Part shown: positions 1 to 36,057 of the stretch, piece by piece
Layout of the letters: every line of letters begins with the position of its first letter
Position numbering within the stretch: position 1 is the stretch's first letter
Assembly: GCA_026982565.1 (NCBI GenBank)
Contig: JALSGV010000214.1
Location: 1-36,057, forward strand
Length of the DNA stretch: 36,057 bases
From: Gammaproteobacteria bacterium
Lineage (GTDB): Bacteria > Pseudomonadota > Gammaproteobacteria > SZUA-140
Direction of reading: 5' to 3'
Translations under genes and position numbers: made by a program
The notes under the pieces: model-generated
The model's database searches: none
What the model saw: the letters and a program-made list of their open reading frames with translations, nothing else
What the model was told of the DNA's origin: nothing

Positions 1-178
1 GTACTACCAGTTTCGACATATTACACGTCCTTACTTTCTGCATCGGCAGGTGGCAAGGATGACTTGACCCTTTAACCCATGCATGCAGGGCGGCAGGGAA
101 GGGTTTCGGCAGGAACGATGTTTACAGCCGCCTCAAATATAGCATATTCCCGGACGCTCCAGCATCCTTCCTTCCGGC

Positions 179-207
179 TTCGTTATGGAACGTCTTGCGT
201 ATATACT
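179..207 (+). promoter_or_regulatory. possible sigma70 promoter of glyQ
   Basis: A -10-like TATACT at 202-207 stands 17 bp after a weak -35-like TTCGTT at 179-184. Transcription would start near 214 and give a leader of about 30 nt before the glyQ ATG. The -10 matches well and the -35 poorly, so this is tentative. The rest of 1-243 shows no gene that I can support. Confidence 0.3.
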
Positions 208-243
208 GTGCGCTCCTGGAATCATGCGATACGGCAGACGAAC

Positions 244-1179
244 ATGACGAACGAAAAGGCGACCGACCTCAAGACCTTTCAGGGCTTGATTCTGGCGCTG
301 CAACAATACTGGTCGGCGCAGGGCTGCCTGCTGCTGCAACCCTATGACATGGAGATGGGGGCCGGAACCTTCCATCCCGCCACTTTCCTGCGCGCCATCG
401 GGCCGGAGCCTTGGCGGGCCGCCTACGTGCAACCCTGCCGGCGTCCCACCGACGGACGCTATGGCGAGAACCCCAACCGCCTGCAGCACTATTATCAGTT
501 CCAGGTGGTGATCAAGCCCTCGCCGCTGGACATACAGGAACTGTACCTGGGTTCGCTGAAGGCCCTGGGCTTCGACCCCCTGGTCCATGATATCCGCTTC
601 GTGGAAGACAACTGGGAATCACCCACCCTGGGCGCCTGGGGGCTGGGCTGGGAAGTGTGGCTCAACGGCATGGAGGTGACCCAGTTCACCTATTTTCAGC
701 AGGTGGGGGCCCTGGACTGCGCGCCCGTCACGGGAGAAATCACCTATGGCCTGGAGCGCATCGCCATGTACCTGCAGAGCGTGGAAAGCATCTTCGACCT
801 GGTATGGCAGCAAGGCCCCGGCGGTCGCGTTACCTATGGCGACGTGTTTCATCAGAACGAAGTGGAGATGTCGGCCTATAATTTCGAACACGCCAAGGTG
901 GAGGCCCTGTTCTCCGCCTTCGACACCTGCGAGGCGGAGAGCCGCAAGCTGATCGAGGCCAATCTGCCCCTGGCCGCCTATGAAATGGTGCTCAAGGCCT
1001 CCCATCATTTCAACCTGCTGGATGCCCGCCACGCCATCAGCGTCACTGAGCGGGCGCGCTATATCGGCCGCGTCAGGGCCTTGTCCCAGGCGGTGGCGGA
1101 GGCCTATTACCAGGGACGCGAGGCGCTGGGATTCCCCCTGTGCAATGAACGGGTGCCGTCAAGGGCGGGGGAGGCGTGA
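244..1179 (+). CDS. glyQ: glycyl-tRNA synthetase alpha subunit
   Basis: Catalytic alpha subunit of the bacterial alpha2beta2 class II glycyl-tRNA synthetase, which charges tRNA-Gly in the cytoplasm. The protein is 311 aa, close to the roughly 300 aa typical of the family, and shows the conserved N-terminal block from [13 protein letters not shown] through [26 protein letters not shown]. The reading frame is open back to 79, but the extra 55 codons encode nothing resembling GlyQ, and the ATG at 244 gives the expected start ([12 protein letters not shown]). No clear Shine-Dalgarno precedes it. Its TGA overlaps the glyS ATG by one base, so the two subunits are translationally coupled. Identification is secure. 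Confidence 0.97.
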
Positions 1180-3266
1180 TGGCGCGGCAGGATTTTCTTT
1201 TCGAACTGGGCACCGAGGAGCTGCCGCCCCGCGCGCTGGCGCGGCTCAGCGAGGACCTGACGCGAGGCGTCGTCGAGGGCCTGAAGAAACAGGACCTTGC
1301 CCACGGCGGGGTGAAGTCCTATGCCACGCCGCGCCGTCTGGCCGTGCTGGTGGAAAATCTGGACACGGTGAGGGCGGGGCAGGTCAATGAGCGGCGCGGC
1401 CCGGCCCTGAGCGCGGCATTCGGGGATGACGGCATACCCACGGCGGCGGCGCAGGGGTTTGCCCGTTCTTGCGGCGTGACGGTCGATGAACTGGAGACCC
1501 TGAAGAATGAACGGGGCGCCTGGCTGGTCTACCGTACCCGACAGGCAGATGTGCCGACGGCCACCCTGCTGCCCGCAATCATCGCCGCCGCCCTGGCGGC
1601 CCTGCCCATTCCCAAGCGCATGCGCTGGGGGAGCCTGACAGAGGCGTTCGTGCGTCCTGTGCACTGGGTGGTCATGCTGCACGGCGACCAAGTGGTGGAG
1701 GCCGGGATGTTCGGTGTGCGCGCGGGACGCGAGACGCGCGGCCATCGTTTCCATCACCCCGGGGCGTTGTACCTGCCCGGGCCCGCGGCCTATGCGCCGT
1801 TGCTGGAGTCCAGCGGGCGGGTGATGGCGGATTTCGCGGCGCGGCGCGAGGCGATTCGTGGCCAGGTGATGGCCGCGGCGGCGGAGGTGCAGGGCGAGGC
1901 CGTCATCGACGACAGTCTGCTGGACGAGGTGACGGGCATGGTGGAATGGCCGGTGGCCGTGGTGGGCAGTTTCGATGCGGCCTATCTGCGGGTGCCGGCC
2001 GAGGCCCTCGTCTCGGCCATGAAGGGGCATCAGAAATATTTTCATCTGGTGGACGAGGAAGGATGCCTGCTGCCCCGCTTCATCGCCATCAGCAATATCG
2101 AGAGCAGCGCCCCCGATCTGGTGCGGGAAGGCAATGAGCGCGTCATACGCCCGCGCCTGGCGGACGCCGCCTTCTTCTGGGAGCAGGACCGCAAGACGCC
2201 TTTGGCGCAGCGGCTGGAAGACCTCAAACACGTGGTCTTCCAGAAAAAACTGGGCACCCTGTGGCAGAAGACGCAACGTGTGACGGCGCTGGCCGGGGAC
2301 ATTGCCCGGCGACTGGACGGCAGTGCAGACTGGGCGGAGCGCGCGGCGCAATTGTCGCGCTGCGACCTGTTGACCGACATGGTGGGTGAATTTCCCGAAC
2401 TGCAGGGCATCATGGGGCGCTATTATGCCGCCCATGACGGCGAGCCCGCCGAGGTGGCCCAGGCGCTGGACGAATTGTACATGCCGCGTTTCGCCGGCGA
2501 CCGCCTGCCCGTTTCCGTGACCGGCCAGGCCCTGGCCATCGCGGACCGCCTCGATACCCTGGTGGGCATCTTCGGCATCGGCCTGACGCCGACGGGGGAC
2601 AAGGATCCCTTTGCCCTGCGCCGCGCCGCCCTGGGATTGTTGCGCATTCTCATTGAGCAAAGACTGGATCTCGATCTTCTGTCGCTGCTGAAGGAGGCCG
2701 CGGCCTCCTATGGTGACGCGCCGCGTTTTGATCAAGCCCTGCCAGGGAATGTCTTCGACTTTATGATGGAACGCCTGCGCGCCTACTACCATGACAAGGG
2801 GATCGCCCCCGATGTCTTTACGGCCGTGCTGCAGCGTCGTCCCACCGTGCCGGTCGATTTCGACGACCGCATCCGGGCCGTGGAGACCTTCCGCGGCCTG
2901 CCCGAGGCGGAGAGCCTGGCCACCGCCCACAAGCGCATCTCGAATATTCTGCGCAAGGCCCCGGATACCGTACCCGGGGAGATCGATACCGGCCTGCTCC
3001 GCGAACCCGAGGAGAAGGCCCTGGCGTCCCGCATCGAGGCATTGTCCCGGGAGACGGCGCCATATCTGGCGCGCGGCGATTATACCTGCGTATTGACCAC
3101 CCTGGCCGGGCTGCGCGAGCCCGTCGACGCCTTTTTCGATGAAGTGATGGTCATGTGCGAGGATGACGGGCTGCGCGGCAACCGCCTGGCGCTGCTCGCC
3201 AGTCTGCGGAAGATGTTCCTGCAAGTGGCCGACCTCTCCTGCCTGCAGGCCGTGCAAGGATCGTAA
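1179..3266 (+). CDS. glyS: glycyl-tRNA synthetase beta subunit
   Basis: Beta subunit of the tetrameric glycyl-tRNA synthetase, needed for tRNA recognition. It is 695 aa, similar to the roughly 690 aa usual for the family, and opens with the characteristic FLFELGTEELPPRAL. An internal stretch (GHQKYFHLVDEEGCLLPRF and following) is also typical. I chose the ATG at 1179, which overlaps the last base of the glyQ stop codon; a GTG at 1176 would add one residue. The gmhB-like gene follows after 7 bp, so glyQ, glyS, the gmhB-like gene and plsC read as one transcript, an order also known from pseudomonads. Confidence 0.97.
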   Translation: MARQDFLFELGTEELPPRALARLSEDLTRGVVEGLKKQDLAHGGVKSYATPRRLAVLVENLDTVRAGQVNERRGPALSAAFGDDGIPTAAAQGFARSCGVTVDELETLKNERGAWLVYRTRQADVPTATLLPAIIAAALAALPIPKRMRWGSLTEAFVRPVHWVVMLHGDQVVEAGMFGVRAGRETRGHRFHHPGALYLPGPAAYAPLLESSGRVMADFAARREAIRGQVMAAAAEVQGEAVIDDSLLDEVTGMVEWPVAVVGSFDAAYLRVPAEALVSAMKGHQKYFHLVDEEGCLLPRFIAISNIESSAPDLVREGNERVIRPRLADAAFFWEQDRKTPLAQRLEDLKHVVFQKKLGTLWQKTQRVTALAGDIARRLDGSADWAERAAQLSRCDLLTDMVGEFPELQGIMGRYYAAHDGEPAEVAQALDELYMPRFAGDRLPVSVTGQALAIADRLDTLVGIFGIGLTPTGDKDPFALRRAALGLLRILIEQRLDLDLLSLLKEAAASYGDAPRFDQALPGNVFDFMMERLRAYYHDKGIAPDVFTAVLQRRPTVPVDFDDRIRAVETFRGLPEAESLATAHKRISNILRKAPDTVPGEIDTGLLREPEEKALASRIEALSRETAPYLARGDYTCVLTTLAGLREPVDAFFDEVMVMCEDDGLRGNRLALLASLRKMFLQVADLSCLQAVQGS

Positions 3267-3273
3267 TATTACC

Positions 3274-3810
3274 ATGAACCTGGTTTTTCTGGGACGTGAC
3301 GGGGTGATCAACGAGCTTGCCAATGGCCCGGTCCTGACGCCGGAGGCGTGGCGGCCCCTGCCCGGCAGCCTGCGCGCCATCGCCCGCCTCACCCATGCCC
3401 ATTACCGTGTCGTGGTCGCCAGCAACCAGCCGGCCCTGGCCAGCGGCGAACTGGACGTGGGCACGCTGAACCGCATCCACGAAAAGATGCACCGCGAGGT
3501 GGCTGCGGAAGGGGGGCGTATCGAGGCCATCATCTATTGTCCTCATGGGCCGGGCGACGGATGCAATTGCCGCAAGCCTGCGCCGGGCATGTTCCGGGAG
3601 ATCTGCCAGCGCTTGCACCTGGACCCCCACGGCATACCGGTGATCGGTGATTCACAGGCCGATATGGACGCGGCAGGGGCTATCGGCGCGCGCGCCATGC
3701 TGGTCAGGAGCGGCCGTGGCCGGGTGGTGGAGGCGCGCCTGGATGCCGGTCAGCCGGTGGAGGTCCATGACGACTTGGCTGCGGCCGTGGATGCCTTGTT
3801 GGAAAATTGA
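3274..3810 (+). CDS. gmhB: GmhB-like HAD phosphatase lacking the nucleophilic Asp
   Basis: By family and position this is D-glycero-beta-D-manno-heptose-1,7-bisphosphate 7-phosphatase, a step in making ADP-heptose for the LPS inner core. The 178-aa protein keeps the zinc loop (YCPHGPGDGCNC then RKPAPGM), the motif II region (ASNQ) and the motif IV region (GDSQADMDAA). HAD motif I, normally DxDG with the first Asp as nucleophile (FLDRDG in E. coli), reads FLGRDG here: residue 7 is Gly (GGA, 3292-3294), while the second Asp (residue 9) stays. The usual NQSGIARG loop is also changed, to NQPALASG. A Gly codon GGA differs from any Asp codon at two bases, which argues against one miscalled base. 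The protein may be inactive as a phosphatase or have another role. It lies between glyS (7 bp) and plsC (18 bp). Confidence 0.85.
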   Translation: MNLVFLGRDGVINELANGPVLTPEAWRPLPGSLRAIARLTHAHYRVVVASNQPALASGELDVGTLNRIHEKMHREVAAEGGRIEAIIYCPHGPGDGCNCRKPAPGMFREICQRLHLDPHGIPVIGDSQADMDAAGAIGARAMLVRSGRGRVVEARLDAGQPVEVHDDLAAAVDALLEN

Positions 3811-3828
3811 GTCTGGAACGATACTGAA

Positions 3829-4560
3829 ATGCTGTTTGTAAGATCCTTGCTGTATCAGGTGGTCATCATCGTCTTCACCCTGTTTTTTGCCCCCTTGTGT
3901 CTGTTGACCTTCCCTTTTCCCTTCGAGACGCGCTACAACTTCATCCGCCGCTGGGCGCACTTCAATCTGTGGTGGCTGAAGAAGACTTGCGGCCTGGATT
4001 ACCGGGTCAGCGGTGTAGAGAATATCCCCGCCACCAACGCCATCATATTCTGTAAACACCAGTCCGTGTGGGAGACCCTGGTACTGCAGGAAATCTTTCC
4101 TCCCCAGGTGTGGCTGCTCAAGCGGGAGCTGTTATGGGTGCCTTTCTTCGGCTGGGGCCTGGCCTTGCTGGAGCCCATCGCCATCGACCGCAAGTCGCGC
4201 CGCGAGGCCATGCGCCAGCTGCTGGAGCAGGGTAAAAAGCGCCTGGAGGACGGCCGCTGGGTGGTGATCTTTCCCGAGGGCACCCGCGTGGCGCCGGGGC
4301 AGAAGAAGGCCTATCAGAAGGGGGGCGCCATCCTGGCGGAGAAGACCGGCTATCCCGTGGTGCCGGTGGCCCACAATGCGGGGGAGTACTGGCCGCGGCG
4401 CAGCTTCATCAAGCGTCCGGGCACTATCCAGGTAGTCATTGGCCCGCCCATCGATACCCGGGGAAAGACCTATCAGGAGATCAACCGCGAGGCGGAGGCC
4501 TGGATCGAGGCCAGGCTGGCGGAGATCAGCACCTTGCCGTCGCCGGACCGTAGCGAGTGA
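3829..4560 (+). CDS. plsC: PlsC-type 1-acyl-sn-glycerol-3-phosphate acyltransferase family protein
   Basis: Membrane-associated lysophospholipid acyltransferase, 243 aa. The N-terminus has a hydrophobic membrane segment (roughly residues 5-28). The catalytic block is HX4E (KHQSVWETL), a variant of the usual HX4D that I recall from the LptA/PA0005-like branch in Pseudomonas; the phosphate-binding block FPEGTRVAPGQ and a following KGGAILA are clear. Known members acylate lysophosphatidic acid or other lysolipids; which substrate this one uses cannot be told from sequence. It is the last gene of the glyQ cluster and ends 9 bp from the stop of a convergent lipoprotein gene. Confidence 0.9.
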   Translation: MLFVRSLLYQVVIIVFTLFFAPLCLLTFPFPFETRYNFIRRWAHFNLWWLKKTCGLDYRVSGVENIPATNAIIFCKHQSVWETLVLQEIFPPQVWLLKRELLWVPFFGWGLALLEPIAIDRKSRREAMRQLLEQGKKRLEDGRWVVIFPEGTRVAPGQKKAYQKGGAILAEKTGYPVVPVAHNAGEYWPRRSFIKRPGTIQVVIGPPIDTRGKTYQEINREAEAWIEARLAEISTLPSPDRSE

Positions 4561-4572
4561 GCGACACGCTCA
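4558..4572. terminator. short hairpin joining two convergent stop codons
   Basis: TGAGCG-ACA-CGCTCA is a perfect 6-bp inverted repeat with a 3-nt loop. Its left end is the plsC TGA (4558-4560) and its right end, read on the minus strand, is the TGA of the lipoprotein gene (4570-4572). There is no T tract on either side. It may act as a small bidirectional terminator or 3'-end stabiliser, or be coincidental. Confidence 0.3.
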
Positions 4573-5697
4573 GGAACCGAGCAGGTCAGCCCAGGTCATG
4601 CTCACGTCATCTGCGCCGTCGTTGATGTCAAGTAGGACATTGGTGCTGTTGAGGATGTCCAGGGTAACGCTGGAAGTGTCGCTGCTTATGATCCTGAGGC
4701 GGCCGCTGTCATAGGGACCGGGCGGCAGGTCGCCCAGGGTGGACCCAGAGAAACGGTTGAGCGCTTGGCGGGTGGCGATGGTCAGGGCGCTGGTGGAGCC
4801 GCCACTGCGGTTGATGCCGCCGTTGACATTGAGGGTCGTCGCCGAGGTGTTGATGTCGAAGTTGTAGTTCAGGGAGAACTGGTTCTGGACGGTCACCGTC
4901 TGCCCGTCCTGGTATGAGAGTCCCAGGGGCGATTCCACCTGGATCAGCCCCGAGCCGCTGGCGCTGGTATCCGCATTGGCGCTGAAGCGCATGGCGCCCG
5001 AATTGATGGTGATGGGGCGCACGCCGTCATCGATGCGCAGTCCCCCGGTAAAGGTGAACAGGGCTGATATGTCTCCGGGAACAACCCTGAATTCTGAGAT
5101 TCTCAGGTTACCGTTGAGAGTGACGCCGTTGAGGACGCAGTCCGTGAATCTGGCATCGATAACGCTTTGGTCGACACTGAGGTTATCCACCATTCCCCCC
5201 GCGCAGGGTACCAACGGATTCCTGTGAATGCCCACCACCATGGATGTATCCAGCAGGGACAGGCTGTCCAGCTCAGCCATGTAGGCCAATTGCCTCAGGG
5301 CGAAACTGCTCAGGCTGAAGGTGTTTCTGGCAGGAGTGCTTTGCGAGGCCGTAACGATGCCTTCACCAATCCCTTGCCGTTCGCCCAGGTCATAGAAAAT
5401 ATCGATGACAGTGAGAACGGCGTTGGTGACTTCCGCGGCATTGCTGCGGTCGATGTTGGTGGCATTGCCCGCCACCCCGCTGCCGCCCGTGTTGTCGGAG
5501 GGGGGGTTGCTGCAGGTGCCGGGGGTGCCGGGAGTGGTGACGCATTCGTCGGGCGTGACGCCGCCGGTATTGATAGTGTTCTGCGTGGAACTCTGGGGCT
5601 GGGTTGCGCTGCTCCCCCCCCCGCATGCAGATAGGGCAAGCGCTGCAAGCACTACGATGAGAAAACGTGGGGATGCGATGTCTTTATTATATTTCAT
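4570..5697 (-). CDS. predicted lipoprotein of unknown function
   Basis: I do not recognise a family. From the ATG at 5697 the protein is 375 aa with a lipoprotein signal peptide: basic start (MKYNKD), hydrophobic core (FLIVVLAALALS) and lipobox LSAC with the lipidated Cys at residue 25. No Asp follows the Cys, so outer-membrane sorting is the simple expectation. After it comes a Gly/Ser/Thr/Asn-rich linker containing two cysteines, then a long domain rich in Thr, Ser, Asn and Val that looks beta-structured, with two further cysteines around residues 170-190. The frame is open for 15 codons further upstream, but the signal peptide fixes the start. The gene stands alone between plsC (convergent) and rsmA (same strand, with its own promoter-like sequence). 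Confidence 0.8.
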   Translation of the reverse strand: MKYNKDIASPRFLIVVLAALALSACGGGSSATQPQSSTQNTINTGGVTPDECVTTPGTPGTCSNPPSDNTGGSGVAGNATNIDRSNAAEVTNAVLTVIDIFYDLGERQGIGEGIVTASQSTPARNTFSLSSFALRQLAYMAELDSLSLLDTSMVVGIHRNPLVPCAGGMVDNLSVDQSVIDARFTDCVLNGVTLNGNLRISEFRVVPGDISALFTFTGGLRIDDGVRPITINSGAMRFSANADTSASGSGLIQVESPLGLSYQDGQTVTVQNQFSLNYNFDINTSATTLNVNGGINRSGGSTSALTIATRQALNRFSGSTLGDLPPGPYDSGRLRIISSDTSSVTLDILNSTNVLLDINDGADDVSMTWADLLGS

Positions 5698-5762
5698 GTG
5701 GGATTGCCCCGTGCGGGATGCTGCATTGGAGTGAAGCAGCACGATTAAGAAGAATGGCGAAA

Positions 5763-5768
5763 ATTATA
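5763..5768 (-). promoter_or_regulatory. -10 element candidate for the lipoprotein gene
   Basis: On the minus strand this reads TATAAT, a perfect -10 hexamer in an AT-rich stretch (about 5750-5770) that contrasts with the GC-rich surroundings. It lies about 65 bp upstream of the lipoprotein start. No convincing -35 is visible at 16-18 bp, so it is only a partial promoter match. Confidence 0.4.
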
Positions 5769-5867
5769 ACAATTTTTCATCGCAAAGACTAATGGGGTTT
5801 GTAGGGAACTACCGGAATTGTCACCAGGTGCTCAATAAAATGCAAATACAACAGTAGGTTGCAAGAA

Positions 5868-6674
5868 TCAGACGGGAGGGGGTTGCGTATCAGAGGCGGT
5901 GAGCGTGTTGCTCAAATGGACATATGCTGCCAAAGTGAGCGTCTCGGGACGGGCGCCGGGATCGATGCCGGCCTGGATAATGAGCGCGGGATCCACCATG
6001 CCTTTCAGGGCGTTGCGCAGGGTCTTGCGCCGCAGTGAAAAGGCCTGGCGCACCAAGGCGTTGAATGCCTTTTCATCCTGCGCCCGCAGGGGCGGGGCGG
6101 CATGGGGCCTCAGGCGGACGAATGCGGACTCTACCTGGGGAGGCGGGCTGAAGGCCTGGGGGGGGATGTGGAACAGGTCTTCCACTGCGCAGCGGTACTG
6201 TATCATGACGCTCAGTCTGCCGTAGGCGCTGTCCCCGGGCTGCGCGGCCATGCGCTGCACCACCTCCTTTTGCAGCATGAAATGCATGTCGCTGATGAGG
6301 CCGGAATATGCCAGCAGGTGAAACATCAGGGGCGTGGAGATGTTGTAGGGCAGGTTGCCCACCAGGCGCAATGGCTGTCCCTCCTGCTTGAGCTGGCGGA
6401 GGTCGAATTTGAGGGCGTCGCCCTGGTGAATGAACAGCCCGTTCCATTGGCGCTGGAGTTTTTCCAGCACCGGGATGAGGTCGCGGTCCAGTTCGATGAC
6501 ATCCAGGCGGGCGCAGGCGCCGAGGAGACGGGTGGTCAGGGCGCCGCCGCCCGGCCCGATTTCGACGAGGTGCTGATCCTGGCGCGGTGACAGGCTGCGC
6601 AGAATATGCTCGATGACGGCGGGGTCAGCGAGAAAATGCTGACCGAAACGCTTGCGGGGGCGGTGTTGCGCCAT
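5868..6674 (-). CDS. rsmA: 16S rRNA dimethyladenosine transferase (RsmA/KsgA)
   Basis: Dimethylates two adjacent adenosines near the 3' end of 16S rRNA (A1518 and A1519 in E. coli) during 30S maturation. The 268-aa protein has the family's KRFGQHFL N-terminus, the SAM-binding motif I (VEIGPGGGALT, roughly residues 37-47) and the catalytic motif IV NLPYNIS (roughly residues 107-113). Its ATG starts 2 bp after the pdxA stop, so translation is probably coupled to pdxA. It is the last gene of the lptD-surA-pdxA-rsmA block; apaG/apaH, which often follow in Enterobacteria, are absent and an unrelated lipoprotein gene comes next. Confidence 0.96.
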   Translation of the reverse strand: MAQHRPRKRFGQHFLADPAVIEHILRSLSPRQDQHLVEIGPGGGALTTRLLGACARLDVIELDRDLIPVLEKLQRQWNGLFIHQGDALKFDLRQLKQEGQPLRLVGNLPYNISTPLMFHLLAYSGLISDMHFMLQKEVVQRMAAQPGDSAYGRLSVMIQYRCAVEDLFHIPPQAFSPPPQVESAFVRLRPHAAPPLRAQDEKAFNALVRQAFSLRRKTLRNALKGMVDPALIIQAGIDPGARPETLTLAAYVHLSNTLTASDTQPPPV

Positions 6675-6676
6675 GT

Positions 6677-7675
6677 TCAGATTGTCCGGCCGCCTTGCCT
6701 GTGGAGAATGTCGATGGCCATGTGGATGGCGCAGTCCATGCTGCCGGCGTCGATATTGCCCCGCCCCGCCAGTTCCAGGGCGGTGCCGTGATCCACGGAG
6801 GTGCGCAGGAAGGGCAGCCCCAGGGTGATGTTGACGGCCTTGCCGAAGCCCATGTGCTTCAGCACGGGCAGTCCCTGGTCGTGGTACATGGCGACGACGG
6901 CATCAGCGCGTGACAAATATTTTTCGATGAACAGGGTGTCGGCGGGCAGGGGGCCTTCGATATCCAGGCCCTCGCGAATCAGGGCCTGGATGACAGGGGT
7001 GATGATCTCCACTTCTTCGCGTCCCATGTGACCACCTTCGCCGGCATGGGGATTCAGGCCGCATACCAGCATGCGGGGCCGCGCGATGCCGAATTGGGTC
7101 TGCAGGGCCCCGTGCGTGATGCGCAGGGTTTCCTCCACGGTTTGTGGCGTGATGGCGTCGAAGACCTCCCGCAGGGGCAGGTGGGTGGTGACCAGGGCGA
7201 CGCGCAGCCCCGGCGTTGCCAGCATCATGACCACCCGCGGGGTTCCGGCCAGCGCGGCAAGGAATTCCGTGTGGCCGGTGAAGGCGTGGCCGGACTGGTT
7301 GATGGCCTCCTTGTGGACCGGGCCGGTGACCAGGGCGGAGAAACCGCCCGAGCAGCAGCCGGCGGTGGCCCGGCGCAGGGTCTCCAGCACATAGGGTTCG
7401 TTGTCCAGGTTCAGTTTCCCGGCGCTCACCGCGCCAGGCGCCTCGACAGGGAGGGTCTTGAGTCGCCCGGGCCGCTGAGGTTCTGGCGCCGCCATTGTCA
7501 GCATTTCCAACTGCAGCGGCAGCCCCAGTTGCTGTGCGCGTTCCTGCAGAATGCGCGGGTCGCACACGGCCACCAGCTCAGCCCCATAGGACTGCTGGGC
7601 GATGGCGACGCACAGGTCCGGGCCGATGCCAGCCGGCTCTCCCGGCGTCAGGGCGATGCGGGGTACGGCGCTCAA
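6677..7675 (-). CDS. pdxA: 4-hydroxythreonine-4-phosphate dehydrogenase
   Basis: NAD-dependent enzyme of pyridoxal phosphate biosynthesis that oxidises 4-phosphohydroxy-L-threonine. The 332-aa protein starts with the diagnostic LTPGEPAGIGPD and contains GPVHKEAINQSGHAFTGHTE and MYHDQGLPVLKHMGFGKAVN, which carry metal- and substrate-binding residues. The start must be the TTG at 7675: the reading frame is closed by the surA stop at 7697-7699 and no ATG or GTG lies between that stop and the conserved N-terminus. No clear Shine-Dalgarno is seen before the TTG, so initiation is probably weak or coupled to surA, whose stop is about 20 bp upstream in the same frame. Confidence 0.95.
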   Translation of the reverse strand: MSAVPRIALTPGEPAGIGPDLCVAIAQQSYGAELVAVCDPRILQERAQQLGLPLQLEMLTMAAPEPQRPGRLKTLPVEAPGAVSAGKLNLDNEPYVLETLRRATAGCCSGGFSALVTGPVHKEAINQSGHAFTGHTEFLAALAGTPRVVMMLATPGLRVALVTTHLPLREVFDAITPQTVEETLRITHGALQTQFGIARPRMLVCGLNPHAGEGGHMGREEVEIITPVIQALIREGLDIEGPLPADTLFIEKYLSRADAVVAMYHDQGLPVLKHMGFGKAVNITLGLPFLRTSVDHGTALELAGRGNIDAGSMDCAIHMAIDILHRQGGRTI

Positions 7676-7696
7676 GACAGCTGCGGGCGCTTCGGG

Positions 7697-9022
7697 TCAG
7701 AGACGCAATTCCACATAGGATTCGTCCCGCAGCTTGCGCAGCCAGTTGATGTTGGCCTCTTCCACCTTGCGCTGATAGATCTGTTCCCGCACCTTGTTTT
7801 TGGTGAACTCCTCGGTGACGTCGGTCTCCCGGCGTTCCACGACTTCGATGAGGTGCCAGCCGAACTGGGTTTTTACCGCCTCGCTGAGCTGACCGGGTTG
7901 CAGAGTCAGCATGGCCTGTTCGAATTCGGGCACCATCTTGCCCTTCTCCACCCAACCCAGGTCTCCTCCGTCGACGGCGCTGGCCTTGTCATCGGAGTAG
8001 GTCCTGGCGAGTTCCGCAAAATCCTCCCCGCCGGCGGCCCGCTCCCGGAGTTCCAGTATCAGCGCCCTGGCCTGCTCGTCGCTGGTCAGGTCGTTGGTGC
8101 GTATCAGGATGTGGCGGGCGCGCGTCTGGGTGACGATGCGGCGGTCCGTATTGCGGTGATCCATCAGTTTGATGATGTGGAAGCCGCTGGGACTGCGGAT
8201 CAGATCGCTGATGTCTCCGGTCTTCATGTCCCGCACGACATCGGCAAAGATGGTCGGCAGTTCACCCGCCCTGCGCCACCCCAGATCGCCGCCGCTGAGA
8301 GCCTGCTGGCCGTCTGATACCGCCATGGCCTCCTGGACGAAATCCGTGCCCTGGCGCAGTTCATCCAGTATCTGCTGCGCCTTCTTTCGCGCTGCCTTGA
8401 TTTGGCCCGGCGAGGCGCCCTCGGGCAGGGCGATGAGAATATGCCCGAGGCGGTATTCGTCATTGGCGTTGCCCTGGATTTTCTGGTTGGCGAGGAAGTT
8501 GTCCACTTCCTGGTCGCTGACGCTGATGCGGCTGTCCACCTGGCGCTGGCGCAGGCGGGTGATGATGATTTCCTCGCGCATGGTCTCGCGGAACCGGGCG
8601 AAGCTGAAACCATCCTCTTCGATCACCCCGCGAAACTGCCCCAGGGTCATGTTGTTCTGCTCGGCGATCCTGCGGATGGTCTGATTGAGCGTCTCGTCAT
8701 CCACGCGGATTCCGTTGGCGGCGGCGAGCTGCAGCTGGATGCGGTTGATGATGATGCGTTCCAGCACCTGCTTCCTGAGCACGGGCAGAGGGGGCAGGGG
8801 TGCGCGCTGCTGGCGCATTTGCTGAGTGATGGTGTCGATGCGCTGCCGCAGTTCGCTGGCAGTGATCACATCGTCATTGACAACAGCTACTATCCTGTCG
8901 AGCTCCGTATAATCCTTGTTTTCAGCGGCGGCCTGGGCGGACAGCAGGCTTGGCAACAGGGCGAAGGTCAGAAATACCCGCAAGAGCGGACTCCATGAAT
9001 TGGTGAGAGGGTTTATTGGCAT
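7697..9022 (-). CDS. surA: periplasmic peptidyl-prolyl isomerase/chaperone SurA
   Basis: Periplasmic chaperone that escorts outer-membrane beta-barrel proteins, including LptD, to the Bam complex. The protein has a signal peptide (hydrophobic stretch VFLTFALLPSLLS, cleavage near AQA), an N-terminal chaperone region starting at LDRIVAVVNDDVITASEL, two parvulin domains (each with a GGDLGW block and a GFHIIKL- or GWHLIEV-type end) and a C-terminal segment. I chose the ATG at 9022 (441 aa), which gives a normal signal peptide; an ATG at 9073 adds 17 residues and would overlap the lptD end by 11 bp. Neither has a good Shine-Dalgarno. It lies directly downstream of its client gene lptD. Confidence 0.94.
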   Translation of the reverse strand: MPINPLTNSWSPLLRVFLTFALLPSLLSAQAAAENKDYTELDRIVAVVNDDVITASELRQRIDTITQQMRQQRAPLPPLPVLRKQVLERIIINRIQLQLAAANGIRVDDETLNQTIRRIAEQNNMTLGQFRGVIEEDGFSFARFRETMREEIIITRLRQRQVDSRISVSDQEVDNFLANQKIQGNANDEYRLGHILIALPEGASPGQIKAARKKAQQILDELRQGTDFVQEAMAVSDGQQALSGGDLGWRRAGELPTIFADVVRDMKTGDISDLIRSPSGFHIIKLMDHRNTDRRIVTQTRARHILIRTNDLTSDEQARALILELRERAAGGEDFAELARTYSDDKASAVDGGDLGWVEKGKMVPEFEQAMLTLQPGQLSEAVKTQFGWHLIEVVERRETDVTEEFTKNKVREQIYQRKVEEANINWLRKLRDESYVELRL

Positions 9023-9062
9023 GTTTTGTACGAGAAGGTCTTCTAAGGTGGTCAGGGACGAA

Positions 9063-11270
9063 CTACTTTTCATAGCCTAGGATACCATTTTCCAGCATAT
9101 CGTCCACGTCTTTGCCGATGCGTGTCAGTCCCTTGAATTCGAGTTGCAGGAAATAGGTCGTGTCATAGGAGTCGTCCGAGCGCAGGAAGCGTCTTGTCAA
9201 AAAGTGAAATTTCCAGCAGCAGTTTTGATACTCGAAACCGCCTAAAGTTTCCAGGTTCTTGCTGTCCAGGATGGAGCGCACCCAGCGCCCGATGACATGC
9301 CAGTGCGGGTTTAGGGGCCACAGCAGGGACATGTCGGTCTGTTGCAGAGTCTGGCTGCGGTAGCGGTAGGAGATATTGAACAGGCGCCGGTATCCGGGGT
9401 GGTAACGTATCCTGATATTACCCTTGTCCACCTGGTCCTTGTCCGTATCCCAGCGCAGATCAGCGGAACTGGTGATGCGGTCAGAGATGTTCAAACTGAC
9501 CTCCGAGACGATGTCGGATACGGGGCGTGTTTCCACGGTGTTGTTTTTCAGGCTCACCTTGCGGTCATCGAAATAGAATATCTGCCCTGCCTTTATTTTC
9601 AGATGCTCCTCACCACGCTCGTTGAGCAGCCGCGAGGTAATAGCCGCAGTGACCTGGTTGGCGTCACCCACGCGGTCGGAGCTGGTAAAGCGGTTGTCGC
9701 GGAACAATTGGTTGAAGTTGAAATCCGGCTGGCCACTGTCGAAAACAGGGATCTCGCTTTGGTCGCGGTAGGGCACATAGAGATAGTAGAGGCGGGGCTC
9801 CAGGGTATTGATGAATTGTTTGCCGGCCACATCGTATGCCTTTTCCAGGAAAATGCCGCTATCGATACTGTACAGGGGGAGCTGGCGTTCCGGATTGTCG
9901 TCCTGGCCGGGAGCCTGGTCGCTCAAGGAGTAGATGGTATATTCGTACTTGACCGCGGGCTTGAAAAAGGCGGCGGTATTGCTGAGAGGGAAACTAACGC
10001 CGGGACGGATGTCGAAACGCCTGCCATTGACGCGCCCCTGGCGCTGGAAATTGACCAGTTCGGTCTTGAGCTGGAAATTCAGTTTGTTCTGTGTTTCCGG
10101 GCGGGTTGAGTCGAGGGTGATCTTGGGCAGTAACTGGTAGGGCCGGGAGCTGTCAGGGATGCTTTTGTCCACGGTCTGAAAATCCTGGAGACTGAGCGAT
10201 GCCGCCCAGGCGTCGCCCCGATAGTTCAGGGCGGCGCGTTGTGACAGGTGGGTCTGGGAGGTTTTGCTGAGGTTTTTCCCGAAATCATTGAGGTAATCCG
10301 CATCGGAAATATAGTTGTATTCCACCAGGGTGCCTATGCGTGAGAAGGGATTCCCCTTGTGAATATAGCTGACCGAGCCGCGCTCCCTGTCGCCGAAGAT
10401 GTTGTCACTGGGCAGATATTCCACATTCAGCTGGCCACTGTTGATGGCGGTCAGATAACGCAACTCGCCCATCATCATCAGGCCACGCTTGGAGTAATAG
10501 TTAGGCGTCAGGGTGGCGTCCAGGTTGGGGGCGATATTGAAATAGTATGGCAGGGCGATCTCCCTGCCGGATTTGCTGGAATTGCCGAAGGAAGGCGTCA
10601 GAAACCCCGATTTCCGGTCATCGGAGAGGGGAAAGGTGGCGTAAGGGAGATAGAAGAATGGCACCTTCTTGAAAGACAGCACGGCGTGGCGCGCCGTCCC
10701 TACCTGGGTGTCGTGGTTCAGGGTGATGTCGCTGGCCTTGATGCGCCAGGCCACGTCGTCGGGGTCACAGGTGGTATAGTTTGCCCGGCGTAATTTCGTC
10801 TGGCTGTCTCCATCGAAGGACAATCTGCGCGCCGAACCATGGGCGTGCCGCTTGGTGAGCTGGAAACGGGCATTGGCAATGGTGCCCGTGTTGTCGTTCA
10901 ACTGCATGCGGGCGTTGTCCCCCTCGACGATCAGGTCCCGCATTTCATAGCGCATCTCTCCCGGCGCCACGGCCTGTTCGGTGGAGCGGAAATAGGTGAT
11001 GTTGTCGGACATGAAACGCTTGTTGTCGCGTTCGAGCACGATATTGCCAAATAGCTCGTAGGTCTCATTTTGAAAGATGGTCCCCGAGTCGGCGGTGAAC
11101 AGGGTCTTGCCCTGCGTATCCTTGATGACCGGGGAGGGCGTATGCTGAGTGCACAAGGCCCATTGCGAGGGGGGCGCCTGTCTGCCATGGAGCGGTGCGG
11201 AGAGAGACAACAGTATGAGAATCATCCAGGCGGTTGCGCGGTGCCCTGACCGTCTTGTCTTTGCTGTCAT
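9063..11270 (-). CDS. lptD: LPS-assembly protein LptD
   Basis: Outer-membrane beta-barrel that, with LptE, inserts lipopolysaccharide into the outer leaflet. The 735-aa protein has a signal-like hydrophobic segment (MILILLSLSAPLHG, residues 16-29), an N-terminal OstA/LptA-like jellyroll (DNITYFRSTEQ, RYEMRDLIVEGDNARM), then the barrel (YFNIAPNLDATLTPNYYSKRG). The cysteines of the essential disulfides appear to be present: one near the N-terminus (residue 40), one in YTTCDPDD and the vicinal pair in YQNCCWKFHF near the C-terminus. The start is the ATG at 11270; a TTG one codon earlier is possible. The gene is divergent from an RND adaptor gene with only 38 bp between start codons. Confidence 0.95.
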   Translation of the reverse strand: MTAKTRRSGHRATAWMILILLSLSAPLHGRQAPPSQWALCTQHTPSPVIKDTQGKTLFTADSGTIFQNETYELFGNIVLERDNKRFMSDNITYFRSTEQAVAPGEMRYEMRDLIVEGDNARMQLNDNTGTIANARFQLTKRHAHGSARRLSFDGDSQTKLRRANYTTCDPDDVAWRIKASDITLNHDTQVGTARHAVLSFKKVPFFYLPYATFPLSDDRKSGFLTPSFGNSSKSGREIALPYYFNIAPNLDATLTPNYYSKRGLMMMGELRYLTAINSGQLNVEYLPSDNIFGDRERGSVSYIHKGNPFSRIGTLVEYNYISDADYLNDFGKNLSKTSQTHLSQRAALNYRGDAWAASLSLQDFQTVDKSIPDSSRPYQLLPKITLDSTRPETQNKLNFQLKTELVNFQRQGRVNGRRFDIRPGVSFPLSNTAAFFKPAVKYEYTIYSLSDQAPGQDDNPERQLPLYSIDSGIFLEKAYDVAGKQFINTLEPRLYYLYVPYRDQSEIPVFDSGQPDFNFNQLFRDNRFTSSDRVGDANQVTAAITSRLLNERGEEHLKIKAGQIFYFDDRKVSLKNNTVETRPVSDIVSEVSLNISDRITSSADLRWDTDKDQVDKGNIRIRYHPGYRRLFNISYRYRSQTLQQTDMSLLWPLNPHWHVIGRWVRSILDSKNLETLGGFEYQNCCWKFHFLTRRFLRSDDSYDTTYFLQLEFKGLTRIGKDVDDMLENGILGYEK

Positions 11271-11281
11271 CAATTCTGCGG

Positions 11282-11310
11282 TTGGTATGGTTTTGTTGTT
11301 TGTATAGAAT
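11282..11310 (+). promoter_or_regulatory. candidate sigma70 promoter between lptD and the adaptor gene
   Basis: TTGGTA at 11282-11287 (4 of 6 to consensus) is followed after 17 bp by TAGAAT at 11305-11310 (5 of 6). The -10 hexamer overlaps the ATG at 11309, so a transcript from here (start near 11317) could not use that ATG and would need the GTG at 11342 instead. Confidence 0.35.
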
Positions 11311-12514
11311 GAAGCGCGGATCTCCTAACCCGGGCAAAAGAGTGCATATTAACACGCTTTCCTACAAGTCTTTTCTTTTCCTTCTGTTAGTTGTTGTTTT
11401 TATTGTAATTTTTCTCGTGGTTACAGAGCCTGTCAAGGAGGCGCCAACACGGGAGATTCCACCCCTGCAAGTGGATGTGACAAGACTCCACAAGGAGGAT
11501 CTCCTTCCCCGGCTGGAGTTGACAGGATATTTACAACCCGCGCGAAAAGCAAAGCTGCATTTCGAACTTTCCGGCCAGATTACCGGGCGGCTGGTGGAGG
11601 CCGGCCAGTCCGTCAGGGAAGAAACAGTCCTGTTGCGCTTGGCGGAGGGAGATTTTCTCGACAAGGTCAAGGAGGCTGAGGCCAGGTTGGCGCAGGAGAA
11701 GGCCGCCATCGAACGGGACCGTCAATTGCTGAGCTATGTGATCACCAACCGTGAATTACAGGAGGCCGAAGTCGCTCGCATGGAGAAACTGGGGCAGGCC
11801 TCCCTGGCGTCACAGTCGAAATATGGCGAGACCCTGCAGAATCTTCTGCGCCTGCAGGTGGAGGAGGAAAACCTGCGCTACAGCGTGGGGATCGCTGCGG
11901 CCCGTCTGCAGTTGCGCGAGTCGGCCCTGCGCCAGGCGCGGCGCAATGTGGCGCGCACCCGCTTGACAGCGCCCTTTGACGGTGTTGTCAATGCGGTCAA
12001 TGCCGAGAAAGGGGATTATGTCACGCCGGGCCAGACCGTGGTGGAGATCGTGCAGGTCGACAGCATGGATCTCTATGTGGAAGTGAGCGGCAGGGTGGCG
12101 GCTACCCTGCGCAATGGTCAGAAGGTGCTCGTCGAGGCGGACGGCAAGTCGCGCGAGGGGCGCATCATCGCCCTTCAGCGCGCCCCGGATCCATCGACGT
12201 TCACCTTCGGGGTGCGTATCCGGGTGGCCGGCGCCGGCTTGTTGTCCGGCAGCCTGGCGCGCGCCCTTGTGATGCAGCCTCCCCTGCGCGATGTCCTGAC
12301 GGTGCCGGTATCGGCCATAGCCAGGGAGGGCGATGCCGCCGCCGTTTTCGTAGTGCGCGATGGTGTGGTTTCCAGGGTGCCCGTGATACTGGGCAGGCGT
12401 GTGGAAGGACGGCAAGTGGTGAGCGGCGCGCTGGAGGAAGGCGCGCTGGTCGTCAGCCGCGACGTCGCCCTGCTGGAGAACGGTTTGCGTGTCATTGCCA
12501 GACAGGCGCCATGA
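11309..12514 (+). CDS. RND efflux periplasmic adaptor (HlyD/AcrA family), pair 1
   Basis: Membrane fusion protein that bridges an inner-membrane RND pump and an outer-membrane channel. The protein is 401 aa from the ATG at 11309. It has a basic start, one N-terminal hydrophobic anchor (FLFLLLVVVFIVIFLVV) without a lipobox, a lipoyl/barrel-sandwich half (GYLQPARKAKLHFELSGQI), a long alpha-hairpin (roughly residues 95-200) and the second half-motif RTRLTAPFDGVVNAVNAEKGDYVTPGQ. The start is uncertain: the ATG lacks a Shine-Dalgarno and overlaps a promoter-like -10, and a GTG at 11342 would give a shorter N-terminus that keeps the anchor. The pump gene follows 54 bp downstream. No outer-membrane factor gene is present, so the pair presumably uses one encoded elsewhere. 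Confidence 0.9.
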   Translation: MKRGSPNPGKRVHINTLSYKSFLFLLLVVVFIVIFLVVTEPVKEAPTREIPPLQVDVTRLHKEDLLPRLELTGYLQPARKAKLHFELSGQITGRLVEAGQSVREETVLLRLAEGDFLDKVKEAEARLAQEKAAIERDRQLLSYVITNRELQEAEVARMEKLGQASLASQSKYGETLQNLLRLQVEEENLRYSVGIAAARLQLRESALRQARRNVARTRLTAPFDGVVNAVNAEKGDYVTPGQTVVEIVQVDSMDLYVEVSGRVAATLRNGQKVLVEADGKSREGRIIALQRAPDPSTFTFGVRIRVAGAGLLSGSLARALVMQPPLRDVLTVPVSAIAREGDAAAVFVVRDGVVSRVPVILGRRVEGRQVVSGALEEGALVVSRDVALLENGLRVIARQAP

Positions 12515-12568
12515 GTGTCAGGCCAACCGCGCGCGCGGCGCCTGCCGGGGTGAGGGAGCTGTAAGCGT

Positions 12569-15500
12569 ATGAAGCTGGTCGGTTTCTCCATCGACAACCC
12601 CCTCATCACCAACCTTTTCCTGGTGCTGGTGCTGGTGATCGGCGTGACTTCCTGGTATGCCATGCCCCAGGAGATGTTTCCAGTGGTGGAACTGGACAAG
12701 GTACGGGTGACCACGGTATTCGAGGGCGCCTCGCCCGAGGAGATGGAGCGCCAGGTGACCCTGCCCATCGAGGAGGAACTGGACGGCATGGCGGACATCG
12801 ATGTCATCACCTCCACCAGCAGCGAGGGGCTTTCCAGCATTCTGGTGGAGTTCAAACATGGCGCCGATATCGATGAATTTCTGCTGGACGCCCGCACCGC
12901 CATCGACCGCCTGACGGATTTGCCGGAGGATGCGGAGCGCCCGGAGATCACCCGTCTCAAGACCCGCTTCCCCGTGCTCAATGTCGCCCTGTACGGCGAC
13001 GTGGCTTTGCCGGCGTTGATGGATGTGGCCGACCAGCTCAAGCGCCGCCTGCTGGCCATCCCCGGCGTGGCCAGCGCCGGCACCGCCGGAGAGCGGGAGT
13101 GGGAACTGCAGGTGGTGGTCGACCCTCTTGAACTGGCGGCGCGCCGCGTGCCGCTCTCCCTCGTGACGCGGCAATTGCGGGATAACCTGCGCGATCTGCC
13201 CGGTGGTTCCATCGAGGCGGAGGAAGGGGATATCCTGCTGCGCGGCATCGGTCTGGCGCCTGATCCACAGACCATAGGCGGCATGGTGCTGCGCAGCAAT
13301 CCCCGGGGCGGCAAGCTGTTGTTGCGGGAAGTGGCCGACGTTCACTTCCGCCTCGAGGAAGCGCGCACCCTGGCGCGCTTCAACGGCCAGCCCTCCGTCA
13401 ATATCACCATCACCAAGACCCCCGACGCCTCCACCATCGATGTCTCCGAACGTGTGCGGCAACTGGTGGAAGAACTGCATGGAGAATACCCGCCGACCAT
13501 CCATCTGGCGGTCTACAGCGATCTGTCGAAATATGTCAAGACCCGCCTGGAGACGGTGAAGTCCTCGGGACTGGTGGGCTTGGTGCTGGTCCTTTTGTCC
13601 CTGTACCTGTTTCTGAATTTCCGCGTGGCCGTGATCACGGCCCTGGGTATCCCGGTCTCCTTTCTGTTCGCCACCATCATGCTCAATTACCTGGGGTATA
13701 CCATCAACATGGTGTCGCTGTTCGCCTTTCTGGTGGTGCTGGGGATGATCGTGGACGACGCCATCATCGTAACGGAGAATATCTATCGTCACATGGAGGG
13801 TGGGATGGATGCCGCCGCGGCGGCGCAACGCGGCGCGCGCGAGGTATTCTGGCCGGTGGTCGCCTCCACGGCGACCACCATCGCCGCCTTCATCCCCATG
13901 TTTTCCGTGGGCGGTACCATGGGCGCCTTCATCGCCGTGATTCCCGTCGTCGTCATCTTTGCCCTGACGGGCTCACTTCTCGAGGTCTTTGGCGTATTGC
14001 CATCCCATGCCTGTGAACTGTTGAAGGTCGATGGCGGCGGCAGGCAACGCAAGAGATTGGTGAACTGGGGGGCTTTGCTGGAGCGCTATGTCGTCATGAT
14101 GCGCTGGTGCCTCCATAACCGCTATCTGGTGACCACCGCCATCGTGGGCGTGCTGGCCGTATTCCTCACCTTCGCCGCCACGCGCATGTCTTTCGAACTG
14201 TTCGGCGCGGTGGAGACGGGGCAGTTCTTCATCAATGTGGAGGCGCCCAATACCTACAGTCTCGAGGATTCCGCGCGCCTGGCCGCGCACATCGAGGCGC
14301 TCGTCATGGAGGAGATCGGTGACGAGGAACTGGACAGCCTGCTCACCAATGTGGGTGTGACCTTCGTGGATTTCACCACCATCAAGTTCGAGAGTAATTA
14401 TATCCAGTTGATCGTGGACCTGGAGAAGCCCCGGCCCCATGGCTTCATCGAGCGCTGGATCACGCCCCTGGTCACTCTGCGCTTCAGCCGCGAGGGGACG
14501 CGTGAGCGGGACACCCTGAGCGTCATCAATGCCATACGTTCACGCCTGCAGTCCGAGCCCGGTATCCAGCGCCTGTCCATCCAGCGCACCCAGGGAGGGC
14601 CCGCCGGATCCGATGTGGAGGTCGGCATTCTGGGTGAGAATATCGATGTGTTGCGTGACTATGGACACCGCATCGTCAACTACCTGCGCCAGTTGCCCGG
14701 GGTCTATGATGTGCGCCAGGATCTCGAGCCGGGCAAGCTGGAATACCACTATTCACTCAATGAAAAGGGACGGCAACTGGGGTTGACGCAGAAAACCCTG
14801 GCCGAGGCCGTGCGCATCGGCTTCCAGGGACGCACGGTGGTCCATGTCACGCGCGCGGACCGCCGCGTGCCGGTGCGCGTCATCTATCCGGAGCCGCTGC
14901 GCAGCGAGGGAGGTGGACTGGAGAATCTGCAGATCGTGCTCTCTTCCGGCGATATCGTTTATCTCGGCGATGTCGCGGACATCGGCATGACCCGTGGCGC
15001 CAACGTGGTCAAGCGCCGCGACATGCAGCGCATGGCGACGGTGACGGCCGAGGTCGATGCGACCCAGGCGACGGCCATCGAGATATCCGATCAGGTGCAG
15101 CGGGAATTTGCTCCCCTGTTCGAGGGGCAGCCGGGTTATGAAATGATTTTTCTGGGGGAGAAACGCAAGGCGGGGAAATCCATCGCGGACATGCTGCGCG
15201 CCATGGTCATTGCCCTGGCCGTGATATTCTTCATCCTCGCCGCATTGTTCAAGTCCCTGCTCGATCCCCTGGTGGTCATGTTCGCCATCCCCTTCGGCGT
15301 CATCGGGGTGATATTCGGCCATTGGGCGCTGGGCTATCATCTGCAGTTCCTGTCCCTGGTGGGGTTCCTGGCCCTGGCGGGCATCGTGGTCAATGACTCC
15401 CTGATCCTGGTGGACTTCGCCAAGCGCCTGCGCGCGCAGGGGTGGGAGCGCATCGAGGCCATGGTGGAGGCCGGAAGGGTGCGGACGCGGCCCATATTGC

Positions 15501-15715
15501 TGACCAGCATCACGACCTTTCTGGGGGTGTCGCCCTTGATCTTCTTTTCCACGGGGCAGGCCGCCTTTCTCGCTCCCATGGCGGTCAGCCTGGGTTTTGG
15601 CCTGTTGTTTGCCACTGTTTTGATATTGGTGGGCATCCCATGCTTCTACCTCCTCGCCGATGACTTGCGCCGCGCGGCGGGAAAAATATTTCATGCACGG
15701 GAGCCGGCCCCATGA
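12569..15715 (+). CDS. RND efflux pump, inner-membrane transporter (HAE1-like), pair 1
   Basis: Proton-driven RND transporter of 1048 aa, the usual size. It shows the N-terminal transmembrane helix, two large periplasmic loops and two six-helix bundles. The TM4 proton-relay motif is intact: GMIVDDAIIVTEN with Asp396 and Asp397, equivalent to the D407/D408 pair of AcrB. In the TM10 region it has GIVVNDSLILVDFAKR. Substrates cannot be predicted; the double Asp and overall form fit the HAE1 drug/lipid-type pumps rather than heavy-metal (HME) pumps. The last codons overlap the amgK start (ATGA), so amgK is probably co-translated with the pump. Confidence 0.93.
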   Translation: MKLVGFSIDNPLITNLFLVLVLVIGVTSWYAMPQEMFPVVELDKVRVTTVFEGASPEEMERQVTLPIEEELDGMADIDVITSTSSEGLSSILVEFKHGADIDEFLLDARTAIDRLTDLPEDAERPEITRLKTRFPVLNVALYGDVALPALMDVADQLKRRLLAIPGVASAGTAGEREWELQVVVDPLELAARRVPLSLVTRQLRDNLRDLPGGSIEAEEGDILLRGIGLAPDPQTIGGMVLRSNPRGGKLLLREVADVHFRLEEARTLARFNGQPSVNITITKTPDASTIDVSERVRQLVEELHGEYPPTIHLAVYSDLSKYVKTRLETVKSSGLVGLVLVLLSLYLFLNFRVAVITALGIPVSFLFATIMLNYLGYTINMVSLFAFLVVLGMIVDDAIIVTENIYRHMEGGMDAAAAAQRGAREVFWPVVASTATTIAAFIPMFSVGGTMGAFIAVIPVVVIFALTGSLLEVFGVLPSHACELLKVDGGGRQRKRLVNWGALLERYVVMMRWCLHNRYLVTTAIVGVLAVFLTFAATRMSFELFGAVETGQFFINVEAPNTYSLEDSARLAAHIEALVMEEIGDEELDSLLTNVGVTFVDFTTIKFESNYIQLIVDLEKPRPHGFIERWITPLVTLRFSREGTRERDTLSVINAIRSRLQSEPGIQRLSIQRTQGGPAGSDVEVGILGENIDVLRDYGHRIVNYLRQLPGVYDVRQDLEPGKLEYHYSLNEKGRQLGLTQKTLAEAVRIGFQGRTVVHVTRADRRVPVRVIYPEPLRSEGGGLENLQIVLSSGDIVYLGDVADIGMTRGANVVKRRDMQRMATVTAEVDATQATAIEISDQVQREFAPLFEGQPGYEMIFLGEKRKAGKSIADMLRAMVIALAVIFFILAALFKSLLDPLVVMFAIPFGVIGVIFGHWALGYHLQFLSLVGFLALAGIVVNDSLILVDFAKRLRAQGWERIEAMVEAGRVRTRPILLTSITTFLGVSPLIFFSTGQAAFLAPMAVSLGFGLLFATVLILVGIPCFYLLADDLRRAAGKIFHAREPAP

Positions 15716-16698
15716 GTGAACATGGACGCATGGCGCAGCTGAGCGGCTGGTTGTCGGCGCAATTGGGCGACAAGCCCTTCGAGCTTGCGCCGGCTTCCGC
15801 GGATGCCAGTTTCCGGCGCTACTTCAGGGTGCGCTGTGGGGATGAGAGCCACATCGTCATGGACGCGCCGCCCGGCAAGGAAGACTGCCGGCCATTTGTT
15901 GCAGTGGCCCGGGCCTTCTCCCGTGTGGGCCTTAACGTGCCGGAGGTCCTCGCCGCCGACCTGGAGAACGGGTTTCTGTTGCTGAGCGATTTCGGTGACC
16001 GCCAGTACCTCCAGGTTCTGAATGCCGGCAATGTGGGGGGGCTCTATGACGATGCCCTGCAGTCCCTGCTCGTCTTGCAGGGCGCGGGGTCGGGTGGGGG
16101 CATCCTGCCGCCTTATGACGAGGCCCTGCTGCTGAAGGAAATGGATCTGTTTCGTGACTGGTACCTGGAGGGTTACCTCGGCATGAGCCTGGATGCTGGA
16201 CAGGCCCGGTTGCTGGAGCGGTCCTTTTCCCTTTTGGCGGCATCGGCCCTGGAGCAGCCGCGGGTATGGGTGCACCGGGATTACCACTCACGCAACCTGA
16301 TGCTGGTGGAGGGGCGTAACCCGGGCATTCTCGATTTTCAGGACGCGGTGTACGGCCCGCTCTGCTATGATCTCGTATCCCTGTTGCGGGATTGTTATAT
16401 CGCCTGGCCGGCAGCGCAAGTGGATGCATGGGTGGAGGCATATTTTACCCGCGCCCGGACACAGGGAGGGCTGGAGGGCATCGATCTGGCGCAGTTCAGG
16501 CGCTGGTTCGACTGGATGGGCATGCAACGTCACTTCAAGGCCATCGGTATTTTCTCTCGCCTTTACCTGCGTGACGGCAAGCCGGGTTACCTGGGCGATA
16601 TCCCCCGTACGATGAACTATGTGCTGGAAAGTGCGGCGAGGTACGGGGTCTTCAAGGCTTTGAAGGATTTTCTGGCAGACCTCCCACGGCGCTCGTGA
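15712..16698 (+). CDS. amgK: N-acetylmuramate/N-acetylglucosamine kinase AmgK-like
   Basis: Aminoglycoside-phosphotransferase fold kinase of 328 aa. In Pseudomonas AmgK phosphorylates MurNAc/GlcNAc at C1 for the MurU-dependent cell-wall recycling route that bypasses de novo UDP-MurNAc synthesis. The catalytic loop VHRDYHSRNLML (HxDxxxxN type) and the metal-binding ILDFQDAVYGPLCYDLVSLLRD are clear, as is the N-terminal ADASFRRYFRV block. The position near a divergent lptD supports the call, but here an RND pair intervenes between lptD and amgK, and the expected downstream murU is replaced by a second RND pair. The start overlaps the pump stop (ATGA). Sugar specificity is inferred from family and context. 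Confidence 0.85.
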   Translation: MSEHGRMAQLSGWLSAQLGDKPFELAPASADASFRRYFRVRCGDESHIVMDAPPGKEDCRPFVAVARAFSRVGLNVPEVLAADLENGFLLLSDFGDRQYLQVLNAGNVGGLYDDALQSLLVLQGAGSGGGILPPYDEALLLKEMDLFRDWYLEGYLGMSLDAGQARLLERSFSLLAASALEQPRVWVHRDYHSRNLMLVEGRNPGILDFQDAVYGPLCYDLVSLLRDCYIAWPAAQVDAWVEAYFTRARTQGGLEGIDLAQFRRWFDWMGMQRHFKAIGIFSRLYLRDGKPGYLGDIPRTMNYVLESAARYGVFKALKDFLADLPRRS

Positions 16699-16728
16699 GT
16701 TTTTCCTGTGGCTTACCTCCATTTCCTA

Positions 16729-16734
16729 TATAAT
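16729..16734 (+). promoter_or_regulatory. perfect -10 hexamer upstream of second adaptor gene
   Basis: TATAAT lies 11 bp before the ATG at 16746, in a short AT-rich gap between amgK and the second adaptor. The spacing would place a transcription start only about 5 nt before the ATG, giving an almost leaderless message. No good -35 is present, so this may be fortuitous. Confidence 0.25.
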
Positions 16735-16745
16735 TCGTGATCGTT

Positions 16746-17837
16746 ATGATCAGGATCTCTCTCAGCTTGTTCGCGTGTTTCTGCCTCTTATCGTTGGCGG
16801 GCAACGTCGCCGCGGCAGGCCCCGGTGGTTTTGCAGTACCCGTAGAGGTAAAGCAGGCGGAGGAACGCAGCCTGGCGCCTGTCATCTGGGTGGCTGGTGA
16901 CGTCATCAGCCGCAACAATGCCAGGATCTCGGCGGAAACCTCCGGCACCCTCATCCGGGTGGCCGAGGTGGGTGACAAGATCGCCAGACACGGCATCGTG
17001 GCGCGCATCGATAATGATTTTCTGAAATTGCAGCTGGAGGAGGCCCGCGCCGGGGTGGTTCAGGTGGAATCGAAGCGGGGCTTCCTGGAGAAGGAAGTCA
17101 AGCGCCTGCGGCGCCTCGCCAAGAGCAACAATACCGCCCAGACCCTGCTCGACCAGACGGAGGCGGATCTCAGCGCCGCACAGGCCGATTACGTGTCGAC
17201 CCTGGCGCGTGTGAAACAGATCGAGGACCGTATCCGGCGCAGTGAGGTGCGCGCGCCCTTCCCCGGCATCATCGTGCAGCGCTTCATGCAGCCGGGCGAG
17301 TGGGTCGACAGTGGCGACCAAGTGGTGCAATTGCTGGATACCGGGGCATTGGAGGTGCATGTCATGGCGCCCCTTTCCACCATGCCCTTCCTGCGCCGCG
17401 GGCTGGAGGTGCAATTGCAGGCCGGTGATGAACAGGCCCGGGGACGGATCCGCTCCTTTGTCGCCGCCGGGCACACGGCTTCTCACCTGGTGGACGTGCG
17501 CATCGACCTGCTTTCCGGCGACTGGCCGGTGGGCAAGACCCTGCGCGTGGCCCTGCCGGCCGCCGCCCCCCGCAAGGTGGTGGTCGTGCCGCGCGACGCC
17601 CTGGTGTTGCGCCGCAACGGGACCGCCGTATTCCGCGTGGGTGAAGAGAGCACCGCGCAGCGCATCAGGGTGAAGGCCGGCGCGGCCGAAGGCGATGTCA
17701 TCGAAGTAAGGGGTGATATCGCCGTGGGCGATAAGGTCATCGTGCGGGGCAATGAGCGCTTGCGGCCGGGACAGAAGGTCAGGATCAAGCAGGAAGGAGA
17801 GCCTGCTCCGCAGGCGCGGGCCAAGAAGTGGTGGTGA
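16746..17837 (+). CDS. RND efflux periplasmic adaptor (HlyD/AcrA family), pair 2
   Basis: Second membrane fusion protein, 363 aa. It begins with a cleavable-looking signal peptide (MIRISLSLFACFCLLSLAGNVAAA) without a lipobox, followed by a barrel-sandwich half-motif (SAETSGTLIRVAEVGDKIARHGIVARID), a coiled-coil hairpin (roughly residues 95-165), the second half (EVRAPFPGIIVQRFMQPGEWVDSGDQV) and beta-barrel and membrane-proximal domains. I chose the ATG at 16746 rather than the GTG three codons earlier because the signal peptide fits; neither has a Shine-Dalgarno. It pairs with the pump gene 34 bp downstream. It is clearly different in sequence from the pair 1 adaptor, so the two sets are not a recent duplication. 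Confidence 0.9.
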   Translation: MIRISLSLFACFCLLSLAGNVAAAGPGGFAVPVEVKQAEERSLAPVIWVAGDVISRNNARISAETSGTLIRVAEVGDKIARHGIVARIDNDFLKLQLEEARAGVVQVESKRGFLEKEVKRLRRLAKSNNTAQTLLDQTEADLSAAQADYVSTLARVKQIEDRIRRSEVRAPFPGIIVQRFMQPGEWVDSGDQVVQLLDTGALEVHVMAPLSTMPFLRRGLEVQLQAGDEQARGRIRSFVAAGHTASHLVDVRIDLLSGDWPVGKTLRVALPAAAPRKVVVVPRDALVLRRNGTAVFRVGEESTAQRIRVKAGAAEGDVIEVRGDIAVGDKVIVRGNERLRPGQKVRIKQEGEPAPQARAKKWW

Positions 17838-17871
17838 TCCAGCAGGCCCGGATGATCGGGAAGGGTCCCCG

Positions 17872-20800
17872 ATGAATCTGACGCGCCTGTCCTTGAGCAA
17901 TCCCGTGGCCGTCGTCGTGGCGGTGCTCCTGGCCGTGTTGTTCGGCGCCATCAGCCTGGGGCGCCTGCCGGTGCAGTTGACCCCCGAGGTGGAGGAGCCG
18001 GAGATCAGCATCACCACCAACTGGCGCTCGGCGGCGCCCGAGGAGGTGGAGGCGGAGATCATCGAGCCCCAGGAGGACGCCCTGCGCGGCCTGCCCGGCG
18101 CCATCCGCGTTTTGTCGCAGGCGCAGCGGGGAACGGGCAAGATCAGTATTTCCTTCGCCGTGGGGACGGATCTGCGCCGCGCCCTGCTGGAGGTCCTCAA
18201 CCGCCTCAACCGGGTGCCGCGATATCCCCCCGATGCCGACGAGCCCGTCATCAGCGCCGTGGGCAGCAGCAGCCGGGCCATCGCCTGGTTCATTCTCAAG
18301 ACCCTGCCCGGTAACGACCGCGACATCGCCACCTATCAGAATTTCATCGAGGAAGTGGTGCAGAACCGTTTCGAGCGGGTGCCGGGCGTCGCCATGTCCG
18401 AGGTGCGCGGCGGGCGCGAACAGGAGATCCGCATCACCTTCGATCCCTACAAGGCCGCCAGTCTCGGTGTCGAACTGCCCCGCGTGATCCAGTTGGCCGA
18501 CAGCGAGGATGTCTCGGGCGGTTTCGCCGATGTGGGCAAGCGCCGCTATACCCTGCGTTTCACCGGCAGCTACGACATGGATGAACTCAAGGAGATGATT
18601 CTCGACTGGCGCGAGGGCAGCCCGGTGTTGTTGCGGGACGTGGCCGATGTGGAGGTTCTGCCCGTGGATCGCACGGGCTTCGTCATACAGAATGGCGAGC
18701 TCTCCATGGCCACCAATGCCCACCGCGAAACAGGCGTGAATGTACTGAATGTCATGGAGGGCCTGCGCGAGGCCGCCGACGAGCTGCGCGAGGGGCCGCT
18801 GAAGCGGGCCGGCCTGTCCTTCGAGCAGGTCTATGATGAGACGGTCTATATCAACCGTTCCATCGCCATGGTGCGTAACAACCTGGCTCTGGGCATATTG
18901 CTGGCCGTCGCCGTGCTGTGGTGGTTCTTCCGCCGCATGCGGGCCACCCTGATGGTGGCCCTGGCCATTCCCATCTGTATCTTCAGCAGTTTCATCCTGG
19001 TGGATGTGGCCGGGCGGACATTGAATGTCATCTCGCTGGCCGGGTTGGCCTTCGCCGTGGGCATGGTGCTGGATGCGGCCATCATCGTTTTGGAAAACAT
19101 CGTGCGGCTCAGGGAAAACGGCGTGGCGCCACGGGAGGCGGCCCTGACCGGCGCCACCCAGGTGTGGGGCGCCCTGTTTGCCTCCACCGCCACCACCGTC
19201 GCCATTTTTCTGCCGGTCCTGTTTCTGCAGGACGAGTCCGGCCAGCTCTTTGCCGATCTGGCGCTGGCCATTGCGGCGGCCATCATTTTTTCCTTGATCG
19301 TCGCGATCACCGTGCTGCCCACGACGGCCATGAGCTGGCTGAGCCGGGTGGAGATGAAAGACCGCCACGGTCATTGGTGGCAGGCCATGACGCGCTGGAT
19401 CATGCGTTTGACCGATACGCCCCTGCAGCGCAGCCTGTGGATCGGTTTTTTGGTCAGTGTCCCGGTGCTGCTGGTGGTTTTGCTCAGGCCGGATGCCGAT
19501 TACCTGCCCGAGGGGAACCGCAACCTGGTCTTCGCTTTCATCAATCCGCCACCGGGGCAGAACATCAATACCCTGGAGAAGGAAATGGGCCAGGTGATCG
19601 CCGCCAAGATGCAACCCTATCTGGATGGTGAGCTGCAGCCCAAGGTGCTCAATTATTTTTTCGTGGCGGCGGCGCGGGGCATGTTCATGGGAGTGCGCAC
19701 CGTGGATCCCAACAAGACCAGTGAATTGTTGCCCATCCTCAACGGGATCCTGCGCGACTTCCCCGATACCATCGGTTTCGCTTTTCGCGCCTCACTGTTT
19801 GGCGGCTTCGGTGAGGGGCGCAAGATCAATGTGGATATCCAGGGGCGCGACCTCGATGTCATCCTGCAGGCGGCGGTGACGGGGTTCATGGCGGCCAGGC
19901 AGGCGCTGCCCGGCGCCTCGGTGCGGCCTTTCCCGGGGCTCGATCTGGCGGAGCCTGAGCTGCAGTTGGCGCCCGATGAACGGCGCATCGCCGAGGCCGG
20001 TTGGGACCGCGCCACCATGGCGGGGGTGATCCGCGCCCTGGGTGACGGCCTCTACGTGGGGGACTACTTCGACGGCGAGCAGCGCCTGGACATCATTCTG
20101 CGCGCGGAAGAATGGAAGACCCCGGAAGATCTCATGGCCATACCGCTCGCCACGCCCGACGCCGGCATTCTGCCCCTGGGAGAGCTGGTGAATCTGGAAC
20201 GCACCGCCGGACCCGAGGAACTGCGGCGCATCGACCGCCGCCGCACCGTGACCCTGCAGGTGGGGGCGCCCGAGGGCATGTCCCTGGAAGAAACCCTGGA
20301 GATCATCAAGGAGAAGGTGGCGCCCGCCATCCAGTCCATGCTGCCCGAGGACGGGGAGATCCGCTATACGGGGACGGCCGACAAGCTGGAAACCGCGCTG
20401 CGCAACATGGCGGGCACCTTTGCCCTGGCCATCACCATTCTGTATCTGCTCATCAGCGCCCTGTTCCGCTCTTTCCGTGACAGCCTGTTGGTGCTGCTGG
20501 TCATCCCTCTGGCCACCGTCGGCGGGGTCATTGCCCTGCAACTGGTGAATCTGTGGGCCCTGTATGTGGCGCCCCTGTTGGGCATGCTGCCTGCCATGCA
20601 GGCCATGGACCTGTTGACCATGATCGGTTTTGTCATCCTGCTGGGCCTGGTGGTCAACAACGCCATTCTGCTGGTGCACCAGACCCGCAGCGCGGAGCGC
20701 GAGGGCCTGGCGCGCAGTCAGGCCGTGGAGCAGGCCGTGCGCCTGCGCCTGCGTCCCATCCTGATGAGCACCCTGACCAGCATTTTCGGTATGCTCCCCC

Positions 20801-20955
20801 TGTTGCTCATGCCGGGCGCCGGCACGGAGTTGTACAAAGGCATGGCGGCGGTTATCGTCGGAGGCATGAGCGTCAGCACCATCTTCACCCTGCTGCTGTT
20901 GCCCAGCCTGTTGAGAATTGGCGAGGGCCGCGCGACGTCCATGCCGGCTATGTGA
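17872..20955 (+). CDS. RND efflux pump, inner-membrane transporter, pair 2
   Basis: RND transporter of 1027 aa with the standard twelve-helix layout and two periplasmic loops. The frame is open upstream, but MNLTRLSLSNPVAVVV is the normal N-terminus, the ATG at 17872 has a GGAAGGG upstream, and the adaptor stop is 34 bp before. The TM4 motif reads GMVLDAAIIVLEN: Asp401 aligns with D407 of AcrB, but the position of D408 is Ala402. Single-acid versions of this motif are known in several RND branches, so activity is not excluded, though proton coupling must differ from pump 1. In the TM10 region the motif is GLVVNNAILLVHQ. The substrate is unknown. The stop codon lies inside interleaved inverted repeats. 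Confidence 0.92.
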   Translation: MNLTRLSLSNPVAVVVAVLLAVLFGAISLGRLPVQLTPEVEEPEISITTNWRSAAPEEVEAEIIEPQEDALRGLPGAIRVLSQAQRGTGKISISFAVGTDLRRALLEVLNRLNRVPRYPPDADEPVISAVGSSSRAIAWFILKTLPGNDRDIATYQNFIEEVVQNRFERVPGVAMSEVRGGREQEIRITFDPYKAASLGVELPRVIQLADSEDVSGGFADVGKRRYTLRFTGSYDMDELKEMILDWREGSPVLLRDVADVEVLPVDRTGFVIQNGELSMATNAHRETGVNVLNVMEGLREAADELREGPLKRAGLSFEQVYDETVYINRSIAMVRNNLALGILLAVAVLWWFFRRMRATLMVALAIPICIFSSFILVDVAGRTLNVISLAGLAFAVGMVLDAAIIVLENIVRLRENGVAPREAALTGATQVWGALFASTATTVAIFLPVLFLQDESGQLFADLALAIAAAIIFSLIVAITVLPTTAMSWLSRVEMKDRHGHWWQAMTRWIMRLTDTPLQRSLWIGFLVSVPVLLVVLLRPDADYLPEGNRNLVFAFINPPPGQNINTLEKEMGQVIAAKMQPYLDGELQPKVLNYFFVAAARGMFMGVRTVDPNKTSELLPILNGILRDFPDTIGFAFRASLFGGFGEGRKINVDIQGRDLDVILQAAVTGFMAARQALPGASVRPFPGLDLAEPELQLAPDERRIAEAGWDRATMAGVIRALGDGLYVGDYFDGEQRLDIILRAEEWKTPEDLMAIPLATPDAGILPLGELVNLERTAGPEELRRIDRRRTVTLQVGAPEGMSLEETLEIIKEKVAPAIQSMLPEDGEIRYTGTADKLETALRNMAGTFALAITILYLLISALFRSFRDSLLVLLVIPLATVGGVIALQLVNLWALYVAPLLGMLPAMQAMDLLTMIGFVILLGLVVNNAILLVHQTRSAEREGLARSQAVEQAVRLRLRPILMSTLTSIFGMLPLLLMPGAGTELYKGMAAVIVGGMSVSTIFTLLLLPSLLRIGEGRATSMPAM

Positions 20956-20967
20956 CCGGCATCACAT
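20941..20967 (+). terminator. interleaved hairpins at the end of the RND operon
   Basis: Two perfect inverted repeats interlock here. ATGCCGG (20941-20947) pairs with CCGGCAT (20956-20962), and ATGTGA (20950-20955) pairs with TCACAT (20962-20967). The second hairpin is followed by CTTTTCC, a short T tract, so it is the better terminator; the first contains the pump's stop codon in its loop. The two cannot form fully together unless as a pseudoknot. Confidence 0.45.
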
Positions 20968-21105
20968 CTTTTCCGTGACATGGGGCATGGCCGATATACG
21001 CTTTCTAAACTAGAGTGTTACTTTGCCGATATATCTGTTTAGCCCCGGCGGGTGCAATGGTATTCGCCTGATCAGCTCATCAAGTCACGGTGATATAACG
21101 AGAAC

Positions 21106-22017
21106 ATGACGACACCAGCCACACATGCACAGGTAAGCCAGGCACAGGCTGGCGCGCCCTTGCTGAATATCAAGTCGCGCATCGAGCGTCTCGACAAACT
21201 GCCGCCCATGCCCGAGATGACGCAGAAGATCGTCCAGTTGAATGGCAACCCGGACGCCCATGTGAACGAACTGGTAAAGGTGGTGGAACTGGACCCCAGC
21301 CTGGCGGCGCAGATCATGCGCTACGCCACCTCGCCGTTTTTCAGCTATCGCGGCAAGGTCGATTCTCTCCATACGGCCATCACCCGCGTACTCGGGTACA
21401 ATACCGTTTTGAATCTGGCCCTGGGCGCCACCGCCGCCAAGCCTTTCAGGATCCCCAGGAATGTTCCCCTGGGGCTGGATGCCTTCTGGCGTCAAGCCGT
21501 ATTCAGCGCCGCCATCGCCCAGGCATTGAGCGCCGCCCTGCCCAGTGAGATACGCCCGCCGGCGGGCATGGCCTATCTGGCGGGTCTGCTGCACAACTTC
21601 GGCCATCTTCTGTTGGGGCATCTGTTCAAGAACGAATTCCTGATTCTCAACAAATTCATCTCCAGGGAGCCTGACAAGGCTGTCGAAGAAATCGAGCTGC
21701 AAGTGATCGGGACCGATCACGGCAGCATCGGCGCCTGGCTGATGAAGGCATGGCGCATGCCGGAAGAAGTGATCGTGGCGGCCAGAGAGCACCACAACGA
21801 GGACTATCGCGGGGAGCATGCGGTCTATTCCCTATTGATCCTGCTGACGGACCGCCTGCTCAATGCACATGATATCGGTGATGCCTCGAGCAGCCACCTG
21901 CCCCTGCCTGTTCTGGAATTCCTGGAGATAGGGGAATATCAGGCGGTGACCATTGCCACCCGTATCATGGATGATTGTGAAAACCTGCATGCCATGGCGC
22001 GCCAGTTTGCATCGTGA
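21106..22017 (+). CDS. HDOD domain protein
   Basis: Single HDOD domain protein of 303 aa. The domain covers roughly residues 25-220: RIERLDKLPPMPEMTQKIVQL, then VVELDPSLAAQIMRYATSPFFSY and the helix pattern AITRVLGYNTVLNLALG, followed by GMAYLAGLLHNFGHLLLGHLF, DHGSIGAWLMKAWRMPEEVIVAAREHH. HDOD proteins relate to HD hydrolases and are used in signalling and motility regulation, often without catalytic activity. No receiver, GGDEF or EAL domain is attached. The ATG at 21106 has no strong Shine-Dalgarno; a TATAAC 7 bp before it is too close to be a normal -10. The gene stands alone, 150 bp after the RND operon, and converges on the acyltransferase gene. Confidence 0.85.
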   Translation: MTTPATHAQVSQAQAGAPLLNIKSRIERLDKLPPMPEMTQKIVQLNGNPDAHVNELVKVVELDPSLAAQIMRYATSPFFSYRGKVDSLHTAITRVLGYNTVLNLALGATAAKPFRIPRNVPLGLDAFWRQAVFSAAIAQALSAALPSEIRPPAGMAYLAGLLHNFGHLLLGHLFKNEFLILNKFISREPDKAVEEIELQVIGTDHGSIGAWLMKAWRMPEEVIVAAREHHNEDYRGEHAVYSLLILLTDRLLNAHDIGDASSSHLPLPVLEFLEIGEYQAVTIATRIMDDCENLHAMARQFAS

Positions 22018-22049
22018 AAGGAGCGGTGTTGCCCCGTGGCCCGCATTTC

Positions 22050-24035
22050 TCACTGGTGGGAGTTGCGGACTGGGTCCAGCGCCTGCCTGAATACGGGGGC
22101 AAGCAGCGAGGCGCCATATTGAGAAAGGTGGTCTCCGTCAGAATACACGAGCTTTCCATCGATCAGTATGGGGCATTTTTGGTCGTCACAGAGCCTGGGT
22201 TTTACCTCTATGTAGTCCCAGTGGGCCGGCAGAATGGCCAGGGCATTGGATAGTTTCTGATCATAGCTGTCGATTTCGTCTATAAAAACGTATTGTGACT
22301 GCACCCCACCCCGCAGCCATGCCTGGCGAATAAAATGGTTGGCCACCGCCTTGCCGAACTGTGCCCCGATTTCCGGGATGTCTTCGATAATCGAGAGCCG
22401 GTAGCCGTCGAGTATGTCCAGTGTGCGTTTCAGTCCCCGGCGAAAAACGTCCTCATTCTCCAGCAGTGAACTGATGCGGGTTTCACTGTCCATGATGAGG
22501 AAGTTACTGTTGTCATAGCCTTGTCCAGTCAGGGGAATCCGCCAATAGCCGGCCAGCAAAACATGCTGGATCGATGGTGAATTCTTGATGAACTCCAGTA
22601 CGGCATTGTTGAAGTGGAGGCATTTTTTATTGCGTTTGCGGTAAACGCCGGCCAGTGGCCGGCATCCTCCATTGGTCAGCGCATAACCTGAAATTCCGGC
22701 GTCCAGCGCGGCAAGATGCAGTGCATGGGCAAGGGCGTGGGCATGGGAGTCACCCCAGATAACGAATTGCGGCATGGCGTCCTGTTTTCCAAGGCGGCAC
22801 AGTTGTCCTTTGTCGGCCTCCTCGGCTTGTCCATTTCCGGTAAAGCTGTTGCATTGTATCTGACTCACTGGCAGCTGATTGGCGTTAAGCCGGGCGGTCT
22901 CCATGATGTCAGCTGGAATGCGCCCCGCCAGTCCCTGGCCGTAAAGGATGAATGCCGCGCCGGCAGCAACGAAAACCCCGCATGTTCCCAGTTCGCCGAA
23001 GGTGCGGGTCCGCGGCAGACGTCTTGCGGACTTCCGGTAGCGGGATTCGATGAAGCGGTACGATATTACGGCGAGCACAAAGGATAGGACAAGGATGAAG
23101 GGCCTGCTTGAATCGGAGTCCCAAATCATCTTCGTATAGACCGTGACCGGCCAATGCCACAGATAGAAAGAATAGGAGATGAGGCCGGTGAACACTAACG
23201 CCTTGTGGCTCAGCAGCCTTGAGACCACGGTTTGCGCCTGCATGCCGGAATAGATAATGAGTGCCGCTCCCAGCACCGGATACACGGCATTGATACCGGG
23301 AAAGACATCGTTTTCCTGCAAGGTCAACATGGCGCCGACGATCAGCACAAGCCCCAGTAGGGCGGCCAGATCGGCGAGACGGCGATTCTTTATGGCTGGA
23401 AGCAGGCCCAGGCTCAGCAGGATGCCCGCCAGCAGTTCCCAGGCGCGCGCCGGGAGCATATAGAAACTGTATTTTGTGTACAGCTCCGCCAGCAGGATAT
23501 TGGCGCCGAGCGAAAGCACAAACAGTGTGAGCAGGATCCAGCTCAGCGTCTGACGGCTGAATTTCCGGTACAGAAAAAACAGCAGCACCGGAAACAGGAT
23601 ATAGAATTGTTCCTCGACGCCCAGCGACCAGGTATGCAGCAATGGCTGGGTTGCAATGTCGAGCCCGAAATAGGTGCTTTCCGTATCCCAGAAATAAATG
23701 TTTGGCACGAAGGCCAGCGTTGCCAGGGCCGCCTGGGACAAGGATGTGTATTCGTCCGGCAGCAGAAAGAAATAGCCCACCGCCAGCGTTCCCATCAGGA
23801 CCGCCAGCAATGCGGGAATGATTCGTCTCACCCGTCGCTCATAGAAGCGGGCGAAAGAGAATGTCCCGTTCGACATCTCGTTGAGGAGGATCGAGCTGAT
23901 GAGGTAGCCGGAAATAACAAAGAAAACGTCGACACCGACAAAGCCGCCGGGCATCCATGAATAGCCGGCATGAAACAGCACCACGGGTATGACGGCGATT
24001 GCCCGCAGGCCGTCGATGTCGCTGCGGTATTTCAC
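22050..24035 (-). CDS. acyltransferase 3 family membrane protein with C-terminal SGNH domain
   Basis: OafA/YrhL-type O-acyltransferase of 661 aa. The N-terminal membrane domain starts MKYRSDIDGLRAIAVIPVVLFHAG with the family's RxDGLR and H residues, then GGFVGVDVFFVISGYLIS and FYERRVRRIIPAL, with about ten helices to roughly residue 345. The C-terminal periplasmic half is an SGNH hydrolase-like domain: GDSHAHAL (block I) and SDGDHLSQYGA (Asp/His block). Such fusions add acetyl groups to O-antigen, peptidoglycan or other exported glycans. The start codon is GTG at 24035, fixed by the conserved N-terminus; the Shine-Dalgarno is weak. No glycan biosynthesis genes are adjacent, so the target is unknown. 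Confidence 0.9.
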   Translation of the reverse strand: MKYRSDIDGLRAIAVIPVVLFHAGYSWMPGGFVGVDVFFVISGYLISSILLNEMSNGTFSFARFYERRVRRIIPALLAVLMGTLAVGYFFLLPDEYTSLSQAALATLAFVPNIYFWDTESTYFGLDIATQPLLHTWSLGVEEQFYILFPVLLFFLYRKFSRQTLSWILLTLFVLSLGANILLAELYTKYSFYMLPARAWELLAGILLSLGLLPAIKNRRLADLAALLGLVLIVGAMLTLQENDVFPGINAVYPVLGAALIIYSGMQAQTVVSRLLSHKALVFTGLISYSFYLWHWPVTVYTKMIWDSDSSRPFILVLSFVLAVISYRFIESRYRKSARRLPRTRTFGELGTCGVFVAAGAAFILYGQGLAGRIPADIMETARLNANQLPVSQIQCNSFTGNGQAEEADKGQLCRLGKQDAMPQFVIWGDSHAHALAHALHLAALDAGISGYALTNGGCRPLAGVYRKRNKKCLHFNNAVLEFIKNSPSIQHVLLAGYWRIPLTGQGYDNSNFLIMDSETRISSLLENEDVFRRGLKRTLDILDGYRLSIIEDIPEIGAQFGKAVANHFIRQAWLRGGVQSQYVFIDEIDSYDQKLSNALAILPAHWDYIEVKPRLCDDQKCPILIDGKLVYSDGDHLSQYGASLLAPVFRQALDPVRNSHQ

Positions 24036-24058
24036 GCTGCAGCAGAATCAGGGGTGAG

Positions 24059-24092
24059 CCACCCGGGTGCGGCGGGTCCGCACGCCGGGTGG
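24059..24092 (-). terminator. strong hairpin downstream of the rhodanese-moeB gene
   Basis: CCACCCGG and GTGCGG on the left pair with CCGCAC and CCGGGTGG on the right: a 14-bp stem with one bulged G (24084) and a 5-nt loop (24073-24077). It starts 20 bp after the moeB stop in the minus-strand transcript and before the acyltransferase start. No T tract follows, so it may be a T-less terminator or an mRNA end stabiliser. Confidence 0.5.
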
Positions 24093-24111
24093 TGTGGAGG
24101 TGGTATGTGTC

Positions 24112-25275
24112 TTATGAAGCGCAGACCTGGGCATAGTCGGAATAACCGGGAAATTCACTGCCCTCGCTGCAGTAACGGCACTCGGGATTGCGCCGCGTCT
24201 TGAGCATGGTGAACTGGGTGGACAAGGCATCATAGTGCAGTTGCCGGCCCACCAGGGGCTCGCCGATGTCCAGCAGGATCTTGATGGTCTCGACGGCCTG
24301 CAGCAGTCCCAGCACGCCGGGCATGACGCCCAGAACGCCGGCCTCGGCGCAGGAAGGGGCCAGTTCAGGCGGGGGCGGCTCGGGGAACATACAGCGGTAA
24401 CAGCCGCTGCCCTGCTTGTCGTAGGCGGGCCAGAATACGGTGATCTGTCCCTCGAAACGGTAGACGGCGGCATGGACATTGGGCCGGCCGAGTTTCACGC
24501 AGGCGTCGTTGATGAGATAGCGGGTGGTGATATTGTCGGTGCCATCGACGATGATGTCGTAATTTGAGAAGATCTCTTCCACGTTGCCGCTGTCAAGGTG
24601 GGTTTCGTAGCCGGTGACCTCAATGCCCGGGTTCAGCGCCTCCAGGGCAATTTTGGCCGATTCCACTTTGGCCATGCCGACCCTGGCCTCGGTGTGCAGG
24701 ATCTGCCGCTGCAGGTTGCTGCGGTCGACTACATCGTGGTCCACCAGGCCCAGATTACCTACACCGGCCGCAGCCAGATAATAGGCCGCGGGTGAACCCA
24801 GGCCGCCCGCGCCGATGAGCAGCACACGGCTTTCCAGCAGTTTCAGCTGCCCTTCTTCCCCCACGTCGGAGATCATCAGGTGGCGTGCATAACGCTCGCG
24901 GTCTTCGCTGCTGAGAAAGGTGGGCACCTCGAAGGGGTGGCCTTCGTTTTTCCAGCGGCTGAATCCCCCGGCAATGGAGCGCACGTCCTGATAGCCCATG
25001 CGTTTCAGGGCCTCGGCGGCGAACAGGGAGCGCACGCCGCCGGCGCACATGACGCACAGTGTCTTGTCCAGCTCGGGCACGGCGTCCTCGACGCGCAGTT
25101 CCAGGAAGCTGCGCCCCAGGCGGTGGGCCCCGGCGGGGCTGCCCTGGGCGACTTCTTCATTGTCGCGCACATCGATGAGTGCGGCGCCACTCTTTTGCAG
25201 TTCCAGCGCTTCAGCGGGGGTGACTTCGGGGATGCTTGCGCGCAGTTCTGCCAGTCGACGGTCTTTGGCTTTCAT
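24112..25275 (-). CDS. moeB: rhodanese-MoeB fusion, molybdopterin-synthase adenylyltransferase
   Basis: E1-like enzyme that adenylates the C-terminal Gly-Gly of a MoaD/ThiS-type carrier; the attached rhodanese can supply persulfide sulfur. The protein has 387 aa. Residues 15-115 are a rhodanese domain with the active-site loop CAGGVRS, and the rest is MoeB/ThiF: GAGGLGSPAAYYLAAAGVG nucleotide site, NLQRQILH, DGTDN with the catalytic Asp, and zinc pairs CYRC and CRYC. In bacteria the rhodanese more often follows the E1 domain, so the N-terminal placement is notable. The ATG at 25275 has a GGAGG 10 bp upstream. The likely carrier is MoaD encoded at 29655. Catalytic function is inferred from intact motifs. 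Confidence 0.92.
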   Translation of the reverse strand: MKAKDRRLAELRASIPEVTPAEALELQKSGAALIDVRDNEEVAQGSPAGAHRLGRSFLELRVEDAVPELDKTLCVMCAGGVRSLFAAEALKRMGYQDVRSIAGGFSRWKNEGHPFEVPTFLSSEDRERYARHLMISDVGEEGQLKLLESRVLLIGAGGLGSPAAYYLAAAGVGNLGLVDHDVVDRSNLQRQILHTEARVGMAKVESAKIALEALNPGIEVTGYETHLDSGNVEEIFSNYDIIVDGTDNITTRYLINDACVKLGRPNVHAAVYRFEGQITVFWPAYDKQGSGCYRCMFPEPPPPELAPSCAEAGVLGVMPGVLGLLQAVETIKILLDIGEPLVGRQLHYDALSTQFTMLKTRRNPECRYCSEGSEFPGYSDYAQVCAS

Positions 25276-25443
25276 TATCGATTAACCTCCAGCCGGATAT
25301 ATTGAGAAAATAAGGAGATGATGCGGATAGGCTCAGTCGGGGCTCTTTAATGTCTTTCATAGGGGATCCGTAAATCCCCCGCTTTCAGGCGGCATAGTTA
25401 CCTTTACTCCCTCTCCCCTTGGAGGGGGTCGCAAAAGTCATTC

Positions 25444-25495
25444 GTAGGTTGGGCTTCGTTCCTCAGCCTTTATGCCCACTTTGGGTGCAACCTAC
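25444..25495. repeat. GTAGGTTGGGC...GCAACCTAC inverted-repeat element
   Basis: The 8-bp arms GTAGGTTG (25444-25451) and CAACCTAC (25488-25495) enclose GGCTTCG and a second inner dyad (CCCA/TGGG). Short palindromic elements starting GTAGGTTGGGC are a recurring intergenic repeat type in many bacteria. Only one copy is visible here, so the repeat status rests on resemblance. Confidence 0.5.
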
Positions 25496-25641
25496 AGAAA
25501 AACCGGCTTCGGCATAAAGCCGTTCAATCCTGTTTTCAGCCGTCACCCGAGTCATCGGCTTTAGCCGTTGGTTGTTTACGAGTATATCTGCCGCTCGGAG
25601 GCTTTTCATTATACCTGTAAACGGCCTTTCGGGGAATTCTT

Positions 25642-25663
25642 ACCTGAACCCGCGGATTCAGGT
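25642..25663 (-). terminator. hairpin immediately after the second moeB
   Basis: ACCTGAA (25642-25648) pairs with TTCAGGT (25657-25663), a perfect 7-bp stem with an 8-nt GC-rich loop, starting one base after the TAA of the minus-strand moeB2 (25665-25667). There is no T tract beyond it. Confidence 0.4.
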
Positions 25664-25664
25664 C

Positions 25665-26414
25665 TTATTGCGCGCAAACGGGACAGGCGGGATCCCGGCG
25701 CAGCTTGAGTGTCTTGAAGCTCATGTCCGAGGCATTCAACAGCAACAATCTTCCCGCCAGGGTGCCGGGCAGGTTCAATAGAACCTTGATGGCCTCTGTG
25801 GCCATAATGGCGCCGATGATTCCGGCGACGGGGGCGAGAATGCCCTGGTCGCTGCATCCGCCCCGTTGATCTTCCTGATCATGGCGTGAGTAGAGGCACT
25901 CGAAGCAAGGGCTGTCGCCAGAATCATGACGAAACACGCTCGCCTGCCCTTCCATGCGGATGACGGCGCCCGATACCAGGGGCTTGCGCGCCTTGGCGCA
26001 GGCGGTATTGATGCGAAAGCGGGTGGGAAAATTGTCGCAGGCATCGATCACCAGGTCCACGTCCGCAAGGGTGGCGGGCAGGGCGTCATCATCGAGTTGC
26101 CCGTCGAGGGTGATGACATGGCAATGGGGGTTGAGTTCCCGCAGTGTAACTGCCGCCGAATCCGTTTTCTTGAGGCCGATGTCGCTGGTTCCATGAAGAA
26201 TCTGGCGGTGGATGTTGCTGATGTCCACCCTGTCGAAGTCGTTGATGAGCAGTTGCCCCACGCCGCTGCCTGCAAGATACAGGGCGACGGGCGAGCCCAG
26301 CCCGCCGGCCCCGACGATCAGTACCCGGGCGCGGAGCAGCCTCTCCTGCCCGGCGACATCGATCTCCGGCAGCAGGATCTGGCGGCTGTAGCGATGGAGT
26401 TGCTCGTCATCCAT
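25665..26414 (-). CDS. second MoeB/ThiF-type E1-like adenylyltransferase
   Basis: A stand-alone 249-aa E1-like enzyme without a rhodanese domain. Motifs are intact: MDDEQLHRYSRQILLPEI start, GAGGLGSPVALYLAGSGVG ATP site, NIHRQILH, DACDN catalytic Asp region, zinc pairs CFEC and CPVC, and a Cys in GGCSDQGILAPV. It is clearly different from the rhodanese-MoeB 389 bp away, so it is not a fresh duplicate. Its ATG (26414) overlaps the 3' end of the kelch gene by 8 bp, which implies coupled translation. It could serve MoaD, a ThiS-like carrier or another beta-grasp protein; no second carrier is encoded nearby. I leave the symbol empty because MoeB, ThiF and HesA-type roles cannot be separated here. 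Confidence 0.88.
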   Translation of the reverse strand: MDDEQLHRYSRQILLPEIDVAGQERLLRARVLIVGAGGLGSPVALYLAGSGVGQLLINDFDRVDISNIHRQILHGTSDIGLKKTDSAAVTLRELNPHCHVITLDGQLDDDALPATLADVDLVIDACDNFPTRFRINTACAKARKPLVSGAVIRMEGQASVFRHDSGDSPCFECLYSRHDQEDQRGGCSDQGILAPVAGIIGAIMATEAIKVLLNLPGTLAGRLLLLNASDMSFKTLKLRRDPACPVCAQ

Positions 26415-27351
26415 GCAGGGGACTGTAACACCACAGGAAGTCCTGCGGCTCGCGGCGGTCGTCCGCCCAGCCTCCGAGGAGAAAGATATTGCGGTCGATG
26501 ACGGCCACGCCCATGGCCGCCAGGGTGTGGGGCATGGGGGGGAGGATATGCCATTGTTTCCGGGCGATGTCATAGCAGGCGGCATGGTCGCTGATGCCGT
26601 CGCCACTGTAGCCGCCGAAGATGAACATATGTCCGTCAGTGAGGCAGGCGCCGGCGCCGGCAGCCGTCCAGGGCAGGGTGATTTCGCCCCGCGACCACTG
26701 TCCCGTGGCGGGGTCGAAGACTTCCGTATGGTCGAAATTATTGAATCCTTCGGGGGTGAAGGCCACGCCACCCATGGTGACGATTTTGTCATCGATGACC
26801 ACCGCATCCAGGGCGAAGCGCGGCGTGGGCAGGGGGGCAACCTCTTCCCAACGGCCGGTGTCGAGATTGAGGCGTTCGCAAAATGCGAAGCCGGGATCCG
26901 TCTGCGGTCCCGCAACCACGGCATCGGGATGGTGGCCGCCCATGATGTAGATATGCTTGTCGAGCAGCACGCCGGCCGGATAGTCATGGGGCTGCAGCAT
27001 ATCGGGGCCGGTCTCCCAGGTGTCGCTTTGCGGATAATAGATTTCGGTCGTGGGCAGGAATTTGAAAGTACCGTCTGTCTGTTTAAAACCGCCCCCTATG
27101 ATATAGATGGCGTCACCAACCGTCAGCGCAATCGCCCCTGAGCGCAAGGTGGGCATATCGGCGCCGCTGTTCCAGCTGTCGTTCTGCGGGTCATAGATGA
27201 TGACGGAGTTGAGGCTCTTGAAATTGGGGCCGCCACCGCCGAATCCATATATCTTGCCGTTATAAGCGGCTGTGGGGCAGTGGGAGCGGGCCATCGCCAG
27301 GCGGGTCTTTTCCAGCCAGGCGCCGTTGTGTATGTTGCTTGTATTTTCCAT
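26407..27351 (-). CDS. kelch-repeat beta-propeller protein
   Basis: The 314-aa protein consists almost entirely of six kelch repeats, each with a hydrophobic strand ending in Gly-Gly (IYGFGGGG, IYIIGGG, IYIMGGH, IVTMGGV, MFIFGGY, IFLLGGW) followed at a fixed distance by aromatic positions such as DPQNDSW or DPATGQW. Six blades fit a closed propeller. There is no signal peptide, so it is probably cytoplasmic, unlike secreted bacterial kelch proteins such as NanM. No catalytic domain is attached. It is translated first and overlaps the E1-like gene by 8 bp, which suggests that the two proteins act together; the role is unknown. An AGAGAG 5 bp before the ATG can serve as Shine-Dalgarno. Confidence 0.85.
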   Translation of the reverse strand: MENTSNIHNGAWLEKTRLAMARSHCPTAAYNGKIYGFGGGGPNFKSLNSVIIYDPQNDSWNSGADMPTLRSGAIALTVGDAIYIIGGGFKQTDGTFKFLPTTEIYYPQSDTWETGPDMLQPHDYPAGVLLDKHIYIMGGHHPDAVVAGPQTDPGFAFCERLNLDTGRWEEVAPLPTPRFALDAVVIDDKIVTMGGVAFTPEGFNNFDHTEVFDPATGQWSRGEITLPWTAAGAGACLTDGHMFIFGGYSGDGISDHAACYDIARKQWHILPPMPHTLAAMGVAVIDRNIFLLGGWADDRREPQDFLWCYSPLHG

Positions 27352-27656
27352 AAAGTCTCTCTGGTCAATGTGGGGTTTGCAGGGGGGTCAGTATACACAT
27401 CGTTTCAGAGTGTATGCTGAATTCGTTAAAAATTCAGTATGTTGGATAATGTTGTCGGCGCGTTTGAATTTTTAGTTTACGGCCATGGCCGTGGCGTGTA
27501 AATCACAAGTTCCTTATGGCGGCCCCGCGCATTTAAATGCCTCGGGAGATTCCGTAGCGAAGGCAACTATGTTAGAATATATCGGTCTTTGGTTCGGAAG
27601 CCAGATCAAAGGGGTAACTGGACCACGTTGAACAACAGCTATCTAATTCTACCTGA

Positions 27657-27716
27657 GGATTCGTGGGCGCAACAGCATGCGAGACAGTGGTTCCGAAGGA
27701 AACACCGACACGATCC
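27657..27716 (+). ncRNA. candidate three-way-junction RNA in the moaA leader
   Basis: GGAT(T)CGTG at 27657-27665 pairs with CACGATCC at 27709-27716 (8 bp, one bulge). It closes a junction with two hairpins: CGCA/TGCG (27668-27671 with 27678-27681) and a stem of 4 plus 3 bp with one mismatch and a GAA triloop (27687-27705). moaA leaders in gammaproteobacteria often carry the Moco RNA motif (Rfam RF01055). I could not verify that consensus by eye, so this is a candidate structured regulatory RNA only. Confidence 0.35.
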
Positions 27717-27731
27717 GCACACAACGATACA

Positions 27732-27762
27732 TTCATGATTTGACGTCATGAAGGCCGTCAAA
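27732..27762 (+). promoter_or_regulatory. interleaved inverted repeats (A-B-A'-B') upstream of moaA
   Basis: TTCATGA (27732-27738) pairs with TCATGAA (27746-27752), and TTTGACG (27739-27745) pairs with CGTCAAA (27756-27762). The arms interleave, so as RNA they are either two mutually exclusive hairpins or, with some fraying, an H-type pseudoknot. As DNA they could be overlapping operators. Confidence 0.45.
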
Positions 27763-27809
27763 ACTACTCCAAAATGGATTTTACCCGCAAGCTCTTCCCC
27801 GGGAATGGG

Positions 27810-27855
27810 ATGGCGCCTTGTTACAGCTTGTGCAGGTGGTGAACAGGGTAGCCGT
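27810..27855 (+). promoter_or_regulatory. long leader hairpin upstream of moaA
   Basis: ATGGC (27810-27814) and CCTTGTT (27816-27822) pair with AACAGGG (27842-27848) and GCCGT (27851-27855), with two G-T wobbles and a small internal loop, giving 12 pairs. A further perfect hairpin, AACAACC-ATCG-GGTTGTT, follows at 27863-27880. Confidence 0.4.
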
Positions 27856-27924
27856 GGCGAAAAACAACCATCGGGTTGTTAACAGAATGGTGAGGTTGGT
27901 CGCTAATACAGCTAAATAGTGGAA

Positions 27925-27939
27925 TCCTACTGTCAGGAG
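27925..27939 (+). promoter_or_regulatory. moaA ribosome binding site, possibly sequestered
   Basis: AGGAG at 27935-27939 stands 7 nt before the moaA ATG. TCCT at 27925-27928 can pair with AGGA (27935-27938) across a 6-nt loop and hide the site. The helix is only 4 bp, so it would matter mainly as part of a larger switch. Confidence 0.4.
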
Positions 27940-27946
27940 ATAAAAC

Positions 27947-29053
27947 ATGCTCAATAAATCGCTGGACTTGGACAAGGCATATGGGACAACGGCGGAGAGC
28001 GCCAATAACCGGCATCCCAACCCCTTGCCTCCCCTGCAGGACCGCCATGGAAGAACATTTGACTATGTGCGCATCGCCGTTATCGAGCAGTGCAATCTGC
28101 GTTGCACCTACTGCATGCCCGAAGAGGGGGTGAAGTTCAAGGAAAAGGACATGGTGCTGCGCAGCGAGGAGATCCTGAAAGTCGTCGACGTGCTGGCGCG
28201 TATGGGAGTCAGAAAGGTGCGCTACACCGGCGGGGAGCCGCTGGTGCGCAGCGATATCGTCGATCTGGTGGCCAAGACCGCGCAGACGCCGGGCGTCAAG
28301 GCCGTGCATTTGACCACCAATGGCCTGTTGTTTCCCAAGTATGCCAGGGATCTGCGTGAGGCGGGACTGTTTGGCGTCAACATCAGTCTGGATTCCCTGC
28401 ACGAGGACAAGTTTGAGCAAATCACCCGCCGCCCGGGCCTGGACAAGGTGCTGGAGAGCATCGACCTGGCCGTCGAGCTGGGTTTTCCCCGCGTCAAGGT
28501 CAATGTGGTCCTGATGCGTGGTTTCAACGAGGATGAGCTGATCCCTTTCTGCGAGCTGACCAAGGACAAGCCCGTGACGGTGCGCTTCATCGAATTCATG
28601 CCTTTCGATGCCCACCAGATCTGGGAGACGGGGCAGCATTTCGCCAGCGCGGCGGACCTGTGCGGCCAGATCGAGAAGCATTACAGTGGTACGGGAATCA
28701 ACCCCGCCTCGGGAACCCGCACCGAGCATCACATCTATCAGGTCCCCGGCTACGCCGGCAAGATCGCCGTCATCCCCGCCTTCACCCGCAGCCTGTGTGG
28801 CAACTGCTCGCGCATTCGCGTCACGGCGGACGGCAATATCATGAACTGTCTCTACTCCGAGGTGCCTTACCACTTGAAGGATCTGATGCGTAATGGCGCC
28901 GGAGACGATGATATCGTCGCCCTGTTCCGCAAGGCCTTCGATGAAAAGCATAGGGACGGCTTCGAGGCCAAGAAGGCTGCCAGTGTCGCCGCCAAGATCA
29001 ATGTCTCCGACATCGAACGGGCCAGGGCCAGCATGACCCAGATTGGTGGTTGA
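27947..29053 (+). CDS. moaA: GTP 3',8-cyclase MoaA
   Basis: Radical-SAM enzyme that, with MoaC, turns GTP into cyclic pyranopterin monophosphate, the first step of molybdenum cofactor synthesis. The 368-aa protein has the CxxxCxxC cluster (Cys49, Cys53, Cys56 in CNLRCTYC), the YTGGEP SAM motif, and the C-terminal GTP-site cluster CGNCSRIRVTADGNIMNC, and ends in the required Gly-Gly (QIGG). It is about 40 residues longer than E. coli MoaA, mostly as an N-terminal extension of unknown role. The ATG at 27947 has a good AGGAG. It heads moaA-moaC-moaD-moaE behind a long structured leader, so riboswitch-type control by Moco is plausible but unproven. Confidence 0.97.
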   Translation: MLNKSLDLDKAYGTTAESANNRHPNPLPPLQDRHGRTFDYVRIAVIEQCNLRCTYCMPEEGVKFKEKDMVLRSEEILKVVDVLARMGVRKVRYTGGEPLVRSDIVDLVAKTAQTPGVKAVHLTTNGLLFPKYARDLREAGLFGVNISLDSLHEDKFEQITRRPGLDKVLESIDLAVELGFPRVKVNVVLMRGFNEDELIPFCELTKDKPVTVRFIEFMPFDAHQIWETGQHFASAADLCGQIEKHYSGTGINPASGTRTEHHIYQVPGYAGKIAVIPAFTRSLCGNCSRIRVTADGNIMNCLYSEVPYHLKDLMRNGAGDDDIVALFRKAFDEKHRDGFEAKKAASVAAKINVSDIERARASMTQIGG

Positions 29054-29131
29054 TGACCTGGGAGCTTGCGGCTTTCAATCAACATTCATTACCATCATGT
29101 TTCGTAAACCAACCTGAAAAGAGCGTAGCTT

Positions 29132-29617
29132 ATGAGTTTCAATGATCTGACACATTTCAATGCCTCTGGAGAAGCCCATATGGTTGATGTGGGCGGCAAG
29201 GATATCACCACCCGTGAAGGCGTTGCAGAGGGGCGTATCTACATGGAGCCCGAAACCCTCAAGAAAATCATGGAAGGCAGTCACAAGAAGGGTGACGTGC
29301 TGGGCATCGCGCGCGTGGCCGGCATCATAGGTTCCAAGAAGACCCCTGATCTGGTTCCTCTGTGTCATCCCATCATGATCACCTCCGTGGATGTTGAACT
29401 GGAGCCGGAGCCGGAGAAGAACGCGGTCTATTGCAAGGCCACCGTGCGCTGCAATGGCCAGACCGGCGTCGAGATGGAAACCATCACCGCCGTGCAGGTC
29501 GCCCTGCTGACCATCTACGATATGTGCAAGGCGGTGGATCGCGGCATGGTTATTTCCGACGTCGGCCTGCTTTCCAAGTCGGGCGGAAAATCCGGTAGCT
29601 GGCGCAGGAGCGCATGA
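29132..29617 (+). CDS. moaC: cyclic pyranopterin monophosphate synthase MoaC
   Basis: Converts the MoaA product 3',8-cyclo-7,8-dihydro-GTP to cyclic pyranopterin monophosphate in the cytoplasm. The 161-aa protein is full length and shows [39 protein letters not shown] and the conserved end [15 protein letters not shown], which supply substrate-binding Lys and His residues. It lies 78 bp after moaA; the Shine-Dalgarno (AAGAG) is modest. The gap shows no terminator, so it is most likely co-transcribed with moaA. Confidence 0.97.
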
Positions 29618-29654
29618 CATAACACAGCAACAGCAAGATGTGGGAGAGATCCAT

Positions 29655-29888
29655 ATGGATATAAAGGTTAGATATTTTGCAAGCCTGCGGGACCGTATGG
29701 GCCGTTCCGAGGACCAGGTCAGTTTCGACAGTGAAAACGTGACGGTTGCCGACCTGTGGGGGAAGGTGTCCGATGAGCCCATCGCGGAAAAGATACTGGT
29801 CGCTGTCAACATGGAGTACACCGATACCAGTCATCAGTTGAAGAATGGCGACGAAGTCGCTTTTTTTCCACCAGTCACCGGAGGTTGA
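29655..29888 (+). CDS. moaD: molybdopterin synthase sulfur carrier subunit MoaD
   Basis: Small beta-grasp (ubiquitin-fold) protein of 77 aa whose C-terminal Gly-Gly (FFPPVTGG) is adenylated by MoeB and then thiocarboxylated to donate sulfur in molybdopterin synthase. The start is MDIKVRYFASLRDRMG at 29655, with GGGAGAG about 6 nt before it; an upstream in-frame start at 29640 would add five atypical residues. moaE begins 2 bp after the stop. It is the only visible beta-grasp carrier in the window and hence the natural partner for the rhodanese-MoeB and possibly for the second E1-like enzyme. Confidence 0.95.
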   Translation: MDIKVRYFASLRDRMGRSEDQVSFDSENVTVADLWGKVSDEPIAEKILVAVNMEYTDTSHQLKNGDEVAFFPPVTGG

Positions 29889-29890
29889 AC

Positions 29891-30361
29891 ATGAAGGTAT
29901 TTGTCACGAAAGAGGCGCTGGATCCCTACAAAGAGGTGCAGGAACACGAGAAGACCCTGCCTGCCGGCAAACACGGCGGCGTCGTGGTTTTCGTGGGGGC
30001 CATGCGTGACTTCAACGATGGTGAGAATGTCAAGTCCTTGAGCCTGGACCACTACCCCGGGATGACGGAGCGCCATATCGAGAAGGTGTGCCAGGAGGCC
30101 ATGGATGAGTGGGATGTGATGGATACCCTCGTCGTGCACCGTGTAGGCGACATGGTGCCCACCGATCCCATGGTGGTCGTTGCGGCCTGGGCGGCCCACC
30201 GCAAGGATTCATTCGATGCCTGCCGCTATATCATCAATTACCTCAAGGAAAGGGCGCCTTTCTGGAAATGCGAGATTACGACGGAAGGAAACAAGCATTG
30301 GGTCGAGCACAACTCGGAAGACCCCGGGGTCAGCGAAAGGAAATTACAGAAGACCGCCTGA
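29891..30361 (+). CDS. moaE: molybdopterin synthase catalytic subunit MoaE
   Basis: Large subunit of molybdopterin synthase, which converts cyclic pyranopterin monophosphate to molybdopterin with two MoaD thiocarboxylates. The 156-aa protein shows GGVVVFVGAMRDFNDGENVKSLSLDHYPGM, VHRVGDMVPTDPMVVVAAWAAHR and the catalytic Lys region YLKERAPFWKCE. I chose the ATG at 29891, with a GGAGG 6 nt upstream inside the moaD end, rather than a TTG two codons earlier. It is the last gene of the moa operon. No moaB, mogA, moeA or mod genes are in the window. Confidence 0.96.
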   Translation: MKVFVTKEALDPYKEVQEHEKTLPAGKHGGVVVFVGAMRDFNDGENVKSLSLDHYPGMTERHIEKVCQEAMDEWDVMDTLVVHRVGDMVPTDPMVVVAAWAAHRKDSFDACRYIINYLKERAPFWKCEITTEGNKHWVEHNSEDPGVSERKLQKTA

Positions 30362-30367
30362 AACCAA

Positions 30368-30392
30368 CCGCCCCCGTGTTTTCCGGGGGCGG
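30368..30392 (+). terminator. 9-bp stem-loop after moaE
   Basis: CCGCCCCCG (30368-30376) pairs perfectly with CGGGGGCGG (30384-30392) around the loop TGTTTTC, six bases after the moaE stop. Placement and stability fit an intrinsic terminator, but the sequence after it is ATTATACTCCC rather than a T tract. Confidence 0.6.
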
Positions 30393-30475
30393 ATTATACT
30401 CCCTTGTCCGTAAATTGAGTTATGCGGGACGTCCATGCCCGCCTCTCAGTAACCCTGTTTATGCCGATGTGATTG

Positions 30476-30521
30476 CATATGACACGATAGGCGGTATGTG
30501 CTAAAATTCTTACTTCATATG
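30476..30521 (+). promoter_or_regulatory. nickel/cobalt operon promoter with flanking inverted heptamers
   Basis: ATGACA at 30479-30484 and TAAAAT at 30502-30507, each 5 of 6 to the sigma70 consensus, are separated by 17 bp; transcription would start near 30514. The heptamer CATATGA (30476-30482) overlaps the -35, and its exact inverse TCATATG (30515-30521) covers the start point, 32 bp apart. A repressor bound to both would block the promoter. The halves resemble NikR half-sites (GTATGA/TCATAC) but the spacing does not fit NikR. Confidence 0.55.
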
Positions 30522-30570
30522 GGCGGGAAATGGCGGCCTGCCCAGTCAATTCCATAAAGGACTGATAGCA

Positions 30571-31200
30571 ATGACCCACAAGTCCACTCACTTGGCAGTC
30601 TTCTTCATTCTGGGCGCAGGCCTCCTCTCCGGTGCGGCACAAGCCCACAAGGTCAATATGTTTGCCTTTGCCGAAGGCGATCAGGTCTTCGTGGAGGGTT
30701 ATTTTTCCGATGGCAAGCGCGCCAAGCGCAGTGAGGTCATCGTCTATGATCCTTCCGGCGGGGTGCTGGTGCAAGGCGAGACAGACGATGAAGGCGCCTT
30801 CGTCTTCGATATTCCCCGGCAGGTGGATTTACGCATTACGCTCAATGCCGGCATGGGCCATATGACCGAGTATGTCATTGCCAGCAACGAATTGTCAGGT
30901 GTTTTGGATGCTCCATCCAGTGAGGCGATGGCGGAAGAGGCGGCGCCGGTGAGTGGCGGGGTGGCCACCCCTGCGGCGCCGGTGGCCGCGGGTCCTGCCG
31001 GCATCAGCAGGGCCGAGCTGAAAAAGGCGGTGGGGGAGGCCATCAGGCCCTTGATGCGCAGCATCTCCGAACTGGAAGAGCGGCGCAGTTTCAGCGATAT
31101 CGTTGGCGGGCTGGGTTTCATCGTGGGCATTGCAGGCGTCTACTTCTATGTCAAGGCGCGGGGCATGTTGCAGCAGGCTGGCAAGGACAGGCAGGCCTGA
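30571..31200 (+). CDS. NikL/CbiL-like periplasmic component of a nickel/cobalt ECF transporter
   Basis: Accessory protein found with CbiM/NikM-type transporters. The 209-aa protein has a signal peptide (FFILGAGLLSGAAQA) whose likely cleavage leaves His as first residue (HKVNMFAFAEGDQVFVEGYFSDGKRAK), then a carboxypeptidase-regulatory-like beta-sandwich (EVIVYDPSGGVLVQGETDDEGAFVFDIP), an Ala/Pro/Val linker, a short helical region (ELKKAVGEAIRPLMRSISELEERR) and one C-terminal transmembrane helix. In known systems such proteins support nickel uptake with NikMQO; the N-terminal His may bind metal. An AAGGA lies 9 nt before the ATG, and a good promoter stands about 60 bp upstream. Nickel rather than cobalt is the more likely substrate from family association, but not proven. 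Confidence 0.8.
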   Translation: MTHKSTHLAVFFILGAGLLSGAAQAHKVNMFAFAEGDQVFVEGYFSDGKRAKRSEVIVYDPSGGVLVQGETDDEGAFVFDIPRQVDLRITLNAGMGHMTEYVIASNELSGVLDAPSSEAMAEEAAPVSGGVATPAAPVAAGPAGISRAELKKAVGEAIRPLMRSISELEERRSFSDIVGGLGFIVGIAGVYFYVKARGMLQQAGKDRQA

Positions 31201-31276
31201 ATCAGGCCTACACTATTGTCCCTTCGCTACCGATAAAGCTTTAGACGCCCGACGGGACACGCAACCAGGATACGAC

Positions 31277-31900
31277 ATGCATATTTCTGAAGGTATATTA
31301 TCCGCGCCGGCGCTGACAGTCGGTTTTGCCGGTACTGCAGTGCTCGCCGCGGCGACCATGCGCAATCTGGACATGGAGGAGGTGCCGAAGATCTCCGTCA
31401 TCACCGCCGTCTTCTTTATCACTTCGCTCATCAAGGTGCCCCTGGGGCCGGCCAGTATCCATCTGATACTCAATGGGCTGGTGGGCGTGGTCCTGGGCTG
31501 GCGGGCCTTTCCGGCCATCATGCTGGGTATTATCCTGCAGGCAATCATATTCGGGCACGGCGGGGTTACCGTGATCGGCATCAATTCGCTGATGCTTGGC
31601 GGCGGCGGATTGATTGCCTATCTGGTCTGGCAACAAAGGCACCGCTTTGCCTTCAAAAAGCGGGAGTTCGTTTTTGGCGCCCTGGCCGGCGCCCTGGCCA
31701 CGATCAGCTCGGGCATCGTACTGGCCATTGCCCTGGTCACCACGGGGGAGGCCTTTCATGCCATTGCCGCCACCGTGCTGGCCGCCCATCTTCCCATCAT
31801 GCTCATCGAGGCCGCCGTGGTGGGGGCGTGCGCGGAATTCCTGCAGAAGGTGAAACCGGATATACTGGCCGGGCAGCAAGCTGTGAAAAAGGCGGGGTGA
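31277..31900 (+). CDS. cbiM: CbiM/NikM substrate-binding membrane component of a Ni/Co ECF transporter
   Basis: S-component that captures the metal ion. The 207-aa protein begins MHISEGILSAP, the signature in which the N-terminus and His2 enter the membrane and coordinate the ion; His62 in PASIHLILNG is the likely further ligand, followed by GHGGVTVIGINSLMLGGGG. Six to seven helices are expected. The frame is open 58 codons upstream, but the MHI start must be N-terminal for function, and an AGGA lies about 7 nt before it. It follows nikL by 76 bp and precedes cbiQ by 10 bp. No cbiN/nikN gene is present. Co versus Ni cannot be decided; nikM is an equally good name. Confidence 0.92.
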   Translation: MHISEGILSAPALTVGFAGTAVLAAATMRNLDMEEVPKISVITAVFFITSLIKVPLGPASIHLILNGLVGVVLGWRAFPAIMLGIILQAIIFGHGGVTVIGINSLMLGGGGLIAYLVWQQRHRFAFKKREFVFGALAGALATISSGIVLAIALVTTGEAFHAIAATVLAAHLPIMLIEAAVVGACAEFLQKVKPDILAGQQAVKKAG

Positions 31901-31910
31901 GCGGCGGACA

Positions 31911-32699
31911 ATGGCACTGGATATCGATCGTTACGCGCATACGGCGTCCCCCCTCCAGCGTTGGGACCCGCGGGTCAAGATATTCTCCATGGGTTTGTTG
32001 ATTCTCTCCATTGCGCTGCTCAAGACCATCCCCATGGCCGTTTCCGCCCTGTTGCTGGCTCTGGTTATCCTGGGGGTCAGCGCGCTTCCCCGGCACTTCC
32101 TGGTCCACGGTCTGTCGTTCGTGCTGGTGTTCCTGATACCGTTTTTCCTCATCATGCCCTTTACCTATCCGGGTGAGGCGGCATTCAGCATTCTGGGGCT
32201 GCCCTTCGCCTGGGAGGGTTTGCGCCTGGCTTCCTTGATATTTCTCAAGGCCCTGGCCATCGTCATGATCACCTTTGCCATATTCGGCTCCAGCCGTTTC
32301 GATATTTCCATGCTGGCCCTGCAGCACCTCAAATGCCCCAAGGTGGTGGTGCAGATGCTGTTGTTTACCTACCGCTATACCTTCGTTTTTCTCGATGAGA
32401 TGCGCCGCATGCACACATCCATGCGCGCGCGCGGTTTCGTCGCGCGCACGGATCTCAAGACCCTGCGCATTTTCGGGCATTTTATCGGCACCTTGCTGGT
32501 GCGCAGTTTCGAGCGCACGGAGCGGGTCTACAAGGCCATGCTTTCCAAGGGGTATCAGGGTGAATTGCATCTGCTGGTCACCTTCCAGTCCGCGGGCAGC
32601 GACTATATCAAGGCCTTCGTCATCATCTCCATTGCCATGATCATAATGTACGGCGACCTTGGCGGCGGCTTGCATACGGCTGAGCAGGGATGGTATTGA
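31911..32699 (+). CDS. cbiQ: CbiQ-type transmembrane T component of ECF transporter
   Basis: Energy-coupling transmembrane protein of 262 aa that links the S-component to the ATPase. It starts MALDIDRYAHTASPLQRWDPRVKI, typical of CbiQ, and has about five to six hydrophobic helices. Two coupling motifs sit in its cytoplasmic helices: SMRARGF and MLSKGYQG, both variants of the Ala-Arg-Gly signature that contacts the ATPase. It lies 10 bp after cbiM and 37 bp before cbiO, in one operon. Confidence 0.92.
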   Translation: MALDIDRYAHTASPLQRWDPRVKIFSMGLLILSIALLKTIPMAVSALLLALVILGVSALPRHFLVHGLSFVLVFLIPFFLIMPFTYPGEAAFSILGLPFAWEGLRLASLIFLKALAIVMITFAIFGSSRFDISMLALQHLKCPKVVVQMLLFTYRYTFVFLDEMRRMHTSMRARGFVARTDLKTLRIFGHFIGTLLVRSFERTERVYKAMLSKGYQGELHLLVTFQSAGSDYIKAFVIISIAMIIMYGDLGGGLHTAEQGWY

Positions 32700-32736
32700 C
32701 GGTGTTGCACAAGGCTGGAAGGGGCGGGGGAATGGC

Positions 32737-33744
32737 ATGAGCGGACAAATCATGATCGAGGCGGATAACATCCATTTTACCTATCCCGATGGGCATGAAG
32801 TCCTGAAGGGCCTCACCTGCAAGATACGCCAGGGTGAGAAAGTGGCGCTGATCGGCCCCAATGGCGCGGGGAAGTCGACATTCATGAGCCACCTGAACGG
32901 GGTGGAACTGGCGACTTCGGGCCGGGTCATCGTGCATGGCATGGAAGTCACGAAGGGGAATCTCAAGGAGATACGCCGCAAGATCGGCATCGTGTTCCAG
33001 GATCCGGACGATCAGCTTTTTTGTCCCACCGTTTTCGATGACGTGGCTTTCGGCCCCCTGAATCTGGGGCTGGAGGAAGACGAGATCCATGCGCGGGTCA
33101 GCGAGGCGCTGTCTGTCGTCGGCCTGGAAGGGTTCGAGGAGCGTTCTTCCTTCCATCTCTCGTTCGGTGAGCGCAAGCGCCTGGCATTGGCGACGGTGCT
33201 GTCCTATCAGCCTGAGATCCTCGTCTTCGACGAGCCGTCCACCAACATGGATCCCATGAACCGCCGCAACATGATCAACTGGCTCAAGGAGACGGACAAG
33301 ACCATCCTGTTGTGTACCCATGACCTGGATATCGCCCTGGAGGTCTGTGACCGCTGCCTGCTGCTGGTGGACGGGCGCATCGAGGCGGACGGCCCGGCCA
33401 CGGAGATCCTCTATAACCGCAGGCTTCTGGAAGACAACAAGCTGGAAATGCCCCTGGCCCTGATGACCCATGAGTTGCTTCATGGCATTTTGCAGGAGCA
33501 GGATATGGATGAGGGGCACCGCCACATCATTGGCCGATTCCTCCACGCCCATCGTCATGCCCACGGCGCGGACGGCCATGCCCATGTCCACCTGCATGCC
33601 CACGAACACGACCACGGGCATTTACACGAGGAAGTGGATGCATCGCATTTTCATGATGATTCCTTGGAAGAGCATGATCAGTCCCATCGCCATCAGGGTC
33701 ATGCTCATTCACACGGCCATCCTCCAAAGATACAAAAGGGGTGA
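32737..33744 (+). CDS. cbiO: ECF transporter ATPase (CbiO/NikO) with a histidine-rich C-terminal tail
   Basis: ABC ATPase that powers the Ni/Co transporter, 335 aa. Walker A is GPNGAGKST (residues 40-48), the Q-loop FQDPDDQLF, the signature LSFGE (a variant of LSGGQ), Walker B ILVFDE and the switch His in CTHDLD. The ATPase core ends near residue 257. Residues 258-335 form an extra tail with 24 His in 78 residues, mostly as His-X-His runs (HAHVHLHAHEHDHGHLH), interspersed with Asp and Glu. Such tails bind nickel, cobalt or zinc in other proteins (HypB, SlyD, Hpn). The role may be metal buffering or allosteric sensing at the cytoplasmic exit; this is inference. The ATG at 32737 is preceded by a purine-rich GGGGCGGGGGAA. 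Confidence 0.92.
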   Translation: MSGQIMIEADNIHFTYPDGHEVLKGLTCKIRQGEKVALIGPNGAGKSTFMSHLNGVELATSGRVIVHGMEVTKGNLKEIRRKIGIVFQDPDDQLFCPTVFDDVAFGPLNLGLEEDEIHARVSEALSVVGLEGFEERSSFHLSFGERKRLALATVLSYQPEILVFDEPSTNMDPMNRRNMINWLKETDKTILLCTHDLDIALEVCDRCLLLVDGRIEADGPATEILYNRRLLEDNKLEMPLALMTHELLHGILQEQDMDEGHRHIIGRFLHAHRHAHGADGHAHVHLHAHEHDHGHLHEEVDASHFHDDSLEEHDQSHRHQGHAHSHGHPPKIQKG

Positions 33745-33752
33745 GTGGCATG

Positions 33753-33794
33753 CCTGGTACTCCGTCAAGGTTATAACCTTGACGGAGTACCAGG
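33753..33794. repeat. perfect 42-bp palindrome
   Basis: Two 21-bp arms, the left starting CCTGGTACTCCGTCAAGG and the right ending in its exact inverse, meet at a TTATAA centre (33771-33776) with no spacer and no mismatch. It begins 9 bp after the cbiO stop. As RNA it would form a very stable hairpin, as DNA a cruciform or a large operator. No T tract follows on the plus strand. The arms encode the same peptide (LRQGYNLDGVPG) on both strands, which produces spurious ORFs. Confidence 0.9.
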
Positions 33795-33903
33795 GACACG
33801 GTGGGGTCTGGCTGGCCCCTTGTATCAGCAGCATGATTTGTTCCCTGGTAGACAAATCCCAGCCTGCTTCACATTCAATTTACCGCTATGGAGGGTAGTT
33901 CCA

Positions 33904-34581
33904 ATGACTGTTTCTTCCGATTTTACGAAAAAATTCGACTTCTCATCCCTGGCCATGCACTGGAAGCTGCTGGTGACCGGTTTCGTCATCGTGCTGGGTG
34001 TGGGCTATCTCACTGCCGCCTTGAACGCCGCTCTGTCCGTGGGGCTCAGCGCCGACGCCATCGCCGATCACTATGGAGACAAGAGTCTTTCCCGGGAAGA
34101 GCATGCCATGATGGAGAAGCAGGGATTCGTGGAAGAGGAGTTCTCTTTCGACGACCTGGATGAGGAAGCGTCGGGCGGTATGGCCATGGACCACGATATG
34201 GCGGGCATGGATCACGACATGTCCGGCATGGACATGGGCGGCGGCGCCATGCATGAGGAGATGAGCGCGGACGATTCGCTGCCGCCCCAGTTGCTGGTCC
34301 AACTGGCGCATATCCACTTGCTCGGGTTCTCCCTGATCCTGATTTCCATCGGCGCCCTGTTTTGCCTGACGCGGCTGTCGGGCGGCGCCAAGTCCCTGCT
34401 GGTATCGGTGCTGTTCCTCAGTTTCCTGGGGGATATGGCCGGGCTCAACCTGACCCGTTTCGTCTCGGACAGTTTTGCCTGGATGACCATGATATCAGGC
34501 ACCCTCATCGGGGTCTGCCTGGCCATCATGATCCTGGTTATCCTGTGGGAAATGTGGGGGCCGCGTCCCGCCGCAGCCTGA
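33904..34581 (+). CDS. membrane protein with Met/His/Asp-rich loop, unknown function
   Basis: I do not recognise the family. The 225-aa protein has four predicted membrane helices (about 20-44, 133-157, 165-185 and 193-217). Between helices 1 and 2 lies a long loop with an acidic part and then residues 93-120, rich in Met, His and Asp, containing MDHDM twice (95-99 and 102-106). Such Met/His clusters are typical of periplasmic Cu(I)/Ag(I)-binding proteins. Helix 2 has two His in AHIHLLGF. The start at 33904 has GGAGG about 9 nt upstream; the frame is open further, but that part is the palindrome. It follows the Ni/Co operon and overlaps the end of the convergent Cu-ATPase gene by 44 bp, so a role in copper handling is a reasonable guess. 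Confidence 0.75.
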
Positions 34582-36057
34582 GTGGTGATCGGAAGCGGCG
34601 CAGGCGCAGGCTGTTGCTGACCACGAACAGACTGGAGACGCTCATGGCCCCTGCCGCCAGCATGGGGTTGAGCAGCACCCCCGCAAAGGGATAGAGGATG
34701 CCCGCGGCCACCGGAATCAAGGCGATGTTGTAGATGTAGGCCCAGAAAAAATTGACCTTGATGGTGCGCAGGGTGCGCTTTGACAGGGCAAGGGCATTGA
34801 CGATGCCGCGCAGGTCGCCCGACATCAGGATGATGTCGCCCGCCTCGATGGCGATGTCGGTCCCCGTGCCGATGGCCAGCCCCACGTCGGCGGCCGCCAA
34901 TGCGGGCGCATCGTTGATGCCATCGCCGACGAACGCCACGCGGCGGTTGCCGGCCTGCAGGCGCCTCACTTCCGCTGCCTTCTCCTGAGGCAGGACTTCC
35001 GCCATGACATCATCGATGCCTGTGGCGCTGGCAATGGCCTGGGCCGTATGCCGGTTGTCGCCGGTGATCATGGCGACGCGCATGCCCATGCGGCGCAGAT
35101 GTTCAATGGCTTCCCGGCTGCCGGATTTCAGGGGGTCGGAAACAGAGAGAATGGCCGCCAGCCGGCCGTCGATGGCGCAATAGAGAGGCGTCTTGCCCGC
35201 GGTGGCCAGCGCCCGCGCCCGATCCTCGTGAGGGCTCACATCGATGCCCTTGTCACGCATCAGGCGTGGCGAGCCGACCAGCACCTGGCGGCCGGCCACA
35301 CGGGCGTTGATGCCAAAGCCGGTTTCCGATTCGAATGCCTCCGTGGCGGGCAGCGTCAGGCGGCGCGCCCTGGCGGCATCGACGATGGCCTGCGCAATGG
35401 GGTGTTCGCTGCGGCTCTCCGCCGCGGCAATGAGGCTGAGGAGTTCGTCCTCACCGCCCTCGATGACGTGGATATCCGTCAGTTCCGGTTGTCCCCTGGT
35501 CAGGGTGCCGGTCTTGTCCAGGATGATGGTGTCCACCCTGGCCAGCAGTTCGATAGCCGTCCCCTTGCGGAACAGAATGCCGCTTTCTGTGGCCTTGCCC
35601 GTGCCCACCATGATCGCCGTCGGCGTGGCCAGTCCCATGGCGCAAGGGCAGGCGATGAGCAGTACGCTGACCCCGGCGACGAAGGCATAGTTGAGGGCGG
35701 GGGAGGGGCCCAGCGTCAGCCACACCAGGAAAGTCGTCAAGGCGGCGGCGATGACCAGGGGGACGAACACGCCGGCGATACGGTCCGCGATCTGCTGGAT
35801 GGGAGGCTTGCCCGACTGGGCCTCTTCCACCAGCCTGATGATATGCGCCAGCACGGTATCGGCGCCGACGCGCGTGGCGGTGTAGACAAAGCTGCCGGTT
35901 TTGTTGACGGTGCCGCCGATCACCTCGGCGCCGGGTTGTTTTTCGGCGGGGAGGGGTTCGCCGGTGATCATGGATTCATCGATATAACTGCTGCCCTCGG
36001 TGATGGAACCGTCGGTGGGGATCTGCTCGCCCGGCCTGATGACGATGGTGTCTCCTG
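34538..36057 (-). CDS. copA: Cu(+)-type P1B ATPase, partial (N-terminus beyond window)
   Basis: The 3' part (505 codons) of a copper-translocating P-type ATPase; the N-terminal metal-binding domain and first helices lie outside the window. Visible in order are [10 protein letters not shown] and the actuator loop ITGEP, the ion-binding CPC motif in [14 protein letters not shown], the phosphorylation site DKTGTLTRG, an HP locus (EHPIAQAI), the hinge [20 protein letters not shown], and the last two helices. There, YNxxxxP ([11 protein letters not shown]) and MxxSS (MSVSSL) are the Cu(+) group signature. An ATG at 35971 is internal, since the frame continues in recognisable sequence to the edge. 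It exports Cu(I) or supplies it to periplasmic enzymes. Its 3' end overlaps the convergent Met-rich membrane protein gene by 44 bp. Confidence 0.93.

Follow-up and report, generated by a model that had tools for sequence, protein, structure and literature searches.

In the chemistry of HAD phosphatases, an aspartate nucleophile forms a phospho-aspartyl intermediate, and a structural zinc site of the form C-x-H ... C-x-C is a feature of the HAD phosphatase GmhB. Pseudophosphatases, and pseudoenzymes in general, retain a conserved fold under selection after a catalytic residue has been lost. For GmhB, HAD motif I has been given as DXDX(T/V) (PMC8204981), and part of the enzyme's role in E. coli and K. 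pneumoniae is reported to be covered by an unknown activity (PMC9302095). In the titles and abstract openings of the open-access literature, no description of a nucleophile-less GmhB was found. Here, a gmhB-like gene of this kind was examined in a stretch of 36,057 nucleotides (the window) from a draft gammaproteobacterial genome (G000, taxonomic family f1), together with its relatives in other genomes.

A GmhB-like protein with glycine at the nucleophile position

The gene encodes a protein of 178 aa whose translation begins MNLVFLGRDGVINE and which belongs to the HAD-IIIA GmhB group (Table 1). It passes the NCBIfam equivalog model for GmhB, NF006506 (cut-off 178), and falls below the cut-off of TIGR00213 (64.6 versus 149.6). 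The closest solved proteins are 3l8h (179.7 bits) and 4pnh (175.8 bits), both with Asp at the position aligned to residue 7. An AlphaFold2 model (mean pLDDT 94.5) found its best match in 3l8h, with an rmsd of 1.2 Å. Motif I, expected to be DxD with a nucleophilic first Asp, reads GRDGV, and the substrate loop departs from the GmhB pattern NQSG(I/L/V)(A/G)RG. The Ser/Thr of motif II (Ser50), the Arg-Lys of motif III, the GDxxxD of motif IV and, at the sequence level, the C-x-H ... C-x-C pattern of a predicted metal site are all present. A preliminary description of the window had named the missing nucleophile, the kept Asp9, zinc loop and motif IV, the altered loop and an ORF free of decay; reading of the intact ORF bore out each of these.

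Table 1. Coordinates of the gmhB-like gene, its sites and its neighbours in the window
Feature	Position	Strand	Basis
glyQ, glycyl-tRNA synthetase alpha	79..1179	+	TIGR00388, 533 bits
glyS, glycyl-tRNA synthetase beta	1176..3266	+	TIGR00211, 859 bits
Predicted GmhB-like pseudophosphatase, 178 aa	3274..3810	+	NF006506, 180.1 bits; predicted fold TM 0.97 to 3l8h
Codon 7, GGA = Gly at HAD nucleophile Asp position	3292..3294	+	Aligned to Asp in 3l8h and 4pnh
Asp9, general acid/base position, retained	3298..3300	+	Reading of the translation; 29/31 non-Asp copies keep Asp9
Substrate loop, residues 51-58, NQPALASG versus NQSG(I/L/V)ARG	3424..3447	+	Ser53 to Pro, Arg57 to Ser
Zinc loop ligands C89, H91, C97, C99, all retained	3538..3570	+	Pattern C89-x-H91...C97-x-C99
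Motif III Arg100-Lys101, retained	3571..3576	+	Reading of the translation
Motif IV D126...D130 (GDSQAD), retained	3649..3663	+	Reading of the translation
plsC-like 1-acylglycerol-3-phosphate acyltransferase	3829..4560	+	Family match

The stop codon of glyS lies 7 bases upstream of the gene, and the plsC-like gene starts 18 bases downstream. The family match of GlyQ begins at residue 65, so its true start is probably near 271. The order glyQ-glyS-gmhB-plsC is a conserved neighbourhood, and the gene is the orthologue of the GmhB located between glyS and plsC in many Gammaproteobacteria. By BLAST, the glyS-gmhB-plsC order recurs in relatives lacking the nucleophile Asp (non-Asp copies) wherever the contig reaches, with one neighbour undetected at a few loci. 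Loci collected in a scan for Gly-type copies likewise lie downstream of glyS and mostly upstream of plsC where the contig allows; plsC went undetected by this BLAST in three Microbulbifer loci and in L040, L045 and L046.

Other genes of the window were also inspected. A 390-aa ORF at 4570-5742 (−) has no Pfam or NCBIfam match; a homologue lies downstream of plsC in G001 (50% identical) and another near plsC in G011 (30% identical), and for this reason it is read as a lineage-specific conserved gene. An AmgK-like sugar kinase gene at 15712-16698 (+) (NF045759, 303 bits, under the cut-off of 550) is flanked by two RND efflux adaptor/permease gene sets. Two adjacent MoeB/ThiF-type adenylyltransferase ORFs occupy 24112-25275 and 25665-26987 (−), one with an N-terminal rhodanese domain and the other with a long N-terminal part without assignment.

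Residue 7 in related genomes

Within family f1, Gly occupies residue 7 in G000 and in four genomes of two further genera (G006, G007, G010 and G011), Ser in G001 (same genus as G000), Val in G002 and Ala in G008; Asp was found in seven genomes, all of genus g3. The orthologue of G004 ends at a contig end before motif I, leaving residue 7 unreadable. A pattern scan that included GRDGVINE, and was hence ascertained for Gly, returned 14 Gly-type loci from G006 and thirteen further genomes, belonging to Granulosicoccaceae, Lysobacterales, Microbulbifer, Marinibactrum, Salinisphaerales, Sedimenticola and others.

For a broader view, an even draw of 370 Gammaproteobacteria (the class draw) was used, 310 of which had a GmhB-type match. 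The pattern [A/G/V]RDGVIN matched in six of these genomes, and each match was checked individually, a backward control pattern being about equally frequent; four were true (G000, G007, G137 and G194) and two were unrelated proteins. Reading motif I in genomes without HldE added Gly (G121, G232, G323), Ala (G061), Asn (G267), Glu (G307, G352) and Ser (G108). The 12 non-Asp genomes of the class draw fall into eight taxonomic families, with Gly in four and A, S, N or E elsewhere or alongside. Altogether, residue 7 could be read in 169 examined GmhB-type proteins and is non-Asp in 31 of them (in L030 it is missing at a contig end), the replacements being G, A, S, V, N and E. The case that the preliminary description had set against its reading, relatives all carrying Asp, is thus not what the alignment contains. 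No preference for Gly is claimed, two of the searches having used Gly-containing patterns.

Two copies from HldE-less genomes show other changes in motif I. L078 (G319) retains Asp7 and has Asn in place of Asp9 (LDHNG), a different first loss. L106 (G108) is extremely diverged, with Ser7, Glu9 and several more catalytic sites lost, and its ORF is still intact between glyS and plsC.

Relation to the ADP-heptose pathway

Matches to ADP-heptose genes in the window genome, a draft 90.8% complete, were all weak. The best HldE match (TIGR02198) reached 39.6 bits against a cut-off of 345 and the best HldD match 121.7 against 274.6; for heptosyltransferases (PF01075), a 37-position fragment at 26 bits was found and no credible full match. 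The gmhB-like gene itself was the sole GmhB/HisB-type match over cut-off, so there was no second GmhB. With all of these missing, most likely no ADP-heptose pathway is left, although in a draft of that completeness a missing gene does not prove absence. G001 likewise lacks HldE, an HldD match reaching its cut-off and a second GmhB, but has three GT9-family genes.

In the class draw, genomes were called HldE-less when the best E value, read by eye, was worse than 1e-50 (99/370; the curated cut-off would give 113/370). Non-Asp residues occurred in 12 of the 47 examined HldE-less copies versus none of 96 HldE-bearing copies (Fisher p = 5.5e-7, in a test that ignores kinship), the 96 being mostly the best-scoring of about 254 with a match. 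The remaining HldE-bearing copies were covered by the [A/G/V]RDGVIN search only, which found none in HldE-bearing genomes. Over all HldE-bearing genomes examined, Asp was present in 103 of 105 readable copies, the exceptions being G006 and G010. Of 10 independent pairs on a tree of glyS and plsC, a mean of 6.9 had HldE loss on the non-Asp side and almost none had the reverse (median p 0.016). HldE was absent in all 13 Gly genomes behind L035-L047 and in G137, G194 and G061. One genus holds the contrast within itself, with Asp and HldE in G291 versus Gly (G194) or Ala (G061) without HldE; G244, of the same family as G137, and G400 are also Asp-type with HldE.

The association is no strict rule in either direction, with Asp retained in 35 of the 47 examined HldE-less copies and Gly present in the two HldE-bearing genomes. 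Six Asp-type HldE-less pairs evolve slowly relative to glyS (median 0.63); given this and the frequent retention of Asp, an active phosphatase may serve another substrate in such genomes. Both HldE-bearing exceptions, as well as G004, carry a second, Asp-type gmhB (DRDG) that adjoins a GmhA-like ORF, assigned by eye (L207 in G006, L208 in G010, L209 in G004), and the glyS-linked copy would therefore be free to lose catalysis. At these three loci an adenylylsulfate-kinase-like ORF also adjoins, and L207 and L208 have nucleotide-sugar genes close by, again by eye. The preliminary description had offered, as one option, that another enzyme dephosphorylates heptose phosphate. This fits G006, G010 and probably G004, and fails for the window genome, which has neither HldE nor a second GmhB, no HldD match reaching its cut-off and no full match to the heptosyltransferase family.

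Second GmhB/HisB-type matches were also seen in G391 and G397. The glyS-linked copy of G397 is Gly-type, and its other GmhB, Asp-type, adjoins a GHMP-kinase-like ORF resembling HddA by eye (L210), which suggests a GDP-heptose route. In 52 of the 99 HldE-less class-draw genomes there was no examined copy of the glyS-linked gene, counting nine with a weak or HisB-like match alone (frames of 361-484 aa and similar) as being without it; the gene is thus dispensable in many lineages.

Number of losses

On the glyS and plsC tree (148 rows; 22 of 170 loci were excluded for short glyS/plsC data), the distribution of Asp and non-Asp needs 15 changes, at least 10 of them on well-supported branches. Trees of gmhB itself gave fewer. 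A first gmhB tree grouped 17 non-Asp rows at 81% support and needed 8 changes; the single ancient Gly-type clade that such grouping would imply is ruled out by the 15 changes of the neighbour-gene tree. When 27 functional positions were removed, the gmhB tree (145 columns, hence short) needed 13 changes, of which well-supported branches force only 3; many origins are therefore not proven by the gmhB tree on its own. In this reduced tree the closest neighbours of several non-Asp copies are Asp copies from the same taxonomic family, the f119 Gly copy being nearest its own family's Asp copy and L035 nearest L161, a pattern expected of convergent change at functional sites. Judged from these sequence comparisons, nucleophile loss is convergent, having happened in 10 or more lineages by the neighbour-gene tree.

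Sites lost, sites kept and selection

Retention in the 31 non-Asp proteins is uneven: 94% for the zinc ligands, 75% for other conserved positions and 63% for seven catalytic or substrate positions. Among the latter, Ser53 is kept in 16%, Arg57 in 23%, Asp126 in 68%, Lys101 in 74% and Asp9 in 94%, the last value being affected by the presence of Asp9 in some search patterns (88% in a less biased subset of 16 rows). Zinc ligands or motif III are also lost in some copies (L039, L045, L106). Of 103 HldE-bearing Asp-type copies, 101 retain Ser53 and 102 retain Arg57.

Position 53 is Pro in 21 of 31 non-Asp rows versus 1 of 138 Asp-type rows. Counted over independent pairs this association is one-sided (4.2 of 10 on average) and short of significance (median p 0.125). 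GC pressure on Gly7 and Pro53, both AT-to-GC changes, is an insufficient explanation: Pro53 also occurs in low-GC lineages, and L036, L047 and L044, at 41-45% GC, have both residues. Position 57 is scattered in the non-Asp copies (D in 4, E in 4, S, A and L in 3 each, T, G and Q in 2 each, H in 1, R in 7). The codon for Ser53 is TCN in 129 of 131 Asp-type copies and AGC in Microbulbifer and L038, codons that no single substitution interconverts.

Codon comparisons used hand-picked pairs of close relatives. For the non-Asp pairs, dN/dS ranged from 0.06 to 0.55 with a median of 0.11 (12 of 13 pairs, the thirteenth having saturated dS), values that are rough because dS is above 1 in several pairs; for G000 versus G001 it was 0.118 with dS near saturation. 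In five pairs for which the calculation was made, neutrality predicts 8 to 24 stop codons, and none was observed. The ratio of gmhB dN to glyS dN had a median of 1.70 in non-Asp pairs versus 0.86 in 18 Asp-type HldE-bearing pairs, an acceleration of about twofold over active copies (Mann-Whitney p = 4.7e-5 relative to glyS and p = 0.022 relative to plsC). With dN raised and dN/dS this low, the non-Asp copies are relaxed but not neutral, and purifying selection continues after the loss. A trio of f103 copies with Gly7 and Cys or Ser at motif IV gave dN/dS of 0.06-0.09; its single pair with glyS data had a ratio of 1.00, i.e. no acceleration.

Interpretation

We regard the protein as probably a pseudophosphatase under selection, most likely with a non-catalytic job, for which binding is the form to which we commit. 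Loss of the ADP-heptose pathway, suggested for this lineage by the missing genes, or duplication of the function by a second gmhB, would end selection on catalysis. The nucleophile would then be lost (Asp7 to Gly here), repeatedly across lineages, along with substrate-loop residues (Ser53 to Pro, Arg57 to Ser, the DS...IK(S) segment). By known HAD chemistry such a protein should be unable to form the phospho-aspartyl intermediate. A folded, zinc-binding protein is presumably still made from the operon, with its sequence apparently under purifying selection, as seen for pairs of relatives, and these two points argue for the non-catalytic job. It might bind a partner protein, the co-encoded GlyS or PlsC being obvious candidates, or hold a phosphorylated ligand without hydrolysis in the pocket of Asp9, Arg100, Lys101 and motif IV. 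The option of a retained pseudo-enzyme in the preliminary description agrees with the kept fold and zinc ligands and with the selection on non-Asp pairs.

The main competitor is that the protein has been functionless since heptose loss and is drifting towards deletion, the ORF persisting owing to slow loss or to the disturbance that a frameshift would cause to plsC translation. The twofold acceleration and the many HldE-less genomes without an examined copy speak for drift and count against a retained role; the further sites lost in several copies, the scattered residues at position 57, the six different nucleophile replacements and the multi-step AGC codons at Ser53 point the same way. It is at odds with dN/dS far under 1, most clearly in the f103 trio, with the absence of stop codons and with the retained zinc site. 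Because selection still preserves the fold and the zinc site within the glyS-plsC operon, we favour a non-catalytic role over passive decay, although the latter keeps real weight and is judged unlikely rather than dismissed. Catalysis by other means, for instance through Asp9, the zinc site or a bound metal and on another substrate, would suit the intact Asp9, motif II, Arg100/Lys101, motif IV and zinc ligands, and the parallel Ser53 to Pro change looks directed. Apart from Pro53, though, the substrate-loop residues are scattered with no new common set, Lys101 or Asp126 is also lost in several non-Asp lineages, and we know of no HAD phosphatase that works without the aspartyl nucleophile, so that we hold such a shift in chemistry to be improbable.

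That heptose is still made, with another phosphatase in place of GmhB, has precedents in G006 and G010, which combine HldE with a second Asp-type gmhB beside a GmhA-like gene, in the same arrangement around a truncated orthologue in G004, and in the activity reported to back up GmhB in part in E. coli and K. pneumoniae (PMC9302095). For the window genome it is very improbable given the genes missing there and in G001, although the latter does have three GT9-family genes. An error at codon 7 could be entertained for a 214-contig draft; GGA is two substitutions from GAT or GAC, the loop has changed with it, and Ser in G001 and Gly in four other f1 genomes rule out an assembly error or a strain mutation, so its probability is negligible, as the preliminary description had argued for a single read error.

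Returning to a selected non-catalytic protein, a wider reading is possible, although we hold it only tentatively: in heptose-less Gammaproteobacteria, the glyS-plsC-linked GmhB would repeatedly have turned non-catalytic while serving a selected function of its own in the operon, perhaps one that pre-existed beside catalysis. As part of it, and just as tentatively, the route may be partly repeatable, with the nucleophile out, Ser53 to Pro, Arg57 out and the zinc fold kept. Should the kept protein do a job, a second role for GmhB, apart from catalysis, may exist in a conserved operon for tRNA charging and phospholipid synthesis. The recurrence in many lineages and the tie to the heptose pathway were not visible from the single sequence. 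Because it passes the NCBIfam equivalog cut-off, the protein would be labelled an active GmhB by annotation pipelines, and a heptose step would be wrongly inferred. Given the link between HldE loss and nucleophile loss, a non-Asp motif I in glyS-linked gmhB could serve as a marker of a genome without an ADP-heptose route, or with a second gmhB.

Comparison with known systems

The protein resembles the GmhB of 3l8h in fold, length, zinc loop and motifs II-IV, and the Asp-type orthologues of other Gammaproteobacteria in its position between glyS and plsC. It differs from GmhB in the missing motif I nucleophile, the altered substrate loop and a genome without HldE or HldD above cut-off. E. coli-type GmhB (2gmw, 3l8e) and the HisB N-terminal phosphatase (2fpr) belong to the same HAD subfamily and are about 25-30% identical to it; the second, Asp-type gmhB of G006, G010 and G004 is of a different kind, closer by eye to this E. 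coli-type/HisB group. With pseudoenzymes in general the protein shares a conserved fold with a lost catalytic residue, apparently retained under selection, whereas here the loss is tied to that of a defined pathway and recurs, on the neighbour-gene tree, in at least 10 lineages.

Follow-up and report, generated by a model that had tools for sequence, protein, structure and literature searches.

A perfect palindrome directly behind a bacterial gene raises the question of whether it is a regulatory site, a product of assembly, or the trace of a mobile element. Such a palindrome is located at positions 33753–33794 of the window analyzed here, a 36,057-nucleotide stretch of contig JALSGV010000214.1 (C214) from the genome of a gammaproteobacterium (GCA_026982565.1; hereafter G000). 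We assign a probability of roughly 85% to the reading that it is a collapsed MITE remnant, in which two terminal inverted repeats (TIRs) are joined inner end to inner end.

Location and symmetry of the palindrome

The palindrome, CCTGGTACTCCGTCAAGGTTATAACCTTGACGGAGTACCAGG, consists of two arms of 21 bp, CCTGGTACTCCGTCAAGGTTA and TAACCTTGACGGAGTACCAGG, which are 100% complementary and meet with a spacer of 0 nt. Both the perfect spacerless symmetry and its incompatibility with chance in 36 kb had been claimed in an earlier note on this DNA, and both were confirmed: 1.9e-8 spacerless arms of 21 bp are expected in a sequence of this size, the longest spacerless arm in 30 dinucleotide shuffles was at most 10 bp, and the runner-up within the window measured 9 bp. 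The palindrome begins 8 bp, and not 9 bp as noted earlier, past the TGA stop codon (33742–33744) of a cbiO/nikO-like ECF transporter ATPase gene (32731–33744, forward strand), which belongs to a nickel/cobalt ECF transporter cluster. The encoded ATPase has a long His-rich C-terminal tail (33505–33735) that is also present in its orthologs in G001, a genome of the same genus, and in G007, and that probably binds metal. On the other side, 109 bp separate the end of the palindrome from the likely start of an uncharacterized membrane protein gene (33904–34581, forward strand). This protein had no match in Pfam or NCBIfam, and its relatives are present in other genomes of the family. The palindrome is also enclosed by an imperfect outer inverted repeat (33728–33826), GATACAAAAGGGG / CCCCTTGTATC, which forms part of its predicted RNA fold and is not conserved in G001.

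The ATPase and membrane protein genes occur in the same order in G001, and the gap between them contains neither the palindrome nor an arm. The block GATTTGTTCCCTGG (33835–33848, forward strand), which lies outside the palindrome and upstream of the membrane protein gene, is identical in G001, and further bases of the gap are kept as well. The distance from the stop codon to this block is 90 bp in the window versus 68 bp in G001, a difference of 22 bp, and elsewhere the two gaps have diverged too far to reveal a clean empty site.

A dispersed element family with the same ends

Further copies of one arm, for which the earlier note had suggested a search, were found in the window's own genome and in other genomes. 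With up to 3 mismatches allowed, a single arm matched eight places in G000, compared with 0 for a reversed-pattern control. The 15-bp GTACTCCGTCAAGGT proved to be the TIR of a dispersed family of non-coding elements. In the window it occupies 33757–33771 on the forward strand and, as the same 15 bp on the reverse strand, 33776–33790, and the 34-bp core between these outer limits (33757–33790) represents the element proper. Cores of 34 bp were identified in C214 and C35 of G000, cores of 30 bp in C60 and C70, and long elements of 262–279 bp in C117, C141, and C151 (n = 3); the C117 element, used as a DNA query, additionally matched fragments in C105, C149, and C51.

A scan of one genome per GTDB species revealed short palindromes with the same ends in six further carriers, mostly labeled as gammaproteobacteria. 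The carriers include the isolate Sedimenticola hydrogenitrophicus SB48, a Chromatiaceae MAG, a Woeseia MAG, and HyVt MAGs, which we take from their isolate names to be hydrothermal-vent genomes. HyVt-486 (G291) contained 67 TIR matches versus 0 for the control. Meanwhile, none of the short palindromes was found outside G000 in the 20 genomes examined from the order, the exact CG type of the palindrome occurred in no other genome among 274 of the class, and the exact TIR strings appeared in no paper in open-access full text.

Long, mid-size, and mini members have common ends with the consensus GTACTC, two variable bases, and TCAAGGT, and they fall into size classes of 30–34, 48–57, approximately 160–180, and approximately 262–300 bp. 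Two unusually large members of 787 and 527 bp contain only short internal ORFs. The commonest flank pair over complete copies is TA/TA in the context CTA...TAG, and where flanks depart from this, they are usually CA or TG. The TA/TA flanks in this context fit insertion into CTAG with duplication of TA, and IS630 is known to insert at TA with a preference for CTAG (PMC2170065, citing Tenzen and Ohtsubo).

The mini copies in C60 and C70 are absent from the orthologous sites of G001. At the C60 copy, a reading frame that continues in G001 stops at the TAG of the element, and the C70 copy is located in front of a serS-like gene. The C60 copy (L019, 1492–1539) is also part of a longer structure, in which the 30-bp mini copy, CTAG, and the symmetric CCCCGCC / GGCGGGG make up a 48-bp palindrome, possibly by template-switch extension into the flank. 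Entry of the copy into a pre-existing CCCCGCC..GGCGGGG hairpin was considered and dropped, as the orthologous G001 sequence lacks that hairpin.

Several other repeats were observed alongside these copies. A 53-bp stretch of the C117 element (positions 60–113) recurs at approximately 35 places in G000 with about 80% identity (for example, C201:117098–117151 and C83:15677–15729), many of them less than 200 bp from contig ends, and is another high-copy repeat family. The motif beginning GTAGCCCGGATGGCGCGCAGC in the C60 region (query 1240–1291) has many repeats in G010 and G007 and is likewise a separate repeat family. At two loci (L102 near 1501, minus strand, and L164 near 275), one end is followed by a few bases and then only by GTACTAG; these footprints are shrunken copies, with the second end mostly removed by deletion.

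Classification of the family and search for a transposase

The family agrees with MITEs in that its TIRs are common to dispersed copies, its members are small and non-coding, from the 34-bp core to long members of mostly 262–279 bp, and TA/TA predominates among the flanks of complete copies. The window copy itself is flanked by TG...CA with no direct duplication of a target site, and we therefore term it a remnant rather than an intact MITE.

No DDE_3 transposase was detected in G000, and none of the five DDE_3 transposases identified across G001, G295, and G296 had family ends nearby. Thus, a DDE_3-type transposase linked to the ends, by which IS630/Tc1-mariner elements are recognized, was found in none of these four genomes. 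Where ends were unpaired, up to 1.5 kb of inward sequence contained no ORF recognizable by eye as a transposase, and no autonomous element with the family ends was found in the loci and genomes examined. Plasmid and phage records contained nothing matching the 265-bp member, and viral contigs gave no match.

Proposed origin of the palindrome

The earlier note had listed the footprint of a small inverted-repeat element among its alternatives, and the copies elsewhere strongly support it. In the history that we propose, an element of approximately 264 bp with GTACTC..TCAAGGT ends would have inserted at the TA of a CTAG just behind the ATPase gene; the family members and the palindrome-free gap of the same-genus relative suggest that this happened after the two lineages split. 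The element would then have lost everything between two direct repeats of TTATAA, probably through replication slippage across a hairpin of its long arms. Finally, the CTAG flanks would have been changed to CCTGG and CCAGG, as by very-short-patch repair. We consider the loss of the interior as written to be somewhat favored, and the conversion of the flanks is held to be about equally probable.

The deletion step draws on two long members in HyVt-486 (L130, 647–910, and L133, 733–997; 264 and 265 bp), which carry TTATAA in both arms. Between the terminal 45 bp of each member, no direct repeat exceeds this hexamer in length. When one TTATAA and everything between the two is removed, either element yields GTACTCCGTCAAGGTTATAACCTTGACGGAGTAC, which is exactly window 33757–33790, a product that is computed and not an observed event. 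The central TTATAA of the palindrome (33771–33776) would accordingly be the one 6-bp repeat left behind and mark the putative deletion junction. Among the G000 copies, no long one with TTATAA was seen, and the exact match comes from the presumed vent MAG.

For the flanks, the window contains two CTAG sites against 20 expected, a tenfold depletion, and a vsr gene was identified in C211 of G000 (E value, 4e-30). Very-short-patch repair eliminates CTAG (PMC5337935), and conversion of CTAGG into CCAGG on both strands yields exactly the observed CCTGG and CCAGG. Since CTAG is depleted and vsr is present, we read the outer pentamers as converted CTAGG ends. The left one (33753–33757, forward strand) would be a former CCTAG, holding one TA target duplicate and changed on the other strand, and the right one (33790–33794, forward strand) a former CTAGG, in keeping with the TA/TA flanks of other copies.

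A less probable variant keeps the MITE origin and differs in the last step: a ready-made 34-bp mini-palindrome, plus TA, would have moved in as a unit, mobilized in trans. Within single genomes, unrelated sites do carry paired mini copies of equal size (two of 34 bp and two of 30 bp in G000, two of 48 bp in G291, and two of 57 bp in opposite orientations in G296), and several retain TA on both sides. These pairs hint at independent mobility of the mini forms, but recurrent deletion at the same microhomology is expected to give equal sizes as well. Moreover, two ends that meet without a spacer are sterically difficult for a DDE transposase to act on, and no transposase linked to the ends was found in G000, in other carriers, or between unpaired ends. 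A broader version, which we regard as doubtful, is that the double-end palindromes of 30–57 bp are themselves mobile and constitute the smallest MITE-like elements, copied to new TA/CTAG sites by a transposase or through a single-stranded hairpin intermediate, while template switching from arm to arm would keep the two arms identical.

Possible functions of the palindrome

Whatever its origin, the palindrome could have been retained as a selected RNA hairpin between cbiO and the next gene, acting as a 3′-end stabilizer, RNase III site, or attenuator. The stem is very stable: as RNA, the 42 nt are predicted to fold at -36.5 kcal/mol into a 19-bp stem with a 4-nt loop, and as single-stranded DNA, the folding z is -11.6. 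The position 8 bp past a stop codon also suits such a role, and the C35 copy and one copy in G296 directly adjoin stop codons. Within copies, the two arms differed at 15 positions compared with 32.3 when arms were re-paired between copies within a genome (0 of 20,000 shuffles), a figure that is indicative only, the elements having been collected by their ends. This concordance could reflect subfamily structure, arm-to-arm copying, or selection, and the first of these would be expected to produce it too. The selected hairpin is further opposed by its absence from the G001 ortholog, by the C70 copy, which precedes its neighboring gene instead of following one, and by the lack of a T tract. Overall, we judge a selected hairpin unlikely. 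By analogy to the Neisseria CREE and RNase III, the hairpin behind cbiO, if transcribed, may nevertheless protect the 3′ end of the mRNA or serve in its processing.

The missing T tract had been pointed out in the earlier note, and terminator and promoter scans bore this out, with no terminator-like or promoter-like site. The palindrome is thus not a classical intrinsic terminator, in which a run of T comes after a GC-rich hairpin; the note had offered a terminator as one alternative. Rfam gave nothing above the gathering score and only sub-threshold, hairpin-like microRNA matches. The note had also proposed a resolution site, which found nothing in support, and had reasoned from the instability of long spacerless palindromes, an argument overstated for a length of 42 bp; the E. 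coli study used palindromes of 246–460 bp (PMC4245961).

A large operator serving the metal-related gene downstream, likewise suggested earlier, would account for the palindromic form and the position upstream of that gene, but it is contradicted by the occurrence of the same ends at unrelated loci and in other genomes and by the lack of conservation at the orthologous promoter of G001, which has no palindrome although GATTTGTTCCCTGG is conserved there; we consider it very improbable. A selected operator is argued against because the occurrence is lineage-specific and at unrelated genes. An assembly artefact in the form of a false inverted junction, conceivable in a genome of 214 contigs, is just as improbable, as 42 bp is shorter than an ordinary read and comparable mini-palindromes exist at other sites of the assembly and in the isolate S. 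hydrogenitrophicus SB48. The palindrome probably has no selected role; the likeliest reading is a relic of a mobile element with a neutral or mildly modulating effect, and not an operator.

Implications and comparison with known elements

Under the proposed reading, a perfect palindrome becomes a readable history of insertion, collapse at a 6-bp repeat, and a target site eroded through mismatch repair. The case also illustrates that mobile elements can leave perfect hairpins behind genes, which are easily taken for operators or terminators. Additionally, a TIR family present in several gammaproteobacterial genomes is named, and its smallest members offer a test case for the minimum length of a mobile element.

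The family resembles MITEs of the Tc1/mariner-IS630 type, which are short, non-coding, dispersed, and bounded by TIRs, and TA/TA in a CTAG context is the commonest flank pair here. In contrast to them, the window copy has no interior and is flanked by TG/CA, and an IS630-type transposase with these ends was not found. The Neisseria CREE is similarly bounded by TIRs, targets TA with some CA ends, occurs in several length classes, and forms an mRNA hairpin that RNase III can bind (PMC2649163). Its sequence is different, however, and its minimum length is 69–73 bp compared with 30–57 bp here. QMITE2 of Coxiella is a MITE whose shortened forms resemble simple repetitive palindromes (PMC5896051), as do the mini forms of the present family. 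The Coxiella elements have direct repeats of 7–11 nt and a GTAG REP, the tetranucleotide GTAG at the stem foot together with a RAYT transposase being the mark of REP elements, whereas the family described here has TA flanks and elements that start with GTAC.
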